Source: Pseudoalteromonas haloplanktis ATCC 14393
Lineage (GTDB): Bacteria; Pseudomonadota; Gammaproteobacteria; Enterobacterales; Alteromonadaceae
Direction of reading: 5' to 3'
DNA length: 64,000 nucleotides
Assembly: GCF_000238355.1 (NCBI RefSeq)
Contig: NZ_AHCA01000001.1
Location: 496,001 to 560,000 of the forward strand
The notes beneath the pieces are model-generated. The model saw only the letters and a list, made by a program, of their open reading frames with translations. It did not search any database and was not told the DNA's origin. Position 1 is the stretch's first letter. Every line of letters begins with the position of its first letter. Shown here in pieces: positions 1-64,000 of this stretch. Made by a program: the position numbers and the translations under genes.

Positions 1-513
1 TAAACGGTTTTCTTCTAGATTAAAGGTTTGTAGAGTTTGCATTTGTTGGGCTAAAAAACTGCCCAAACTCAAACTCGTATCAAGATGGATAGTGGTACTG
101 ACAAAAGGATCAGCAAGTTGGCTAAGCTTCTGATAATAAAAAGTATTAAATGCTTGTTGAGACTCAAGTGCGGCGCGATATTCTTGACTTAGTAAACGCC
201 CAGCGTAAGGTGCATAAAATTGACTTAATACATCAATGCGTGGCACATTAAAACGCGCGGGTAGATCATTAGCAATCAGCCACTCGTTAAGCTTGTCATG
301 CGCTTGTTTGGCATGTTTGCCAGTAATAGAAAACATGATTTGTTGTTTATTATCGGCAAAAAAGTGTGCTTCAACGTTGTCAATACGCGTATCAGACTGT
401 GGCATTAAAGCTAAAATATCACTATCAATTTGCGGTTTTTGCAACACAATAACCACTGTTAATAAGAGTACCAGCGCCAACAACCAAGCGAATGCAATAA
501 ACCTACGAGCCAC
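1..513 (-). CDS. MMPL-family exporter of the aryl polyene cluster, N-terminal part (cut by window edge)
   Basis: Open frame of 171 codons running off base 1, so only the N-terminus is seen. It starts at GTG 513, one base after the TAA of the LolA-like gene, in the string TAAGGTG; an in-frame TAA just upstream excludes a longer protein. The N-terminus is basic, then one strongly hydrophobic helix (about residues 7-25), then a soluble stretch with DSDILALMPQ. A helix followed by a D-x-D-x-x-x-L-x-P element before a large periplasmic domain is typical of RND/MMPL exporters found in aryl polyene clusters next to a LolA-like protein. Inference: it moves the finished polyene lipid from the inner membrane. 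The rest, including most membrane helices, lies outside the window, so the family call rests on the N-terminus and the context. Confidence 0.72.
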   Translation of the reverse strand, partial: MARRFIAFAWLLALVLLLTVVIVLQKPQIDSDILALMPQSDTRIDNVEAHFFADNKQQIMFSITGKHAKQAHDKLNEWLIANDLPARFNVPRIDVLSQFYAPYAGRLLSQEYRAALESQQAFNTFYYQKLSQLADPFVSTTIHLDTSLSLGSFLAQQMQTLQTFNLEENRL

Positions 514-514
514 C

Positions 515-1063
515 TTAATTTATGTCCGAAGCTTCAGCGGTTGTAGGCTTAACAGGCGCAGAATAGTTAAAACGTATTATTGTGTAGTTAGCATTGTGTT
601 CATTTAGTCGCACCTGTTGTACATTCCCAGCCACAACACACAACTGAAAACTGACAAACAACTGGCTTAATAGCTGATCTTTTGGCAACAACAACGAACA
701 GCCTTCTTGCGTATCAGCAGAGAACGTAAACTGTGGCTTTAGCGCGTCTAAATCATGGCTGATTATTGCCTGTAATAAACTCACAAAAGGAGCCGCCCCC
801 GGTTGTAGCACCACTTCACCTTGCGCATTCTCCAGATAAACTTGGCCATTTTTAATCAATAATGTATTCGTTACTGGTTTTGTCACCTGCCATTTCAGTT
901 GCTCTGCATCTAATAGAAACACACCACTGGAAATAAAAGGCTTAGTGAAACCAGCAAAGTATTTTTCTTGGCTAAATTCCCCGGCTCTATTGGGCGGCTG
1001 TTCAGCTGCTGAAATCACTGTTGTTAATAAACAACTTAGGCAAAATAAAACGAATCGTATCAT
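515..1063 (-). CDS. LolA-like outer-membrane lipoprotein carrier homologue (APE cluster)
   Basis: 182 aa. A typical signal peptide (basic start, hydrophobic core to about residue 17, A-x-A-like site near SAAEQ) precedes a beta-rich soluble domain of the LolA/LolB fold, with the element GVFLLDAEQLKWQVTKP that resembles the lipid-carrier strand of the family. A LolA-like protein is a standard member of aryl polyene clusters, where it is thought to carry the polyene lipid across the periplasm. Its start overlaps the thioesterase stop by one base (TGATG) and it ends one base before the MMPL exporter start, so the three are translationally coupled. The housekeeping lolA usually sits next to ftsK or rarA; this copy does not, which supports a cluster-specific role. 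The function is inferred from fold and context. Confidence 0.75.
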   Translation of the reverse strand: MIRFVLFCLSCLLTTVISAAEQPPNRAGEFSQEKYFAGFTKPFISSGVFLLDAEQLKWQVTKPVTNTLLIKNGQVYLENAQGEVVLQPGAAPFVSLLQAIISHDLDALKPQFTFSADTQEGCSLLLPKDQLLSQLFVSFQLCVVAGNVQQVRLNEHNANYTIIRFNYSAPVKPTTAEASDIN

Positions 1064-1488
1064 CAGATGACCTTATGCAGTTTTTCACTTATAACTGCTG
1101 GAGATACATATTGTAGCTCATGTGTTTGCACGTCAACAGCCACCTGAACAGTGGTTGCTTTAGTGAGTTTTTGCGCCGTTTGACTATCGGTAATTACATA
1201 ATCGATACGTAAACGCGTTTCATATTCTTTTAAATAAGCATCAACACGTATTTTCTGCGCGAACGTCGCAGAGCTGACATATTTGATCCGCATATCAACA
1301 ATTGGCCACGCATAACCTGACTCTTTCATTTGGATATAGTCATAATCAAATAAACGCAGTAGCTCACAGCGAGCAACTTCAAGGTAGCGGGCATAGTTAC
1401 CATGCCACACCACATTCATTGGATCGCAGTCATGAAAAGGAATGTCAATTTCAACGTGCGCACTAAGCAGCGCCCCTTTACTATTCAT
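1063..1488 (-). CDS. 4HBT hot-dog acyl-thioesterase (APE cluster)
   Basis: 141 aa with the chosen ATG at 1488; a longer frame reaches 1539 but would run inside the ammonia-lyase gene. The 4-hydroxybenzoyl-CoA thioesterase pattern is visible near the N-terminus: FHDCDPMNVVWHGNYARYLE, containing the active-site Asp and the H-G-N-Y helix start. Length and domain fit the YbgC/4HBT family. It overlaps the stop of the lyase gene by 8 bases and is followed by the LolA-like gene with one base of overlap. In aryl polyene clusters such enzymes probably hydrolyse acyl-ACP or acyl-CoA thioesters, either for editing or to release the product. Its substrate cannot be told from sequence. Confidence 0.8.
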   Translation of the reverse strand: MNSKGALLSAHVEIDIPFHDCDPMNVVWHGNYARYLEVARCELLRLFDYDYIQMKESGYAWPIVDMRIKYVSSATFAQKIRVDAYLKEYETRLRIDYVITDSQTAQKLTKATTVQVAVDVQTHELQYVSPAVISEKLHKVI

Positions 1489-3025
1489 ACAAACTCCAGC
1501 GTTTATTTTGAATTGCTGCAACAGTAAACCTAAGTACACTCTCTAACGGGCGGTCTTCATCAAGCACTTCAAAATACTCACAAATATCGTTATACATTGT
1601 TTGTACGTCTGCTGTTAAGCTTGAATAATCAAGTTCATTTTGAGCAATTCGCAATCGCAATGCTTGCACGCTCGCCAGTAACGTACTGGCAACGACTTGC
1701 TCTGTTAATTGTAAAATGCGTAAACAATCACGGGCAGCGATGGTGCCCATACTCACTTTATCTTGATTATGGCATTCAGTAGAACGTGAAAATACGCTCG
1801 CTGGCATCGTTAATTTAAGTGCTTCTGCGGTGTACGCACTTGCCCCAATTTGTACCGCTTTAAAACCATGATTGATATAACGCCTTTCGCTGGTACTGGC
1901 TGACAAATTTGATGGCAAACCATTGTTATAGCGCGTGTCCACTAAAGAAGCAATTTGCCTATCCGCTAAATCAGCTAAATTTGCTACGGCGGTTTTCATA
2001 CTGTCCATGACCATGGCAATATGGCCCCCATAAAAGTGCCCGCCATGGAGAACATGTTCGCCTTCGCCATCAATGATCGGATTATCATTAGCAGAGTTAA
2101 GCTCATTTTCAATCATTTGCCTAAACCAAGGTAAGCTATCTTGCACTACACCAATAACATGCGGCGCGCAGCGAATTGAGTAACGATCTTGTAGACGGTC
2201 CGCATTGCGAGGATGCTCAACATGGTTTAAGTCGCCCCGGATCCAACTAGCCACTTGTTGCTGACCTGGGTGTGGCTTAACCGAAAATAAAATATCATCA
2301 AAGTGATGACTATTGCCTTTTAAGGCGAGGCTTGCAAAAGCAGTAATTCGGCTGGTTAACTTAGCTAAATATGCACTGCGGTCAAACGCTAAACAGGCCA
2401 AGGCCGTCATTACCGCGGTGCCATTCATCACCGCCAGACCCTCTTTAGGTCTCAGTGTTAACGGTATTAAACCCAGCTCTTGCATCACGCTTAAACTATT
2501 GCGAATTTCGCCTTTATAGAATACATCGCGCTCACCCACCATGGCTCCCGCAACGTATGACAATGGCGTTAAATCACCACTTGCACCAACGGATCCTTCT
2601 TGAGGAATAACAGGCACAATATTATGATTTAAATAGGCCGTGAGCAGATTTAGCATATCCCAACTAACACCAGAATACCCTTGTGATAGTGACGCCAAAC
2701 GTGTAGCTAATATTGCGCGCCCCTGTGCCACATTAAACACATCACCTAAACCACAACCGTGGAAACGGGTTAAATGCAGTGGTAATTCATCAACCAGTGT
2801 CAGGGGTACTTTAACTGTCACCGAGTCACCATAGCCTGTGGTTACGCCATAGATCACGCCATCTTCTTTTAATAATTGATCTAAAAAGGCCACTGCGCTG
2901 TTAATTTTACGCGCTAAGTGTTCATCACCAGAGAGCGCAACGGCGCCCTGCTCTAATGCAATATGCACAATATCTTCAATTGTTAAACGTTGCTTTCCAA
3001 ATACTGTAGTTGCGAGATCCGACAC
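1481..3025 (-). CDS. MIO-containing aromatic amino acid ammonia-lyase (HAL/PAL/TAL family) of the APE cluster
   Basis: 514 aa from the chosen GTG at 3025, which has AAGGGG six bases upstream and sits one base after the TAA of the preceding acyltransferase. A longer reading from GTG 3049 is possible. The Ala-Ser-Gly triad that cyclises to the MIO cofactor is present in GSVGASGDLTPLS (about residues 148-150). The catalytic tyrosine loop is YGVTTGYGDS (about 59), and there is an NDNPI motif further on. The family deaminates His, Phe or Tyr to the unsaturated acid. The substrate-selecting pair lies in LHLTRFHGCG and does not clearly match textbook HAL, TAL or PAL signatures. No urocanase or other hut gene is nearby, so histidine catabolism is unlikely. 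Inference: it makes a cinnamate or coumarate starter for the polyene. Confidence 0.85.
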   Translation of the reverse strand: MSDLATTVFGKQRLTIEDIVHIALEQGAVALSGDEHLARKINSAVAFLDQLLKEDGVIYGVTTGYGDSVTVKVPLTLVDELPLHLTRFHGCGLGDVFNVAQGRAILATRLASLSQGYSGVSWDMLNLLTAYLNHNIVPVIPQEGSVGASGDLTPLSYVAGAMVGERDVFYKGEIRNSLSVMQELGLIPLTLRPKEGLAVMNGTAVMTALACLAFDRSAYLAKLTSRITAFASLALKGNSHHFDDILFSVKPHPGQQQVASWIRGDLNHVEHPRNADRLQDRYSIRCAPHVIGVVQDSLPWFRQMIENELNSANDNPIIDGEGEHVLHGGHFYGGHIAMVMDSMKTAVANLADLADRQIASLVDTRYNNGLPSNLSASTSERRYINHGFKAVQIGASAYTAEALKLTMPASVFSRSTECHNQDKVSMGTIAARDCLRILQLTEQVVASTLLASVQALRLRIAQNELDYSSLTADVQTMYNDICEYFEVLDEDRPLESVLRFTVAAIQNKRWSLYE

Positions 3026-3026
3026 C

Positions 3027-3995
3027 TTACTTCCCCTTCTTTTGGTCACGGATCACCGTGTGATCATTTTGCCAAAAATCATAAAAATTAAACCATTGAT
3101 ATGGATACAAAGCCGTATAATGAGCAAGCCGCGAGGCATAATCCGCTATAACTGTTTGTAATGCCTGCTGACGTGTTTTACGCGGTAAAACAAGTTTATC
3201 CGCGTATTTTTCAAATACAACACGATAGAACACGCCTTTTTGTTCGCTGCGATCTTTTAAACAAAATAAAAAGAATACCGGGCAATCAAGTAATGCAGCT
3301 AAAATAAATGGCCCTTGTGAAAAAGGCGCAGGCTTAGCTAAAAAATCACACTCTACTACTCGCCCTGCACTGGAGCTGCTGGTTCTGTCACCAACAATCA
3401 CCACTATTTCACCTTGTTCAACTTTTTCTTTCAGCAAGATTGCAATATCAGGACCCAAGTCTGTCACTTGGATTAAATTAACGCTAACAGCAGGATTGAT
3501 CCGCTGAAGGATTTTATTAAATTCAACCGCATGATGAGTAAAAACCAACACATTAATAGCTTTACTCCGGCGATGTTGGCTAAGCGCACGACACACTTCA
3601 AGATTACCAAGATGAGAACCTATAAACACTGCGCCTTGGCTCTGCTCATCTAATTGTTTATACAAAGCTTCATTTGTATACACAATGTCAGATTGCTTAA
3701 TACGATTAAGCCATGCATCTATTTTATCAAATGCGCTATCGGCAAATGAGCGAAAATGGCGAAAACTATCACGCCAAGTTGCCTGCTTGTCCACGCCATT
3801 GTAGTGATTAACTTGGGTTAAAAATTGCAATGACGCTAAACGTGCCGTTTTCCCAGAGAGAAAAAAATACAATAAAACTGGAAATAACACTATCCACAAA
3901 CCTTTGCGCCCAAGTACTCGATAAGCAAATAGCAAAGTTTGCATGCCAAACTGATTACCGCGTTCTTGCATTTTTGACCAATGTTTTACTGTCAT
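3027..3995 (-). CDS. LpxL/HtrB-like acyltransferase (APE cluster)
   Basis: 322 aa from ATG 3995, whose A is the last base of the GT2 stop (TAATG); a longer TTG frame begins at 4016. After a hydrophobic N-terminal segment (RKGLWIVLFPVLLYFFL) comes a lysophospholipid/lipid A acyltransferase-type domain. The H-x4-E/D catalytic box would correspond to HLGNLEVC, followed by the GDRTSSS element that matches the GDR motif of the LpxL family. Inference: it transfers an acyl chain, possibly the polyene itself, from ACP to a lipid carrier at the inner membrane. In several aryl polyene clusters this domain is fused to the glycosyltransferase; here the two are separate but translationally coupled. Confidence 0.82.
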   Translation of the reverse strand: MTVKHWSKMQERGNQFGMQTLLFAYRVLGRKGLWIVLFPVLLYFFLSGKTARLASLQFLTQVNHYNGVDKQATWRDSFRHFRSFADSAFDKIDAWLNRIKQSDIVYTNEALYKQLDEQSQGAVFIGSHLGNLEVCRALSQHRRSKAINVLVFTHHAVEFNKILQRINPAVSVNLIQVTDLGPDIAILLKEKVEQGEIVVIVGDRTSSSSAGRVVECDFLAKPAPFSQGPFILAALLDCPVFFLFCLKDRSEQKGVFYRVVFEKYADKLVLPRKTRQQALQTVIADYASRLAHYTALYPYQWFNFYDFWQNDHTVIRDQKKGK

Positions 3996-4732
3996 TAACC
4001 TGCGACCTTGCGCCAAAGTAATCTAGGCATACGCACTAACATGCCAAAAAATAACCGCGTATGTAACCAAGAAATACCTAGGTTATCGTGCAGAGCGCGA
4101 AAATGAGACACGCCATCTTCAGGGTAAATCACGTGAGTTGGAATAAATGTAACGCGCGCACCTTGCCAATATAAGCGCACTAAAATTTCAATATCAAAGT
4201 CCATCCGCGTGCCTAATGCACGTTTATTCATTAATCGCTCTGTGTATTGCAGCGGATAAACCCTAAACCCACACATCGAATCAACAATATCAAAACTCAG
4301 GGTTTCAACCCATACCCAGAAATGAGTGATATAACGACTTAAATAACGATGCTTTGGTACTGAGCTATCGTAGATTGGGCAGCCACTGACTACATTTTCA
4401 GGTGCACTTTCACTGGCGGCAATCAATTTACTAATATCGTTTAAACTATGCTGGCCATCGGCATCAACTTGTATTGCGTGGCTAAAACCATTTGCAAATG
4501 CGTAGCGTAAACCGGTTTGCACCGCCCCACCTTTACCTTGGTTTTCACTGTGGGTAAGTAACCTTAAAAAAGGGTAACGTTGCTGCAGACTAGAGAATAT
4601 CTGCTTCGCATCTGCATCACTGCCATCATCAATCATAATAATAGGTAATGACAACTCAGCCAGTTCGCTTAATACATCAGCAATCGCATGAGTATGATTA
4701 TAATTAGGAATAACAATACAATACTGATTCAT
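3995..4732 (-). CDS. Family 2 glycosyltransferase (APE cluster)
   Basis: 245 aa. The GT2 fold is clear: the N-terminal strand YCIVIPNYNH, then IIMIDDGSDAD, then a DxD metal/nucleotide-sugar site in VDADGQH. A conserved MCGFRVYP and a C-terminal amphipathic tail follow. The length matches dolichol-phosphate mannosyltransferase-like GT2 proteins lacking membrane helices. It overlaps the dehydratase gene by four bases (ATGA) and the acyltransferase start by one base. Inference: it transfers a sugar, or a related activated group, onto the lipid anchor of the aryl polyene. Donor and acceptor are unknown. Confidence 0.88.
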   Translation of the reverse strand: MNQYCIVIPNYNHTHAIADVLSELAELSLPIIMIDDGSDADAKQIFSSLQQRYPFLRLLTHSENQGKGGAVQTGLRYAFANGFSHAIQVDADGQHSLNDISKLIAASESAPENVVSGCPIYDSSVPKHRYLSRYITHFWVWVETLSFDIVDSMCGFRVYPLQYTERLMNKRALGTRMDFDIEILVRLYWQGARVTFIPTHVIYPEDGVSHFRALHDNLGISWLHTRLFFGMLVRMPRLLWRKVAG

Positions 4733-5091
4733 GATGGTTGCGATGCAAAGACGAGCCTACCACTGGCATGTTGGCCTTTGTCAGAATGATAACTGAAGAT
4801 ACATTTACCGCTTTTATTTCGTTCAAGCGTGAGATTAACCGTCATATTAGCCGTGGTGACAACCTGAAATTTAAGTACTTCTACATCATTTACTGTACTT
4901 GGAAATGCCAAATACTGCTGGGCAAATTTTACCGCCCAATCCAGTTGTACAACACCCGCTAAAATAGGGGCATCAGGAAAATGGCCACGAAAATAATCTA
5001 ACTCTTCACTGATGTATAACGCCAAACTCACTTTGTCTTCTGACTGCGATAACACAGTGACATCTGGCTGGGTGTTATTCAGGCTTTGCAA
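4729..5091 (-). CDS. Hot-dog 3-hydroxyacyl-ACP dehydratase, ApeI-like
   Basis: 120 aa from the proposed TTG start at 5091; the frame stays open to 5187, but that would overlap the AMP-ligase end by 113 bases. TTG 5091 has GGAG about seven bases upstream and gives a 17-base overlap. The FabA/FabZ-type core FRGHFPDAPILAGVVQLDWA carries the conserved His-x-Phe-Pro of beta-hydroxyacyl-ACP dehydratases. The role is to dehydrate 3-hydroxyacyl-ACP intermediates during polyene chain extension, giving trans double bonds. A second, FabZ-like dehydratase and a ketoreductase would be expected past the left edge. The function is secure at family level; the start codon is inferred. Confidence 0.78.
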   Translation of the reverse strand: MQSLNNTQPDVTVLSQSEDKVSLALYISEELDYFRGHFPDAPILAGVVQLDWAVKFAQQYLAFPSTVNDVEVLKFQVVTTANMTVNLTLERNKSGKCIFSYHSDKGQHASGRLVFASQPS

Positions 5092-6433
5092 AGTACTGCT
5101 CCATGGTTTTGATATGTAACTTAGCTTGGCTATTATAAGGAAGCGCTTGAATATAGCGCCATTTACGAGGCAGACAAACACGCTCAAATCGGCTCGATAA
5201 GAAATTAATCAGTAACCGGTTTAACGCCAATTTTCCCTGTTCCTCTAAATACTGCTGACCTGCTGCACTGAGTACAACCAACGCACCAATCTGCACACGT
5301 TTAGCTGGCACAACCAACGACTTAGCTTCTTGTACCCATTCATGCTTTACTAATTGCCCTTCTAATTCATCAAGATTTAGCCGTTTTTCTTCAATTTTGA
5401 TGGTGCGATCTAATCGGCCTAACAGATGAAATTGACCATTACTGAGCAGTTCAGCGCTGTCATCTAACGGGACGTTTTTTTGTTGTAAGATATAAGAATT
5501 TAACAATAATCGGCCATGCACATTCACTAACAACTGATTACCTGAAAATGGCTGCCATGGTGTATTGATTGACGCATCTAATACTTGCCGATAGGCAATC
5601 CCACCCGTTTCCGTACTGCCATATACTTGCGTGATTGGTCGTTTAAGCTGCTGATATAGAGTCTCAGCATGTTGATTATTTAACGGGCCACCCGATGAAA
5701 ATAACCATTGCAGCGAGGCGCTTTGTGTCATTAAAACGTTATCGTTACACAACCTAGCTAATTGCGCAGGACTTGAGACTAAAACAGCTTGCGGGCACGA
5801 TTGTAATTTTTGAGCAATATGTTCAGGGTATTGCAGTTGGGTGCTATCAATAATGTGACCATTTGCTAAAGGCCATAACAAACGAAACAGTAAGCCATAG
5901 ATATGTTGATGCGATACCGTTGAGATAAAGGTCAGGCGGCCTAACAACTGAAAGCTTGAACTCAATACCATCAACTCACGATTGAGAACATGCCATGATT
6001 TAACAATTGGTTTTGATTGACCAGACGAGCCTGAGGTATAAAACACCACCATCGCTTCGCTAGGCCAAGTCAACGTAATATTTGATGGGTTTACAACCTG
6101 TGGCTGTGTCTCAATATTTAGCAACCCTTGTGTAAATACCAGCTGACTGTCATCACCGCAAAAAATAGCACTTTGTTGTAAAAAAATTTGCAAAGTCTCA
6201 GGCTGACCGTTAGGCGGTAAAATAACGGTATGGCCGCGAGTTGCTAAGGCAAATAAGCGCACGGCAAACTGATAAGTATCGGGATGAAATAACACCACCT
6301 GACTGGCAGGTTTTAATTGCTGTAATTTACTTTGAAACTGCTTAATATCCGCAACAAACTCGCTGTGTGTGATCAGCCGTTGGTCGACAAAAAATGCAGC
6401 CTTGTCGTCAAATTGTATTGGTCTAACTGGCAT
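5075..6433 (-). CDS. AMP-dependent acyl/aryl-ACP ligase (ANL superfamily) of the APE cluster, ApeH-like
   Basis: 452 aa, short for an ANL enzyme (usually 500-550), as is common for aryl polyene ligases. The phosphate-binding loop is FYTSGSSGQSKPIVK, followed by VYGSTETGG (the Y-G-x-T-E motif) and LGRLDRTIKIEEKRLNLDELE. In that last segment GRxDxxIK marks the hinge to the small C-terminal domain, and a late Lys (AKLHIK) can serve as the adenylation lysine. Role: activate an aryl acid with ATP and load it onto an ACP to start the polyene. It overlaps the upstream membrane-protein gene by 11 bases. With the ammonia-lyase in the same operon, a cinnamate-type or hydroxybenzoate-type starter is plausible. 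Confidence 0.86.
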   Translation of the reverse strand: MPVRPIQFDDKAAFFVDQRLITHSEFVADIKQFQSKLQQLKPASQVVLFHPDTYQFAVRLFALATRGHTVILPPNGQPETLQIFLQQSAIFCGDDSQLVFTQGLLNIETQPQVVNPSNITLTWPSEAMVVFYTSGSSGQSKPIVKSWHVLNRELMVLSSSFQLLGRLTFISTVSHQHIYGLLFRLLWPLANGHIIDSTQLQYPEHIAQKLQSCPQAVLVSSPAQLARLCNDNVLMTQSASLQWLFSSGGPLNNQHAETLYQQLKRPITQVYGSTETGGIAYRQVLDASINTPWQPFSGNQLLVNVHGRLLLNSYILQQKNVPLDDSAELLSNGQFHLLGRLDRTIKIEEKRLNLDELEGQLVKHEWVQEAKSLVVPAKRVQIGALVVLSAAGQQYLEEQGKLALNRLLINFLSSRFERVCLPRKWRYIQALPYNSQAKLHIKTMEQYFAKPE

Positions 6434-6986
6434 TGTTCTTTACCTTTTGTCTTACTAACCACTCAATTGCCATAATTAATCCGATCAGAATATAAGCAAT
6501 TAAACCATTATACAGCGTCCATACCGATAGCGATGTGTATAAACACGTGTACAGTGCAGCGCTGGCATTAATAATAAAAAAAACACACCACAATTTAGTA
6601 ACTTGGCGAGTGTAACGGATACCTTTGGCGTCTAATTTAGGTTCACGAAGACGCGCAAAGCTTTCAATTACCGGGGGGCCAAAACGCAATGAAAACGCAA
6701 ACGTAATAGCCATAACTGTATTTATAATAACCGGATACAAACGTAAGCCAATCTCAGTGCTTTGCCACGTTGAAATAGCCAACGCTATTACCGCCAGTAC
6801 ACTTGCAGGTAGGAGCCAAGGCATACGTTTTAGCAACTGACGGCTCACAACTAAACGAATAATAACTAAAGCAATCAATATCATACTGACATATTTCACT
6901 GACGTATATTGCAAACCAAAATACACGATAAATGGGTATAAGGTTAAACACACTAGCGCCAGTGTTATACTGATTGCCTTGAGCAT
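6423..6986 (-). CDS. COG4648-type integral membrane protein (APE cluster)
   Basis: 187 aa with about six hydrophobic segments: residues 5-25, 30-48, 56-73, 83-100, and two towards the C-terminus around YTCLYTSLSVWTL and YILIGLIMAIEWLV. The protein ends in a basic tail. It matches the COG4648 membrane family regularly found between the ACPs and the AMP ligase in aryl polyene operons. The biochemical role is not known; membrane anchoring of the synthase or lipid handling are the usual guesses. It begins 10 bases after the second ACP and overlaps the ligase start by 11 bases, so it belongs to the operon. Confidence 0.75.
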   Translation of the reverse strand: MLKAISITLALVCLTLYPFIVYFGLQYTSVKYVSMILIALVIIRLVVSRQLLKRMPWLLPASVLAVIALAISTWQSTEIGLRLYPVIINTVMAITFAFSLRFGPPVIESFARLREPKLDAKGIRYTRQVTKLWCVFFIINASAALYTCLYTSLSVWTLYNGLIAYILIGLIMAIEWLVRQKVKNNAS

Positions 6987-6996
6987 AATAAAGCGC

Positions 6997-7242
6997 CTAA
7001 ATAACTAATTTCTCAACTTCAGCAACAACATCTCGCACAGTTCTAACTTGCTTAAAGGCATCTGGATCAATTTTTTTGCCCGTGATTTCACGTAACTTCA
7101 CCACTAAATCTACGGCATCTATGCTATCTAAATCTAAATCTTGATAAAGATGCGCATCAAGATTGATATCATCAGCTTCAATCTCAAACTCCTCAACAAG
7201 TATGTTATGTAAAACATCGTAAATTTCTGCTGCCGTTTTCAT
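6997..7242 (-). CDS. Acyl carrier protein 2 (APE cluster)
   Basis: 81 aa, acidic, four-helix ACP. The phosphopantetheine attachment motif is DLDLDSIDAVDLV with the modified Ser in D-S-I, followed by the typical helix KLREITGKKIDPDAF. It is the second of two ACPs in tandem, 26 bases after the first. Aryl polyene systems typically carry two ACPs, one thought to hold the growing polyene and the other the starter. Which one is which cannot be told here. Confidence 0.92.
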   Translation of the reverse strand: MKTAAEIYDVLHNILVEEFEIEADDINLDAHLYQDLDLDSIDAVDLVVKLREITGKKIDPDAFKQVRTVRDVVAEVEKLVI

Positions 7243-7268
7243 GCTTATTCCTACTTCTATTGTGCGTA

Positions 7269-7526
7269 TTAAGATCTGTTATTTTCGATAAACTCAGCCA
7301 ACGCATCAACAGATGCAAAATGGGCTTTTGTTTGTTCTGAGTTAGCGTCAATTTTTACATTAAACTCTTTTTTTATAGCCAAGCCTAATTCTAGGGCATC
7401 AATACTGTCTAAACCTAAACCGTCAACAAACAAAGGTTGATCATTTTCGATATCTGCAACTGTCATATCTTCTAAATCTAAGCTGCTAATAATTAATAGC
7501 TTTATTTTATTTTTTAATTCGCTCAT
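7269..7526 (-). CDS. Acyl carrier protein 1 (APE cluster)
   Basis: 85 aa ACP with attachment motif GLGLDSIDALELG and a downstream acidic helix. It overlaps the preceding acyltransferase end by 20 bases. Together with the second ACP it provides the carrier arms on which the type II polyene synthase works; a phosphopantetheinyl transferase is needed and is not in this window. The N-terminus (KNKIKLLIISSLDLEDM) and the spacing of the Ser match APE-type ACPs better than FabACP. Confidence 0.92.
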   Translation of the reverse strand: MSELKNKIKLLIISSLDLEDMTVADIENDQPLFVDGLGLDSIDALELGLAIKKEFNVKIDANSEQTKAHFASVDALAEFIENNRS

Positions 7527-8307
7527 AACGTGTTAGTTCCTCTGAAAAATAGTCTTGTAGTTGACGAGTCAAATACCGCGCTTGCATTGACGGTGGCTCG
7601 TCATTTAAATCATTATTATTTTTAAATTCAACTGATGTAAATTTCATCATAAAATGTGCCCGGGTAGCGGCCACTCTATACCACGGCGTGCCTTTTGTAA
7701 GGGTACTTGGCTGCATAGTTATCAGTACACAAGCAACAGATGCTTTGCACCTGAGTACAATATTCGCAGCACCGCGCTTAAATTTTAGCCCGCTATTTGG
7801 CTGCGTACGTGTCCCTTCTGGAAAGATAATTAAATTGTTACCTGCCGCTAACGATGCTTGGCACTCAGCTAATAACTCTTGCGGATCTTGATTACTAATG
7901 TAACCAGTACTTTTGATTACGCCACGCATAAATAGGTTTTTAAATAAATGAGCTTTAACCACACAATCTGCATCTTTAATTACTGAAATTAACACAACGA
8001 CATCAATCAAAGATGGATGATTTGCTAACACCAGCTGGCCTTTTAGATTGGCAAAGCGCGCTTTATCTTCAACACTAAAGTGGATCACCCCAAGGGTATG
8101 CATCATAGCGACAAACGCTTTAAAACAATAGTGTACCGTTAATCTTGCTTGGTATTTTCGCTTATCTACGGATGACTCAAAGAGTCTTTGCATGGGTAAA
8201 ACCAGCAGTGTTAGCACAACGCCGCCAAAGCCAAATATGCTAAAGCACAATCCAGTGGCAAAGATCCGCCAAATATAATTTAGTTTTCCAATACAATTAG
8301 CCAGCAT
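7507..8307 (-). CDS. 1-acyl-glycerol-3-phosphate-type (PlsC-like) acyltransferase, APE cluster
   Basis: 266 aa. A hydrophobic N-terminal segment (about residues 13-38) is followed by a PlsC-type domain with the NHPSLID catalytic variant of the H-x4-D box, then FPEGTRT, the substrate-binding block that identifies PlsC acyltransferases. It overlaps the upstream KS-like gene by 11 bases and the first ACP by 20 bases. Inference: it acylates a lipid anchor with the polyene or a fatty acid. The window therefore holds two different acyltransferases of the operon, this PlsC type and the LpxL type at 3027-3995, matching the idea that the product is a diacylated membrane lipid. Confidence 0.85.
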   Translation of the reverse strand: MLANCIGKLNYIWRIFATGLCFSIFGFGGVVLTLLVLPMQRLFESSVDKRKYQARLTVHYCFKAFVAMMHTLGVIHFSVEDKARFANLKGQLVLANHPSLIDVVVLISVIKDADCVVKAHLFKNLFMRGVIKSTGYISNQDPQELLAECQASLAAGNNLIIFPEGTRTQPNSGLKFKRGAANIVLRCKASVACVLITMQPSTLTKGTPWYRVAATRAHFMMKFTSVEFKNNNDLNDEPPSMQARYLTRQLQDYFSEELTRYERIKK

Positions 8308-9004
8308 GAAACGTTAGCATCCATGCATCTTGGCTATTGAATAAGATAGTTTCAGGCGTTTTATTTACCAATGCAATGGCAAATTGGAGACTGATCGGCA
8401 GTAACTGTTTTGTATCTTCTGTTGATTCAAACTCAATTGGCTGAAGTGAAAAATAGCCCTCACCAGGTTTTGCCAATCTCAAGGATAAAGCAACACTATG
8501 ATCAACCTGTAGCTCATCTGCAAAACACTGATATTCTACTGGTAATGCGCGATCAGCATGGCAGAGTATGAGCTGTTCACATTGCTGGGTATATAGGCGC
8601 GCGTAACTATCAAACAAGGTGCTAATGATACTTTCATTACCACAAGCAATAGCATTCATTGCAGCTGTATTATTATTAAGAATAGAAAAAATGCCCACTG
8701 CCGCGTTATGCACACTCAAACCAAACGCTGTGGGTGATAAAGCATCTTGAATACAGATAGCATCAAGCAAGCCTGCGGTTTTTGGAAGGTCACCATGACG
8801 AGATGAAAAGTTAACGGCAAGCGGTTGCTCACCTGCAACCTTGTGCATACAGTGCAAAGCCATTTTCATAAATGGACTTAAACGTCTGCGCTGCATCGGT
8901 GCAACCCAGCTTAAATCTATATCTTGGTAAGGAAGAGATTCGAGTCCACTAATTTGCTGCTCAGGCGCAATCCATACACTAAAATTATCAACAACAAATT
9001 CCAC
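8297..9004 (-). CDS. Short beta-ketoacyl synthase-like protein (ketoacyl-synt_2 type, chain-length-factor-like)
   Basis: 235 aa from GTG 9004. The N-terminus (WVAPMQRRRLSPFMKMALHC) and the segment VNFSSRHGDLPKTAGLLDAI with SPTAFGLSVHNAAVG look like the N-terminal half of a ketosynthase. The catalytic cysteine is missing and the protein is half the usual length. This matches the short family annotated as beta-ketoacyl synthase chain length factor in aryl polyene clusters. It is the first gene of the operon as seen here, preceded by about 107 bases with the dapA terminator-like hairpin. Its exact role is not established. Confidence 0.78.
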   Translation of the reverse strand: MEFVVDNFSVWIAPEQQISGLESLPYQDIDLSWVAPMQRRRLSPFMKMALHCMHKVAGEQPLAVNFSSRHGDLPKTAGLLDAICIQDALSPTAFGLSVHNAAVGIFSILNNNTAAMNAIACGNESIISTLFDSYARLYTQQCEQLILCHADRALPVEYQCFADELQVDHSVALSLRLAKPGEGYFSLQPIEFESTEDTKQLLPISLQFAIALVNKTPETILFNSQDAWMLTFHAG

Positions 9005-9073
9005 AGGCTGAATGGTCTTATTACTCTAAAAGGCGAGCCATTTTACCTATTACTCTACAAAATGCAAAATTTT

Positions 9074-9102
9074 GGTGCTTAACCGTAGATAAATTAAGCA
9101 CC
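9074..9102 (-). terminator. Stem-loop after dapA
   Basis: Nine-base-pair perfect stem, GGTGCTTAA paired with TTAAGCACC, with an 11-base loop. It lies just past the dapA stop and before the aryl polyene operon. The following strand is AAAATTTTG, so the U-run is poor; it may act as a weak terminator or an mRNA-end stabiliser. Confidence 0.55.
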
Positions 9103-9111
9103 CATTCATAT

Positions 9112-10026
9112 TTAGAGTAAAATCACTTCTTGCTCAACAAGCTCAGTGGCATGTTGACCAATAATTTCATGCTCTTCACGTTCATTGATCAAGGTTACTC
9201 CCAGCGCCTGTTGCTGCGCATTCAACGGCACATAAGGAAGCCTAAATACTGGTTTGACTGCACCTGTCATCATCAATGCGGTATTAATCGCAATTGGATT
9301 TGGCTCACAGAATAACCAGTTCATTAATGGCTGTAACGAGCTGTTTAACTCATCATTTTTTGTATCCATTAATTGGCGGAACAAACCAGGAATTAAATTA
9401 GACGTAACCGAGATCACACCATGTGCTTTATAGGTATGACGAGCATCGTGTGCTTCGTCGTCATTACCTGACCAACAGGCAATACCTTGTTGCTCATAAT
9501 GATTAATCCGCTCATTACCACCACACTCTTTAACACCAATAAAGTTCTCGTGTTGTGCTAGAGGTTCAATAATATCAGGTGTTAAATCTTGGCCGGTGCG
9601 CCCTGCTACGTTGTAAATAAACGCAGGACCAATGGCTAACACACGCTTAAAGTGCTCTTTTACACCTGCAATCGACGTACGGCCATAATAGGGGTTAATT
9701 TGCAGTGCTGCATCCATACCGCTGGCAAAGCCATATTCTGTGGCTTTAATTGCTTCGCGCGTATTATTACTGCCTGTATTACCCACAATGATCAGCTTAT
9801 CTGAATACTTATTAACACTGTGCGCGATCAGCATTAAATGCTCTTCCCAGTTCATTAACTGGCCTTCACCTGTAGTGCCACCAACCACAATGCCATCAAC
9901 ACCGGCAGCGATTTGCTGTTCAACTAAAAAGTCATAGGTGGCTAAGTCAATTTCACCACTGGTTAAATACGGTGTTTTAATCGCTGTTATAAGGCTTGCT
10001 TGTTTAATTTGTTCTAGGGTGCGCAT
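9112..10026 (-). CDS. dapA: 4-hydroxy-tetrahydrodipicolinate synthase
   Basis: 304 aa. Condenses pyruvate with aspartate semialdehyde in lysine and peptidoglycan diaminopimelate synthesis. The family landmarks are present: GGTTGEG (Thr51-Thr52 of the pyruvate site), the Tyr in FIYNVAGRTG (Tyr138; most enzymes have a Pro where this one has Ala) and the Schiff-base Lys in IGVKECGG (Lys166). The length is close to the usual 292-300. It is not in a bamC operon but stands alone upstream of the aryl polyene operon, divergent from the DUF6058 gene. A role as a related aldolase of the same family is possible, but all active-site residues fit DapA. Confidence 0.87.
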   Translation of the reverse strand: MRTLEQIKQASLITAIKTPYLTSGEIDLATYDFLVEQQIAAGVDGIVVGGTTGEGQLMNWEEHLMLIAHSVNKYSDKLIIVGNTGSNNTREAIKATEYGFASGMDAALQINPYYGRTSIAGVKEHFKRVLAIGPAFIYNVAGRTGQDLTPDIIEPLAQHENFIGVKECGGNERINHYEQQGIACWSGNDDEAHDARHTYKAHGVISVTSNLIPGLFRQLMDTKNDELNSSLQPLMNWLFCEPNPIAINTALMMTGAVKPVFRLPYVPLNAQQQALGVTLINEREEHEIIGQHATELVEQEVILL

Positions 10027-10197
10027 AAAAAATTATTCTTAAAAAAACTTGCCGTAGTTGTAACATAAAAGTAGCCGTTTTCCGAGTGTTGCGTGGTTAA
10101 TTAATTAAATTACTTGTGTTGTTGAAAGGCTTAGTCCAAAATAAACAACTGTATAAATGAACAGTATATTTATTTTTTAACTTTGAGTGCACTTTAT

Positions 10198-10851
10198 ATG
10201 CGTTTATCACGATTTTTAGCAACCCATTTTTATCACAGCGAAGAGCTATGCCATGCATTAGCGATTGATGAAGATACGCTACTGCATTGGCAAGACAGCG
10301 GATTATTCCCTAAACCCAGTTATTGCATTAAAAATCAATTAAGTTGTAGCTCATTCTCGGGGCTGTATGAATGTGAAGAATACGACGACTACTACCCGCG
10401 CGGCTGTGTAAACTGGGGGCAAGGGCTTGCTAAACAAAAAATAACCTCGTCAAGTCAAGCATTTAGTTTTTTTGCCCAACACTATATGGCCGCACTGAAT
10501 AAACTCGCACAGCAAGGGTTTGAGTTTAATGAAGAACTGTTTGGCAGTGAAATTGAAGAACACTTACAACAAGTGTGGCAACAGTTTTTATGCAGTAAAT
10601 ATGGTGTACTAACACAAAACGGTTTAATTGATGAAATAGCCGCCGTTGATATTGGCCGCTTAGTGGTTGACGACATCACTGAACTGCGCACTAAAGCTAG
10701 CCTAAATCAAGATGAACGCACACGCCTCCACCCCGCCATGAAGCTACTAAACCGCGCACTAAGCCACGGCGCAGAGCACGAAAAACAACATACCCTACGT
10801 GCCCGTTATATCGATGCGCTGGTGCTTAAATATGATTTATCGGTTAAGTGA
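10198..10851 (+). CDS. DUF6058-like protein of unknown function
   Basis: 217 aa from ATG 10198; a TTG at 10183 would add five residues, and neither start has a convincing ribosome site. The N-terminus (FLATHFYHSEELCHALAI, then LLHWQDSGLFPKPSYCI) and the motif YYPRGCVNWG resemble proteins annotated as DUF6058, a family seen mainly in marine gammaproteobacteria. No signal peptide or membrane helix is seen. There are several cysteines in the first third (SYCIKNQLSCSSFSGLYEC). It is divergent from dapA with 156 bases between the two starts. The function is unknown and the family call is from memory of sequence style, so moderate. Confidence 0.6.
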   Translation: MRLSRFLATHFYHSEELCHALAIDEDTLLHWQDSGLFPKPSYCIKNQLSCSSFSGLYECEEYDDYYPRGCVNWGQGLAKQKITSSSQAFSFFAQHYMAALNKLAQQGFEFNEELFGSEIEEHLQQVWQQFLCSKYGVLTQNGLIDEIAAVDIGRLVVDDITELRTKASLNQDERTRLHPAMKLLNRALSHGAEHEKQHTLRARYIDALVLKYDLSVK

Positions 10852-10913
10852 AGAAGGGAAAGGGGCTAGGTTCTAGGTAAAAACCAAAGCATTTCGCCGT
10901 TAAATTTATCACT

Positions 10914-10948
10914 GTAGGTTGTGGTTGAGAGCAACGAAACCCAACGAT
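10914..10948. repeat. Imperfect intergenic palindrome, REP-like
   Basis: GTTGTGGTT and AACCCAAC can pair across a roughly 10-base loop, flanked by GTAG. Similar GTTGGGTTTCG... palindromes are often scattered between genes in proteobacteria. Only one copy is seen in the window. The remainder of 10852-11110 shows no open frame of note. Confidence 0.3.
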
Positions 10949-11113
10949 AAAAAGTTAAAGCAGTAAACCCCAACTAACAATAGAAAAGCCAAAATTCAGC
11001 GCTACGTATAGGGAATGTTTGTAACTTTGCCAGGTAACATTATTAATCGCCGTTTAGGTGTGTTATAAACCACCAAAATGGTGTTCAATAAGTTATAAAG
11101 CACGGAAGTTTTG

Positions 11114-11482
11114 ATGAAAGCCTCAATTATTGAGTTCACAAGTTATAGTGGTAATCAAATACATATTGAATCAATCAACTACGATTTAGACTATTTAAAA
11201 GTAGTTGTTGTCGCTAATTCTAATTTACGAATTGAAATATGTTTTCATCAGCCAATTGGTTTTAGATGTCTCGATGAAGGTGATTTATTAGAGTTTTGGG
11301 CAAGCAATCAAATAACTAGTAATTGGCTTTTACAAATACATGATTCTGGTTGGTTCGCACAAGAAAGTAATCGCGCTGGCTTCTTATCCAAAGGTAATAC
11401 TTTAAGTGAGTATTTGATTAAAGGCAGCAATGAGTGTTTAAATGTTCTAAGCACAGATAAGCCGGTAATAAGTTTGGTATAA
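11114..11482 (+). CDS. Hypothetical protein, 122 aa
   Basis: Not recognised. Starts at ATG 11114; a TTG directly before it extends the frame by one codon. No signal peptide or membrane helix. The N-terminal half is strand-rich (IIEFTSYSGNQIHIESINYDLDYLKVVVV), then there is an acidic stretch and LLEFWASNQ, and a C-terminus rich in Ser and Asn. The composition is AT-rich compared with the dapA and DUF6058 genes. It sits between an intergenic palindrome and the group II intron-like relic, near a toxin-antitoxin pair, so it is probably an accessory gene. There is no clear promoter and no partner gene. Confidence 0.6.
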   Translation: MKASIIEFTSYSGNQIHIESINYDLDYLKVVVVANSNLRIEICFHQPIGFRCLDEGDLLEFWASNQITSNWLLQIHDSGWFAQESNRAGFLSKGNTLSEYLIKGSNECLNVLSTDKPVISLV

Positions 11483-11492
11483 ATGCTTTATA

Positions 11493-11719
11493 ATCGGGTA
11501 GCCGGAGGTCTCTAACCTCCAGCTCCCACACCACCCATCATGCGCTTTTTATTAACAGGAAGTGCGATGGGCAGTTCATCTTCCGTAATGAATATTGCTC
11601 CAAACTTCCCTCAATGATACCAAACCTTGTGAAGCTAAGTGACCACTACTGATGTCATTGTCATCCAGTAGCATATTACAGAGCTTTAGATCCACTATTA
11701 GCTGATAAGTATTTGCCAT
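11493..11719 (-). mobile_element. Probable 3' relic of a group II intron
   Basis: On the minus strand, 11493-11532 reads as a stem AGCTGGAGGT/ACCTCCGGCT ending in CTACCCGAT, preceded by GGTGGTGTGGG. That is the usual look of domain VI and the 3' end of bacterial group II introns. Upstream, CCCATC/GATGGG pair as a degenerate domain V-like hairpin (about 11533-11578). A short open frame (11576-11719) ends in SLREVWSNIHYGR just before it, as an intron reverse transcriptase C-terminus might. No 5' intron end or full reverse transcriptase is present, so this would be a fragment. The assignment is from pattern memory, without a covariance-model search. Confidence 0.4.
11576..11719 (-). pseudogene. 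Short open frame, possible tail of an intron-encoded protein
   Basis: 48 codons from ATG 11719 to TGA 11576. The predicted peptide has LLDDNDISSGHLASQGLVSL in the middle and ends in IHYGR. No ribosome site is seen, and an in-frame stop lies a few codons upstream. Its 5' end overlaps the promoter of the toxin-antitoxin module on the other strand. It may be the decayed C-terminus of the group II intron maturase or a chance frame. Confidence 0.25.
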
Positions 11720-11741
11720 TAGGCGGTAGTGACACTATAGT
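11713..11741 (+). promoter_or_regulatory. Sigma-70-type promoter of the toxin-antitoxin module
   Basis: TTGCCA (11713-11718), exactly 17 bases, then TATAGT (11736-11741). Each hexamer matches the consensus in 5 of 6 positions. It lies 25 bases upstream of the antitoxin start and is overlapped by the tandem operator repeats. Confidence 0.65.
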
Positions 11742-11748
11742 AACACTA
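11727..11748 (+). promoter_or_regulatory. Tandem 11-bp repeats, likely antitoxin operator
   Basis: TAGTGACACTA (11727-11737) is followed without a gap by TAGTAACACTA (11738-11748), 10 of 11 bases identical. The first copy is itself a partial dyad (TAGTG/CACTA). The repeats cover the -10 box, as expected for autorepression by a Phd/YefM antitoxin dimer pair. Confidence 0.55.
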
Positions 11749-11765
11749 TTTAAGTAGGGCATATT

Positions 11766-12023
11766 ATGAGAGTAGAACTAGTAACAACTTTGAAACGTCA
11801 GGCGACTAAGATCTTATCTGAGCTTCACGCTTCTAAAGAGCCTGTACTCATCACTGAACACGGACAACCATCTGCATACCTTGTCGATGTTGATGATTTT
11901 GAATTCATGCAAAGACGTATGCAAATTCTAGAGGCTTTAGCGAAAGGTGAAACAGCAATAAGTCGTGGGGAAACACTCTCTAATATTGACGCTAAAGAGA
12001 AAATGAATAAATGGCTGAAATAG
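11766..12023 (+). CDS. Phd/YefM-family antitoxin
   Basis: 85 aa. The N-terminal fold matches Phd/YefM antitoxins: VELVTTLKRQATKILSELHA, then EPVLITEHGQPSAYLVDVDDFE, whose hydrophobic-Hyp-G-x-P/S-A-x-L pattern is diagnostic. A helical, charged C-terminus (MNKWLK) would wrap the toxin. The start at ATG 11766 sits 25 bases after a good promoter with tandem operator repeats. The 3' end overlaps the toxin gene by 13 bases, typical of translational coupling. Role: bind the toxin and repress the operon. The module lies beside a mobile-element relic, consistent with horizontal acquisition. Confidence 0.9.
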   Translation: MRVELVTTLKRQATKILSELHASKEPVLITEHGQPSAYLVDVDDFEFMQRRMQILEALAKGETAISRGETLSNIDAKEKMNKWLK

Positions 12024-12310
12024 TTTGGACAAACCCCGCTTTAGAAGATCTAAACGATATTGCTGAGTATATTGCTTTAAGTAATTTGCAATCAGCAAAA
12101 AAATTGGTGGTAGAAATATTTGAAAAAATTGAACGCCTTGAAAGCTTTCCTGAATCAGGCAAAAAACCAATTGAATTAGCTAGTTTAAATTACCGTGAAA
12201 TAGTGGTTAACCCTTGTCGCATATTTTATAAAATAGACAACGATAAAGTTATAATTTTACACGTAATGAGACAAGAACGAGAATTACGAAAATTCTTGTT
12301 ATTAGCGTAA
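12011..12310 (+). CDS. ParE/RelE-superfamily toxin
   Basis: 99 aa. ParE-like features: VWTNPALEDLNDIAEYIAL at the N-terminus, a long helix (SAKKLVVEIFEKIERLESFPESGKKP) and the beta-sheet YREIVVNPCRIFYKID followed by VIILHVMRQERELRK. The R-x-x-Y-x-I-type pattern and the F-P-x-x-G turn are typical of ParE/RelE. ParE members poison gyrase and RelE members cut mRNA; the sequence places it closer to ParE, but the target is not proven. It overlaps the antitoxin frame by 13 bases. No later gene continues the operon. Confidence 0.88.
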   Translation: MAEIVWTNPALEDLNDIAEYIALSNLQSAKKLVVEIFEKIERLESFPESGKKPIELASLNYREIVVNPCRIFYKIDNDKVIILHVMRQERELRKFLLLA

Positions 12311-12517
12311 TATACAACTACCTCATATAAGCCAATCCTTGCAATTTCTATCAGGTGCGTTGGCAATAACTTAAATACCAGCCTGCTTTAGCTGATCTTT
12401 AGTAAGCTTTTTAGAATTTGGCATTACCCTAAAATCGTCACTTTTCAGAACCGGTGAAAACGACCACTTTATTTTGAGGTTTTCAGTCAGGCCAGCTTGC
12501 TGAGTGCTATCAAAGCG

Positions 12518-12546
12518 TATTAAAAAAGCCTCGAATGAGGCTTTCA
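12518..12546 (-). terminator. Rho-independent terminator of the lipoprotein gene
   Basis: On the minus strand AAAGCCTC, a short loop ATTC and GAGGCTTTTTT give a compact G+C stem and U-run about 10 bases after the stop at 12555. The stretch 12311-12517 holds no supported gene. Confidence 0.8.
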
Positions 12547-12554
12547 GATAATGG

Positions 12555-12797
12555 TTAACGACGTCTAGGTTGTGGACGTGGTTGAGGGCGAGGTCTTGAA
12601 TGTACTGGGGGTCTCACCACTGTGACATTATTATAACGTGGGTAGCCTGCGCCATAATACATAGGGTAGCCATAGCCTGCGCCATACCCTACACCATAAC
12701 TCACAGAACCACTGACTTGGGTGTTTTCACAACCGGCAAGGTTTGCTGTAAGTAAGATGGTAGCTGCACTGATCAACGCAATTTTTAAACGTTTCAT
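12555..12797 (-). CDS. Small Gly/Tyr-rich lipoprotein
   Basis: 80 aa. Signal sequence with lipobox L-A-G-C near residue 23, so the mature protein is a lipoprotein of about 57 residues. The mature part is a Gly-Tyr repeat (GYGAGYGYPMYYGAGYPRYN) followed by a Pro-Arg tail with the alternating pattern PRPQPRPQPRRR. No catalytic motif. Its ATG shares one base with the stop of the VOC gene (TAATG), so it is translated from the same message. The function is unknown; a disordered, basic surface anchor is a guess. Confidence 0.75.
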   Translation of the reverse strand: MKRLKIALISAATILLTANLAGCENTQVSGSVSYGVGYGAGYGYPMYYGAGYPRYNNVTVVRPPVHSRPRPQPRPQPRRR

Positions 12798-13645
12798 TAT
12801 TTTGCCTCCTGTTCAGTGATACCTAAAATTGCACCATTGGGGTCAGAAATAATGGCTAATAGTTCACCTTTTGGTTGGTAAACAATGGTTGCACCTTGTG
12901 CGGTTGCTTTTGCTAATACACTTGCTAAGTCAGTTACTGCTACAAAGTTTACCCATTTATCTCGTTGTTCAACTGAGGCGGGTAGTTTTACGATACTTGC
13001 CCTTAGCGCTTGTTGTTTTACTAAGTAAAAACTATCTTGGCTATTTGCCACTTGCTCGGTGCTGTAACCAAAGTTTTTATAAAACTCAACAGCTTGTTGA
13101 GGATTAACACTAAACAACTGTGCCCAATCCCACTTTTTAGCAATACTTTGGTGTGCTGTGTTGTTTTCGTCTAAATCAAGAAACGCGATAATAGCGCCTT
13201 GAGGGTCGGCAATCACAGCACGTTTACCATATAAAGCAAAGTCATGAGGTGGAAAAATAATAGACGCATTATGCGCAACAGCATCATCTACACTTTGTTG
13301 AACATTGCTGGTTGCAACACTGCCGATCCACAAAGCGTTTTCGCTTTTGTTATCTTGCGCTGGACGTTCAATAACACCTGCAATCGGTTGCTTACCGTCA
13401 TAAAGTAAATGATAACGGCTATTTTGTTCGGTAAAGTCTTTAACAGACCAGCCGAAGGTAGTGGTGTAAAAGTCTAACGATTTTTGTACATTGCCAGTAT
13501 ACAAGTCAGCCCACACAACCTTCCCCTGGGAGCTTTGCTCAACAGTTATTGGTGTAGTGACCTGTGTTTCGGCCAGTGAACTAATACTATTAAATGACAG
13601 TAAGGGAAATAAAACAGCTAAACAGTACGTGCTAATTGGTTTCAT
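12797..13645 (-). CDS. Exported VOC (glyoxalase/bleomycin-resistance fold) family protein
   Basis: 282 aa from ATG 13645, preceded by AAGGA at about 10 bases; a TTG at 13666 would add seven residues. An N-terminal signal peptide (CLAVLFPLLSFNSISSLAE) is followed by two VOC modules: WADLYTGNVQKSLDFYTTTFGW near residue 45 and WAQLFSVNPQQAVEFYKNFGY near 170, each with a D/N-P-x-G-A element at its end. The family covers metal-dependent isomerases, dioxygenases and binding proteins; without clear metal ligands its reaction is not assignable. Export to the periplasm is unusual for the fold. It is coupled to the lipoprotein gene. Confidence 0.8.
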   Translation of the reverse strand: MKPISTYCLAVLFPLLSFNSISSLAETQVTTPITVEQSSQGKVVWADLYTGNVQKSLDFYTTTFGWSVKDFTEQNSRYHLLYDGKQPIAGVIERPAQDNKSENALWIGSVATSNVQQSVDDAVAHNASIIFPPHDFALYGKRAVIADPQGAIIAFLDLDENNTAHQSIAKKWDWAQLFSVNPQQAVEFYKNFGYSTEQVANSQDSFYLVKQQALRASIVKLPASVEQRDKWVNFVAVTDLASVLAKATAQGATIVYQPKGELLAIISDPNGAILGITEQEAK

Positions 13646-13741
13646 AAATAAATCATCCTTTTTCAATGATTCTACGTTATTTAAACTGCAAGTCTATAAG
13701 TGATTGAGTTTTATTCAATTTAATATACGGCACATACAAGG

Positions 13742-14035
13742 CTAGTTAACAACTGCTTTTATTTTCCCAAAGTATGCTAATAGCATTGCTAATGCACTGG
13801 CAATAAGACTGGCCGTGGCAAAGAAATACACTAAGCCTAATGCACTGCCCCACGTATAAATTGCGCTAGTGATGGCAACGATAAGCACAGCAAAACCCAT
13901 AAACTTTAATAGCCTAGTAGTTTGCCTTGTTGCCCGCTTCGTTTGGCCAAATACATCATTATAATGGCGTTGCAGTGATAAGCTTAGCAATATAAAGCCT
14001 AACAATTGCAGCAGTACTTGCAGTAATATCAACAT
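13742..14035 (-). CDS. DUF3325-like membrane protein
   Basis: 97 aa with three hydrophobic segments (about 1-18, 44-64, 68-88) around a basic loop (RHYNDVFGQTKRATRQTTR). This is the look of the DUF3325 proteins that follow PepSY-type ferrisiderophore reductase genes. It starts two bases after the PepSY stop and closes the iron-uptake operon. The function is unknown; a helper subunit for the PepSY protein is likely from context. Confidence 0.7.
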   Translation of the reverse strand: MLILLQVLLQLLGFILLSLSLQRHYNDVFGQTKRATRQTTRLLKFMGFAVLIVAITSAIYTWGSALGLVYFFATASLIASALAMLLAYFGKIKAVVN

Positions 14036-14037
14036 CG

Positions 14038-15609
14038 CTAAACTCCATTTGCAGTTTGTTTTATAAGCGGATTAAAGGCATCTATACCGCTGCGTTTTTG
14101 CAACACAACAGCGGCAACAGCAAAGCCACCTGCAATTAACAGCATCGTTAAGTCAAACCCCAGCATTAACCAATCGTTATTGTGCAAGCTTGCTAACATA
14201 CTGTGCTTAGTTGTCAGCATATTCACCAGTGGTATCAAGGCATAGGCCGCAGCTGCTAACCAGAGCATATTTTGCCAGGCTTTTTCAGCCACTCGTGCCA
14301 AGCAAAAACAGCAACACAGTGCAAACACTATAAATAAGCTGTGCATTTCCCAATGGGCACGACTGGCCATTTCAATGGGTAATAAACGGTTTGCCCAAAA
14401 GTAAGCGGCTATGGCTATGGGTAGGCCAACAACCACTGCGGCGTTGAGTTTGTCTATCACATTGATAAACCTAGATTGCTGTTTTTTACGTTTTTGCACC
14501 CAAATAATCATTCCAGTTGCAATCATTCCTGCTCCTAACAAGCCTGATAAAAAATACAGCCATCTTAAGTAGATGTCAGCAAACAAGCCTTCATGCAAAT
14601 GCTCCAACACATCATAAACCTCTGCTGCACTGTATTTTTTTCCTGTAGCTTGTTCTATTTGAACTTGCCCGCCGACAGCGCGATAAGTAATAAGCGTCGC
14701 AAACTCGATGCCCTGCTGGGCATCAAACCACACTTCAAACCCTGGTTGCTCCGTGTTACGGTCTACCAACCCTAAGTAACTTACAGCCTGATCCTTAAAA
14801 CGTGATTTCGCATCAATTAATGCGGTTTCAAGTGATAAGTTCGCAGCAGGTAACGCTATAAATTGCGTTGTTATGTTTTCTGCTTGCGTTTCATCATATA
14901 ACTGGCGGTGCATTTTTTGGCCTTCGCCATAGGTTGCATCCACCACCGGCGCGAATGACACGCCCATCAATAAAATAAGCCCACTGTATGTAATCATTAA
15001 ATGAAAAGGCAGTGGTAACACACTAAAAACATTATGAATATCGAGCCAGCTTCGCAGTCCTTTATTGGCACGAAAAGTAAAAAACTCAATAAATATTTTT
15101 TTATGAATAATCACCCCAGTGACTAAACCAATAAGCATGAGCATAGTTGCTAAACTAGTGACCAAATACCCGACAAAAATCGGCACGTAATGTAAGTTAT
15201 AGTGCAATCGGTATAAGGTTTCGCCACCACTGGTTTCTCTGGTTGTTATCAGTTCCCCCGAACTAGGGGCAAGGTTTTTTTCATGCCACTGTCTTCGCGT
15301 TCCAGTCTCTTTATTGGCGGGTTGCAACCATGAGATATCAATATATGGATCACGTGCTGATGGGTAACTAATGTACCACTGTGCGCCGTCTGCTGCATGC
15401 GTTGTGAGTTGTTGTTGTGCCGTTTTAAGTATTGTTAAGTCATCAATGGGTTCATTGACAATGGCTATTTCGGGTTTCATCCAACGGTCTATTTCATTTT
15501 CAAAATAGCCTACAGTGCCCGTTACAAAAATAAAAAACAGTAACCAAGCAAATGCAAAGCCCGACCACGTGTGTAGCCAGCTCATGGATTGTCTAAATCG
15601 AGGTTTCAT
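14038..15609 (-). CDS. PepSY-associated membrane protein, probable ferric-siderophore/heme reductase-type
   Basis: 523 aa from ATG 15609 (MKPRFRQSMSWLHTWSG); an upstream frame reaches 15711 but overlaps the DUF3649 gene, so it is rejected. PepSY TM proteins (FoxB, PiuB type) have the N-terminal RxxxxWLHTWxG helix seen here, then a periplasmic PepSY region, a second helix pair, and a cytoplasm-side VxxxLHEGLF block followed by more helices; all are visible. Conserved histidines inside helices (WLHTWSG, LHYNLHYVP, DIHNVFSVLPLPFH) could ligate heme. It starts one base after the DUF3649 stop. Likely role: release iron from an imported siderophore at the inner membrane. Confidence 0.85.
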   Translation of the reverse strand: MKPRFRQSMSWLHTWSGFAFAWLLFFIFVTGTVGYFENEIDRWMKPEIAIVNEPIDDLTILKTAQQQLTTHAADGAQWYISYPSARDPYIDISWLQPANKETGTRRQWHEKNLAPSSGELITTRETSGGETLYRLHYNLHYVPIFVGYLVTSLATMLMLIGLVTGVIIHKKIFIEFFTFRANKGLRSWLDIHNVFSVLPLPFHLMITYSGLILLMGVSFAPVVDATYGEGQKMHRQLYDETQAENITTQFIALPAANLSLETALIDAKSRFKDQAVSYLGLVDRNTEQPGFEVWFDAQQGIEFATLITYRAVGGQVQIEQATGKKYSAAEVYDVLEHLHEGLFADIYLRWLYFLSGLLGAGMIATGMIIWVQKRKKQQSRFINVIDKLNAAVVVGLPIAIAAYFWANRLLPIEMASRAHWEMHSLFIVFALCCCFCLARVAEKAWQNMLWLAAAAYALIPLVNMLTTKHSMLASLHNNDWLMLGFDLTMLLIAGGFAVAAVVLQKRSGIDAFNPLIKQTANGV

Positions 15610-15610
15610 A

Positions 15611-15901
15611 CTACTGCGGCCCCTGCAAATAGTAATTAAATAAGTGAAGTAAAATACATAAACCACATACAACAACAAAAACACGTAATGTTGTTTTAGT
15701 GGCAAATACAAATAACACGGTGATAAGGTAAAAAATAAAGCTAAGCATTAACCCAGTAATAATGCTGTTTGTTTTGTCGCTTAATAGGTGGTTTCCTATC
15801 AGTATAGCGCTGAGCATTGCTACAAAATACCCGCCGATTAACGCAATAAGCACGCGAATAGTTACATCAATTGCAGTGAGGTGTTTTTTTGTCAGATTCA
15901 T
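15611..15901 (-). CDS. DUF3649-like inner-membrane protein
   Basis: 96 aa with three hydrophobic segments (about 13-33, 47-66, 73-91). Its size and its position between a TonB-dependent receptor and a PepSY protein match DUF3649, annotated as an iron-uptake helper. It starts 46 bases after the receptor stop, across a strong hairpin, and ends one base before the PepSY start. The function is unproven. Confidence 0.68.
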   Translation of the reverse strand: MNLTKKHLTAIDVTIRVLIALIGGYFVAMLSAILIGNHLLSDKTNSIITGLMLSFIFYLITVLFVFATKTTLRVFVVVCGLCILLHLFNYYLQGPQ

Positions 15902-15910
15902 TGATAAGCG

Positions 15911-15935
15911 GTAGGTGCTTTATTAAAGCACCTAC
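15911..15935 (-). other. Perfect 11-bp intercistronic stem-loop
   Basis: GTAGGTGCTTT pairs exactly with AAAGCACCTAC across a three-base loop. It lies between the TonB receptor stop and the DUF3649 start. No U-run follows on the transcribed strand, so it is more likely an mRNA-processing or stabilising element, or a partial attenuator, than a terminator. Confidence 0.65.
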
Positions 15936-15947
15936 CTCATTCAGGAG

Positions 15948-18071
15948 TTAAAATTTATATGACACGCTAAGGCGAATATCACGCCCTGGCTCTTTGATCC
16001 CTACTACACTTTCATAGCCTGGTATGTGCCCGTAATCAGCAACACTGCCGTGGCTTAAGTAAGATTCATCAAGCAAGTTCTGTACTGATAAATCAAACCT
16101 TAAATTTGTAAGCGGCTCGTAGGTGACATAAGCATCAAATAAATCGTATCCTGGTTTATTGATTGTTTCGAGCTCGCTCAACCAGCCAAGTTCAATTGAG
16201 CGGTGGAATACTTCAATATCATTAAGGCTGGCAACATGGTTATAGTTCAAACCAAACTTAATTTGCTCATTTACATGGTAGTTAAAGTTTACATTGATAG
16301 AATCGCCAATTGCATTGCCTAAACCACCATATTCGTAGGCGGCCATTTCAATACCATCGATATTAACCGTGCTGTAACCTGAGGCGTCATCGGCATCTGG
16401 CCACACAAATGAGGCATTATTTAATTCAACATCGTTATGGCTGTAACTTACGATAACATCAAAATTATCTCCTTGATAACCTGATACCAGTTCAATACCT
16501 TTGGTTTCTAAATCACCAATGTTTTCGTAAAACACCCCTTCACGGCCTTTAAACTTATCAAATACCACGTCGTTAATTACGCTTAAGTACATTGATGCTT
16601 CAAATAACCAGGTACCATCGTTATACACTAAGCCAAGCTCTGTGTTATCGACTTCTTCAGGTGATAAATTTTGATTTGGTGTAAGCTCACCAACAGTAAA
16701 GGCATCAGCTACTTGTCGGCCTCTGAGTGCTTGCGCATAACCAGCAGACAACTTTAATGACTCTGTAAAGCTATACTCAAAGCCAATGTTACCACTAACG
16801 CCATCTTGCTTGTCTGTCGAAAACTCATCTGTTGTAGTCACTGGCGCACCACTGGCATCGGTTTCAACTACCCACACACCATCAACTTGTATCCAATTGG
16901 CTTCTATACCGCTGTGATCCAGTTCATACGCGTCATAACGTGCACCAAAGCTAAGTAACAAAGCATCCGTTAGTTGCCAATGATCTTGCACATAAACACC
17001 GGTTACAGTGCCTTCTTCGTCAAAAATACCGCCAAAATCTTCATACGATTGCGAGTGCACTTTATCCACTTTTTGCTCTACACCATATGTCAGCGTATGT
17101 TGGCCTAAATCACTGGTATTTCGGATATCAAACCCCGTGGTTTCTATTGTGGCATCCCAAGTGTAAAGTTCGCGCTTAAAAGATGATTCGGTTCGATAAA
17201 TCGTTGTTTCAAGGTTTACTGCACTATTTAAGTACCAAGCATGATTTAATACCATGGTTTCACGCTCTCCCCACGACATAAATAGTGGATCACTTTCAAG
17301 CGGAGCCCAGTTAGTCTGTTTACCAAACTCACCTTCTTCTTTGCGGTTTTCGTAACTGAGAGTTAAGTTTTGGTTTTCTGTCAATTCGGCATTTAGCTTA
17401 ATAAATGCAAGGGTTTGATCGGCTGCGGTGCCAGGTATTTCTTCGCCATCACCGTCGTCCATATTGTCGCGGCTAACATTTACGTATGATGCTAACACCC
17501 CGACTTTGTCTGTTAACTTGCCGTATAGAGAGAGGCTTTCTTTGTGGCCGTCATTACTAAAGTAACTCGCTTTGGCAATACCACCAAATTGCTCATTATC
17601 ACTGAGTAAGTTATCTGCACTTTTTGTTTTAAAGCGAATAGCACCGCCAACAGCGCCTGTGCCGGATGTTGCCTCACCTGCACCGGCTTGTACTTCAACA
17701 CTTTGTAATAGTTCAGGCTCAATAGCAACACGGCCAATATGATGAAACAGTGTACTGGTTTGCGGCGCACCATCTACAGTTACATTAACCATAGAGTCTT
17801 CCATACCGCGTACAAATATTTTTTGTGCTATGCCTAGTGAACCACCCACAGTCACAGAAGGCGTATGACGAAAAATATCTTCTAAATCGTTTGCTTGGTA
17901 GTTTTCAAGCTCAAGTGGGGTAATTTCTGAATTTGTTGTAGCGCCAACGACTGTGATTTTTTCTATTTTCTTTTCTTGTTTAGACTCTGCATGAGCGTTA
18001 AAGCACAGCGCAAGTACAGCACTGGCAATACTGGTTTTTACAAACGTGTTATTTTTTAATACAGATGACAT
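15948..18071 (-). CDS. TonB-dependent outer-membrane receptor, siderophore or heme type
   Basis: 707 aa. Signal peptide (about 1-28) then the TonB-box-like IEKITVVGATT. The plug domain carries DLEDIFRHTPSVTVGGSLGIAQKIFVRGMEDSMVNVTVDGAPQ, and the barrel ends in the aromatic F of RLSVSYKF. The TonB-dependent element LQSVEVQAGAGEATSGTGAVGGAIRF is well conserved. A PepSY reductase and DUF3649/DUF3325 partners follow in the same operon, and a two-component system precedes it. These point to iron, most likely a catecholate/hydroxamate siderophore or heme, but ligand specificity cannot be read from sequence. A weak Fur-like site lies about 30 bases upstream. Confidence 0.88.
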   Translation of the reverse strand: MSSVLKNNTFVKTSIASAVLALCFNAHAESKQEKKIEKITVVGATTNSEITPLELENYQANDLEDIFRHTPSVTVGGSLGIAQKIFVRGMEDSMVNVTVDGAPQTSTLFHHIGRVAIEPELLQSVEVQAGAGEATSGTGAVGGAIRFKTKSADNLLSDNEQFGGIAKASYFSNDGHKESLSLYGKLTDKVGVLASYVNVSRDNMDDGDGEEIPGTAADQTLAFIKLNAELTENQNLTLSYENRKEEGEFGKQTNWAPLESDPLFMSWGERETMVLNHAWYLNSAVNLETTIYRTESSFKRELYTWDATIETTGFDIRNTSDLGQHTLTYGVEQKVDKVHSQSYEDFGGIFDEEGTVTGVYVQDHWQLTDALLLSFGARYDAYELDHSGIEANWIQVDGVWVVETDASGAPVTTTDEFSTDKQDGVSGNIGFEYSFTESLKLSAGYAQALRGRQVADAFTVGELTPNQNLSPEEVDNTELGLVYNDGTWLFEASMYLSVINDVVFDKFKGREGVFYENIGDLETKGIELVSGYQGDNFDVIVSYSHNDVELNNASFVWPDADDASGYSTVNIDGIEMAAYEYGGLGNAIGDSINVNFNYHVNEQIKFGLNYNHVASLNDIEVFHRSIELGWLSELETINKPGYDLFDAYVTYEPLTNLRFDLSVQNLLDESYLSHGSVADYGHIPGYESVVGIKEPGRDIRLSVSYKF

Positions 18072-18103
18072 GAACTAGGTCTCAAATAAGTGTTAAATAC
18101 TTA

Positions 18104-18122
18104 ATTAAGAATTATTACTATT
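18104..18122 (-). promoter_or_regulatory. Weak Fur-box-like site before the TonB receptor
   Basis: AATAGTAATAATTCTTAAT on the minus strand matches the 19-base GATAATGATAATCATTATC consensus at about 12 positions. It lies 33-51 bases upstream of the receptor start, where an iron repressor would act. Given the AT-rich background the match is suggestive only. Confidence 0.3.
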
Positions 18123-18160
18123 TAAGTTCAGTAATGATACGACTTTTACAATTGTTACAT

Positions 18161-19498
18161 TTAAGAAATAGGAATCATTATCACCACTATTAACCCTCCA
18201 GCGGGATCGTTCTCTGCGCTGATCTGCGCTCTAACACTGGCTAAGTGACGTTTAGCCAAGGCTAAGCCTAAACCAAAGCTATCACCTTCACTGATCCGCG
18301 CGTCGTCGACCCTAAAAAATGGCTCAAATACTTTTTCTAAATACTGCTCAGGAATACCTGGACCTTGATCGCTTATTTGTAATTTGTAACAACCAGCTTC
18401 TAACGACATACTAATAGTAACTTGCTCACTTACTGGGGTATAACGCAGCGCATTTCTTATCACGTTTTCAATGGCTGGACACAAAGCGCGGTGGCAACTG
18501 TTTTCAATTATTGCACTGGCTGGTGCATTGACAATCAATTTGCGATCAGGAAATTCATAACGGGCATCTTCAATTAATACATCGAGCAGATCCACCAAAT
18601 CAACAGGCTCTTGCTGAATAATGGGCTTTTCATTTTCAAGCCATGCAAGGGTTAAACTGTCTTCAACAAGTTTGCGAATATGCTTAGACTCACGGGTAAT
18701 TCGCTCAAGATGCTGCTTACTTTCATGTTCATCAAAGTTTTCAACGGCAATATCTAAGCGAGTCAATGGCGTTCTTAATTCGTGGGATAAGTCTGAAATA
18801 AGCTGGCGTTGATTATTAATTAGCTCACCAATATGACTGGCCATTTTATCGAAAGTCAAAGCAAGCTGGGCAAGCTCATCTTTGCGGCCGCCTAAATATT
18901 TCGCCACCCTGACTGAAAAGTTACCACGGCTAAACTCTGCCGTCGCTTTCTCTAGTTGCTGTAAAGGCGTAATGATATGGCGATATAAAATAATCGATAA
19001 CACCACTAAAACCAGCATGGGCATAATTATTTGCAACATGAACTTAGTTGTTGTCCAGTGATTACCTGGGCGCATACGATCAGGCAATTTTATAAGTAAA
19101 CTGGCATTCGAGTCGGTAAATGGGATCTCCATAATGGGGTTTTGCTCAAAATACAAGTGGATCTTCCACTCTACGCTGCGGCCAAAATGATAATTACCGA
19201 CTATCTCTTTATCAAACGTTTCGCCAGCGATATGCTTAACTTTAAAGCCAGCGATAGATATCCAAGTATTCTCCTGTGCTTTTAAATCTGCCAGCCACGT
19301 ATTTAACTCGGTTGTCTTTCCCGCTGTATAAAGCTGTTCAGCATGTGCTCCCCACGCTTGTAATTGCGCACGATCTTGCTCTGCAATAAAGCTCATGCTT
19401 TCTTCGGTTTTTAAGGTGAATAGGTGTAATAAATAAAAGAATGAAACTAAACCAGTGACTAAAATTAGGCATAACTTCCAAAGTAATTTACGCTTCAT
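18161..19498 (-). CDS. Two-component sensor histidine kinase
   Basis: 445 aa. First membrane helix at about 8-28, a periplasmic domain of roughly 120 residues, second helix at about 154-174, then HAMP (PLQQLEKATAEFSRGNFSVRV). The HisKA motif has the phospho-accepting His239 in SDLSHELRTPLTRLD, and the HATPase_c boxes follow: NVIRNALRYT (N), DQGPGIP (G1), EPFFRVD (F) and GLGLALAKRH (G2). All catalytic elements are intact. It overlaps the response-regulator gene by four bases (ATGA). With the iron receptor downstream and a Fur-like site in front of the pair, it probably senses a siderophore-related or metal signal, as PfeS does in Pseudomonas; this is inference. Confidence 0.9.
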   Translation of the reverse strand: MKRKLLWKLCLILVTGLVSFFYLLHLFTLKTEESMSFIAEQDRAQLQAWGAHAEQLYTAGKTTELNTWLADLKAQENTWISIAGFKVKHIAGETFDKEIVGNYHFGRSVEWKIHLYFEQNPIMEIPFTDSNASLLIKLPDRMRPGNHWTTTKFMLQIIMPMLVLVVLSIILYRHIITPLQQLEKATAEFSRGNFSVRVAKYLGGRKDELAQLALTFDKMASHIGELINNQRQLISDLSHELRTPLTRLDIAVENFDEHESKQHLERITRESKHIRKLVEDSLTLAWLENEKPIIQQEPVDLVDLLDVLIEDARYEFPDRKLIVNAPASAIIENSCHRALCPAIENVIRNALRYTPVSEQVTISMSLEAGCYKLQISDQGPGIPEQYLEKVFEPFFRVDDARISEGDSFGLGLALAKRHLASVRAQISAENDPAGGLIVVIMIPIS

Positions 19499-20181
19499 TT
19501 AAAGCAGTATCCTTTACCATGCACTGTTTGTAAGCGCTCCCCTAGCCAGTTTGCTTCTGTTAGCTTTCTTCTTACTCGACTAAGGTGCATATCGATACTG
19601 CGATCATAAGCGCCTAACTTTTTATTGAGTACCGCTTGATATAAGTCTGCTTTACTGACTATTTGATTTTGCTGTGAAACTAACTCCCACAGCAATTTAA
19701 ATTGGATCGGCGTAAACTCTAGCTCTGCACCATTAACATAAATAACTTGCTTGGCAGCATTAAGCATTAGGCCATCAATGTTTATTTCTACGTGGCTATT
19801 AGGTTGAACGCTGACTTGACTACGCCTGAGTAGACTTTCTATTCTTAGTAGCAGCTCTTGGGTGTTAAATGGTTTCGCAACGTAATCATCTGCGCCATGA
19901 CTTAAACCTAAAATACGCTCTTCTTCAGCGCCTTTTGCCGAGACCATGATGACAGGTTGTTGACTGGTTTCGCGCAATTTTTTTAATAGCGATACACCAT
20001 CTAATTTAGGTAACATTTTATCAAGTAAAATAAGGTGATGTTGTTGAGTCTGGGCTATTTTTAACCCTGTGACACCATCATAGCACTGCTCAACGTTGTA
20101 ACCTGATTTAACCAATAAATCGGTGAGGTAATTATTTAACGTACTATCGTCTTCTATTAATAAAACTTTTATTTTTGACAC
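19495..20181 (-). CDS. OmpR/PhoB-family response regulator
   Basis: 228 aa from GTG 20181; a TTG at 20193 would add four residues. Receiver domain: IEDD acidic pocket, phospho-acceptor Asp54 in LILLDKMLPKLDG, the Ser of VMVSAKG and the Lys of YVAKPFN. A winged-helix DNA-binding domain (FTPIQFKLLWELV ... DRSIDMHLSRVRRKL ... TVHGKGYCFK) completes the OmpR architecture. It is cotranscribed with the sensor kinase. Probable target: the TonB receptor operon next door. Possible Fur sites lie 26-57 bases upstream, which would make the pair iron-responsive. Confidence 0.92.
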   Translation of the reverse strand: MSKIKVLLIEDDSTLNNYLTDLLVKSGYNVEQCYDGVTGLKIAQTQQHHLILLDKMLPKLDGVSLLKKLRETSQQPVIMVSAKGAEEERILGLSHGADDYVAKPFNTQELLLRIESLLRRSQVSVQPNSHVEINIDGLMLNAAKQVIYVNGAELEFTPIQFKLLWELVSQQNQIVSKADLYQAVLNKKLGAYDRSIDMHLSRVRRKLTEANWLGERLQTVHGKGYCFK

Positions 20182-20206
20182 CAGGACACCCAAAATTAAT
20201 ACAAAC

Positions 20207-20238
20207 GATAATTGCTATTGTTTTCATAATAATCATTG
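20207..20238 (-). promoter_or_regulatory. Possible Fur-binding region upstream of the response-regulator gene
   Basis: The half-site GATAAT (20207-20212) and the nine-base core ATAATCATT (20229-20237) of the Fur consensus are both present within 31 bases upstream of the two-component operon. No full 19-base match. The intergenic stretch to 20472 is otherwise empty of genes. Confidence 0.35.
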
Positions 20239-20472
20239 AGCTTTGTAATGTAAATAATTACCTAGGTGCTTAAACAATCCACACAGTTTACGTTACGCTT
20301 TATAAACAAGTTTAAAAGCGATTTTTCCCATTAGTATTTTCAGGCTTCATAACTTGCTACACTAATCACGTGTCACAAAAGCGTGTAGAATCACGACTTA
20401 AAAATGAGCCAAACACTAAACTCACATCTTTTGATGGTTTAAATAAACAGCAGCCGTTAACGCGATGATTTC

Positions 20473-20745
20473 TTATTCTTGATGCTCAAATTGACCACGA
20501 TACACTTCAAATACTTTTAACACTGTGTGTTGCGCCTTGCTAAGGCCATCAAACCAGGCATCAAATAAGTCATCATCATCTTGGTCGCTCAACGCTAAAT
20601 ATTGCGCAAGCAATTCAACAATATCATTGTGGGTGCAACTTAATGGATCTATTTGTTGTGCAAGCACACTATGATCACGACTACGTAATGTTTCCATCAC
20701 CCTCTGATCTATCTCTTGGGTGTTTTCTTGGGCAGATTCACTCAT
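20473..20745 (-). CDS. Hypothetical acidic protein, 90 aa
   Basis: Not recognised. Starts at ATG 20745 with AGGAGC a few bases upstream, supporting a real gene. It is strongly acidic (SDQDDDDLFDAWFDGL), mostly helical by composition, with no membrane helix or signal peptide. It sits alone between the two-component system and the ribosomal protein genes, divergent from the latter, sharing a promoter region with the Zur-like site. It could be a small cytoplasmic adaptor; no function can be proposed. Confidence 0.7.
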   Translation of the reverse strand: MSESAQENTQEIDQRVMETLRSRDHSVLAQQIDPLSCTHNDIVELLAQYLALSDQDDDDLFDAWFDGLSKAQHTVLKVFEVYRGQFEHQE

Positions 20746-20924
20746 AAAATTCTTAGCTCCTATATCCGACTACATATTATTTATAACAGGCTAATTCCCA
20801 ATAGCTAGTTTTTTTGATCTAACTGCTTATTTTTTAATTTATTTGTGTAAATTAGCAGCATTGACGCCACTTCCTGATGTTTAAAATAGTATTTGCAAAG
20901 GCTCTTTGTTTACTATAAATTACC

Positions 20925-20937
20925 GTTATAATATCAC
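20925..20937. promoter_or_regulatory. Zur-like operator before the zinc-free ribosomal proteins
   Basis: GTTATAATATCAC matches the core of the gammaproteobacterial Zur palindrome GTTATA-N-TATAAC in 11 of 12 specified bases. It contains a TATAAT -10 hexamer, so binding would block transcription. It lies about 32 bases upstream of the type B L31 start. Zur control of this gene pair is established in several bacteria; the site here is read from sequence only. Confidence 0.72.
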
Positions 20938-20968
20938 ATAACACTAATTATTTAGTAAAAGGCGTTTT

Positions 20969-21220
20969 ATGAAACCAAATATTCATCCTGATTACCAAAC
21001 AGTTGCTTTTCACGATACAGCTGCAGATAGTTATTTTTTTATCGGTTCAACGATCAAAACCGATCGCACCATTGAGCTTGATGGAAAAACTTATCCCTAT
21101 GTGCCTATTGATGTTTCCAGTGATTCACATCCATTTTATACAGGTAAGCAAAAATCAGTGACTACAGATGGCCGCGTTGCTGCATTCAACCGTCGCTTTA
21201 AAAACCTTGGGAGCAAATAA
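20969..21220 (+). CDS. rpmE2: 50S ribosomal protein L31, type B (zinc-independent)
   Basis: 83 aa. Matches the YkgM/RpmE2 paralogue: [17 protein letters not shown], then [17 protein letters not shown] and [15 protein letters not shown]...[10 protein letters not shown]. It has no cysteine at all, so the zinc-binding CxxC of ordinary L31 is missing. It replaces the zinc-containing L31 when zinc is scarce, freeing zinc from ribosomes. The gene is followed three bases later by the matching L36 paralogue and preceded by a Zur-like operator that covers the promoter, which agrees with zinc-starvation control. Confidence 0.95.
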
Positions 21221-21223
21221 TTC

Positions 21224-21364
21224 ATGAAAGTATTAAGTTCACTAAAAAGTGCAAAAAACCGTCCCGGCTGTCAAATTGTTAAGCGCAAAGGTCGCGTTTT
21301 TGTAATTTGTAAAGACAACCCACGCTTTAAAGCTGTGCAAGGAATGAAAAAGAAAGGCCGTTGA
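21224..21364 (+). CDS. rpmJ2: 50S ribosomal protein L36, type B (zinc-independent)
   Basis: 46 aa small gene, three bases after rpmE2. The peptide [20 protein letters not shown], then [20 protein letters not shown], is the YkgO/RpmJ2 type. The zinc ribbon of normal L36 (C-x2-C-x12-C-x4-H) is lost: only two isolated cysteines remain. It binds the same 23S rRNA site as L36 and is produced under zinc shortage with L31B. An inverted repeat follows it. Confidence 0.93.
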
Positions 21365-21377
21365 TCTTTTATTTTTG

Positions 21378-21432
21378 AGTACATTAACTTACTAAACCAA
21401 AGTCAGCTTAAAGATTAGTATGTTAATGTGCT
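21378..21432 (+). repeat. Large imperfect inverted repeat after rpmJ2
   Basis: AGTACATTAACTTACTAA (21378-21395) and TTAGTATGTTAATGTGCT (21415-21432) can pair at 16 of 18 positions around a 19-base loop. It is AT-rich and lacks a following U-run. It may end or stabilise the L31/L36 transcript. The stretch 21433-21679 holds no open frame I can support. Confidence 0.55.
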
Positions 21433-21617
21433 CTTGCAATTTCCATGTCATTCGTCGCAACATTTCCTTTACCTTGATACTCCTCTGCAACCCTTGCCAT
21501 CTCTACTTTTTAGCTAAACAGTACAAAACGCTACATAACTATCATTCACTAAACAAAATTGAAACTTTAAAGTTGCCCATGTTAATCCAGTGCTAATTGC
21601 ACTTAACAAGTAAAGAA

Positions 21618-21650
21618 CCCATACCCACAATACAAAGATGGGCCTGTGGG
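21618..21650 (+). other. Possible H-type pseudoknot in the TonB receptor leader
   Basis: CCCAT (21618) can pair with ATGGG (21638) while CCCACA (21624) pairs with TGTGGG (21645). The order 1-2-1'-2' is that of an H-type pseudoknot, 30 bases before the start codon. Chance is possible because the arms are short. Confidence 0.3.
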
Positions 21651-21679
21651 AATAGAACAATAATCAACCGGGTGAAACA

Positions 21680-24529
21680 ATGAAAAATCAAAATATACTC
21701 AGTGCAAGTATAAAGTTCGCTTTATTTGCTTCTGCAGCGTCGCTTTCAACTCTTGCTGTTGCGCAACAAGAAGACGGTGTAAAAAAAGTAGAGCGTATCG
21801 AAGTTACCGGCTCGCGGATTTTACGAGAAGGCGCAATTGCACCTGCGCCTGTTACGGTGATCAGTGGCGAAGACCTCGTTAACACAGGTGCCGTTAATAT
21901 TGGTGAAGCATTAAATAAATTACCAGCACTAGGTAATACATTCTCATTAGCAAACTCTGGTCGCTACATTGGTACTGCGGGCTTAAATACATTAGATCTT
22001 AGAAGCATGGGAACAGATAGAACGCTCGTGCTTGTTAATGGTAAGCGACATGTTTCAAGCTCAGCTGGCTCTCAAGCTGTGGATACAAATGCAATCCCAA
22101 GTGTTTGGGTAGAGCGAGTTGAAATCATCACAGGCGGCGCATCTGCGGTATACGGTGCTGATGCAGTTACTGGTGTAGTAAACTTTATTCTTAAGGAAAA
22201 CATTGAAGGATTTGATGTAAGTGTTACTAAAGGAGCTTCTGAACTTAGTGATTACAATAATGAAAAAGCTACGTTTTCTTATGGTACAAACTTTGATAAT
22301 GACCGTGGTAATGCTGCTTTCTCTGTTGAATATTCATCACAAAATACGTTAAATGCTTTAGATCATCCTTGGACAGATGGCTCATACAGAGAGTTAAGAA
22401 ACCAAGCACAACAAGACGACCCTACGCTCCCAGACAAAATTTACACTCCAAACGCAGGTTACTTCGCATTAAATAACTCTGGCGTATTTGATCTTGGCTC
22501 TGGTTTTGTAAATACCTTTAATCCCGATGGCACTCATCGTGATATTTATATTGGCAACAATGTAGACGGTGTTCAATGTGCTGACTGTGATTCATTCAAT
22601 TTAGCTCAATTCACTGAAATACAACCTGCATTTGAGCGCTACAATGTTAATTTCAAAGTAAATTATGACGTTACTGATGATCTAAATGCCTACTTTGAAG
22701 GTAAATATGTAAACAGTGAGGGTGAAAGTATTGGCCAACCAGCTTTCTTCTTTTTTGACCCTAGAAACTCTATAAAAATTGATAACCCATTTTTAGATCC
22801 CAGTGTTAAAAGCCTAATGGAACAAGCTGGTGAAAATGGCGAAGGTGTTGATTCTATAATGGTTAACCGTATGATGACTGACTTAGGTCGTCGTATCGAA
22901 AATAACACCCGTGAAACGACTCGATTTGTAGCAGGCCTCAAAGGAACTGTATTCTCAGATTGGGAATTAGACAGTTCAATCGTCTATGGCGTAACTGATC
23001 TTGAGCGCGTTAACGGTGCAAATATGATCATGGCTAACTATTTTAACGCACTTGATGCGGTTGATGATGGCAATGGCAATATTGTTTGTCGAGATGAAGA
23101 CGCAAGAGCGGCAGGTTGTGTACCTGTGGATATCATGGGTTTTGGTGCGCCTAGTCAAGAAGCAATTGACTATATCAATACCGTATCTGTAGGTACATCA
23201 AAAATCACCCAAACTGTTGTTTCTGCATCACTTTCCAACGGTGCTATTTATGAGTTACCAGCAGGCTATATTGGCTTTGCTGCCGGTGCAGAATACCGTA
23301 AAGAAAAAAGTGAAACGGAAGAGCCCGATAATGCGGTAGGTACCTTTTTTAATGCCCTTGGTGAAGATAAAGGTGAGTTTGACGTAAGCGAAATATATTT
23401 TGAAGCGTCAGTACCACTGCTATCAGATTTACCAATGGTTCAAGATCTTGTCCTAGATACTGCTGTACGTTTTGCTGATTACAGTACTATTGGCAATGCA
23501 ACAAGTTGGAAGCTTGGTTTAGATTGGACGGTAAATGATCAGATGCGCGTAAGAGCAACGCAATCAGAAGCCTTAAGAGCGCCTAACATTGGTGAAATTT
23601 ATGGTGCTGCAAGTCAAACTTTCTACAACGTTGACGACCCATGTAAAGCTGATAATTTAAATGATTTACAAAATAGCGATACTCGTCGCGCAAACTGCGC
23701 TGCATTAGGTGTACCAACAGATTTCAATTCTGATTACGATTCAGCTACATTAGAAGGTTTAGTTAGTGGTAATCGCGAAGTACAAGGAGAAGAATCTACA
23801 AGTACAACCATTGGTTTAGTATATCAACCAAGCTTTATCGAAAATGCTGTATTAACAGTTGACTATTGGAAAATTGAACTTGAAGACGCGATTTCTACAA
23901 TCGGCTCACAAGACATTCTTGACCGTTGTGTAGATAGCAGTACTGGTATTGATAACCAATATTGTAATTTAATCACTCGCGACAGCACTTCAAGTGAAAT
24001 TACATTAATTCAAAACTCTGTACTAAACGTTTCAGGACAAGACGCATCTGGTGTCGATTTCGAGTTAGGCTATGATTTTGATGCACTAGAAGGTAGCTTT
24101 ACTACTCGCCTAATTGGTACTTATTTAATAGAACGTAAGGTCTATGCATTCCAAGATGAACCTGATGAATACATTGAGTATGCAGGCACTACTGGTGAAT
24201 CTCAATGGCAAGCAAACTTATCTCTAGGTTATAAATATGAAAACTTCTATACAACATTTGATACCCGTTATCTAGAAGAAGTCAGTATTTATACAGACCA
24301 ACAACTAGAGGATAACCCAAATCCAAGTAATTTATTAACCTATGGCACATACTTCATTTCGGACGCCACTGTTGGTTATAACTTTGAAAATGGCTTTGGT
24401 GTAAAAGTAGGTGTAGATAACTTATTCAACCGTAAACTACCATTTGGTACGATTGGAACAGGTTCTGGCACTGCTAGCTACGACAACATTGGTCGTTTAG
24501 GTTATTTAAAACTATCGTATAAGTTTTAA
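21680..24529 (+). CDS. Large TonB-dependent receptor (949 aa)
   Basis: 949 aa with signal peptide (about 1-28), then KVERIEVTGSRILREGAIAPAPVTVISGEDL, the TonB-box and plug start, and RSMGTDRTLVLVNGKRHVSSSAGSQAVDTN with GGASAVYGADAVTGVVNFIL in the plug. The barrel ends in the aromatic YLKLSYKF. This is the long (900-1000 aa) receptor type that Alteromonadales use for peptides, glycans or siderophores; no accessory gene beside it says which. It stands alone, with a 315-base leader and two hairpins after the stop. Expression may depend on nutrient supply, but no operator is recognisable. Confidence 0.9.
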   Translation: MKNQNILSASIKFALFASAASLSTLAVAQQEDGVKKVERIEVTGSRILREGAIAPAPVTVISGEDLVNTGAVNIGEALNKLPALGNTFSLANSGRYIGTAGLNTLDLRSMGTDRTLVLVNGKRHVSSSAGSQAVDTNAIPSVWVERVEIITGGASAVYGADAVTGVVNFILKENIEGFDVSVTKGASELSDYNNEKATFSYGTNFDNDRGNAAFSVEYSSQNTLNALDHPWTDGSYRELRNQAQQDDPTLPDKIYTPNAGYFALNNSGVFDLGSGFVNTFNPDGTHRDIYIGNNVDGVQCADCDSFNLAQFTEIQPAFERYNVNFKVNYDVTDDLNAYFEGKYVNSEGESIGQPAFFFFDPRNSIKIDNPFLDPSVKSLMEQAGENGEGVDSIMVNRMMTDLGRRIENNTRETTRFVAGLKGTVFSDWELDSSIVYGVTDLERVNGANMIMANYFNALDAVDDGNGNIVCRDEDARAAGCVPVDIMGFGAPSQEAIDYINTVSVGTSKITQTVVSASLSNGAIYELPAGYIGFAAGAEYRKEKSETEEPDNAVGTFFNALGEDKGEFDVSEIYFEASVPLLSDLPMVQDLVLDTAVRFADYSTIGNATSWKLGLDWTVNDQMRVRATQSEALRAPNIGEIYGAASQTFYNVDDPCKADNLNDLQNSDTRRANCAALGVPTDFNSDYDSATLEGLVSGNREVQGEESTSTTIGLVYQPSFIENAVLTVDYWKIELEDAISTIGSQDILDRCVDSSTGIDNQYCNLITRDSTSSEITLIQNSVLNVSGQDASGVDFELGYDFDALEGSFTTRLIGTYLIERKVYAFQDEPDEYIEYAGTTGESQWQANLSLGYKYENFYTTFDTRYLEEVSIYTDQQLEDNPNPSNLLTYGTYFISDATVGYNFENGFGVKVGVDNLFNRKLPFGTIGTGSGTASYDNIGRLGYLKLSYKF

Positions 24530-24533
24530 AACA

Positions 24534-24556
24534 AATGGCACATAACATGTGCCATT
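24534..24556 (+). terminator. Hairpin 1 after the TonB receptor
   Basis: AATGGCACAT and ATGTGCCATT form a 10-bp perfect stem with a 3-base loop directly after the stop codon. It is followed by a second hairpin with a U-run. Confidence 0.6.
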
Positions 24557-24567
24557 ACTCTCCCAAC

Positions 24568-24594
24568 AAAGCCTAATTTGATTAGGCTTTTTTA
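24568..24594 (+). terminator. Rho-independent terminator of the TonB receptor gene
   Basis: AAAGCCTAAT and ATTAGGCTTT form the stem with a short TTG loop, followed by TTTT. It sits between the receptor and the oppositely oriented cytochrome gene, so it can serve both directions. Confidence 0.85.
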
Positions 24595-24618
24595 TTAAAT
24601 TAGTAATAAGCGGGTTTA

Positions 24619-25008
24619 TCACTTACCAAATAACAGTTCCCAAAAACCGGGAGGCTCATGTAATTTATGATATTGTTTACGCAGTCCATTAATCGATTTT
24701 AATGGCCCTTTAGCAGCATTTAACCCTTGCTCGTTTGCGAGTTTCTTGGCAAGTTCTGCTTTAGACAGTACTTTATCTAACCCTTGTAACGACTGCGTTT
24801 CTTCGTTGTGGAATGTCGCTGTTTTAGCACGTTGCACCAACGCAATAAATTCATCAATTGCTTGATTAAACTCACCTAACTGTGTGGCTTCTACACTTTT
24901 CTTATAGGCTAACCCCATATTTTTCATATTCGTTTCAAGATCGAGTGTCTCGCCAGCATATAAAACCGGGGTAAAAAGTAATACAAAAAAACATAACAGT
25001 GTTTTCAT
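24619..25008 (-). CDS. Cytochrome b562-family protein
   Basis: 129 aa. A signal peptide (MKTLLCFFVLLFTPVLYAG) precedes a helical bundle. The N-terminal helix has LDLETNMKNMGLAYK with a Met at the heme-ligand place, and the C-terminal helix has LRKQYHKLHEPP with the His expected near the end. The order and spacing match the four-helix periplasmic cytochrome b562 (CybC) family. CybC function is unknown in vivo; it may be an electron carrier. It is a single gene downstream of the TonB receptor in opposite orientation. The C-terminal tail (GFWELLFGK) is longer than in the E. coli protein. Confidence 0.8.
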   Translation of the reverse strand: MKTLLCFFVLLFTPVLYAGETLDLETNMKNMGLAYKKSVEATQLGEFNQAIDEFIALVQRAKTATFHNEETQSLQGLDKVLSKAELAKKLANEQGLNAAKGPLKSINGLRKQYHKLHEPPGFWELLFGK

Positions 25009-25160
25009 TTAAAACCTAACTGACTTAAAAGTAATTACACATATTGTACACCGCTATGCGTATGAATATAACCTTTACCTAAATGGGGTCAAGCTATGAG
25101 GTTTACCGCTGCTCTGCTAAGATAATAATTAAATTGAATAATTAGTTGAGTGTTTATTTA

Positions 25161-26243
25161 ATGCGATTATGGCGTATTTTTTGTATTTATTCTTTATTGT
25201 GTTTTTGCGCAACTACGCATGCCACTGTTAATGTTATTTTTATTAATCCAGGGTTTGATAAACAGCCTAGTACCGACGCGCAGAGTACCGGTGAATTCTG
25301 GTATAAAGTATCTAATATAATGCAAGCTGCCGCAGATGATCTAAATATTACTCTCACAACCCATTTCGCCAATCGAAATCATATAACAATGAAAGCACTT
25401 ATTGCAGATGCAATAAAGTCTAAGCCCGATTATTTAATTCTCGTTGATGAGAAAAAGGTCCTCAGTGATTATTTAACCACACTCAACACACATGATATTC
25501 CGATTTATTTTTTATTAAACAGACCTGATAAACTAAAGCTGAGCACTCTTAAGCAACGTAATGTCCACGTCATTGGTAGTGTAGTGCCTGGAAATCAAGA
25601 GGCTGGTAAACATTTAGCAACTTTACTATATCAACAACATAGCAAGATTAATTCAGGGACAATGAATCTCCTCGCATTACTTGGCGATTACACCACACCT
25701 GCGGCAATTAAACGACGTGCTGGTTTAGCTAACTTTCTATCTGAACACCCTGATGTGACACTTGTTGCAGAAGATGTTGCTCATTGGTCAAGGCAACAAA
25801 GCTATACAAAGACCTTTGCATATTTACAAACAGTGCCAAGTATTAATGCGATTTGGTGTGCCAATGATGCTATAGCCTTTGGCGCTGCCCATGCATTAAA
25901 TGCGCAGCAACGCAGAGACACTGCTGTCGTAGGTGGTTTCAATTGGGATAGCGCACCTGCTGAGGATACATACTTAGACATTTCTATGGGCGGGCATGTA
26001 TTATTGGGCGCATATGCGCTGTTAGCTATTTATGATGCGACTAAAAGGCCACAACAATTTGCCATACAGCACGAGGATTTAACCTTTTTTACACAAAAGA
26101 AACCGATGCTCCAGCCGCTTATCGAGCATATAAATGATGGCGAATTAGGTAAAATAAACTTTCTAAAATTCGCACGTAGCCAAGCAAACCATTTGATATT
26201 CACTGTCGAAAATCTATCTAAAGAGCTCAAAAACACACTGTAA
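25161..26243 (+). CDS. Orphan periplasmic sugar-binding-like protein (Peripla_BP_4 fold)
   Basis: 360 aa from ATG 25161; a TTG at 25146 would add five residues. Signal peptide (about 1-22: IFCIYSLLCFCATTHAT), then a periplasmic binding-protein type I fold: VNVIFINPGFDKQP, PDYLILVDEK, HVIGSVVPGNQEAGKHLATLL, GDYTTPAAIKRRAGLANFL, and AIWCANDAIAFGAAHAL followed by VGGFNWD. This is the LacI/GGBP core seen in sugar receptors. No permease, ATPase, chemoreceptor or sensor kinase is adjacent. It is convergent with the glucosylglycerate operon, which suggests a link to sugar metabolism; the ligand and partner are unknown. Confidence 0.78.
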   Translation: MRLWRIFCIYSLLCFCATTHATVNVIFINPGFDKQPSTDAQSTGEFWYKVSNIMQAAADDLNITLTTHFANRNHITMKALIADAIKSKPDYLILVDEKKVLSDYLTTLNTHDIPIYFLLNRPDKLKLSTLKQRNVHVIGSVVPGNQEAGKHLATLLYQQHSKINSGTMNLLALLGDYTTPAAIKRRAGLANFLSEHPDVTLVAEDVAHWSRQQSYTKTFAYLQTVPSINAIWCANDAIAFGAAHALNAQQRRDTAVVGGFNWDSAPAEDTYLDISMGGHVLLGAYALLAIYDATKRPQQFAIQHEDLTFFTQKKPMLQPLIEHINDGELGKINFLKFARSQANHLIFTVENLSKELKNTL

Positions 26244-26278
26244 AGGGGCTTTACAGTCATTTTTAAGCACGCTATACA

Positions 26279-28051
26279 TTATTCGCTATTCGACAACCAT
26301 AAACCTTGATACGGGCTAAGCTCAATAGTTTGTAGATCGTCAGACAGCTGAACTCCTTCGATTAATTCGTACCAATGTTCTGTTGCGATTAAATTTAGAT
26401 CAGCTAACAATAATTGCTGCGGTTGAGCACTGACATTATAAACGCAAAAAATACTTTGCCGTCTGTCGATACTTTGTCGCCAAAAACCAAATAGTGCGCC
26501 AGTTAAATGTAGGGTAAACTGAGTTGCATTAGGATGAAATGCAGGCTGCTTTATTCTAACTTTCAATAACTTACGAATGTTTTCAAACACCTGTGCATAG
26601 TGGCTACTAGTATCCGCTAATTTGTTAAGTAAATCAGCTTCTTGCCAACGGTGACGATTCACTGAACGGTTATGCTGAGTGTTATCAAAACGCACATAAT
26701 CATTGGTAGTTCCCATTAAGCTATGGATATAAAGCCCTGGGATCCCCTCCAGAGCAAACATAATGGCATGCGCACATAAAAACCGTTGTAGTCCCCACTT
26801 GTCTGGCCCTTGATGAGTTCCCTGCAACGCATCAAATAAAGCTATATTTAATTCATAAGGTGAGCTGGTACCATTTTCAGCAGTGCGCATCGACACTTTA
26901 CCGCCAAAACGACTGACCGTAGTAACCATTTTCGCTACTTCATTGTGATCTAATAACCCCTCAACAGGTCTTAAGCCAATACCATCGTGTGATGCAATAA
27001 AATTAAAGTATGCCGTGCCATTTTGTGCCGGCGGCATACTCATCATCCAATGTTTCAATGCTGCGCTGTCACCACTTAATAAAGTGTGTAAAAGTAAAGG
27101 CGGGAGTGAAAAGTTATAAATACAGTGCGCTTCATTGGCATTACCAAAGTAAGATAAGTTTTCACGATTAGGAATATTGGTTTCTGTGATGATCACCACA
27201 TTGGGCTCTACGTGCTCAATTAACGTTCTCAGTAGGCGGATCACCTCATGAGTTTGCGGTAAATTAATACAGGATGTATGCAACTGCTTCCATAAAAAGG
27301 CGACGGCATCTAAACGAAAAATTCGTACCCCATTGTCCAAATAATGACGAATAATACCGACAAACTCATTTAATACTTCTGGATTTTCGAAATCAAGATC
27401 AACTTGGTCATGGCTAAACGTACACCACACATGGCGATCTCCTACTGCCGTTTGCACTGTATTTAATAATGGTGATGTGCGTGGTCTAACAACCTGTGAT
27501 AAATCATCTGCTAGGCTTGCCGTTTTAAAATAACTTAACCCCGGCTCCTTGCCCTGTAAAAAGTTTTCAAACCACCGGCTGCGACTTGAACAGTGATTGA
27601 TCACTAAGTCTGCCATTAGTTTCACATCGTTCGCAATTGCTTGAATATCCTGCCAGCTCCCGAGTGACTCGTTCACCTGTACATAACTCATCACCGAAAA
27701 CCCTTCATCTGAGCTATACGGATAAAATGGCAGAATATGTAAAGAATTAATATAATCTGCACACTGAGTTTTAATAAAGCGATGCAAGGTATGTAATGGT
27801 GGCTCTATTGGGTTTGGCACAGCATCTGCAGCATCATTAAAGCGCATGATAGAATCACCGTAGGCGATTAAAATAATATCCTGCTCACTCCAGCGATTTT
27901 TATGAGGTGTAGGATCACGAACCGCATCATCTTTTAGCATAGTAGTAATAAGCTGGTTTGCTAATTGTGATAGGCTTACACCAAGATTACTGTCAGCGTA
28001 AATTGTTTCTAAGTGCTGCTCAACGCGTTGCTGTAATAACTCTCTGCTCAT
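26279..28051 (-). CDS. GH13 sucrose-phosphorylase-type enzyme, probable glucosylglycerate phosphorylase
   Basis: 590 aa. GH13 subfamily 18-type alpha-glucoside phosphorylase. The catalytic residues are visible: nucleophile Asp248 in [10 protein letters not shown], acid/base Glu290 in [10 protein letters not shown], and transition-state Asp356 in FIASHDGIG, with the earlier DLVINHCS block. Because the gene sits with a glucosyl-3-phosphoglycerate synthase and a matching phosphatase, the likely reaction is glucosylglycerate + phosphate to glucose-1-phosphate + D-glycerate, rather than sucrose phosphorolysis. This is inferred from context. It is the last gene of the operon, starting 19 bases after the GpgS stop. 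Confidence 0.82.
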
Positions 28052-28070
28052 TATTAACCTCTTTGTTCAC

Positions 28071-29294
28071 TTACGATGAAAACTCTTTATTATCAAGTTC
28101 AACCGCTTCTTCCAAACGCGCAAACACATCTGGCATCGCTGAAGCTACGCGGTTCCAACTTGGCACAAACGGCGCTTCCATCGGGTGTTGCAAAAAATGC
28201 TGCCCTGCATTCATGATGTTTTGTGCGAACATTTCAACGGCTTTTTCTTCTTGATGAATATCGAGCTTTAAACCATTCATCATGGCATCGTTATGGTAGG
28301 TTTCGATAAAATCCAGCGCAATTCGGTAATACGTTGCTTTTAGAGAACGAATGGTTTCAGTGGTAAATGTCACCCCTTGCGTGGCTAACTTACGAAATAG
28401 CGCTTTAGTAATGTCTATCGACATTTTCGATAGGCCAGCCGCTTGGTTATCCAATGACAAAGTTTGGTGTTTATGATCATAGTTATCTGCGATATCGACT
28501 TGGCATAAGCGATTGTGCGAGTAGTTACGGTACATTTCTGATAATACGCCAATTTCTAACCCCCAATCACTAGGTATGCGAATATCGTTTAATACATCAC
28601 GGCGAAACGAAAACTCCCCCGCCAATGGGTAACGAAATGAATCCATATACTCTAAATAATCGGTGCTGCCTAAAATCGTTTTAAATGAGCGTAACAATGG
28701 CGTTACTAATAAGCGTGAAACACGGCCATTGATTTTGCCGTCTGCGGTTCGCGGGTAGAAACCTTTACAAAATTCATAATTAAAGCGTGGATGGGCAACC
28801 GGATAAATTAACCGTGCCAATAAGCTACGGTCATACGTTAAAATATCACAATCATGTAACGCTATAGATTCGACTTTTGCGGTTGCTAACTTATAACCCA
28901 TGCAATACCAAACATTACGGCCCTTCCCAAGTTCTCGCGGCGCTACACCGAGCGTTTGCAATTCTTTGTCAAGCGCTTGCAAGCGTGGCCCTTCATTCCA
29001 TAAAACACGGTGGTGTTGGCCAAGCTCCGCAAAAAATTGTAACGCATGACGATATTGGCTTTCATCAGCTCTATCTAAACCAATTGTAATTTGTGATAAA
29101 TAAGGCACATGTTTAAGCTCTTTGATGATATTTTGCAGTGCAGGACCTTCAAGTTCACTGTAAAGAGATGGCAAGATCAAACCCATTGGTCGTTGCTCTG
29201 AAAAACGAACCAATTCAGCTTCGATATCTTCAAGTGGTCGATCGGCAATATTATGTAACGTTGTAATGATGCCATTTTGATAAAAATCAGCCAT
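28071..29294 (-). CDS. gpgS: Glucosyl-3-phosphoglycerate synthase-like glycosyltransferase (GT81 type)
   Basis: 407 aa. The sequence GLILPSLYSELEGPALQNIIKEL, followed by LSQITIGLDRADESQY, GKGRNVWYCMGYKLATA and the metal site SIALHDCDILTYDR, matches GpgS-type enzymes. These transfer glucose from NDP-glucose to 3-phosphoglycerate. Later AGEFSFRRDVLNDIRIPSDWGLEIGVLSEMY contains the usual E-x7-E-like acceptor region. It is the second gene of the operon, overlapping the kinase-phosphatase gene by 8 bases and 19 bases ahead of the phosphorylase. The product glucosyl-3-phosphoglycerate would be dephosphorylated by the HAD domain encoded just upstream. Mannosyl-type activity cannot be excluded. Confidence 0.85.
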   Translation of the reverse strand: MADFYQNGIITTLHNIADRPLEDIEAELVRFSEQRPMGLILPSLYSELEGPALQNIIKELKHVPYLSQITIGLDRADESQYRHALQFFAELGQHHRVLWNEGPRLQALDKELQTLGVAPRELGKGRNVWYCMGYKLATAKVESIALHDCDILTYDRSLLARLIYPVAHPRFNYEFCKGFYPRTADGKINGRVSRLLVTPLLRSFKTILGSTDYLEYMDSFRYPLAGEFSFRRDVLNDIRIPSDWGLEIGVLSEMYRNYSHNRLCQVDIADNYDHKHQTLSLDNQAAGLSKMSIDITKALFRKLATQGVTFTTETIRSLKATYYRIALDFIETYHNDAMMNGLKLDIHQEEKAVEMFAQNIMNAGQHFLQHPMEAPFVPSWNRVASAMPDVFARLEEAVELDNKEFSS

Positions 29295-31029
29295 GTGATT
29301 GCTCCTGTTTAGACGCTAGTTGCGCTTTGATAACACTTAAATCGGACACTTCGTCTATCCAACCTTGCGGTGCGGGATGTTCACTGAGTAACCAAGGTTT
29401 ATGAGCTAACTTGGCTTTTGCTTTACTTGCTGGGTTATTAATTAAAATTGCAATATCTGCTTCGTCGAGCATCGCCATGTCGTTTTGACTATCACCTAAA
29501 GCAATGGTGGTGAAAGAATAGCGATAATGTTGTTTAAACTGATTAAGTAGCCAATTTTGAGCAATCCCTTTATTAGTATTGCGATTAAGGTGAATAAAAC
29601 GCCCACCTATTAACACCTCATACTCAAGCGGTTTTATCGCTTCTAAAAAGTCCAACAGTTGCTGCTCTGTCCCTTGCCAAAATAACGGATCTGAATACTC
29701 CCGAATGCGTGCAAGCTCACTTTGCTCAATACTCAGCCCCGTAATTTGACTGACTTCTTGTGCAGATAATTGACTAAATAAACGATAATAATCACTAAAC
29801 TCATGAGCATGAGTATGTAGCTCTTGCTGTAATTGCTTACAACTAGGCGATAATGCATAACGCCAATGCTCATCGAGCTCTTCACATCCTATGGGTTTGA
29901 GGTCAAAATAAAATTTAGGGATATAAACTGCGGAACCGTTTTCGATTATAAAAGGTTGGTTATGCCCTAATGATTTTTGTAATGCATTTACCTCTGCAAA
30001 AGTTTTACTAGTATTAAAGATAACAGTAATACCAGCTGTCGTTAATTCTGTTAAAAACGGTTTTATTTCATCGCAGTGGTAATCATTATGATCAAGTAAT
30101 GTCCCGTCTAAGTCGGTAAAAATAAGCGGCATGGAGGTATCATCAGCACGTAACTTCATAGACGCAATATCACGCGACTTATCTAATACTAATAATGCAT
30201 CAGCATGCTCTGGTAACTGGCTTAAGTTTTCTCGGGTAATTCGCTCAAAATGAGAGATAAAACGCACTAGCTGCGTTTCATCAAATGTGCCTTTCCCCGC
30301 CCCTTTTTTATTTAATAACTTTTGTTCTTGCTCTAACCGCCAGCCATAGACATCTGCAAACGACGGCGCTTTAAGCATTACCGTGTAATCAATCATAGCA
30401 AATACATCTTGGTACTCATTGGCTAAGCAGCTATTCACACAACGTCGCCAAATCCCTTCTGAGTCTTCATGTTCTTCTAATTGATTTACGGGCTGATGTA
30501 ATTGATACGGCTGCTGTGCTTCACTGCCAACGCACCAGCCTTCAAAAATGATAATATCTACCGCTAGCTCAGTGACAGGCCATAACGATTTTTCAATCGG
30601 ATCGTCTGTTCTCTTATCAAACTTAGGCAATGAAACACTGCTTTTACCTTGTAACAATTCGCTGAAAGTATGTTTCATTAAAGCGGTATCATGGGTACCT
30701 GGCACACCACGAGTGGCAAACAAAGGATGAACATCTTGTGCCAGTTGCAAACGATGCTCTCGGCTGTGATAAAAATCATCAATCGATATCGCGATACTGT
30801 TTAAAGTCGTATTACAATTAAACCAAGTAACTAAAAAGTCAGCTAGGGTTGATTTACCCGAGCCTTGACAACCGTTTATAGCCACCAGCATTGGTCGCCC
30901 AGTTGGTTTAAAACGAAGAATATCTTCTGCTAACGGCACAAAATACTGCTCGCTTAAATATTGGTATTTAAGGGGTAGCTGATGCTTTGCTAAAAACGGG
31001 GTAATATCCACAATATTGGCCTCTTGCAT
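29287..31029 (-). CDS. Fusion of D-glycerate 3-kinase (P-loop) and glucosyl-3-phosphoglycerate phosphatase (HAD)
   Basis: 580 aa, two enzymes in one chain. Residues about 1-295 form a P-loop kinase like glycerate 3-kinase/YggC: Walker A GCQGSGKST (53-61), then SIDDFYHSREHR and a FEGWCVG strand. Residues about 300-575 form an HAD-IIB phosphatase: DLDGTLLD with nucleophile Asp306 and Asp308, FNTSKTFAEV for motif II, and GDSQNDMAMLDEAD for the metal site; this domain resembles mannosyl/glucosyl-3-phosphoglycerate phosphatases. Predicted joint role: the kinase makes 3-phosphoglycerate from glycerate and the phosphatase removes phosphate from glucosyl-3-phosphoglycerate. It is the first gene of the operon. 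The fusion is seen directly; the substrates are inferred from neighbours. Confidence 0.84.
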   Translation of the reverse strand: MQEANIVDITPFLAKHQLPLKYQYLSEQYFVPLAEDILRFKPTGRPMLVAINGCQGSGKSTLADFLVTWFNCNTTLNSIAISIDDFYHSREHRLQLAQDVHPLFATRGVPGTHDTALMKHTFSELLQGKSSVSLPKFDKRTDDPIEKSLWPVTELAVDIIIFEGWCVGSEAQQPYQLHQPVNQLEEHEDSEGIWRRCVNSCLANEYQDVFAMIDYTVMLKAPSFADVYGWRLEQEQKLLNKKGAGKGTFDETQLVRFISHFERITRENLSQLPEHADALLVLDKSRDIASMKLRADDTSMPLIFTDLDGTLLDHNDYHCDEIKPFLTELTTAGITVIFNTSKTFAEVNALQKSLGHNQPFIIENGSAVYIPKFYFDLKPIGCEELDEHWRYALSPSCKQLQQELHTHAHEFSDYYRLFSQLSAQEVSQITGLSIEQSELARIREYSDPLFWQGTEQQLLDFLEAIKPLEYEVLIGGRFIHLNRNTNKGIAQNWLLNQFKQHYRYSFTTIALGDSQNDMAMLDEADIAILINNPASKAKAKLAHKPWLLSEHPAPQGWIDEVSDLSVIKAQLASKQEQSHG

Positions 31030-31113
31030 AATCGCTCCTGATCAGTATGACACTGTTAACAAGATAAATGCAGTTAGTAGACCACTATTTAAATACCTTT
31101 AGTTTTAATGAGT

Positions 31114-31145
31114 TAAAAAAATAGCGCATTTAAAATGCGCTATTA
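31114..31145 (-). terminator. Terminator of the upp-uraA operon
   Basis: ATAGCGCATTT paired with AAATGCGCTAT around a one-base loop, followed on the minus strand by TTTTTTT. It lies 32 bases after the uraA stop. The same 147-base gap also contains the start region of the glucosylglycerate operon, which is read away to the left. Confidence 0.85.
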
Positions 31146-31176
31146 TGGTGCAATATAATTGCTATATGAGCAGTTA

Positions 31177-32409
31177 TTAAGCAGGCTTTTCAGCCTTTGG
31201 TAACACTAAATTAAGTACGATGCCCAAAATTGCGCATAAGCTAACACCTTGCAAGCTAAATTCACTGCCACCGATGTGCATACCGCCAATCCCACACACT
31301 AAAATTAACGCTACAATACTTAAATTACGTGGGGCAGTTAAGTCTTCCCCCGATTTAACCAGTGAATTTAAGCCTACTACGGCAATTGAGCCAAACAACA
31401 AAATCATGATCCCGCCCATCACTGGAACAGGGATCGTTTGTAAACCAGCACCCATTTTAGCTACGAATGCTAAAATAATGGCGATAATAGCCGTCCATAC
31501 CATTACTTTTGGGTTGAAATTGCGAGTTAACATCACTGCACCTGTCACTTCTGAATAAGTTGTGTTGGGTGGTCCACCAAAAATTGATGCTGCAGTAGTA
31601 GCTAGGCCATCACCAAACAATGTGCGGTGTAAGCCTGGTTTTTTCAGGTAGTCTTTATTGGTGACTTGGCTAATTGCCATCATATCGCCAATATGCTCAA
31701 TCGCCGGTGCGATAGCAACCGGTACCATAAACAACACTGCCTGCCATTTAAATTCTGGCCACGTAAATGCTGGCATTGCCAACCACTGCGCATCAGTTAC
31801 AGCATCAAATTGAACGATGCCCATCACTAAAGACACGCTATACCCGGCTATAACGCCCGCTAAGATAGGAATTAGTTTAAATACGCCCTTGCCCCATACT
31901 GCAAATATCAAGGTAACTAACAAAGAAAATGCGGCGATCCAAATTGCTTGACCATAAGGGATCAACTGTAGGGAGCCATCACCACTTTTACCCATAGCCA
32001 TATTCACGGCAACAGGAGCAAGCGCTAAGCCAATCACCATGATCACAGGCCCCACAACGACTGGCGGTAAAATTTTATGTAACGTTGCAACCCCTTTGAG
32101 CTTCACTAAAATACTTAGCAACATATACGCGCCACCTGCGGCCATTAGCCCTCCCATGGTCGCAGGCACACCCCATAATTGTACACAAGCAATGATAGGG
32201 GCTATAAACGCAAATGATGATGCTAAGAATATTGGCACTTGGCCTTTAGTAACAATATGAAAGAGTAAGGTACCAATACCCGCTGTAAATAGCGCAACAT
32301 TAGGGTCTAAACCAGTAAGTAATGGCACCAAAACCAAAGCACCAAATGCTACAAACAGCATTTGTGCCCCGGTTAATATGGTTTTGATTGAGAAAATCGA
32401 TTTATCCAC
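31177..32409 (-). CDS. uraA: Uracil permease (nucleobase:cation symporter-2)
   Basis: 410 aa. Roughly 14 hydrophobic segments. NCS2/UraA signatures are clear: the glutamate of the binding site in PVAIAPAIEHIGDM and the G-G-P-P-N-T-T-Y-S-E block near 280-290. A pore segment, TIPVPVMGGIMILLFGSIAVVG, follows. It imports uracil with protons. It lies two bases after upp, the enzyme that converts uracil to UMP, forming the usual upp-uraA salvage operon. A terminator follows. Confidence 0.95.
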   Translation of the reverse strand: MDKSIFSIKTILTGAQMLFVAFGALVLVPLLTGLDPNVALFTAGIGTLLFHIVTKGQVPIFLASSFAFIAPIIACVQLWGVPATMGGLMAAGGAYMLLSILVKLKGVATLHKILPPVVVGPVIMVIGLALAPVAVNMAMGKSGDGSLQLIPYGQAIWIAAFSLLVTLIFAVWGKGVFKLIPILAGVIAGYSVSLVMGIVQFDAVTDAQWLAMPAFTWPEFKWQAVLFMVPVAIAPAIEHIGDMMAISQVTNKDYLKKPGLHRTLFGDGLATTAASIFGGPPNTTYSEVTGAVMLTRNFNPKVMVWTAIIAIILAFVAKMGAGLQTIPVPVMGGIMILLFGSIAVVGLNSLVKSGEDLTAPRNLSIVALILVCGIGGMHIGGSEFSLQGVSLCAILGIVLNLVLPKAEKPA

Positions 32410-32411
32410 GT

Positions 32412-33041
32412 TTATACAGTGCCAAAAATTTTATCGCCCGCATCCCCAAGACCAGGAATAATATAGCCTTTTTCATTTAGGTGACTATCTAGGGAAGCTG
32501 TAAATATTTCCACATCTGGATGAGCAGCAAGTGTTTTTTCAACACCCTCAGGTGCAGCAACAAGCACAATCACTTTGATTTCTTTACAACCGGCTTTTTT
32601 TAACATGTCGATAGTTGCGATCATCGAGCCACCAGTTGCTAGCATAGGATCAATAACCAGACTTAAACGTTCATCAATCTTGCCAACCAGTTTCTCAAAA
32701 TAAGGAATGGGCTCTAAGGTTTCTTCATTACGTTGCAAACCCACAACGCTGACTTTAGCGGCAGGTAATAATTGCATTACGCCATCCATCATACCAAGTC
32801 CAGCACGCAAAATTGGCACTACGGTGATTTTTTTACCTTTGATATGCTCAACATCTAATTGATTACCATCCCAGCTGGTAACCTGTACTTTTTCAAGCGG
32901 CAGATTTTTCGTTGCTTCATAAGTTAACAACGTACCCACTTCAGAAGAAAGTTCACGGAAACTCTTGGTACTGATCCCATATTCGCGCATAAGGCCAAGT
33001 TTATGTTGAACAAGTGGATGATTAATTACATGAATTGTCAT
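32412..33041 (-). CDS. upp: Uracil phosphoribosyltransferase
   Basis: 209 aa, the normal length. Makes UMP from uracil and PRPP. The PRPP-binding loop is in [23 protein letters not shown], the uracil-binding end is [17 protein letters not shown], and the N-terminal [16 protein letters not shown] is typical of Upp. It is the first gene of the upp-uraA operon; the start at ATG 33041 is the one expected for the family. No attenuator or riboswitch is evident in the 202-base leader, which is shared with the divergent SBP-like gene. Confidence 0.96.
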
Positions 33042-33243
33042 AATAATGCCTAAAAGAAAAATAAATTGCGCTTATTTTAGCTTAAAAAATGCCATCAGAC
33101 TTCAAAAAAGCATGAACAGTGCAATAAAAGTCGAATCAACTTATTCCAGCCCCACTGTTTTATCTCATTTAACGCAATAATTGTTCTTTTTTGAAGTAAC
33201 TACACTATAATATGGCTATAAAAAATTTGCTTACTCGGGTTTT

Positions 33244-34083
33244 ATGTCAAAGTTTGCTATTGAGATCATACTCAGTGTTTTATTAGCGGTAATACCTACG
33301 TTAGCAGAGGCTAAAAAAACATTAAAAGTGCAGATCATGACCGACTTTGCACCTCAAGTAGATGGTGACTCGCATAATATTGCTACTCAGTTCATGCTGG
33401 ATATCGAAAAGCAGCTCAATGGTGCTATCGCTCTAAACTTTATTCCTGCAAGTAGGCTAAGAGAATGGCAACAACTACACACCCTGCAAGACGTGTGTTT
33501 GTACAATAAAGCCAAAACACCCGAACGCCTTAATAATGCGCTTTTTAGCCATTACCCCATTATGGCTTTTCCCGCAAACCGCTTAGTGGTTTATAATCAC
33601 CCAGAATTACCACAAAGTGTCAGTTTAGAAGACGCTATAAATAAATATAAGCTCATCATCGGCATTACATCTGGCCGTGCGTACGGCAGTGAAATCGATG
33701 ATTACATACGTAAACACCCAGACTCATTTATGACCTTAGCTGGTACCACTAGTGCTTTACGGCTTAGCCAAATGTTGTTCCAAAACAAAGTAGATGCCAT
33801 TATTGAATACAGTGCAGTGTTTGTTTCTCGCCACGGTAAAGATCCAAGAACCACTGATATCCGCTACCTAAGCGTTGCAAACAGTAATCAGGCAATATTC
33901 GGTTATATTGCGTGCTCACGTTCAGACCAAGGCCAGCAAGCAATCGCGTTATTTGATCAAGCACTGCAATCGGCAAGTCTTCAACAAGCAATTATTACCA
34001 GTCACGAACACACTTTTGTTCCCCCCGAACAAACATTATTGATCAACGCATTAAAAAGCGCATTTAAAACACCAAAGCCATAA
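33244..34083 (+). CDS. Periplasmic SBP_bac_3-like protein
   Basis: 279 aa. Signal peptide (about 1-23, IILSVLLAVIPTLAEA), then a solute-binding-protein fold of the family-3 type: FAPQVDGDSHNIATQFMLDIEKQL and RLVVYNHPELPQS, with GITSGRAYGSEIDDYI and DAIIEYSAVFVSRHG in the second lobe. It has no ABC transporter or sensor neighbour. It is divergent from upp and convergent with the oxidoreductase gene, whose stop is adjacent. Such stand-alone proteins are common in Alteromonadales and may be chemosensory or uptake-linked; the ligand is unknown. Confidence 0.75.
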   Translation: MSKFAIEIILSVLLAVIPTLAEAKKTLKVQIMTDFAPQVDGDSHNIATQFMLDIEKQLNGAIALNFIPASRLREWQQLHTLQDVCLYNKAKTPERLNNALFSHYPIMAFPANRLVVYNHPELPQSVSLEDAINKYKLIIGITSGRAYGSEIDDYIRKHPDSFMTLAGTTSALRLSQMLFQNKVDAIIEYSAVFVSRHGKDPRTTDIRYLSVANSNQAIFGYIACSRSDQGQQAIALFDQALQSASLQQAIITSHEHTFVPPEQTLLINALKSAFKTPKP

Positions 34084-35052
34084 CTAGTTTAAAATTTGTT
34101 CCATCACCCAGCTTGTATGAGTCGCTGAATGGCCTGTAGAAGGATGAGTGATGTTTTTTAGCAGTGCCGCTGCCATATTTTCAACGTGGTACTGCTGAAT
34201 ATGAGTCGGGTTTGCTATGTTGTATTGTATTTCACCCGTTTCGTTAATAACAGAAATGGCTTGTTCATCAAATACACTAAAGCTGATCTCGCCTTTTTCG
34301 CCATACACAGTAACAACATCAAAACGTGAAAAACCGCCAAAATTCCAGCTGCCCGAACCGGTAATGCCATTTTTATGTTGCCAACACGCTGTAATTGCAT
34401 CAAACGCCTTATACAAACTTTGTTGGTTGCAAGCAAGCCCTTTGACATGCTCATAATCACCAAATAAATAGCCGAATAAATCAAGGCCATGACTGGCTAA
34501 GTCATCAAAATATCCCCCAGGGGCAATGGCTTTATCCGTTCGCCAATTATATTCACCTGACTTATCTTGCTCACTGGCGGCTTTACTTAAATGCCAGTTA
34601 ACATGACGAACTTGGCCAATTTCACCAGCATCAATCAGGCTTTTTACTTTATTAAAACGCGGTAAAGAGCGACGATAATACGCCACATATAACGGAATGT
34701 TTTTACTCGTAAAGGCTTCAAGAATAGCTTCACTTTGCGCTAACGTTGGCGCGAGTGGTTTTTCAATGCAACACGGTTTACCTGCTGCAGCTACTTTTAA
34801 TGCCAACACCTTATGGCTATCGGGAGGGGTTGCAATATACACAGCATCAATCTCATCACTTGCAATCAATTCATCGGCCGTTTTAAATACCAAAGGCACA
34901 TTGTGACGTTTTGCATAATCCTCAGCAAGTGCAGTGTCTCTGCGGGTAACGGCATGTAACACAAAACCTGCGGTGTGTTGATACGCAGGGCCACTTTTCA
35001 CCTCTGTTACTGCACCACAACCAATCATTCCCCAACGAATTTGTTTCGTCAT
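34084..35052 (-). CDS. Gfo/Idh/MocA-family NAD(P)-dependent oxidoreductase
   Basis: 322 aa. The Rossmann start is RWGMIGCGAVTE (G-x-G-x-x). The central EKP motif CCIEKPLAPT and the later GGYFDDLASHGLDLFGYLF, with the D-x-x-x-H catalytic pattern, are typical. It acts on sugars or sugar derivatives with NAD(P). The gene overlaps the phosphotransferase upstream by four bases (ATGA), so the two are coupled. The substrate is unknown. The stop lies one base after the SBP-like gene's stop on the opposite strand. Confidence 0.85.
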   Translation of the reverse strand: MTKQIRWGMIGCGAVTEVKSGPAYQHTAGFVLHAVTRRDTALAEDYAKRHNVPLVFKTADELIASDEIDAVYIATPPDSHKVLALKVAAAGKPCCIEKPLAPTLAQSEAILEAFTSKNIPLYVAYYRRSLPRFNKVKSLIDAGEIGQVRHVNWHLSKAASEQDKSGEYNWRTDKAIAPGGYFDDLASHGLDLFGYLFGDYEHVKGLACNQQSLYKAFDAITACWQHKNGITGSGSWNFGGFSRFDVVTVYGEKGEISFSVFDEQAISVINETGEIQYNIANPTHIQQYHVENMAAALLKNITHPSTGHSATHTSWVMEQILN

Positions 35053-36011
35053 GCAAGTTTGCTCCCAAAATTTATTTTTGTAATTTGATATTGTTTGCGC
35101 ATATAAGCATTAACTTTTTTGTGCGCTGGGCTCCAGCCCATTAAAAACCGATAAAAATCAGCCCAAGCAACCGGCCATAGTGTTTGCCACGCGTTAAGAA
35201 CAACAGCTGTATACTCACTGTGACCAAACTGCTGCATAGCACCACTAAAGTGACGAAAATAACTCGCTAAATAGTCATCAGCAGTATCCTCAAGTTGCTG
35301 CTCATTTAAACAGCTACCCAAAAAATACATAACGTCAACAACACCAACGCCACCACCAGTATATTGAAAGTCATAGCCTAAAACATCCATCGTCGAATTA
35401 TTAACAGCAAAATTCGCAAGTTTTGCATCACCGTGAATAAGCGTTTGATACGGGCAGTTACGCAATATTTTATCTATTTTATCTGCGTGCTGCTTTAATG
35501 TGCTTTCGTGCATATTTTCATATTCATCTGGGCGTGTTGCTAAATGCCAATAGTTTCCCTGCAGCCAAAGGCCATCGGGGTTAACTTGAAAGTGAAAAGC
35601 ATGAAAATACCCTAGCCATTTAATAATTGCTGCTATATGTGCGTCAGTTTCTTGCGCACAAGTAAAACCTTCAGCTGCAAAATCAGCAAACACCAATACC
35701 TTTTGCGAGTCATGCTTTATAGCCTTAAAACAACTAAGCGCCCGAGATTGCGAAGGTAATTGTGGTGCATAATGCAGGTACCAATTGTATTCAACATCAT
35801 AAGAGCAATGCTTACGATTAATTGCAAACTCAGTTTGTGAAATTCGCGGGTGATTTATCTGATCGGGCACACTAATCGCTTTAATAACACATGCTTTTTC
35901 ATCCAATCGACAACGCACTATTTCACCACAGCCACTCCACAATGAAGTAATCGTTTCGGTGATTTTAATATTCTTATAATGAAGACTAATTAAAGGCAGA
36001 TAAAAAGACAT
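35049..36011 (-). CDS. Aminoglycoside/choline-kinase-like phosphotransferase
   Basis: 320 aa from ATG 36011; a TTG at 36020 would add three residues. Kinase-like fold with the Brenner box LIHGDAKLANFAV (H-G-D-x-x-x-x-N) and the metal-binding D of VLGYDFQYTGGG, as in APH, choline kinase and the EcKL/CHK insect-type kinases. A nucleotide-loop region near residue 60 is degenerate. It probably phosphorylates a small alcohol or sugar-like acceptor. It is translationally coupled to the Gfo/Idh/MocA dehydrogenase gene, suggesting a two-step pathway. Antibiotic resistance is not supported by context. Confidence 0.75.
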   Translation of the reverse strand: MSFYLPLISLHYKNIKITETITSLWSGCGEIVRCRLDEKACVIKAISVPDQINHPRISQTEFAINRKHCSYDVEYNWYLHYAPQLPSQSRALSCFKAIKHDSQKVLVFADFAAEGFTCAQETDAHIAAIIKWLGYFHAFHFQVNPDGLWLQGNYWHLATRPDEYENMHESTLKQHADKIDKILRNCPYQTLIHGDAKLANFAVNNSTMDVLGYDFQYTGGGVGVVDVMYFLGSCLNEQQLEDTADDYLASYFRHFSGAMQQFGHSEYTAVVLNAWQTLWPVAWADFYRFLMGWSPAHKKVNAYMRKQYQITKINFGSKLA

Positions 36012-36105
36012 ACACACCAAGGTTTACACAATCTGCGTGTAGTATGGCATAAACGGTTGCAAATTAAAGGGCTTAGATAATAAGAGTGTGATGTTAAGCT
36101 AACAA

Positions 36106-36134
36106 AAAAGCCCAGACAAAATTGCATGGGCTTT
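36106..36134 (-). terminator. Second terminator-like hairpin after fadE
   Basis: AAAGCCCA and TGGGCTTT pair around a 12-base loop, followed by a U-run (TTTTTTG) on the minus strand. It is the farther of two hairpins downstream of the fadE stop. Confidence 0.75.
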
Positions 36135-36141
36135 AAAATAA

Positions 36142-36166
36142 AAGCGCCCTTACTGCTGGGCGCTTA
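36142..36166 (-). terminator. First terminator-like hairpin after fadE
   Basis: AAGCGCCC and GGGCGCTT pair with an eight-base loop; TTTTATTTT follows on the minus strand. Two hairpins in tandem give strong 3' end definition. Confidence 0.8.
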
Positions 36167-36193
36167 CATTGTTGAATTAAGCTAACTCAAATT

Positions 36194-38455
36194 TTACTGA
36201 TTTACTGCCGTTTTTAGTGGCTGTGGATTTAGCGGCTGTGCGTTTTCGTCGAGTAAGTTCATATCAAAATCAAACTCATCAACACGGATTGCGCGCTCAC
36301 GTTTTTTGTTGTAATCAATCAGTTTAGCGTATTCTTCCTCAGTGATTACGTTCGCAACGAGTGCATTATCTAACGTTAGCGCAAAACGAATACCCGGTTT
36401 GATTGTTTTAGCACGCAAGGCTTTTTTCACTTTTGCGAGTAAATCTAAACAGCCCATTTTAGCTTGGTATGCTTGCTCGTTAATGTAATGACCATCACCT
36501 TCAACAGGTTTAACTAAGTGCGTGATTTGCTTTTTAAAGGCAGTATCAAGTTGCGCTTGTTTGGCTAATTCACGAACTAAGTCATCGCTGATTTTTGGCA
36601 TTTTAGTTGCGTAGTTCATGGTGATGAAACGCATAAACTTACGTGTGCCACTTGCTGGGAAGTTATCTAAAAACTTGTGCAATGCTTCTTCAGCGCTTTG
36701 CAGAGCAAAACGAGTTGCATAGTGGAAGTATGGCGCTGCTTGCTCGCGTTCACTGCTCGCTACTTTTTGCTCGTAATATTTGATAGATGCCATGGCCGCA
36801 TAAAGGAAACTCATTACGTCACCTAAACGAGCGGATAACATTTCTGCTTGCTTAAGCTTGCCGCCCAGCACTAATAACGAGAAATCAGCGTAAACAGCGA
36901 GTTTTGCTGATAATTTTTGTGCTGCTTTTTCATATTCACGCACTTCAGGAAGTGGTGAATTAGCACCTGCGGTAAACGGTAAAACACCTAAGCGGAATGC
37001 ACGTAAGCTGTTAGCTACACTGTAACCCACTGTTTTACGCAAGATGCTGTTAAATTCTTTATCAGCGTTTTTATCTTCACTATGGATCGATTCAACCATA
37101 GATTGTAAATATGGGTGACAACGCATCACACCTTGACCAAAAATCATCAGGTTACGGGTGAGGATGTTTGCGCCTTCTACCGTAATGGCAATAGGTTGTG
37201 CTACATAACCACTGGCTAACGTGTTTTGTGGGCCGTTTTGAATCGCTTTACCCGCTTGGATATCCATAGCAGAATCGAGTACATCGCGGCCAATTTCGGT
37301 CATATGATACTTAGCAATTGCAGTAACTACTGATGGCTTTAAGCCCATGCCTAAACCTTCAGTTGTCAGCACACGCATCGCTTCTTGAAGGTACGTTTTA
37401 CCTGCAATATCAGCGAGTTTTTCTTGAATACCTTCAAACTGACCAATCGCTAAACCAAATTGCTCACGCACTGCAGCGTATTCAGAAGCACCTTTAAAGG
37501 CCACTTGTGATGAACTTACACCTAACGCAGGTAGTGAAATACCACGACCAGCACCTAAACAGCTAACCAGCATTTGCCAACCACGGCCGATGTTCTTTTG
37601 ACCACCAATGATAAAGTCCATTGGTACAAATACTTTATCACCGCGTGTAGTCCCGTTGTAAAAACGAATCCCCATTGGATCATGACGATTACCAAGCTCT
37701 ACACCTGGGTGATCTTTTGGAATAAGTGCACAGGTGATACCTAGGTTTTCTTTACCGCCTAGCAATCCATTAGGATCAACCACTTTAAAAGCTAAACCTA
37801 GCACTGTCGCAATCGGTGCAAGTGTGATGTAGCGCTTGTCCCAGGTGATCTCAAGTCCAAGTACTTCTTCACCGTTGTGCATACCTTTTGTGACCACACC
37901 GATGTCAGGAATACCACCTGCATCAGAGCCCGCTTCTGGGCTGGTTAGGGCAAAACAAGGAATATCACGACCATTTGCAAGGCGCGGTAAGTAATGTGCT
38001 TGTTGTTCTTGTGTACCAAAATGCAGTAGTAATTCACCCGGACCTAATGAGTTTGGTACCATAACAGTTACCGCAACAGCCGAACTCTTAGTAGCGATTG
38101 TGCCAACAATGGTTGAGTTTGCGTAAGGGCTAAATTCTAAACCACCAAATGACTTAGGAATGATCAGTGAAAAGAAACGCTCTTTTTTCAGAAAATCTAA
38201 AATGTAGTCAGGTAAGTGGATACCGCTTTGAATTTCCGTGTCGTCGATCATACCCAGTAACTCTTGTAATGGGCCATCGATAAATGCTTGCTCATCGGCG
38301 CTTAAAACCGCAGCGGGTACCGCGCGTAAAGCCTCAAAATCAGGCTTACCTTGGTAGATAGAGCCTTCTAACCACACATCACCTGCATCTAATGCTTCTT
38401 GTTCTGTAATTGAAATACTTGGTAATACTTTTTTTAATTTTGTGCGTAAACTCAT
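36194..38455 (-). CDS. fadE: Acyl-CoA dehydrogenase, FadE type
   Basis: 753 aa. First step of fatty-acid beta-oxidation. N-terminal region (1-80), then the acyl-CoA dehydrogenase core: FALTSPEAGSDAGGIPD, GRGWQMLVSCLGAGRGISLPA and EGIQEKLADIAGKTYLQEAMRV, with FAD-binding GEGANILTRN-like VEGANILTRNLMIFGQ. A C-terminal extension of about 250 residues, as in the bacterial FadE (DUF1974) type, follows. The length (E. coli 814) is slightly short, mainly because the N-terminal membrane segment is missing, as in many Alteromonadales. It is transcribed alone, ends in two terminators, and is divergent from the TonB receptor. The 412-base gap between the starts holds no gene. Confidence 0.9.
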   Translation of the reverse strand: MSLRTKLKKVLPSISITEQEALDAGDVWLEGSIYQGKPDFEALRAVPAAVLSADEQAFIDGPLQELLGMIDDTEIQSGIHLPDYILDFLKKERFFSLIIPKSFGGLEFSPYANSTIVGTIATKSSAVAVTVMVPNSLGPGELLLHFGTQEQQAHYLPRLANGRDIPCFALTSPEAGSDAGGIPDIGVVTKGMHNGEEVLGLEITWDKRYITLAPIATVLGLAFKVVDPNGLLGGKENLGITCALIPKDHPGVELGNRHDPMGIRFYNGTTRGDKVFVPMDFIIGGQKNIGRGWQMLVSCLGAGRGISLPALGVSSSQVAFKGASEYAAVREQFGLAIGQFEGIQEKLADIAGKTYLQEAMRVLTTEGLGMGLKPSVVTAIAKYHMTEIGRDVLDSAMDIQAGKAIQNGPQNTLASGYVAQPIAITVEGANILTRNLMIFGQGVMRCHPYLQSMVESIHSEDKNADKEFNSILRKTVGYSVANSLRAFRLGVLPFTAGANSPLPEVREYEKAAQKLSAKLAVYADFSLLVLGGKLKQAEMLSARLGDVMSFLYAAMASIKYYEQKVASSEREQAAPYFHYATRFALQSAEEALHKFLDNFPASGTRKFMRFITMNYATKMPKISDDLVRELAKQAQLDTAFKKQITHLVKPVEGDGHYINEQAYQAKMGCLDLLAKVKKALRAKTIKPGIRFALTLDNALVANVITEEEYAKLIDYNKKRERAIRVDEFDFDMNLLDENAQPLNPQPLKTAVNQ

Positions 38456-38867
38456 GATTAACTCATCCGACCAGATAATAATAACCCTATTACGTCATAA
38501 AAATGAGATTAGATCAATTGCTCTAACCATTTTTTTAACAGTTTTTTCAATTTATTTTTATCGGCAGGCGCTAAGCTATTGAATAAAAACAGCTAACACG
38601 TGTACGCTGAAATGAAAAATAAAGCCAGGTAAACAGTAAATATTTAAAACTCACTTTATAGCCACAGGAACCCTCACAAAAAACAGACCATAAAATTAAC
38701 AATTAAAACCATTTGATAATTAATGCAACTATTATTTGATATAAAAATATCAAAACATGATAGAAAATCACAACTTTTAATACCATTAACGTGACAATCT
38801 AACATTGGGAATGAAGCAAAATAAGTTCTCTACCGAAATATAATATTAATAATTAAAGGGTTTCTTT

Positions 38868-41800
38868 ATGTCTGGTAGGTATTTTAAACAAAGTCTAATT
38901 GCAACTAGTATTGCAAGCGTATTATTAAGTGGTGTTGCACCGCTTACAGCAAACGCTGCAGAAGCTAAAGATGATGTAGAGGTTATTGAAGTAAGAGGTA
39001 TTCGTGGTAGTACCGTGGCCGCAATTAACACAAAGCGCTTTGCAGCATCACAAGTTGATGGCATTGCAGCAGAGGATATTGGTAAATTACCTGATGTCAC
39101 CATTGCAGACTCACTGCAACGTATCACCGGTGTGCAAATTGAGCGAGTGGCCGGTGAAGGGGGACCAATCGCGATACGTGGTTTACCACAAGTTGATACC
39201 ACATTAAATGGCGAAGTATTTCTAAGTGCGACGACAATAGACAGTTCAGGAGCTGACTTTGGTGACTTACCATCCCAGTTATTCTCTGGTGTAGATGTCT
39301 ACAAATCAGCAACATCGAGTAATAGTGCCGCGGGTATTGCCGGTTCAGTTAACTTAAAAACACGTCGCCCTTTTGATATGGATGAAGGATGGGTTGTCTC
39401 TGGAGGTGCTGAAATCACGCGCGGCTCTATCAGTGACGAAACCGATCCTAATATTAATGGCTTACTCAGTTATAACAACGGAAAAGTAGGTTTCTTATTC
39501 TCTGCGGTTACTTCTGAGGCAAACTTAGCAAGCGACTACAACGGTTACAATGACACCTCTGAAAATGGCGGTTTAGGTTGGACTGAAAACAACCATACAT
39601 GGGGCGAGCAACCGGCAGAAGGTGGCGAAGTTTACAACATCATTCCACATGGCTTTACCGCGTTTAATAAAACAGAAGAACGTAAGCGTGATGCCGTGCA
39701 ATTTTCTTTTCAAGCTGACTTAGGTGAAGGCTTTGAGTTAACCGCTGATTATTTTTATACAAAACAAGACAGGTTTAATGCTCGCCGCGGCTTTAACCAC
39801 AATAGCCGTTGGCAAACATACGCCAATTATGCCTATGCTACAAATTCAACAGGTGACACCTTTACTGATGCTGACGGCAATCCTTGGCAAGGTGTCGATG
39901 CATTTAAAATGCGCCCTTACCGGATGCAGTCATTCACGCAAGCTAATGGTAACGAAGAAAAATCGCAGAACTTTAACCTCGAGCTTAATTATGACAATGG
40001 TGGCGCATTAACAGGTCAAGTGAGAGCAACCTTTGCCCGTGCGACGGCTAAGATGCGCCACGGATATGGTGAAGGCGATATTTTAAGTATCGATCAAGGC
40101 AGTTTAGTCACAGGTCCTGGTGGATTAAACCCAGCCGAGTTCTGTAATAATGGTGAAGCAATCATAGGTGACCAAGGGGGTTGTAACGCCCTATATTCAC
40201 AAGGGATAGAGTCAAATGATTTCTTTATTACCTACGATGCGGCAGGAACACACCCTGCATTTGGTGGGTTTGATCAAATGGTCAACGGCGGTAAAGGCAT
40301 GCGTAGCGTTGCCGACTACATGGCCGATCTAGACTCCTACCATGTAGGCGCATTTTCATCAGAAGGAAATACCGACGATGAAGGTGAAATCAATACCTTT
40401 AGCACCAAATGGAATTATGCTTTAGAAGATAACCCATTTATAACCAGCGTTGATTTTGGCCTACGTTACTCTGAACGTAAAGTAGATCACGACCAGTTTA
40501 CTTATACATCTGAGTTTGGTGATGGCTGTGACATTGCCCAGTGGAAAGCGGTGGATCAACAGTACAATGGTGCGGCTGAGGGCGATCCCTGCTACCAAGT
40601 ACAAGGAACAGGTGAGCTGGTTAATGGTAGCTGGACACCTTACACCTTATTACCCCCTACCCGCCTCGATCAGCATGCCTCTGTTTCATGGCAAACAAAC
40701 TTTGGCGGGGTTACCGGTATTCCCGGTGTTTGGTCAATTGATCCTGATAACTTCCGTGATCCACGTCAATTCCATGAAGATGTATTTGGCAATGTTGCCC
40801 GCACAGAAAATGGTGGCTCAACTTACGATGTCGCTTTAGATGAACTTAGCTACTTTTTACAAGCCAACTTCGAGTACGAAGCACTCAGCGGTAATATTGG
40901 TATGAAAGTAGTTGAAACTAATCTATACGTAAAACAGAACCTCGTCGGTCCTAACCTGCCGCATTCAGGCTTAGGTCCTGATATTGGTGATACTGTAACT
41001 GATCGCAGTTATACTGATTACCTCCCTTCTGTAAATTTAGCTTACTCTGCCACGGACGATATTATCTTACGTGCTTCTTGGTCTAAAAATATGCAGCCTC
41101 TTAACTTAGATCAGTGGGGTGCGGGTAAAACAGTCGGCTCAGTATTTGATGACAGCTGCGGCTGTATGCGAGTCGTTAACGGTACATTAAACGGCAACCC
41201 TGCACTTGACCCTTGGCGCTCGGAAAACTATTCACTTTCTGCTGAATGGTATATGGGTGAAGCATCGATGATGTATGTCGCCACTTATGATATTGAAATT
41301 GAGAGCTTTACCGAAAGCTCAACCGTAATGATTGATGAGCCCGACTCTGATGGTGTAAGCCGTGGACCTTGGCCATTTACAGCCAACGTACAAGGTAATG
41401 GCGGTGGGGTTACCGGTTATGAAATTGGCACTAAACTAGCGTTTGGTGATGTATTTGAGACTAATAGCTTTATCGATAATTTTGGTATCGATGCAAACTA
41501 TACTTACAGCGATAGCTCACAAGATACTAAAGATGTACATGGTAATGACTTGCCTTTTGTCGGTATGTCTAAAGATACCTATAACTTTGTCTTATGGTAT
41601 GAGCAAGATGCATTCTCAACACGCCTCGCTTATAACTTTAGAAGCCCACGTTTGATCACCCAAGGTAGTGCTTCGACAGGTGGTCAGTCACTTTACCAAG
41701 ATGATTATGCGCAACTTGATTTGAACGTAAGCTACCACTTCGATGAAAACATTACCGTGTATATCAATGGTTCAAATATCACTGAAGAAATTCAACAAAC

Positions 41801-41882
41801 TTACGTAGAGTTTTCTGGCCAAAAAGCCTTCCAGAATGTCTATGAAGCACGTTGGACATTGGGTACGCGTATTACCTTCTAG
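38868..41882 (+). CDS. TonB-dependent receptor linked to flavin halogenases (1004 aa)
   Basis: 1004 aa. Signal peptide (1-30, ASVLLSGVAPLTANA), TonB box VEVIEVRGIRGST, plug with QVDGIAAEDIGKLPDVTIADSLQRITGVQIERVAGEGGPIAIRGL, and a barrel ending in ARWTLGTRITF. This is the long TonB receptor type of Xanthomonadales/Alteromonadales carbohydrate loci. It is the first gene of a three-gene cassette with two halogenases, though an intervening terminator (41912-41943) separates it from them. The substrate is unknown; in related loci, glycans or polyphenols. The 412-base leader has no recognised operator; the start ATG 38868 is preceded by AAAGGG. Confidence 0.88.
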   Translation: MSGRYFKQSLIATSIASVLLSGVAPLTANAAEAKDDVEVIEVRGIRGSTVAAINTKRFAASQVDGIAAEDIGKLPDVTIADSLQRITGVQIERVAGEGGPIAIRGLPQVDTTLNGEVFLSATTIDSSGADFGDLPSQLFSGVDVYKSATSSNSAAGIAGSVNLKTRRPFDMDEGWVVSGGAEITRGSISDETDPNINGLLSYNNGKVGFLFSAVTSEANLASDYNGYNDTSENGGLGWTENNHTWGEQPAEGGEVYNIIPHGFTAFNKTEERKRDAVQFSFQADLGEGFELTADYFYTKQDRFNARRGFNHNSRWQTYANYAYATNSTGDTFTDADGNPWQGVDAFKMRPYRMQSFTQANGNEEKSQNFNLELNYDNGGALTGQVRATFARATAKMRHGYGEGDILSIDQGSLVTGPGGLNPAEFCNNGEAIIGDQGGCNALYSQGIESNDFFITYDAAGTHPAFGGFDQMVNGGKGMRSVADYMADLDSYHVGAFSSEGNTDDEGEINTFSTKWNYALEDNPFITSVDFGLRYSERKVDHDQFTYTSEFGDGCDIAQWKAVDQQYNGAAEGDPCYQVQGTGELVNGSWTPYTLLPPTRLDQHASVSWQTNFGGVTGIPGVWSIDPDNFRDPRQFHEDVFGNVARTENGGSTYDVALDELSYFLQANFEYEALSGNIGMKVVETNLYVKQNLVGPNLPHSGLGPDIGDTVTDRSYTDYLPSVNLAYSATDDIILRASWSKNMQPLNLDQWGAGKTVGSVFDDSCGCMRVVNGTLNGNPALDPWRSENYSLSAEWYMGEASMMYVATYDIEIESFTESSTVMIDEPDSDGVSRGPWPFTANVQGNGGGVTGYEIGTKLAFGDVFETNSFIDNFGIDANYTYSDSSQDTKDVHGNDLPFVGMSKDTYNFVLWYEQDAFSTRLAYNFRSPRLITQGSASTGGQSLYQDDYAQLDLNVSYHFDENITVYINGSNITEEIQQTYVEFSGQKAFQNVYEARWTLGTRITF

Positions 41883-41911
41883 TCGTTTTTTTAGCTAGTA
41901 AAATGCACAAT

Positions 41912-41943
41912 AAAACCGCTAACAAATTTGTTAGCGGTTTTTA
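41912..41943 (+). terminator. Terminator between TonB receptor and halogenases
   Basis: AAAACCGCTAACA and TGTTAGCGGTTTT pair with a 5-base loop and continue into T-rich sequence. The stem has 13 bp. It allows the receptor and halogenases to be expressed at different levels. Confidence 0.85.
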
Positions 41944-41965
41944 TACTAATAACAAGAGTACGCTA

Positions 41966-43486
41966 ATGAATAGCTCACCGCTAAAAAAAATCAATAATCT
42001 TGTCATAGTGGGTGGCGGCACCACTGGTTGGATGACCGCTGCCGCATTAAGCCAACACTTTAAAGGGCAAGCAATTACGATCACGGTAGTTGAATCCACA
42101 GTGCTTGGCACCGTAGGGGTTGGTGAGGCAACCATTCCAACGCTTCGACGCTTTTGTAATGCACTGGGTTACAGCGATGATGATATTATTAAAGCAACCA
42201 ACGCAACATGTAAATTAGGGATCGAGTTCCAAGATTGGTATCAACTGGGTAGTCGTTTTATACACCCATTTGGTTTGTACGGACAAAGCACCAAAGAAGT
42301 CCCCTTTCATCACTATTGGTTACGCGCAAAACAGCATGGTCACCACGTGCCCCTAAGTGCGTATTCATTAGGCGCCAATTTAGCTCGGCAGAATAAGTTT
42401 TCCCCTCAGCAAAAGCCGCCCACAAACCAACTTGAAGTATTTGATTGGGCCTATCATTTTGATGCCAGCTTATTTGCTAATTTAATGAAAAAACACGCTC
42501 TATCACTAGGAGTAAAGTTAATTGATAAACAAGTCACGCAGGTAACCGTTGCGCAGAATTCGCAGCAAATTAGTCAGCTCTTATTTTCTGACAACAGCCG
42601 ATTACAGGGGGATTTTTTTATTGATTGCTCCGGTTTTAAAGGTTTATTACTGCAACAAGCTTTACAGGTACCTTACATAAATTGGAGCCAATGGCTGGTC
42701 TGCGATCGGGCATTTGCAGTGCAGACACACTCCCATAAACACATAAACGCTCGCACAATCGCTAAAGCCCATAGTGCTGGCTGGCAATGGCAAATACCGT
42801 TACAAAACCGAACTGGAAACGGAATTGTTTATTCCAGCAAATATTGTACAGATCAACAAGCGCTTAATACTCTAGAAGGCTCACTAACTGAAGCAATGAT
42901 CAATGAGCCTAAAGCGTTGTCTTTTACTCCAGGTCGGTGTAAGCAGGTATGGCAGGGTAACTGTATTGCCATAGGTTTAGCAGCAGGATTTTTAGAACCA
43001 TTAGAGTCCACCAGTATTGCTTTAGTTGAAACAGCGATAGCGCGTATCCAGCAGTTACTGACGACGGGACAATATACTGCGCAAACACAAAAACAGTTTA
43101 ACGACACAACTACACTTGAGTATGAACATGTGCGTGACTTTATTATTTTGCATTACAAACTAAACCAGCGAACAGACTCTGCAATGTGGCAATACTGCCG
43201 AGATATGCCAATTCCAACTAGTTTAGCGCAAAAAATGCAGGTATTTAAAGATACTGGCCATGTACTGCCACGTGCATGGGAAATGTTTGGTAAAGACAGC
43301 TGGCTGGCTATTTTTGATGGATTTAATTACCTACCCGAACACTATCATCCGCGTGCCGATAACATGCCTGCGCAATATCTAATAGAACAATTAAATTTTA
43401 TGCAAAACACCATTACAACACTTACTCAGCAAACACCAACACACAGTGAGTTTTTAAGTAAATTTACTCAAAGCACTTGTTATTAA
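41966..43486 (+). CDS. FAD-dependent tryptophan-halogenase-family protein 1
   Basis: 506 aa from ATG 41966; an upstream frame to 41852 crosses the terminator and the receptor's 3' end, so it is rejected. Flavin-halogenase signatures: the FAD loop IVGGGTTGWMTAA (GxGxxG type), the W-x-W-x-I-P motif as GWQWQIP, the Lys region CKLGIEFQDW (corresponding to PrnA Lys79) and EPLEST (corresponding to PrnA Glu346). Both catalytic residues are therefore present. The family uses FADH2, oxygen and halide to halogenate electron-rich aromatics. The TonB-locus clade is common in marine bacteria and no substrate is established. It is 18 bases ahead of the second halogenase. Confidence 0.87.
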   Translation: MNSSPLKKINNLVIVGGGTTGWMTAAALSQHFKGQAITITVVESTVLGTVGVGEATIPTLRRFCNALGYSDDDIIKATNATCKLGIEFQDWYQLGSRFIHPFGLYGQSTKEVPFHHYWLRAKQHGHHVPLSAYSLGANLARQNKFSPQQKPPTNQLEVFDWAYHFDASLFANLMKKHALSLGVKLIDKQVTQVTVAQNSQQISQLLFSDNSRLQGDFFIDCSGFKGLLLQQALQVPYINWSQWLVCDRAFAVQTHSHKHINARTIAKAHSAGWQWQIPLQNRTGNGIVYSSKYCTDQQALNTLEGSLTEAMINEPKALSFTPGRCKQVWQGNCIAIGLAAGFLEPLESTSIALVETAIARIQQLLTTGQYTAQTQKQFNDTTTLEYEHVRDFIILHYKLNQRTDSAMWQYCRDMPIPTSLAQKMQVFKDTGHVLPRAWEMFGKDSWLAIFDGFNYLPEHYHPRADNMPAQYLIEQLNFMQNTITTLTQQTPTHSEFLSKFTQSTCY

Positions 43487-43504
43487 CCAAGGTAAATAAT
43501 CACG

Positions 43505-45034
43505 ATGCAATTAACACAACAACCCATAACAAAAATAGTCATTGCAGGTGGTGGCACTGCCGGTTGGCTCGCAGCCGCAACATTGAGCTACGCACTTAAA
43601 AAACAAGCCGTTGAGATCACATTAATTGAATCAGATGAAATTGGCACCATTGGTGTTGGTGAAGCGACTATTCCACCGCTTATCGCCATTTTAGAAAGTA
43701 TCGGCATTGATTTAACTGACTTTATCAAACACACGCAAGCCACATTTAAGCTCGGTATTCAATTTACAGATTGGTACAATAAAGGAGAGGCTTATTTTCA
43801 TCCGTTTGGCACCTTAGGTCGTAATATAGATGGTCACGATTTTTATCAATGTTGGTTAAAAGCTGCCGCCGAGGGTGATTCCACACCACTAATGGCGCAT
43901 TCTCCAGAGGCTATATTGGCTCAACATAATAAATTTTTTATCCCCCACGAGGCACACAATACAGCACTGGGTCGCGCTCGCTTTGCCTTACATTTAGACG
44001 CTGGTTTAATGGCACGTTATTTAAGGCGTTATGCCCAAAACAATGGCGTAAAGCGCATTGAAGGGGTTATCACCGATGTGCACCAAGATAATACCGGAAA
44101 TATTTCTCATTTACATGTCAATCAACAGTCTGTTACTGGGGAGTTTTTTATCGACTGCTCTGGTTTTAAAGGCCTTTTAATTGAACAAACTTTGCATGCG
44201 GGTTTTGATGATTGGAGCGACTACCTGCCCTGTAACCGTGCCGTAACGGTACAAACAACTCACAGTAAAACAATCAGCCCTTATACTGTCGCAAAAGCAC
44301 AAAACGCAGGCTGGAGCTGGCACATTCCCTTACAACATCGCATGGGGAATGGTTACGTATTTTGCGATAAATACTGCACTGACCAACAAGCGATAGACAC
44401 ACTCCTTGCAAACGTCACTGGTGAATTGCTAACCCACCCCAAAGTAATTGCCTTTAAAACCGGGGTCCGTAAACAAGCTTGGCTTAAAAATTGTTTAAGC
44501 CTCGGACTCGCACAGGGGTTTATTGAGCCTTTGGAGTCAACGGCTATTCACTTAGTGTCAAAAAGCTTAGCCTTGTTCATTAAAATGTTCCCTGATAACA
44601 GTGACACAAATCAAGTGATCATAGATGAATTTAATCGTCGTATTCACCAAGACTACCTTGAGATCCGCGATTTTTTAGTGCTGCACTATTGCACAACGGC
44701 ACGTAGCGACACGGAGTTTTGGCAACGTTGCGCCTCGATGGCGATACCGCAAAGCTTGCAACAAAAATTAGCTATCTTTAAAGTCGCGGGCACATTAACC
44801 CCAGCGGCTGAGCAATTATTTCAACCCACAAGCTGGTATGCGGTGCTTAACGGCATGCAAGTGATGCCATCACGGTATAATCCGGTACTTGACTCACTCG
44901 ACAGCAATAAGCTCATCCAAAGCTTACACCAAGGCAGTGAAGCGATTGCTCAGGCGGCCTTAACACAGCCTAGCCATGCTGACTTTATTACGCGGTTTTG
45001 TGATGCCAAGGAGATTTATCAAAAGTCAGCGTAG
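43505..45034 (+). CDS. FAD-dependent tryptophan-halogenase-family protein 2
   Basis: 509 aa. A close relative of the preceding protein with the same marks: IAGGGTAGWLAAATL, the Lys region FKLGIQFTDW, the W-x-W-x-I-P motif as GWSWHIP and EPLESTAIHL. The catalytic Lys and Glu positions are occupied. The pair looks like a tandem duplication that has diverged. Reduced flavin must be supplied by a reductase not found in the locus. The 3' end overlaps the ybaK gene on the other strand by 16 bases. The natural substrate and whether it truly halogenates are unknown. Confidence 0.87.
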   Translation: MQLTQQPITKIVIAGGGTAGWLAAATLSYALKKQAVEITLIESDEIGTIGVGEATIPPLIAILESIGIDLTDFIKHTQATFKLGIQFTDWYNKGEAYFHPFGTLGRNIDGHDFYQCWLKAAAEGDSTPLMAHSPEAILAQHNKFFIPHEAHNTALGRARFALHLDAGLMARYLRRYAQNNGVKRIEGVITDVHQDNTGNISHLHVNQQSVTGEFFIDCSGFKGLLIEQTLHAGFDDWSDYLPCNRAVTVQTTHSKTISPYTVAKAQNAGWSWHIPLQHRMGNGYVFCDKYCTDQQAIDTLLANVTGELLTHPKVIAFKTGVRKQAWLKNCLSLGLAQGFIEPLESTAIHLVSKSLALFIKMFPDNSDTNQVIIDEFNRRIHQDYLEIRDFLVLHYCTTARSDTEFWQRCASMAIPQSLQQKLAIFKVAGTLTPAAEQLFQPTSWYAVLNGMQVMPSRYNPVLDSLDSNKLIQSLHQGSEAIAQAALTQPSHADFITRFCDAKEIYQKSA

Positions 45035-45480
45035 TGACCTGAAGTTAGGTTTAATAATACTGATGGAGCAAGTGCGATTTCAAGCCCGCGCTTGCCTGCA
45101 CTCACGTAGATAGTATCAAATTGCTGTGCACTATTATGAAGATAGGTAGCAAGACGTTTTTTTTGCCCCAACGGGCTTACACCACCAAGAACATACCCTG
45201 TACTATTTTCAACTTTTTGTGCAGCTGCCATGTGTACTTTTTTAGCCCCACAAGCTTTTGCTAACAGCTTTAAGTTAACTTGCTGTGTTACCGGTGTAAT
45301 TGCCACAATTAACTGCTGTGTATTCGTTTCAAGTACTAAGGTTTTAAATACTTGCGTGGCTGGTAAGGCTAACTTTTCAACCGCTTCTAAACCAAAACTT
45401 GTCGAATTTGCATCATGCTCATAACTGAGCACTGTAAAGCTGGCTTGGTGTTTTTTTAAAAGCTGTGTTGCGGGTGTCAT
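45019..45480 (-). CDS. ybaK: Cys-tRNA(Pro)/Cys-tRNA(Cys) deacylase
   Basis: 153 aa. YbaK/ProX fold: VLSYEHDANSTSFGLEAVEKL, VFKTLVLET, VNLKLLAKACGAKKVHMA and VLGGVSPLGQKKRLATY with the catalytic-type Lys-Gly elements, ending in SAGKRGLEIALAPSVLLNL. It hydrolyses Cys mischarged on tRNA(Pro). The length is that of E. coli YbaK (159). A single gene convergent with the halogenases, overlapping by 16 bases. A 350-base gap follows with no open frame supported and no recognised element. Confidence 0.92.
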   Translation of the reverse strand: MTPATQLLKKHQASFTVLSYEHDANSTSFGLEAVEKLALPATQVFKTLVLETNTQQLIVAITPVTQQVNLKLLAKACGAKKVHMAAAQKVENSTGYVLGGVSPLGQKKRLATYLHNSAQQFDTIYVSAGKRGLEIALAPSVLLNLTSGHYADF

Positions 45481-45830
45481 CGTTATCCCCTGTAAATTGT
45501 ATTCGTCAAATAATAACAGTCCTTAGCAGCCATCAATAGCAACATAAGGCAATGATTTGCATAATTTATAACCTGCTCATTGGTATTTAACCACACAGCA
45601 ACGAGATAATGAATAAATAAAGCTCCATTGTTCATATTGCTCTAAATCAGAACAGCAAGACCCCATAATAGAAACTAAAAATATTCTATGAATTACCTAT
45701 AAAACATAAACTTAAATAACCTATAACATTAAAGCCTATACAGGAGTTGCGATAATCAGGTGCACTTAGCGGTAACTTTTGGCATTATACTCCCCTAACT
45801 TCACCCATTAGGGTAATAATAGGGATAATA

Positions 45831-46175
45831 ATGTTTTTAGATTACTTTGCTTTAGGGATACTCATCTTTGTTGGTATCTTTTTATTTTACGGCATCATCG
45901 CGCTGCACGACATACCTTACGAAATCGCTAAAAAGCGTAACCACCCACATCAAGATGCCATTCACTACGCCGGTTGGGTAAGTTTATTTACCTTACATGT
46001 ATTGTGGCCATTTTTATGGATTTGGGCAACGTTATGGCGTGATGACCGAGGCTGGGGTTTTAACCATTTACAACAAGAGCACGATGAGTTAGCTACCAAA
46101 GTAGCGAATTTAACAGCAACCGTTGAAGCGTTGCAGTCACAATTAAGTACTAAAAATAATGAAGAAAAGAGCTAA
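45831..46175 (+). CDS. yiaW: DUF3302 membrane protein, YiaW-like
   Basis: 114 aa. Two hydrophobic segments (about 5-28 and 47-68), the first with FALGILIFVGIFLFYGIIALHDIPYE, and a charged coiled tail (QQEHDELATKVANLTATVEALQSQL). DUF3302 with an HlyD-like partner is the yiaW-yiaV arrangement. Four bases separate it from the partner. The function is unknown; with the HlyD-like protein it may form a small efflux or envelope-stress complex. Confidence 0.82.
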   Translation: MFLDYFALGILIFVGIFLFYGIIALHDIPYEIAKKRNHPHQDAIHYAGWVSLFTLHVLWPFLWIWATLWRDDRGWGFNHLQQEHDELATKVANLTATVEALQSQLSTKNNEEKS

Positions 46176-46178
46176 CTA

Positions 46179-47309
46179 ATGGATTTACTTTTAATACTAA
46201 CTTATACCGCTATCTGTGTTGTCGTTTTTAAAGTGTTTGATATTCCATTAAATAAGTGGACAGTACCGACCGCTATGCTTGGCGGTATTGTACTAATTGG
46301 CACCTTGATATTAGTAATGAACTATAACCATCCACATGCCAATATTGCGCGTAACGTTTATGTTACTACACCTATCGTGCCAAATGTACGCGGTATAGTG
46401 AAAACTATCACTGTTGAACCAAATGAAAAGGTTAAAGCCGGCGATTTACTATTTAGTATCGATGCAACTCCCTATCAAGCAAAAGTCAATGAAGCAACAG
46501 CACAATTACAAGATGCAATTCAAGCCGCTAAAGGTTTAGAAGCATCATATAAATCAGCACAGGCTAGCACTCTTAGAGCTAAAGCTGAGTATTTGCGTAG
46601 TAAAGTTGAATTTGAACGCTATGAAGAAGGCGCCAAAAAAGGGGCGTACTCAAAAGGCAGCGTAGATAATATGAAAGGTGTTTTTTACGCAGCTAAGGCA
46701 ACCTATGAGGCAGCTCAAGCCGAAGAGGAACGTCAACGTATCGCATTCGAATCAAAGGTAAATGGCAAGCAAACTATCGTAGCACAGGCTGAAGCCCGCC
46801 TTGAAGAAGCACAGTTTAATCTAGATAGTACCAAAATTTATGCGCCTACAGACGGTTACGTCACGCAACTAACCTTGCGCCCAGGTATGATGGCTGTGCC
46901 TATGCCTTTGCGCCCTGTGATGTCCTTTGTTCATGATGAAGAGTCGCGTTTTGTTGCTTCGTTTAGACAAAACTCAGCACTTCGTTTACAGCCTGGCTAT
47001 GAAGCTGATTTTATTTTCAAAGCTATTCCAGGTAAAACGTTTGCAGGAGAAATTGTATCTGTGCTTCCTGCCATGGCTGAAGGTCAGGTACAAGCACAAG
47101 GCACACTGATAGGTAGCGAGTATTTCCACCGAAATGGCCAAGTGGTTGTGGTATTAAAGCTTAAAGATGATATAAGTGAGTATAATTTACCAAAAGGAAC
47201 CAGTGCTGAGGTAGCTGTCTATTCAGATCACTTTGAGCATGTATCTGTAATGCGTAAAGTATTGATCCGAATGAAGAGCTGGCAAAACTTTTTATTCTTA
47301 GATCACTAA
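46179..47309 (+). CDS. yiaV: HlyD/EmrA-like membrane-fusion protein, YiaV-like
   Basis: 376 aa. Two N-terminal helices (about 3-19 and 33-50), then the biotinyl-lipoyl-like domain VTTPIVPNVRGIVKTITVEPNEKVKAGDLLFSIDATPYQ, a long alpha-helical hairpin (about 95-205), and the returning lipoyl half STKIYAPTDGYVTQLTLRPGMMA. It is the membrane-fusion architecture without its own transporter; yiaW precedes it. The substrate is unknown. A bidirectional terminator follows. Confidence 0.85.
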   Translation: MDLLLILTYTAICVVVFKVFDIPLNKWTVPTAMLGGIVLIGTLILVMNYNHPHANIARNVYVTTPIVPNVRGIVKTITVEPNEKVKAGDLLFSIDATPYQAKVNEATAQLQDAIQAAKGLEASYKSAQASTLRAKAEYLRSKVEFERYEEGAKKGAYSKGSVDNMKGVFYAAKATYEAAQAEEERQRIAFESKVNGKQTIVAQAEARLEEAQFNLDSTKIYAPTDGYVTQLTLRPGMMAVPMPLRPVMSFVHDEESRFVASFRQNSALRLQPGYEADFIFKAIPGKTFAGEIVSVLPAMAEGQVQAQGTLIGSEYFHRNGQVVVVLKLKDDISEYNLPKGTSAEVAVYSDHFEHVSVMRKVLIRMKSWQNFLFLDH

Positions 47310-47328
47310 CAAGTAATATTAATGAATA

Positions 47329-47358
47329 AAAATGGCGCCAATTGGCGCCATTTTTTAT
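47329..47358. terminator. Bidirectional terminator between yiaV and dnaJ
   Basis: AAAATGGCGCCAATTGGCGCCATTTT is an extended perfect palindrome with A- and T-runs on both sides. It ends both convergent transcripts. Confidence 0.9.
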
Positions 47359-47378
47359 TTAAAACGTTAAGAAGTAAC

Positions 47379-48512
47379 TTACTTAGTTAGGTCATCAAAG
47401 AACTTTTTTACACCATCAAAAAAGCCTTTTTCTTTTGGACGATTTTTAGAACCATCCTTACCCATACTTACTTCAAGCTCTTCTAATAACTCACGCTGAC
47501 GTTCATTTAGGTTAACTGGTGTTTCAATCACCACTTTACAGATCAAATCACCAACAGCACCACTGCGTACAGACTTAACGCCTTTACCACGCATACGGAA
47601 CATCTTACCTGTTTGGCTCTCAGCGGGGATCTTTAACTTAGCACGGCCATCAAGCGTTGGCACTTCAATTTCACCGCCTAATGCAGCGGTAGTGAAACCG
47701 ATGGGGACTTCACAATAAAGATTATTACCATCACGCTCAAAAATACGGTGTTCACGTACAGACACTTGCACATACAAGTCTCCCGCTGGTGCACCATGTA
47801 CCCCAGCCTCACCTTCACCAGATAAACGTATACGGTCGCCCGTATCTACACCCGCTGGAATTTTAACTGATAAGGTTTTAGTTTTCTCTACGCGGCCTTG
47901 ACCATGACAGCTATTACATGGATCAGAAATTATCTGGCCTGTTCCCTGACACGTCGGGCAAGTTTGCTGTACTGCAAAGAACCCTTGGCGCATTTGTACT
48001 TGGCCTGCACCGTGACATGTTGTACATATCTTAGGTTTCGAACCTGCTTTAGCACCACTACCATCACAAGGTGAACAGCTTACCCATGTCGGTACTTTAA
48101 TTTCAACTTCTTTACCACGAACCGCTTCTTCTAAGCTTAAGTCCATGTTGTAACGTAGATCAGCACCGCGTTGCTGGCGCGATTGACGACGACCACCGCC
48201 GCCACCAAAAATATCACCGAACACGTCACCAAAAATATCACCAAAATCACCTTGACCGTGCCCACCATGATGGCCGCCACCGCCGTTTTCAAACGCGGCA
48301 TGACCATATTGATCGTACATTTGGCGCTTTTGGCTATCGGTGAGGATCTCGTAAGCTTCTTTTACTTCTTTGAACTTAGTTTCAAGCTCTTTATCGCCTG
48401 CGGTACGGTCTGGATGATATTTCATCGCTAAGCGTTTATACGCTTTTTTAATGTCTCTTTCGCCGGCATCTTTCGCCACACCAAGGACTTCATAATAATC
48501 GCGTTTTGACAT
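47379..48512 (-). CDS. dnaJ: Chaperone DnaJ (Hsp40)
   Basis: 377 aa from ATG 48512 ([13 protein letters not shown]); a GTG three codons upstream is not used. J-domain with HPD ([10 protein letters not shown]), Gly/Phe-rich linker ([20 protein letters not shown]), four C-x-x-C-x-G-x-G zinc repeats ([32 protein letters not shown]) and the C-terminal peptide-binding domains. All are intact. It stimulates the DnaK ATPase and passes clients to it. It lies 214 bases after dnaK in the same direction, in the usual dnaK-dnaJ order, and should be read from the heat-shock promoter upstream of dnaK. Confidence 0.98.
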
Positions 48513-48556
48513 ATCTATCACACTACTCTTTTTATGCTACTGCAGCATTGCTGCGG

Positions 48557-48656
48557 ATAAATCGATAAATCTTATCGATTTACCATTGAATTTTTTAAAC
48601 GAAGTCTGCACGTCTTTACATGCAAAAGGCGCGTCAAGCTTATGCCTGCGCGCCTA
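48557..48656 (-). other. Hairpins in the dnaK-dnaJ intergenic region
   Basis: AAATCGATAA and TTATCGATTT (48560-48583 region) form an AT-rich stem. AGGCGCG and CGCGCCT around a 15-base loop (48628-48656) form a stronger one. No U-run follows the second. They may attenuate or process the dnaK-dnaJ mRNA. Confidence 0.5.
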
Positions 48657-48726
48657 AGTTGTTCATCCTAACTTAAATGACGATACCAGTCATCGTGTTT
48701 TCAGTTAGGCGAAGCGCTCGCAACAA

Positions 48727-50646
48727 TTACTTGTCGTCTTTCACTTCTTCAAACTCAGCATCAACAACATCGTCATCTTGTTTAGCTGATTGTTGCGGTT
48801 GCTCACCAGCGTTACCGCCAGCTTGTTGAGCTTTCGCTTGTGCAATTTCCATTAATTTTTGTGACTTTTCAGCAAGTGCTTGAGTTTTAGCTTCAATCTC
48901 TTCTTTGTTGTCACTCTTAATGGCTGCTTCTAAGTCAACAACAGCGGCTTCGATAGCCTCTTTGTCTTCGCTTGGTAATGCATCGCCAGCTTCTTCGATT
49001 TGTTTGCGTGTACCATGAACCAATGCATCAGCTTGGTTACGAGCTGCAACTAGCTCTTCGAATTTTTTATCGTCTTCTGCGTGTGCTTCAGCATCACGAA
49101 CCATTTTTTCAACTTCTTCGTCGCTTAGACCCGAAGATGCTTGAATAGTGATTTTTTGCTCTTTACCTGTATCTTTATCTTTTGCTGATACATGTAAGAT
49201 GCCATCCGCGTCCACATCAAAAGTAACTTCGATTTGTGGTGTACCACGTTGCGCTGGACGAATACCTTCTAAGTTAAATTGACCTAGAGATTTATTGTCG
49301 CTAGCACGTTTACGCTCACCTTGCAGTACGTGGATTGTAACTGCAGCCTGATTATCTTCAGCGGTTGAGAATGTTTGCGATTTCTTAGTCGGAATCGTGG
49401 TGTTTTTCTCAATTAATGCAGTCATTACTGACCCCATAGTCTCAATACCTAGAGATAATGGTGAAACGTCTAGTAATAATACATCTTTAACATCACCCGC
49501 TAGCACACCACCTTGAATCGCCGCGCCAACTGCAACAGCTTCATCAGGGTTAACGTCTTTACGTGGCTCTTTACCAAAGAACTCTGACACTGTTTTTTGT
49601 ACAAGTGGCATACGTGTTTGACCACCGACAAGGATGATGTCGTTAATATCACTTACAGATAAATCTGCATCAGCAAGTGCACGTTTCAGCGGTTCAATTG
49701 ATTTAAGTACTAAGTCTTCAACAAGTGATTCAAGCTTCGCACGTGTTAATTTCACGTTCATGTGCTTAGGACCTGTTGCATCGGCTGTTACATACGGAAG
49801 ATTTACTTCTGTAGATTGTGCTGATGAAAGTTCAATTTTTGCTTTTTCTGCCGCTTCTTTTACACGTTGCATTGCAAGTGGATCAGTTTTTAAATCTAAA
49901 CCTTGATCTTTCTTGAATTCAGCTACTAAGTAGTTGATAACGCGGTTATCGAAATCTTCACCACCTAAGTGGGTATCACCATTTGTAGCAAGTACTTCAA
50001 ATGTATGCTCGCCTTCAACTTCATCAATTTCAATGATTGATAAATCGAAAGTACCACCACCTAAGTCGTATACTGCAACGATATTCTCGCCTTTGTTTTT
50101 GTCCATGCCGTAAGCAAGAGCAGCAGCCGTTGGCTCATTGATGATACGTTTAACTTCAAGACCCGCGATACGACCCGCATCTTTGGTTGCTTGACGTTGT
50201 GAATCATTAAAGTATGCAGGAACAGTGATAACTGCTTCCGTCACAGCTTCGCCTAAGAAGTCTTCCGCTGTTTTCTTCATTTTTTTCAATACTTCGGCTG
50301 AGATTTGTGGTGCAGCGCGTTTTTCGCCGCCCGCTTCAACCCATGCATCGCCATTATCTGCTTTGATAATTTTGAAAGGCATGATGCCGATATCACGTTG
50401 TACTTCTTCGTCTTCAAAACGACGACCGATTAAACGCTTAATCGCAAATAATGTGTTTGTTGGGTTTGTCACTGCTTGACGTTTTGCAGGTTGACCAACT
50501 AATGTTTCACCATCTTGCGTGTACGCAATGATCGATGGTGTTGTGCGATCGCCTTCCGCATTCTCAATTACGCGTGCTTTATCGCCATCTAGTACCGCAA
50601 CACAAGAGTTTGTAGTACCTAAATCGATTCCAATAATTTTACCCAT
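48727..50646 (-). CDS. dnaK: Chaperone DnaK (Hsp70)
   Basis: 639 aa. The ATPase domain (1-385) starts [18 protein letters not shown] and has the adenosine and phosphate motifs [13 protein letters not shown] and [12 protein letters not shown]; the substrate-binding domain (390-510) and lid follow, with a charged C-terminus rich in Gln and Asp ([16 protein letters not shown], ending [11 protein letters not shown]). Length and ends are normal. It refolds client proteins with DnaJ and GrpE; grpE is not in the window. Start ATG 50646 has GGAGATG-like sequence upstream, and a sigma-32-like promoter lies 47-76 bases farther up. Confidence 0.98.
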
Positions 50647-50692
50647 GAATCATCTCCAACTTCAAAATTCGTTAATACGTTCGATGACTAGT

Positions 50693-50722
50693 AAATAGGG
50701 ATGCTACAAACTTAATTCAACA
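50693..50722 (-). promoter_or_regulatory. Probable sigma-32 (heat-shock) promoter of dnaK
   Basis: GTTGAAT, then 14-15 bases, then CCCTATTT on the minus strand. The consensus is CTTGAAA, 13-17 bases and CCCCATNT. It sits 47-76 bases upstream of the dnaK start. Confidence 0.6.
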
Positions 50723-50890
50723 GTAAAAATGAAAAAAAACTGATTTTTTATAATTTATTTTCTAAAAAACCCGATTACTTGCCTGTAATGGTGTTTTTTA
50801 CAGCAACCATCACGTTTTTAACGACTGGTCTGACAAGTTTTTATGTGTTATAAAAATATCAATTAATAATAAACACCTCTAAGGATCACC

Positions 50891-51706
50891 ATGCACTTTG
50901 ATCAATTGCTGCAACAAGCCGCGCTGATTGGCAAACAACCCGCTTCTGAACAAGCAAATGCTACCATGCAGTTTCCCGCTAACTGGTGCCAAGGTCGAAC
51001 AGCTTTTGGCGGTTTATCTGCCGCACTACTTTATCAAGCAATGCGACAACAAATTGAACCAAGTCGTCGTTTACTTTCTATAAGCACTAACTTTGTTGGG
51101 CCTTTATTAGCTGACACTGATTTCTCACTCGTTATCGAAATCTTACGTGAAGGAAAAAGTAGTACCCAAGTATTGGCAAAAGCGGTGCAAAATGATCAAG
51201 TAAGTGTGGTTGTACAAGCTTGTTTTGCAAAGTCACGCGATTCTGCAATTAATGTACCGGTCACAAAGAAGATGGATCTCAAGCCTGTCGATGAGCGTTG
51301 CATTTTACCTTTTCAAGCGGGAGCGATGCCTGAGTTCTTTCAACATGTCGACTTATGCCCGCAACAAGGCAGCATGCCGTTTACAGCAGCTAAAACATCA
51401 CATTTAGGCGGCTGGATGAAGTTAAAACAGCCTCCAGCACAATTTAGTGAAGCCCATATTATTGCGCTAACAGATGCATGGCCACCAACTTTGCTGCAAA
51501 TGTTTAATCAACCCGCGCCTGCCAGTAGTATGTCGTGGTATTTAGAGTTTGTAACAACGCCTCAGTTAAGTGCAGACGAATGGCTTGGATTTGAAGCAAT
51601 CACGCATCATTGTAAAGATGGTTATGGTTTAGAGGATGGCTGTATTTGGTCGCAATCTGGTGAGTTGCTCGCACTTACTCGTCAAACCGTTGCATTATTT
51701 GATTGA
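50891..51706 (+). CDS. TesB-like acyl-CoA thioesterase (4HBT_3 type)
   Basis: 271 aa with a double hot-dog arrangement. The N-terminal half has FPANWCQGRTAFGGLSAALLYQAM, and the C-terminal half has HIIALTDAWPPTLLQMFNQ with the D-x-W-P catalytic-type Asp and SMSWYLEFVTTP. It hydrolyses acyl-CoA to free acid; the physiological substrate is unknown. It is single, divergent from dnaK, and its stop overlaps the SBP-like gene on the other strand by 12 bases. Confidence 0.86.
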   Translation: MHFDQLLQQAALIGKQPASEQANATMQFPANWCQGRTAFGGLSAALLYQAMRQQIEPSRRLLSISTNFVGPLLADTDFSLVIEILREGKSSTQVLAKAVQNDQVSVVVQACFAKSRDSAINVPVTKKMDLKPVDERCILPFQAGAMPEFFQHVDLCPQQGSMPFTAAKTSHLGGWMKLKQPPAQFSEAHIIALTDAWPPTLLQMFNQPAPASSMSWYLEFVTTPQLSADEWLGFEAITHHCKDGYGLEDGCIWSQSGELLALTRQTVALFD

Positions 51707-52471
51707 GTTTGGTGCAGTAACTTGCGCGTAGTCACTGCCATCAAACGCCATTATTTTACTGTATTCACCACTTTCAATGATATGGGTCAGCCCCATATCA
51801 AAAATCTCTTGCAGCACTTTACTGGAAAAATAAGCCGGGCGAGGTGCTGCAGGAAAAATAGGGTGAATTGTAATGGCTTGAATTGGGTGTGTTTTTTTAT
51901 ATTGCTGCAAATAATATAAAAACACCCGCTTTTCCAACACCACGACATCAACCCATTCTTTCATTAAGTGATCAACTTGTGCTGCTTGATAAACCACTTC
52001 TTCATAAGAGCGTAATTTAGTTGTTAACGATTTAAATGGCGCAGGAAGAAATTCGGTGGCATGTTGAAATGCAACCACGCTTTTGCCTGATAGGTCATAC
52101 ACGCTATTAATTTTAAAGTTATTTTTCTTTAAACTAACAGCGACATTTTGATAAGCCAATAAACTCTTACTTGAGTAAATTGTAGAGCCAGTTACCCCTG
52201 CATAGTTCATAGCTATATCGACATTCTTTTTCTCAAGCGACTGCCCTGCTCGCTTATTGGACATATAAACGATATCGAGATTGGTGATACCTTGATTTTT
52301 AAACGCTGATTTTAAAATTTGCAATTGTAAGCCACTGTCATCGTGACTGAAGACATAAGGTGGTACAGAGGGGCTTACAGCAACCGTGATCCTTTCGCTA
52401 GGCATAGGAGCAGTTAAGCTCAAAGCAAGTCCACTGTGTAAAATTAAATAAATCGCTATAAAGTATTTCAT
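51695..52471 (-). CDS. Periplasmic SBP_bac_3-like protein
   Basis: 258 aa. Signal peptide (IYLILHSGLALSLTAPM) and a family-3 solute-binding fold: ITVAVSPSVPPYVFSHDDSGLQLQILKSAFKNQG, DLSGKSVVAFQHATEFLPA and VDVVVLEKRVFLYYLQQYKK. The binding motifs for an amino acid (the usual Arg of the GTT-x-x-x loop) are not obvious. No transporter genes accompany it. It is convergent with the thioesterase and divergent from pqiA. The ligand is unknown. Confidence 0.72.
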   Translation of the reverse strand: MKYFIAIYLILHSGLALSLTAPMPSERITVAVSPSVPPYVFSHDDSGLQLQILKSAFKNQGITNLDIVYMSNKRAGQSLEKKNVDIAMNYAGVTGSTIYSSKSLLAYQNVAVSLKKNNFKINSVYDLSGKSVVAFQHATEFLPAPFKSLTTKLRSYEEVVYQAAQVDHLMKEWVDVVVLEKRVFLYYLQQYKKTHPIQAITIHPIFPAAPRPAYFSSKVLQEIFDMGLTHIIESGEYSKIMAFDGSDYAQVTAPNSIK

Positions 52472-52628
52472 TTAACCTCTTTGAATATATGCTTTTATTA
52501 ATAATAGAACAGCATAACGGCATTCTTAGTAACTTAAGCTCATGTTTATTAGACTAGCCTAATTGTTCCAATCTCGCATTTGTATTTAGCCCTGAATTAA
52601 TGCAAACTTGGTTTAATTTATTTCTCCA

Positions 52629-53861
52629 ATGGCGACTAATTTGCAAACTGCTTGCCCTAATTGTGACCTTATAATTGACATTCCACGGATAGTTGCAAAG
52701 CAAATGGCCGTCTGTCCACATTGCCATAGTAAACTCTGCGCAGCAAATATTAATTATGATAGTCGTATAGTCGCGCTCAGTATCAGTGCTTTACTTATGT
52801 TGTTAAGTAGCATGTTTTACCCATTTATTTCATTTAGTAGCAATGGTATAACCCAGACAATTACGCTACCCGATGCAGCAAGGATCCTATTTAACTACGA
52901 CAGTGACTTATTAGGCCTATTTATTGATATCAGCATTATTGGTTTACCACTGCTGTTACTTCTTATTCTTATTCCTTTGCATTTAGGTGTTTTGAACGTA
53001 TTGCCACACACAATTGCAAGACGCCTACTTAAGTTTACGTTAGCGCTGGAACCATGGATCATGTCTGAGATATTTTTAATTGGCGTCTTAGTCAGTATGG
53101 TAAAGATTATGTCACTTGCGGACATCAGTTTTGGGGTTAGCTTTTGGGCGTATGTCGCATTTGTGATCCTCTATATTGGCGCATTAGCACATTTAAATAG
53201 AGCACGGTTATGGGATCAAATTCAACCGCAAGCAAGAATTGCTACGGCCAAACTATCATATCGTGCAATAGATAACGATATTCGCGCTTGCCACGTGTGT
53301 CATCAACTTAGTGAAGGTGAATATTGTTCGCGCTGTAATAGCAAAACCCACGTCCGTAACCCTCACAGCGTGCAAAAAGCCGCAGCTTGGTTATTAACCT
53401 CTGTCGCCTGCTATATCCCTGCTAATCTATTTCCTATTATGTACACCACCAGCCTTGGGGATGAATCTCCCTCAACATTGATTGGTGGGGTAGTTGTGTT
53501 ATGGCAAGCGGGTTCTTATCCCATCGCGGTGATTATTTTTCTAGCCAGTGTGGTTGTACCTTTAGCTAAAGCGCTGATTTTAAGTTTTTTATGCTTTTTG
53601 GTGAGTAAACCCGCCACCCCCCAAACTAAAGGCTATACAAAAGTTTATCAATTAACTGAATTTATTGGTAAATGGTCCATGATCGATGTATTTGTTGTAG
53701 CAATTCTAGTAGCCTTAGTACAATTAGGAAACTTAATGTCAGTGACTCCAGGTATAGGCACTGTATTTTTTACCATCATGGTGATTTGCCAAATGTTGGC
53801 AGCACACGCGTTTGATCCTCGGCTATTATGGGACTCTCCAAGCAATGATCACAAACCATAA
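52629..53861 (+). CDS. pqiA: Paraquat-inducible protein A-like membrane protein
   Basis: 410 aa. Two PqiA modules in tandem, each beginning with a zinc-ribbon: CPNCDLIID...CPHCHSKL near residue 9 and CHVCHQLSEGEYCSRC near 220. Each module has four hydrophobic segments (about 47-66, 94-113, 136-156, 166-185 in the first). PqiA anchors the PqiABC lipid-transport assembly in the inner membrane. The gene is followed 15 bases later by pqiB and belongs to the pqiABC operon. The start at ATG 52629 is consistent with the ribbon position. Confidence 0.9.
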   Translation: MATNLQTACPNCDLIIDIPRIVAKQMAVCPHCHSKLCAANINYDSRIVALSISALLMLLSSMFYPFISFSSNGITQTITLPDAARILFNYDSDLLGLFIDISIIGLPLLLLLILIPLHLGVLNVLPHTIARRLLKFTLALEPWIMSEIFLIGVLVSMVKIMSLADISFGVSFWAYVAFVILYIGALAHLNRARLWDQIQPQARIATAKLSYRAIDNDIRACHVCHQLSEGEYCSRCNSKTHVRNPHSVQKAAAWLLTSVACYIPANLFPIMYTTSLGDESPSTLIGGVVVLWQAGSYPIAVIIFLASVVVPLAKALILSFLCFLVSKPATPQTKGYTKVYQLTEFIGKWSMIDVFVVAILVALVQLGNLMSVTPGIGTVFFTIMVICQMLAAHAFDPRLLWDSPSNDHKP

Positions 53862-53876
53862 ATTTAGAGAAACAGC

Positions 53877-55532
53877 ATGAGTGAAACCGCCAATATAAAA
53901 AAAGAACCAGTTATTTCAGCTATTTGGATAATCCCAGTTATAGCTTTACTGGTTGGCGCATGGATGCTTTACCAGTACCAAGCAAACAAAGGCGCGACTA
54001 TTTATATTTCAATGCCTCATGCCGAAGGGATCATTGCTGGCAAAACAGAAATTAAAGTTCGCAGCGTAAAAATTGGCCAAGTGGATCACGTACGTCTGTC
54101 TGATACAAAAAATAGTGTAATTGCCCGTGCCCAAATAGATAAACATTATGACGGTTTACTCACCGAAGACGCTAATATTTGGGTTGTTAAACCACGTATT
54201 GATGAAACGGGGATCAGTGGCATGAGTACTTTACTTTCAGGGGTGTATTTAGAGTTTTCCCCGGGCGAGAGTACTAAAACAAAAGAGCACTTTGAACTCC
54301 AAGAAGAGCCTGCTTTAATAGGTAAAGACGTAAAAGGTGGGCGTTTTACTTTACTGAGTTACGATGCTGAAGTAATGGATGTCGGCACCGGCATCTTTTT
54401 TAAGAACTATAAAATTGGACAGGTCGAAACGGCAACATTTGATTGGCAAAATCAAGCCATGAAGTACGGTATTTTCGTCAACGAACCTTATCAAAACCTG
54501 ATCACTTTAAATTCTATTTTTTGGGTTAATTCAGGTGTTGAGATTGATTTATCTGCCGATGGCATTAATGTCAAAACTGGCTCATTAAGCAAACTCTTAA
54601 AAGGGGGCATTTCTGTGGGCTTGCCTGATCAACAGTCGCCAGGAGAGTATGCCCAAGAAGGCCATAACTTCTCTCTAAGTAATAGCTACAAAGATGCCCT
54701 TGAAGAGCGCTTTTATGATTTTGATTATTACTTAATTGAGTTTGAACAGTCTATCCGGGGTTTACGTGCCGGTGCACCAGTAGAATACCGTGGCATGCGA
54801 GTAGGTACTGTGGTTGAAGCCCCTGCCAATGTGATTATAGATGGTAAACCAGCTCACTTTAGAACCGATAGTACCGCTGTGCCTGCACTGATCAAAATAG
54901 AGTATGGCCGTATGTATCACGACAGCGTATCCGCAAAACAGTTTTGGCAAAGTAGTGTCGATGGCTGGATACAAAATGGCTTACGTGCTTCTTTAAAACC
55001 AGGCAATTTACTCACCGGTGCGGTGTATGTTGATTTTGATATTTATCATGATGCACCGACAGCAAAACTAGAAGCGCTTTCGCAATATCAAGTATTCCCG
55101 AGTATTTCCAGCGGAATTACAGTACTTGCCGATCAAGTTTCAGATGTATTAAATAAAGTAAATAATTTAAAAATTGAAGACAGCTTAGCACAAATTGAAT
55201 CCGCATTTGCTGATTATCAAGCTCTAGCCAATGAAATGCGTACGTTATTAAGCCAACAAGATACACAAAATTTACCCGGCGATATTAATCGTAATTTTGC
55301 TGAGATGACCAAAAGCATGCAGCAATTTGATGTCACCATGAAACAATTTGAAAAAACCATGGCCAGTTACCAGCAAGGATCTTCGTTTCATCATCAATTA
55401 CAACAAACGTTGTCTGAATTTAAACGTTTAAGCGAAGAATTACAGCCTCTTACCCGTGGCTTGAATGAGCAACCGAATATGTTTATTTTTGATAAATCAC
55501 TGCCTGCTGATCCTACCCCGAGGAAACAATAA
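53877..55532 (+). CDS. pqiB: Intermembrane transport protein PqiB (MCE/MlaD family)
   Basis: 551 aa. N-terminal membrane helix (about 16-34, SAIWIIPVIALLVGAWMLYQY), then three MCE/MlaD domains, each beginning like YISMPHAEGIIAGKTEIKVRSVKIGQV (about residues 40, 155 and 285), and a C-terminal coiled-coil-rich needle (420-530) with heptad-like repeats of Q and L. In E. coli PqiB hexamers form a long tube across the periplasm that carries lipid. The order pqiA-pqiB-pqiC with one-base overlap to pqiC supports the assignment. Confidence 0.94.
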   Translation: MSETANIKKEPVISAIWIIPVIALLVGAWMLYQYQANKGATIYISMPHAEGIIAGKTEIKVRSVKIGQVDHVRLSDTKNSVIARAQIDKHYDGLLTEDANIWVVKPRIDETGISGMSTLLSGVYLEFSPGESTKTKEHFELQEEPALIGKDVKGGRFTLLSYDAEVMDVGTGIFFKNYKIGQVETATFDWQNQAMKYGIFVNEPYQNLITLNSIFWVNSGVEIDLSADGINVKTGSLSKLLKGGISVGLPDQQSPGEYAQEGHNFSLSNSYKDALEERFYDFDYYLIEFEQSIRGLRAGAPVEYRGMRVGTVVEAPANVIIDGKPAHFRTDSTAVPALIKIEYGRMYHDSVSAKQFWQSSVDGWIQNGLRASLKPGNLLTGAVYVDFDIYHDAPTAKLEALSQYQVFPSISSGITVLADQVSDVLNKVNNLKIEDSLAQIESAFADYQALANEMRTLLSQQDTQNLPGDINRNFAEMTKSMQQFDVTMKQFEKTMASYQQGSSFHHQLQQTLSEFKRLSEELQPLTRGLNEQPNMFIFDKSLPADPTPRKQ

Positions 55533-56155
55533 TGCACATGCTTTTACGACCTAAAATTTTTGCTGTTATCGGGATACTATTTTTATCTGGCTGTAGTCAG
55601 TCGCTTAATGCGCCAGTTGAATATTATCAATTTGAGCAAACCATACAACCAATGCAACGTAGCTCAATCGACACCGTCGCTCAATTGCGTGTCAGCACTG
55701 TCAGTTTGCGCGGTGCATTGAACAACCGTGGCATTGCTATGAAGCTAGACAATAACCAAATGAACGCTGCAAATTATCATCTCTGGAGTGAAGCTCCGGA
55801 TCAAATGCTGACCGCCAGTGCTCATCAAACGCTTTTTACCGCTCTTGATAATTGGATGGTGGTAAAAGGGTTACCTGTTATCACCGATAAAGATCAGCAA
55901 AGTTATTATGAGCTAGAATATGAGCTTCATCATTTTAATGGCGATAAGCAAGGAAATGCCGATATTTCTGGGTTGTGGCGTTTATATTACACGTCGTTTG
56001 AAAAAGGCCGTTCATTGCAAGCAATCCATTACTTTAGTGAAGTTAGCCCATTAATTGATGATGACTATGAAGGTTTGGTCGCCAGTTTAGAATTAAACTG
56101 GCAAAAGGTTAATGAGCATGTCGCCACGACGCTGAGTTCACTTATTCACAAATAA
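55532..56155 (+). CDS. pqiC: Outer-membrane lipoprotein PqiC
   Basis: 207 aa. Signal sequence with lipobox L-S-G-C (about 17-20), so a lipoprotein. The mature domain is of the ABC-transport auxiliary lipoprotein type: PVEYYQFEQTIQPM, RSSIDTVAQLRVSTVSL, and NYHLWSEAPDQMLTASAHQTLFTAL. Partner of PqiB at the outer membrane. Its start overlaps the pqiB stop by one base; a stem-loop follows the stop. Confidence 0.88.
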   Translation: MHMLLRPKIFAVIGILFLSGCSQSLNAPVEYYQFEQTIQPMQRSSIDTVAQLRVSTVSLRGALNNRGIAMKLDNNQMNAANYHLWSEAPDQMLTASAHQTLFTALDNWMVVKGLPVITDKDQQSYYELEYELHHFNGDKQGNADISGLWRLYYTSFEKGRSLQAIHYFSEVSPLIDDDYEGLVASLELNWQKVNEHVATTLSSLIHK

Positions 56156-56163
56156 ACACCACC

Positions 56164-56195
56164 AAAGCAGTGCCATTATTATTCAGCACTGCTTT
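56164..56195 (+). terminator. Hairpin after pqiC
   Basis: AAAGCAGTGC pairs with GCACTGCTTT across a 12-base AT-rich loop; the stem is 10 bp. No strong U-run follows (GCCTC), so it may be a weak terminator or an mRNA-end structure. It ends the pqiABC operon. Confidence 0.6.
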
Positions 56196-56321
56196 GCCTC
56201 ATACTGAAAAGCTCAGTTTATTTAACAAACAATATAACGATGGTAGCAGAGTATACAAGGATCTAAACGTTGTGTTTGCATATCGCACTTTCCTGCTAAT
56301 GATAGCCAACATCAGAGCAAA

Positions 56322-56726
56322 TTAAAATGCGGCACTATCAACTGTGCCAGTATAGTTCAAACAAGCAGCCACTCTGTGTTGTTGCACTGGCGAAAGTTCT
56401 GTAAACGCGCAGTAACGGTACGCTAAGTGTTCATCGCTCAAGGTGATCAACGCATCTTTTAATAATTTAACTCGAAATATAAATGCGTGAGAATTAAAAG
56501 CGCTATGGTAATAAATACCTGTTAAATGCTCTATTACTATTTCACAACCGAGCTCTTCTTGGCACTCACGTATCAATGCCTGATGTACTGTTTCGCCCAT
56601 ATCTAAGGCACCACCAGGTAATCCCCATCCTTGCTCACCGTAGCTTGCCTTTAACAGTAAAATATCACCACTGTCGTTAGTGATCACCGCATGTGCGCTC
56701 AGGCGATAAAAATCAGTAAATGACAT
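56322..56726 (-). CDS. Nudix hydrolase
   Basis: 134 aa from ATG 56726, which has GAGGAAAT upstream; a longer frame reaches 56762 but includes the preceding gene's terminator. The Nudix box is complete: G-x5-E-x7-R-E-x2-E-E-x-G as GGALDMGETVHQALIRECQE followed by ELGCEI. It hydrolyses a nucleoside-diphosphate-linked compound; the substrate class is not evident. It is the last gene downstream of the MDR reductase, separated by a terminator, so probably expressed on its own. Confidence 0.9.
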   Translation of the reverse strand: MSFTDFYRLSAHAVITNDSGDILLLKASYGEQGWGLPGGALDMGETVHQALIRECQEELGCEIVIEHLTGIYYHSAFNSHAFIFRVKLLKDALITLSDEHLAYRYCAFTELSPVQQHRVAACLNYTGTVDSAAF

Positions 56727-56744
56727 AATTTCCTCGGTTTCAAC

Positions 56745-56776
56745 TAATAAAAAGCCCCGCAATTGCGAGGCTATAT
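56745..56776 (-). terminator. Terminator after the MDR oxidoreductase gene
   Basis: GCCTCGCAATTGCGGGGC folds into a stem with TTTTTATT following on the minus strand. It lies between the oxidoreductase stop (56783) and the Nudix start (56726). Confidence 0.82.
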
Positions 56777-56782
56777 CAGCTA

Positions 56783-57808
56783 TTACTCATGATTAATCTT
56801 TACTACTTGCTTACCAGTAAAGCCACCATCAATTTGCCTATTAAGCGCCTTTGAAATGCTCTTAGTGCTGAATTCAACATCACTGATCTGTGGAATTTTA
56901 ATATTGCCGCTGGCTAAATTATCAAGCAATAAGTTACCCATAAAACTCATTCTTTGCTGGGCGCATAAACTATTGGCAAGCCAAGCACCGCCTAAAGAGA
57001 CTATGCCTATGTTTGGTGCTCGTCGATACATTAGCTCTTGCTCAAATTTAGGTAACGGATTTAAACAGGCAATACGTCCACAAAAGCGCATTAATTCAAC
57101 ATTTCTAACGGTGGTTTCTCCGCCAATAGAATCAAGTACGGCGTCAAAACCTTGTGGCCCAAGTTCTTTACGAATTTTATCGCTAAGTTTCTTATCGGTG
57201 TAATCAAAGACAACATCCGCGCCAAGTTGCTTAACCAGTTTATGATTACGTTTACTCGCGGTTGTAAAAACCGTTGCACCGCGTTGCTTTGCAAATTGAA
57301 TCGCAAATTGACCCACAGCGCCAGCCCCCGCTTCAATTAAGATAGAATCACCTTCTGTTAATTGCAGCTTATCTAAAGCAACTAATGCCGACATACCTGC
57401 ACATGGTAACGTTGCGGCATCCTTTAAATTCACTTCGTCAGGCACTTGAGATACAGCAAAATTAGGGACTTTTGCGTATTGAGATAACACCCCTTGCTCA
57501 CCAATATTACCATGCCACATGACCCGTGCACCAACGCTTGGAAAAACGCCTTTGCTTGCTTTTACTACCACGCCAACTGCATCAAGGCCCAGAATATGTG
57601 GATACTCCCATTTACAAAACCCCTGTTTTGCAAAGCAAGCATCGACTGGGTTTAGCGCCACATATTCAACTTTTATCAGTAGCTCGTTATCGACAACGTC
57701 AGGCACAGGTAATTCAAGCTCAGATAACTCTATCTGTTCATTAGGTTCAAGTAACGCAATCGCACGCATTGTGGCGGGGATTGTTGATAAAAGATCAGTA
57801 TGTGGCAT
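56783..57808 (-). CDS. Medium-chain dehydrogenase/reductase (quinone-oxidoreductase-like)
   Basis: 341 aa. Zinc-alcohol-dehydrogenase superfamily: ALNPVDACFAKQGFCKWEYPHILGLDAVGVVV at the substrate end and the NAD(P) loop ILIEAGAGAVGQFAIQFAKQRGATVFTT with A-G-A-G-x-V-G. The usual catalytic-zinc cysteine set is absent, as in the quinone oxidoreductase (QOR)/zeta-crystallin branch. It reduces a quinone or enone with NADPH. It begins 18 bases before the outer-membrane factor stop of the RND operon, read in the same direction, and could be its fourth member. Confidence 0.85.
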   Translation of the reverse strand: MPHTDLLSTIPATMRAIALLEPNEQIELSELELPVPDVVDNELLIKVEYVALNPVDACFAKQGFCKWEYPHILGLDAVGVVVKASKGVFPSVGARVMWHGNIGEQGVLSQYAKVPNFAVSQVPDEVNLKDAATLPCAGMSALVALDKLQLTEGDSILIEAGAGAVGQFAIQFAKQRGATVFTTASKRNHKLVKQLGADVVFDYTDKKLSDKIRKELGPQGFDAVLDSIGGETTVRNVELMRFCGRIACLNPLPKFEQELMYRRAPNIGIVSLGGAWLANSLCAQQRMSFMGNLLLDNLASGNIKIPQISDVEFSTKSISKALNRQIDGGFTGKQVVKINHE

Positions 57809-57825
57809 TAAAAACTCAATTTAGC

Positions 57826-59202
57826 TTAATTAACTAACGCATAACTCCAACGTCCATTAAATACTTGGTAAGTATCGACTTTAGCAAGTAATGATGAAAT
57901 CGTTGAGTCAATTGCATTTTCCTGCGCTATTAAAACATCCTGTCGCGCATCTAACAACTCTAAGTAAGGGATTTGTCCTTCTTGATACATGGCTTGCGCT
58001 TGTAAAAAGGCATTATTAGCAAACTCATAACGTGCTTTGGCATAGCCTTGTTGTTGAGTTTGTTTGACTAATAGCTGCAATGAAAGTTCACTTTGCGTCA
58101 GGGCATTTAACACCACTTGTTGGTATTGGCTATAAGCGGCTTCACTTAAGTATTGTTGAGCATCACGTTGTGCAAGTAACGCAGGGTAACTTAGCAAGGA
58201 CCACTCGATCTGAGGCGACACTTGCCATTGTTGTACGGTATTAGAGAGTTGATTGTTGCCTATACTCACTACGCCTGCAAATGCCGTTAAACTAATATCA
58301 GGCAGCAAGGCTTTACTCGCAGCCACACTTAATGAATTAGCTTGGCTAAACTCAAATAACGCTTGGCTAATATCAGGTCGCAAAGCAATCGCATCACTGG
58401 GCGTTGCCAAACTCACAGTAAACGCATGTTCGAATAGACTTAGCTCATCAACTAAACTTAAATCGCCTGGTAGTTGCCCTGTTAATGTTGCCAGCGTCGC
58501 TAAATCACGAAATTGCGCATATTCAATTTCTGGCAACAGTGCCTGCTGTTGCTTTAATTGTGCCAAGGTTCGATTTAAATCCAGCTCATTTGCCACACCT
58601 TCTTCAACCCGTGCTCTAAGCACAGCAATACTTTGCTGTAATGCTTCAATTTGTAACTCAATGATCTGCTGTTTTTGTTTATTACCTTGCAAACTCACAA
58701 ACCCTTTAACCACAGAGGCAACCACTTCAATATGCAACGCTCGTAACTGCTCGGCTTGGCTCATCGCCCCTGCGTTAGCAGCATCAACAAGCGCGGTGAT
58801 CTTACCAAATAAATCTAGCTGCCAATCAAGGTTTATATTAGCGGCTGATTCTCGGCTGTACAGATCACCAATACGTGTGCGCGTAGCGTCAACAGCCACT
58901 CCTCCTTGCGGTAAGTACTGAGCTTTTTGCCCACCTAAACGAGCAAGTGCACTTTTTAGCTGTAATTGGCTGGTGCGTAAATCATGGTTATTAGTGCGCG
59001 CACTAATAACCAAGTTATTTAACTGACTCGAGTTTAATTGTTGCCACCAGTTAAGCTCATCTTGACCTTGTAACTGCTCAGCTATTTGCGTTTGTGCGAT
59101 AAATTCTTGCAGTTGCGTTTGATACTGCTGCTCATCAATTTTGCTCGCGCAACCAGTTAATAGACCCGCAACAACAAGAGCGGTTAATTTATACTTCCTC
59201 AT
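57826..59202 (-). CDS. RND efflux outer-membrane lipoprotein (OprM/NodT type)
   Basis: 458 aa. Lipobox L-T-G-C near residue 18. The sequence shows OEP repeats: LNNLVISARTNNHDLRTSQLQLKSALARLGGQKAQYLPQ, then NLDWQLDLFGKITALVDAANAGAMSQAEQLRALHIEVVASV, with the DLFG signature of outer-membrane factors. The second repeat has ALRPDISQAL and VQQWQVSPQIEWSLL. It forms the trimeric exit duct. It overlaps the RND pump stop by 14 bases and is the third gene of the MFP-RND-OMF operon. Confidence 0.92.
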   Translation of the reverse strand: MRKYKLTALVVAGLLTGCASKIDEQQYQTQLQEFIAQTQIAEQLQGQDELNWWQQLNSSQLNNLVISARTNNHDLRTSQLQLKSALARLGGQKAQYLPQGGVAVDATRTRIGDLYSRESAANINLDWQLDLFGKITALVDAANAGAMSQAEQLRALHIEVVASVVKGFVSLQGNKQKQQIIELQIEALQQSIAVLRARVEEGVANELDLNRTLAQLKQQQALLPEIEYAQFRDLATLATLTGQLPGDLSLVDELSLFEHAFTVSLATPSDAIALRPDISQALFEFSQANSLSVAASKALLPDISLTAFAGVVSIGNNQLSNTVQQWQVSPQIEWSLLSYPALLAQRDAQQYLSEAAYSQYQQVVLNALTQSELSLQLLVKQTQQQGYAKARYEFANNAFLQAQAMYQEGQIPYLELLDARQDVLIAQENAIDSTISSLLAKVDTYQVFNGRWSYALVN

Positions 59203-62200
59203 TACTTTGCTCCTGTGTAATTACTTTACGCGTTTTGGTGACTAAGATATAAAAAACCGGTGTAAATAATAAGCCAAACACGGTTACTCCAATCATCCCA
59301 GAGAACACGGCATTTCCCATTGCATGGCGCATTTCAGCACCGGCTCCCGTTGCTAATACTAAAGGGATAACACCCGCAGTAAACGCAATTGACGTCATTA
59401 AAATAGGGCGTAAACGCATCCGACACGCCTCTAAAATGGCATCAAAATGACTCAACCCATGATTATTTTTATCCCGCGCAAATTCCACCATCAATATGGC
59501 ATTTTTAGAGGCCAACGCCACCAACACAATTAAGGCTATTTGAGTGAAAATGTTATTGTCTGAACCCACTAACCACACGCCCATTAAGGCTGAAAATATA
59601 GTCATTGGGACGATTAAAATAATCGCCAGTGGCAAACGTAAGCTTTCATATTGTGCTGCCAGTACCATAAACACGAGTAACACTACTAATGGGAAAACAT
59701 ACACCATAGTATTACCGGCAAGGATTTGCTGAAAGGTTACTTCAGTCCATTCATACTCAATACCGCTTGGTAAATTATCAGCCAAAATACGTTCAATCGC
59801 TTGTTGTGCTTGATCTGAGCTGTAACCTGGCGCTGGACTGCCATTGAGTTCTGCACTTGGGTAACCATTGTAGTGCATCACTCTATCGGGACCGGTGCTT
59901 GGTGTAGCTGTTAACACCGAACCTAACGGCACCATATTGCCTTGGTTATTACGTACTTTTAGATTCAAAATTTGCTCTGGATCAAGACGATAATCCGCAT
60001 CTGCTTGCGCATTTACTTGGTAAGTACGGCCGAATAAATTGAAATCATTCACGTACATTGAACCTAAATACACTTGCAGCGCATTAAATACTTCATCCAA
60101 CGGAATACCTTGGATCAACGCTTGTTCACGGTCGATATCAATATCCATTTGCGGCACTTGTATTCTAAAGCTTGAATAAAGCCCCATTAACGCGGGATCT
60201 TGCTGCGCTTTGCCAATCACTGTTTGTAAGCTGTTAAATAGTGTTTCAAAGCCCTTATTTCCGCGGTCTTCTAGTTGCAGTTTAAAACCACCCGTAGTGC
60301 CTAAGCCTTGAATTGGTGGCGGCGGGAATACCGCAACAAATGCTTCATCGATTGCACTAAAACGTTGATTCAATTGTGCCGCAATCGCCATTGCTGACAT
60401 ACTTGGATCACTGCGTTCACTAAATGCTTCCAGTGGTGTAAACACAATGCCGCTATTAGGGCTATTGGTAAAACCATTGACGGATAAACCAGGAAAAGCA
60501 ACAGTATTAGCAACACCCGGTACTTGCAGTGCAATCTCTTGCATTTGTTTAACCACATCTTGGGTACGCTCTAAACTGGCCGCATCAGGTAACTGGGCAA
60601 TAGCGACGAGGTATTGTTTATCTTGCGCCGGAATAAAGCCACCAGGCACCGCATCAAACAATTTAATTGTGCCGCCAAGTAATACCACATAAGCCACCAT
60701 CACAATGGCGGTCATGCGCATTAATTTTTGCACCAACTTTTGGTATCCCTTTGCACCACGGTCAAATACACGGTTAAAAGGCGCAAATAGCCAACGGCCA
60801 AATAAACGATTCAATAAGCGTGTTAGTGCATCCGGTTTAGCATCATGACTTTTTAATAACAGTGCCGATAATGCCGGTGATAAAGTCAATGAATTGAAGG
60901 CTGAAATAACCGTTGAAATAGTAATCGTTAAAGCAAACTGCTTATAAAACTGCCCCGAAAGACCGGTAATAAATGCGGTAGGAATGAACACTGCGCAAAG
61001 CACTAAAGCAATCGCAATAATGGGCCCTGTCACTTCTGTCATCGCTACACGGGTGGCTTCCAACGGTGATAACCCTTGTTCAATATTTCGTTCTACGTTT
61101 TCGACCACCACGATGGCATCATCAACCACAATACCAATGGCCAATACTAAACCAAATAACGACAGTGTATTAATCGATACACCTAACCATTGCATCACCG
61201 CAAAAGTACCAATCAGTGACACTGGCACCGCTATCAAAGGAATAATCGACGCACGCCACGTTTGTAGAAATAGCACGACCACGATAACGACCAACACAAT
61301 TGCTTCGAGCAACGTAGTGATGACGGCATCAATTGAACCTCGCACAAATACAGTCGGATCATAAACAATGTCGTACTCAACCCCGCTTGGGAAATCTTTT
61401 GATAAACGCGCCATGGTTTCACGTACTTGATCAGAAAGCTCAATTGCATTAGAACCGGGACGTTGAAATATCGGCATTGCCAAGGCTGGTTGATTATCCA
61501 GCTCAGCTCTGAGTGAATAGGTATTTTGGCCAAGATCAACACGTGCAACATCGCTTAAACGCGTTAATTGGCCTTGCTCACCCACTTTAATGATCACCTG
61601 CTGAAACTCTTCAACGCTATTTAAGCGCCCTTTTACATTTAACAGTATTTGAAATTGACTATCCGTTGCCGCAGGTTGCGCGCCTAAACTGCCCGCTGCT
61701 ACTTGCTGGTTTTGCGCGCGAAGAGCCGTGACCACATCCATTGCCGTTAACTCTCGTGCCGCTAAGGCATCTGGGTTTAACCACACACGCATGGAATATT
61801 GGCCGCCGCCAAATAACTGCACATCACCCACACCACTTAAGCGCGCAATTTGGTCTTTAATATACAGATCAGCATAGTTTGATAAGTACGCGGTATCGTG
61901 CGTTTTTTCAGGTGAATATAAATGCACTACCATGGTTAAATCTGGTGATGACTTTTCTGCCACTACACCTAAGCGCTGTACTTCTTGCGGTAAACGCGGC
62001 AAAGCACTATTTACACGGTTTTGTACTTGTACTTGAGCACGATCGAGATCTGTACCAAGTGCAAATGTCACTGTCAGCGTCATACGGCCGTCACTGGTCG
62101 CTTGTGAAAACATATACAACATGTTTTCAGCGCCATTGATCTCTTGCTCTAATGGTGTTGCAACGGTTTGCGCAATCACGGTCGGGTTTGCACCAGGGTA

Positions 62201-62350
62201 ATTAGCGGTAACCACTACTGTAGGTGGTACAACTTCTGGGTACTCACTGACAGGCAACTGAAATAACGATATCGCACCGGCAATTAAAATCACCAATGAC
62301 AGCATGGCTGCAAATATCGGTCGTTGAATAAAAAAGTGTGAAAATTTCAT
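59189..62350 (-). CDS. RND multidrug efflux permease (HAE1, AcrB/MexF-like)
   Basis: 1053 aa, the typical length. 12 membrane helices; the proton-relay aspartates sit in helix 4 in LAIGIVVDDAIVVVENVERN. Periplasmic porter domain elements include NYPGANPTVIAQTVATPLEQ and PDLTMVVHLYSP. A G-rich gate loop (PPPPIQGLGTTGGFKLQ) is of the MexF/HAE1 kind. It exports drugs, detergents and bile-like amphiphiles using the proton gradient. It lies eight bases after the membrane-fusion gene and overlaps the outer-membrane component by 14 bases. Confidence 0.95.
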   Translation of the reverse strand: MKFSHFFIQRPIFAAMLSLVILIAGAISLFQLPVSEYPEVVPPTVVVTANYPGANPTVIAQTVATPLEQEINGAENMLYMFSQATSDGRMTLTVTFALGTDLDRAQVQVQNRVNSALPRLPQEVQRLGVVAEKSSPDLTMVVHLYSPEKTHDTAYLSNYADLYIKDQIARLSGVGDVQLFGGGQYSMRVWLNPDALAARELTAMDVVTALRAQNQQVAAGSLGAQPAATDSQFQILLNVKGRLNSVEEFQQVIIKVGEQGQLTRLSDVARVDLGQNTYSLRAELDNQPALAMPIFQRPGSNAIELSDQVRETMARLSKDFPSGVEYDIVYDPTVFVRGSIDAVITTLLEAIVLVVIVVVLFLQTWRASIIPLIAVPVSLIGTFAVMQWLGVSINTLSLFGLVLAIGIVVDDAIVVVENVERNIEQGLSPLEATRVAMTEVTGPIIAIALVLCAVFIPTAFITGLSGQFYKQFALTITISTVISAFNSLTLSPALSALLLKSHDAKPDALTRLLNRLFGRWLFAPFNRVFDRGAKGYQKLVQKLMRMTAIVMVAYVVLLGGTIKLFDAVPGGFIPAQDKQYLVAIAQLPDAASLERTQDVVKQMQEIALQVPGVANTVAFPGLSVNGFTNSPNSGIVFTPLEAFSERSDPSMSAMAIAAQLNQRFSAIDEAFVAVFPPPPIQGLGTTGGFKLQLEDRGNKGFETLFNSLQTVIGKAQQDPALMGLYSSFRIQVPQMDIDIDREQALIQGIPLDEVFNALQVYLGSMYVNDFNLFGRTYQVNAQADADYRLDPEQILNLKVRNNQGNMVPLGSVLTATPSTGPDRVMHYNGYPSAELNGSPAPGYSSDQAQQAIERILADNLPSGIEYEWTEVTFQQILAGNTMVYVFPLVVLLVFMVLAAQYESLRLPLAIILIVPMTIFSALMGVWLVGSDNNIFTQIALIVLVALASKNAILMVEFARDKNNHGLSHFDAILEACRMRLRPILMTSIAFTAGVIPLVLATGAGAEMRHAMGNAVFSGMIGVTVFGLLFTPVFYILVTKTRKVITQEQSNEEV

Positions 62351-62358
62351 TATTCGTC

Positions 62359-63525
62359 CTACTTCTTAGCCATCAGGGTGTGCTGCGCGGTTGGCGATAA
62401 TGTAAAAGCCACACCTTCGGTGTCTAAAGTCACCGTATTTGGTGCGATAGGCATGCCAGGACCCACGCGTGCAGGCCCATTAACAGCAATGACATCGCCA
62501 GCTTTTAAGCCAGCGGTCACAGCACGAAAACTGCCATATCTCTCGCCAGTTGTAACAAGCTTATATTCAAGGATATTGCCTTCACCGACAGTCAGTACAA
62601 AGCGGTTTTTTAGATCAGTCCCAATGGCTTTATCAGGCACGATCACTTGTTCGGTAATATCATTTGCTGCTAATTTGATCCGCGCAAATGACCCTGCTCG
62701 TAATCCTGTATTTTCATCAAATCGAGCTCGGACACGAAGCGTGCCTGTTGCTGCATTAATTTGGTTATCAATGAAATCGATATAACCGGTGTGCGCAAAT
62801 GTACTTTGCCCCACTTTCTGCATCACCACTTGTTGATGATCTGCTGCAGCTACCTGTGAAAATGAGTGATTCCAAGTACGCTCATCAACATCAAAGTAAG
62901 CGTACATAGTCTGGTTTGAGACAATTGAAGTCAGCACACTTTGTCCCGCCAACACGTTATTACCTTTGGTAATGTTAGCGCGAGAGATCACACCATCAAT
63001 TGGTGAACGGATATCTGTAAACTCTAAATCTAAATTAGCCGCAATAAGCTGTGCTTTTAAGGCCGCAAGCTGTGCTTCTCGTTGCTGTAACATTGAAGTA
63101 CGTGATTCAGCTTGCTCTGTCGAAATCGCTTTACGCTCGGTTAATCGTACAGCTCTTTTAGCTTCACTTTGCGCTTGTGATAATGCGGCCTCTGCACTGG
63201 CTACTTGCGCTTCTAAACTTGCCACTACTGCCGCATAAGGACGAGCATCCAGTTTAAACAATAAATCACCTTGCTTTACAGTATCACCTTCATTAAACGC
63301 AATTTGCTCAATAACACCTGCCACACGTGGCATAAGAGACACTTCTTCGGGCGCTTCTAAACGCGTGGTATAGGTATGCCAGTTTTGCACTGGCTTCACT
63401 AAAACTTCAGCAACATCAATTGGCTGAAGATGTTGTTGGTTACTTTGCTGGGCTGGTTCTTCAGCACAGCCACTAAGAGCAAGTGATGCCCCTAAAACGG
63501 CTATGGCTATTAAGTGTTTGTTCAT
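62359..63525 (-). CDS. RND efflux membrane-fusion lipoprotein (AcrA/MexE type)
   Basis: 388 aa from ATG 63525, which has AGGAGC at seven bases; a longer frame to 63579 is rejected. Lipobox L-S-G-C near residue 19. Lipoyl half PRVAGVIEQIAFNEGDTVKQGDLLFKLDARPY, helical hairpin (about 85-150), returning half DIRSPIDGVISRANITKGNNVLAG, and beta-barrel and membrane-proximal parts with DVIAVNGPARVGPGMPI. It couples the RND pump to the outer-membrane duct. It is the first gene of the efflux operon, divergent from the LysR regulator. Confidence 0.94.
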   Translation of the reverse strand: MNKHLIAIAVLGASLALSGCAEEPAQQSNQQHLQPIDVAEVLVKPVQNWHTYTTRLEAPEEVSLMPRVAGVIEQIAFNEGDTVKQGDLLFKLDARPYAAVVASLEAQVASAEAALSQAQSEAKRAVRLTERKAISTEQAESRTSMLQQREAQLAALKAQLIAANLDLEFTDIRSPIDGVISRANITKGNNVLAGQSVLTSIVSNQTMYAYFDVDERTWNHSFSQVAAADHQQVVMQKVGQSTFAHTGYIDFIDNQINAATGTLRVRARFDENTGLRAGSFARIKLAANDITEQVIVPDKAIGTDLKNRFVLTVGEGNILEYKLVTTGERYGSFRAVTAGLKAGDVIAVNGPARVGPGMPIAPNTVTLDTEGVAFTLSPTAQHTLMAKK

Positions 63526-63605
63526 GACGACGCTCCTTTTTATATGTTTTTTCATATTACGGAACAAACCTGTGGACAAAAACCGTAGATTTTTAAATTC
63601 ATTAA

Positions 63606-63618
63606 TGCCAATATGGCA
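63606..63618. promoter_or_regulatory. LysR-type operator between the efflux operon and its regulator
   Basis: TGCCAATATGGCA is a T-N11-A palindrome (arms TGCCA/TGGCA) in the 118-base gap between the divergent starts. It lies 81 bases upstream of the MFP start and 26 bases upstream of the regulator start. Confidence 0.6.
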
Positions 63619-63643
63619 TCAATTAAATTTTAGTGAGTAGCCA

Positions 63644-64000
63644 ATGGACACCACGAGTCGTTTATTAATGTTGTTAGAAGTGGTTGAGCGCGGCTCATTT
63701 GCCAAAGCAGCAGAAACCCGCAATATTGATCGCTCCGTGATCTCAAAACAAATAAGCCGCCTTGAAGATGATCTCGGCGTACGCTTACTTAATCGCACCA
63801 CCCGCTCTTTTTCATTGACCGCCGCAGGCGCTGAAATGGTGAAAAAAGCCGCTGAACTGCGGCAATTACTTGGCGAAACCGTTCGTTTAGCAGAGAATTA
63901 TCACCAAGAGCCACGAGGCGTATTAAAAATAACCTCTTCAACAATCATTGGCAGACGCTACCTGCAGCCCGTTATTAATGATTTTCAAAAACGTTTTCCG
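63644..64000 (+). CDS. LysR-family transcriptional regulator, N-terminal part (cut by window edge)
   Basis: 119 codons seen, running off the right edge. The winged helix-turn-helix is typical: LLMLLEVVERGSFAKAAETR, then NIDRSVISKQISRLEDDLGVRLLNRTTRSFSLTAAG. The effector-binding domain begins at about 90 (GVLKITSSTIIGRRYLQPVI). It is divergent from the RND efflux operon with a T-N11-A site between, so it probably controls that operon. The effector is unknown. Confidence 0.9.
   Translation, partial: MDTTSRLLMLLEVVERGSFAKAAETRNIDRSVISKQISRLEDDLGVRLLNRTTRSFSLTAAGAEMVKKAAELRQLLGETVRLAENYHQEPRGVLKITSSTIIGRRYLQPVINDFQKRFP

Follow-up and report, generated by a model that had tools for sequence, protein, structure and literature searches.

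A glycerate kinase–phosphatase fusion in a putative glucosylglycerate operon of Pseudoalteromonas haloplanktis

In a 64,000-nt stretch of the Pseudoalteromonas haloplanktis ATCC 14393 genome (the window), we identified an operon that probably both makes and unmakes the protective sugar acid 2-O-alpha-glucosyl-D-glycerate (glucosylglycerate), with a kinase that salvages the glycerate and with the two committing steps on one chain. Three minus-strand open reading frames, with products of 580, 407 and 590 aa, fill positions 31029–26279. The first (29287-31029, minus strand) encodes a kinase–phosphatase fusion; the start of the GpgS-like gene overlaps it by 8 bp, and a gap of 19 bp leads to the phosphorylase gene. 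Kinase, GpgS, GpgP and GGaP genes are found together in the window, as in known glucosylglycerate gene clusters. The features are:

30142..31029, minus strand: kinase half of the 580-aa fusion, aa 1-296 (PDB matches 1odf/6ckg/7xpc, profile search, Foldseek, invariant columns)
29287..30132, minus strand: phosphatase half of the 580-aa fusion, aa 300-580 (TIGR01486, PDB 1xvi/1wzc/3ztw, Foldseek)
28071..29294, minus strand: GpgS-like glucosyl-3-phosphoglycerate synthase, 407 aa (NF040724, PDB 7p5l/7pdo)
26279..28051, minus strand: GH13_18 glucosylglycerate phosphorylase-like enzyme, 590 aa (family profiles and GGaP marks)
31120..31144, minus strand: terminator-like hairpin separating the operon from the uracil permease gene upstream of it; 11-bp stem and T tail (pattern scan)
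26237..26257, both strands: terminator-like hairpin in the gap that separates the phosphorylase gene from a convergent plus-strand gene (pattern scan)

The hairpin at 31120..31144 suggests that the operon transcript is separate from upp-uraA. Both hairpin calls rest on position and stem only, because the scanned region held 6 terminator-like sites against 5.3 expected from shuffles.

In the proposed pathway, GpgS would couple NDP-glucose with 3-phosphoglycerate. The phosphatase domain at the C-terminus of the fusion would then strip the phosphate and so make synthesis irreversible. Glycolysis supplies 3-phosphoglycerate; 2-phosphoglycerate is not a GpgS acceptor. For breakdown, the GH13_18 phosphorylase would convert glucosylglycerate and phosphate to glucose-1-phosphate and D-glycerate. 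Phosphorylation of this glycerate by the N-terminal domain would pull the reversible phosphorolysis towards breakdown, and the resulting 3-phosphoglycerate could re-enter glycolysis or serve GpgS again. A single polypeptide would therefore carry the committing steps of opposite directions, which many relatives keep on two adjacent genes. What we infer here are the substrates and products, the way the flux runs and whether the linkage brings a benefit. The operon may act as a buffered cycle or a carbon store, as was proposed from the sequence alone.

The two halves of the fused protein

The N-terminal half matched three PDB sequences at E<=1e-3 in phmmer (1odf, 6ckg and 7xpc), all D-glycerate 3-kinases or the yeast homologue thereof. 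In profile searches, the D-glycerate 3-kinases (6ckg, E 2e-28; 7xpc, E 1e-25) were far closer than uridine-cytidine kinase (4e-5) or pantothenate kinase (3e-3), the kind of substrate specificity that the sequence-only reading had named as contrary to its glycerate kinase assignment. Foldseek likewise ranked 7xpc/1odf/6ckg above PanK. The Walker A motif GCQGSGKS lies at aa 53-60 of the fusion, invariant columns were present across 16 aligned sequences including the window protein, and 75 of 78 kinases had the P-loop pattern. Compared with GLYK (PDB 7xpc, 6ckg), the P-loop, DDFY, RG-x-PGTHD-like and EGW blocks align and the fold is similar by Foldseek. As judged by these matches, the N-terminal half is a member of the class III (GLYK-type; plant/yeast-type) D-glycerate kinase family, and the match predicted for aa 1-295 was obtained. 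Class III kinases form 3-phosphoglycerate, the GpgS acceptor (PMC10970406, PMC4378991, as far as their available text goes). The holders named in the available part of PMC10970406 are plants, yeast, algae and some cyanobacteria, with no word there of a phosphatase fusion. Models for uridine and pantothenate kinases were rejected (PRK05480, 25.9 bits against a cut-off of 180; panK_bact, 29.4 against 235).

The C-terminal half matched TIGR01486 (MPGP subfamily) over aa 302-564 with 215.3 bits, above the cut-off of 164.75. It also matched PDB 1xvi/1wzc/3ztw, with a Foldseek TM of 0.87 by target length to 3ztw, so that the HAD phosphatase proposed behind the kinase, and the MpgP/GpgP match anticipated for aa 300-575, were both recovered. 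HAD motifs are intact in the fusion (DLDGT, aa 306-310; GDSQND, aa 512-517), and motifs I and IV occur in 75/75 named loci having the phosphatase domain. The scores stayed below the MpgP/GpgP equivalog cut-offs (e.g. NF001218, 282 vs 362 bits). By family, this half is an MpgP/GpgP-type HAD-IIB phosphatase, a class whose sequence does not separate a glucosyl from a mannosyl substrate. The AlphaFold model of the fused protein had a mean pLDDT of 85 and a pTM of 0.67. Bifunctional mannosyl-3-phosphoglycerate synthase/phosphatase (NF011072) also has an MpgP-type domain within a fusion protein, but its partner is the synthase rather than a kinase, and the window protein scored 124.5 bits against a cut-off of 762.

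Synthase and phosphorylase

The 407-aa protein matched GpgS_Meth (NF040724) over almost the full model (2-402 of 402; 359.7 bits, E 1.7e-107), although below the cut-off of 700 bits, and matched the GpgS structures 7p5l/7pdo with E 9.6e-7. It has a DCD metal-type motif, and the DxD-type pattern was found in 71/71 relatives longer than 380 aa. With its similarity to solved GpgS and the DxD motif, the protein is by sequence a GpgS-type glycosyltransferase, as first read.

Family searches placed the 590-aa protein with GH13_18. GGaP enzymes are marked by (T/S)ETN and by a loop-A Glu where most other clades have Gln (PMC7178133, available part). Both marks are present, as TETN at strand beta-5 (aa 289) and PYELN in loop A (aa 398), and (T/S)ETN with loop-A YE.N recurs in 70/70 named phosphorylase frames longer than 500 aa. 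At these positions, the GH13_18 paralogue of the same genome reads AEIH and DLYQ (DLYQVN). A sucrose phosphorylase, which would have contradicted the initial proposal, was rejected (TIGR03852, 180.9 vs a cut-off of 334.4 bits), and the motifs also speak against it. These data support a glucosylglycerate- rather than sucrose-type phosphorylase.

Two other products or substrates were weighed and both appear highly improbable. The operon might make mannosylglycerate instead, since MpgP models and structures give the phosphatase its best scores. However, the best fits of the synthase are to GpgS_Meth and to GpgS structures, the MpgS structure being a weaker match (1.5e-4 vs 9.6e-7), and the phosphorylase carries the glucosylglycerate marks. 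There is similarly little chance that the N-terminal domain acts on another substrate such as a nucleoside, an idea raised by its place beside upp and the uracil permease gene. In one Pseudoalteromonas lineage the kinase gene, fused or alone, does follow upp-uraA, but upp adjoins the kinase in only 4/20 relative loci compared (L045, L046, L063 and L064), and the terminator-like hairpin separates the permease gene from the operon. D-glycerate 3-kinase also beats uridine-cytidine kinase by at least 20 orders of magnitude in profile E, and the swap with other glycerate kinases described below points to glycerate.

Recurrence and history of the fusion

Marine Gammaproteobacteria repeatedly show the order kinase–phosphatase–GpgS–phosphorylase, in which the kinase and phosphatase genes are either neighbours or joined. 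Since the same order is found in dozens of relatives, the operon is not a chance arrangement. What we observed was this gene order, the domain families with intact motifs, changes between the fused and separate states, and a swap of kinase family. The fusion, initially thought unusual, is indeed present, but not unique: 48/79 named loci are fused. These 79 are the distinct loci among the best 80 of 299 matches to an alignment of fused proteins, and because they were picked in this way the fraction is no population estimate. In a sample of 369 genomes of the class, 46 had GpgS, with the phosphatase in 43/46 and the phosphorylase in 44/46. Among the 15 genomes with all four parts, 3 were fused (G000, G198, G219) and 11 had adjacent kinase and phosphatase genes, while G097 has its kinase on another contig; the fusion-profile search scored at most three candidates per genome and may have missed matches.

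On the GpgS tree, the fused state changed ∼7 times (bootstrap 6-8), with at least 4 changes forced; 14 near-copies were dropped from its 74 rows, and L146 (from G213) was not included. L097, whose kinase frame is broken in that record, was excluded from the trees. The kinase tree gave 11 changes, a rough count outside the argument since L146 was labelled fused though unfused; for this tree the phosphatase part was retained in 13 fused rows, and columns filled in <30% of rows were dropped. The repeated joining or splitting of the two predicted enzymes hints that joining matters.

It is nevertheless quite possible, if somewhat short of probable, that the fusion is a neutral by-product of close neighbouring genes, often separated by a single stop codon or overlapping by 4 bp, with uncoupled functions. 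The joining of adjacent genes can be neutral, kinase–phosphatase spacing is 0 to -4 bp in many unfused relatives, and in G213 a single in-frame stop lies between the two genes. Yet the phosphatase–GpgS and GpgS–phosphorylase junctions are about as tight and were never fused (0/75 loci, and 0/70 of those having the phosphorylase). The state also changed at least 4 times, the phosphatase is also joined to a kinase of another family (below), and phosphatase–synthase fusions are known for a related solute (ggpPS; PMC10873239, available part). At the other extreme, the fusion could be a bifunctional control enzyme in which one domain is tuned by the metabolites that the other sees (glycerate, 3-phosphoglycerate, ATP), which we consider unlikely. 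If so, it would decide whether glucosylglycerate is stored or spent, by a logic comparable to other metabolic kinase/phosphatase pairs, and its recurrence, including with the other-family kinase, would be convergent evolution of a switch.

Kinase families and the role of the kinase step

No PF02595, MOFRL or DUF4147 glycerate kinase was found in the window genome, and the other 14 four-part genomes had neither PF02595 nor DUF4147. Either of these two other families was therefore present in 0/15 four-part genomes. In contrast, among 28 genomes with the phosphatase and GpgS and without the class III kinase, 25 carry a glycerate kinase of another family, in 4 of the 28 as a PF02595 gene <1 kb from the cluster; 3 have no kinase of the three families. 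The contrast (Fisher 5e-9) ignores kinship and covers pathway genomes only; on starred branches there were only 3 independent pairs, agreeing with expectation in 2.9/3 on average (median p 0.25). In G335, one of these 28 genomes, a MOFRL-type glycerate kinase and the phosphatase form one protein. This genome had no phosphorylase at the threshold used, so under the salvage reading its glycerate would have to come from elsewhere. No further MOFRL–phosphatase fusion turned up in the 7 other genomes of its order, and no plasmid record had one with a single place covering 80% of the query.

Based on the kinase-family contrast and the MOFRL fusion, the kinase would serve the salvage of phosphorylase-released glycerate and not an obligatory first step. 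The glycerate kinase family held, while its placement as step one of synthesis fits less well: the step is better read as the end of breakdown, because the other-family kinases are of types reported to yield 2-phosphoglycerate and glycolysis supplies 3-phosphoglycerate. We give little credence to the alternative that the kinase mainly turns free glycerate into 3-phosphoglycerate for GpgS, with the fusion joining synthesis steps 1 and 3. The class III product is indeed the GpgS acceptor (PMC10970406, PMC4378991, available parts), the kinase stands first in gene order, and the G335 phosphatase–kinase fusion lacks a phosphorylase match. Against this, other pathway genomes use PF02595 or DUF4147/MOFRL kinases, types whose reported product is 2-phosphoglycerate (PMC4378991, PMC10970406, available parts). 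Moreover, G107 (88% complete) has the phosphatase and GpgS without a phosphorylase match or any kinase of the three families, and 3-phosphoglycerate comes from glycolysis anyway.

A kinase dedicated to the pathway was considered and rejected. At the thresholds used, 25/41 kinase-bearing genomes of the class sample lacked the other three genes, and three congeneric loci (L045, L046 and L225; L225 is a near-copy of L045) hold the kinase alone at the same place. Because 25/369 genomes of the class carry it but not the other three, and congeners have it alone at this locus, the kinase is not dedicated to the glucosylglycerate pathway. Kinase-only loci had a dN/dS of ∼0.09 in two more distant pairs and 0.32, from few changes, in the near-copies. 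Behind the kinase in L045 and L046, no remnants of the other pathway genes were seen by eye in 3 forward frames over ∼0.4 kb.

Relation to known systems

The gene set and the make-and-recycle reading are already published. According to Franceus and Desmet (2020, PMC7178133), GGaP genes often come with a gene for a glycerate kinase, GpgS or GpgP, a gene set equal to that of the window operon. The available part of that paper leaves the kinase class unstated; its one use of 'fused' concerns an engineered enzyme, and neither 'fusion' nor 'bifunctional' appears. A Prochlorococcus operon is described as making glucosylglycerate and recycling it to glucose-1-phosphate and 3-phosphoglycerate as one pathway (PMC11631117), the combination of synthesis and recycling that we propose for the window. 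That operon is cyanobacterial and has a transporter gene, and the available text mentions no fused kinase–phosphatase. GgpPS, a fused glucosylglycerol-phosphate phosphatase–synthase (PMC10873239, available part), also joins a solute phosphatase to a same-pathway enzyme next to a phosphorylase gene; it links two successive synthetic steps, whereas the window protein links a synthetic and a putative salvage step. We found no mention of the kinase–phosphatase fusion in the literature searched. New here are the recurring order, the repeated change of the fused state, the kinase-family swap and the MOFRL fusion.

According to the available part of PMC7178133, the metabolic function of GGaP lacks experimental confirmation, and many producers have no other known possible sink. 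A pathway-tied glycerate kinase from three Pfam/structural families, two of them by phosphatase fusion, is genomic evidence for the breakdown direction and for glycerate recovery. The fusion is also an easily tested example of a single chain carrying two opposing steps of the same cycle. The public label of a named ortholog, 'HAD-IIB family hydrolase', misses the kinase, and we offer a correction.

Identity of the fusion protein and its operon partners

The three operon genes are close-packed head to tail on the minus strand, downstream of a uracil permease gene and upp on the same strand.

31029-29287, minus strand, kinase-phosphatase fusion gene (580 aa)
29294-28071, minus strand, GpgS-like gene (407 aa), 8-bp overlap with the fusion gene
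28051-26279, minus strand, phosphorylase gene (590 aa), 19-bp gap after the GpgS gene
31144-31120, terminator-like hairpin between the uracil permease gene/upp and the operon, pattern match only
26237-26257, terminator-like hairpin at the operon end, pattern match only
25146-26243, plus strand, gene for a periplasmic sugar-binding-type domain protein, convergent with the operon

The sequence-only reading had expected a D-glycerate 3-kinase followed by a GpgP/MpgP phosphatase, and our searches agreed with both assignments. The only solved structures matched by the N-terminal half at E<=1e-3 (phmmer) were three D-glycerate 3-kinases or their yeast homologue, pointing to a kinase of this type. 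A profile of 16 aligned sequences matched D-glycerate 3-kinase-type structures at 2e-28, 1e-25 and 1e-23, a uridine-cytidine kinase at 4e-5 and a pantothenate kinase at 3e-3. The C-terminal half scored as an MpgP-type HAD phosphatase, above the subfamily cut-off and below the equivalog cut-offs. In a Foldseek search with the AlphaFold model, MpgP and YedP structures ranked highest (3ztw, TM 0.87 by target length), followed by GLYK-type structures and then pantothenate kinases. Since pTM was 0.67 (mean pLDDT 85), the modelled placement of the two domains relative to each other is unsure. The P-loop and HAD motifs were unchanged across the 16 aligned sequences; among the loci named in the best 80 of 299 matches, 75 of 78 kinases have the P-loop pattern, and all 75 phosphatases have HAD motifs I and IV. 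Public annotation labels one named ortholog 'HAD-IIB family hydrolase'.

The GpgS-like protein matched GpgS_Meth over its full length, with a score under the strict cut-off of that model. The window phosphorylase carries both sequence marks of glucosylglycerate phosphorylase given in part of PMC7178133. A second GH13_18 protein of the same genome (L004, G000:C55:888270-889475) has the sucrose-phosphorylase-like residues AEIH and DLYQ at these positions.

A glycerate kinase usually accompanies the pathway, whichever its family

The fusion occurs in 16 of 60 genomes, a set made up of the window's genome and 59 relatives, and each of the 16 also has GpgS and a close phosphorylase. Separate side-by-side kinase and phosphatase genes occur in three (G049, G051 and G054), phosphatase and GpgS without the kinase in three (G043, G045 and G052), and the kinase alone, without GpgS, in 16 of the same genus. 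Across 369 genomes of the class, we found the class III (GLYK-type) kinase in 41, the phosphatase in 45, GpgS in 46 and the phosphorylase in 49: all four in 15, all but the kinase in 26, the kinase alone in 25 and other combinations in 11. Where kinase and GpgS co-occur, the kinase sits in the cluster in 15 of 16 genomes; in the exception, G097, it is on another contig.

Glycerate kinases fall into three classes of unrelated fold; we take PF02595 to be class I and DUF4147/MOFRL class II. Neither PF02595 nor DUF4147 was matched in any of the 15 four-part genomes. In contrast, 25 of the 28 genomes with phosphatase and GpgS and no class III kinase had one or the other (DUF4147 only, 14; PF02595 only, 10; both, 1). 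The remaining three, G067 (75% complete), G107 (88%) and G331 (98%), had no match to PF02595, DUF4147 or the class III kinase. This contrast, drawn within pathway-bearing genomes, gave a Fisher p of 5e-9 with kinship ignored; three independent pairs on starred tree branches, nearly always all three as expected, are too few for significance. In G111, G112, G237 and G251, a PF02595 gene lies <=1 kb from the phosphatase or phosphorylase gene.

In genome G335 the phosphatase is joined to a glycerate kinase in a different type of fusion, its domain order the reverse of that in the window.

L173:7552-9714 (G335), single open frame of 720 aa joining an MpgP-like phosphatase and a DUF4147/MOFRL glycerate kinase

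Nearby are a mechanosensitive-channel-type gene, a mannosylglycerate-synthase-like glycosyltransferase gene and a GpgS gene. Because no phosphorylase was found in G335 at the threshold used, salvage after phosphorolysis does not suit this genome, unless another enzyme frees glycerate.

The element common to these genomes is a glycerate kinase of whichever family, which would fit recovery of the glycerate freed by the phosphorylase. According to the parts of PMC10970406 and PMC4378991 that treat them, the product is 3-phosphoglycerate for class III kinases and 2-phosphoglycerate for other bacterial types, among them both E. coli enzymes. With a class III enzyme the product may also go back into GpgS, which would close the loop of the sequence-only reading; glycerate recovery is the main reading. 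The fusion would hold the committing steps of both synthesis and breakdown.

The gene set is described in part of PMC7178133, and a section of PMC11631117 draws the Prochlorococcus glucosylglycerate pathway with recycling. The window shares the gene set, and would share the recycling, with these systems; the difference would be its kinase-phosphatase fusion. Fusion terms retrieved no mention of such a fusion from PMC7178133 or PMC11009771, nor was one found in the open-access literature searched; it may stand elsewhere, e.g. in the original 2017 paper.

Fused, adjacent and solitary kinases

The best 80 of 299 matches to the fused proteins represent 79 loci: 48 fused, 26 with adjacent genes, one with a broken kinase frame, three with the kinase alone and one with kinase and phosphorylase. 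A GpgS tree built from 60 of the 74 complete loci required seven changes between fused and separate (bootstrap 6-8; at least four forced), which may be gains or losses of the fusion; a single change sufficed in 0% of 200 bootstrap trees. The phosphatase-GpgS and GpgS-phosphorylase junctions are about as tight, yet none was fused in these matches (0/75 loci, and 0/70 of those holding a phosphorylase). In a quick tree, the Moritella fused kinase clustered with the stand-alone kinase of G036, a genome of that group (support 98). The arrangement in G213 is a state adjoining fusion. Besides the Methylophaga thiooxydans locus L097, five further Methylophaga-labelled loci (L101, L104, L105, L106 and L116 among them) are fused and unbroken.

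L181:112-1857 (G213), kinase and phosphatase in the same frame, one stop codon between
L097:5992-7755 (Methylophaga thiooxydans), kinase-phosphatase frame broken inside the kinase half in that record
L138:5938-8654 (Thalassotalea MAG), kinase followed directly by phosphorylase

The 12.9 kb covered at L138 contain neither a phosphatase nor a GpgS match, and by gene content the locus looks like a breakdown-only pair.

In two congeners and in Pseudoalteromonas sp. HL-AS2, a solitary kinase gene stands in the position that the operon takes behind upp-uraA; these kinases are 57-59% identical to the N-terminal half of the window's fusion protein.

L045:8664-9539, kinase-only slot
L046:7493-8362, kinase-only slot
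L225:6001-6873, kinase-only slot

Neither GpgS nor a close phosphorylase was found anywhere in the two congener genomes, or at the HL-AS2 locus, which may reflect loss or later arrival elsewhere. dN/dS was about 0.09 in the two more distant pairs and 0.32 for the near-copies L045/L225.

Judged by eye, a 721-aa glucosylglycerate phosphorylase-like frame of G255 (L183:4996-7161) ends in a cupin-like extension. No GpgS match at 1e-40 was found in this genome; a nearby 342-aa frame matches GpgS weakly.

The convergent sugar-binding-type gene is probably unrelated to the operon, because its cluster recurs in one of 20 compared relative loci (L064). Among the matches listed, the closest named relatives of the 580-aa protein are in two Pseudoalteromonas prydzensis records (93-94% identity). 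Six Pseudoalteromonas records place the full-length fusion on a plasmid-labelled replicon of 0.79-0.91 Mb, so the window's 1.0-Mb contig is probably a second replicon of this type.
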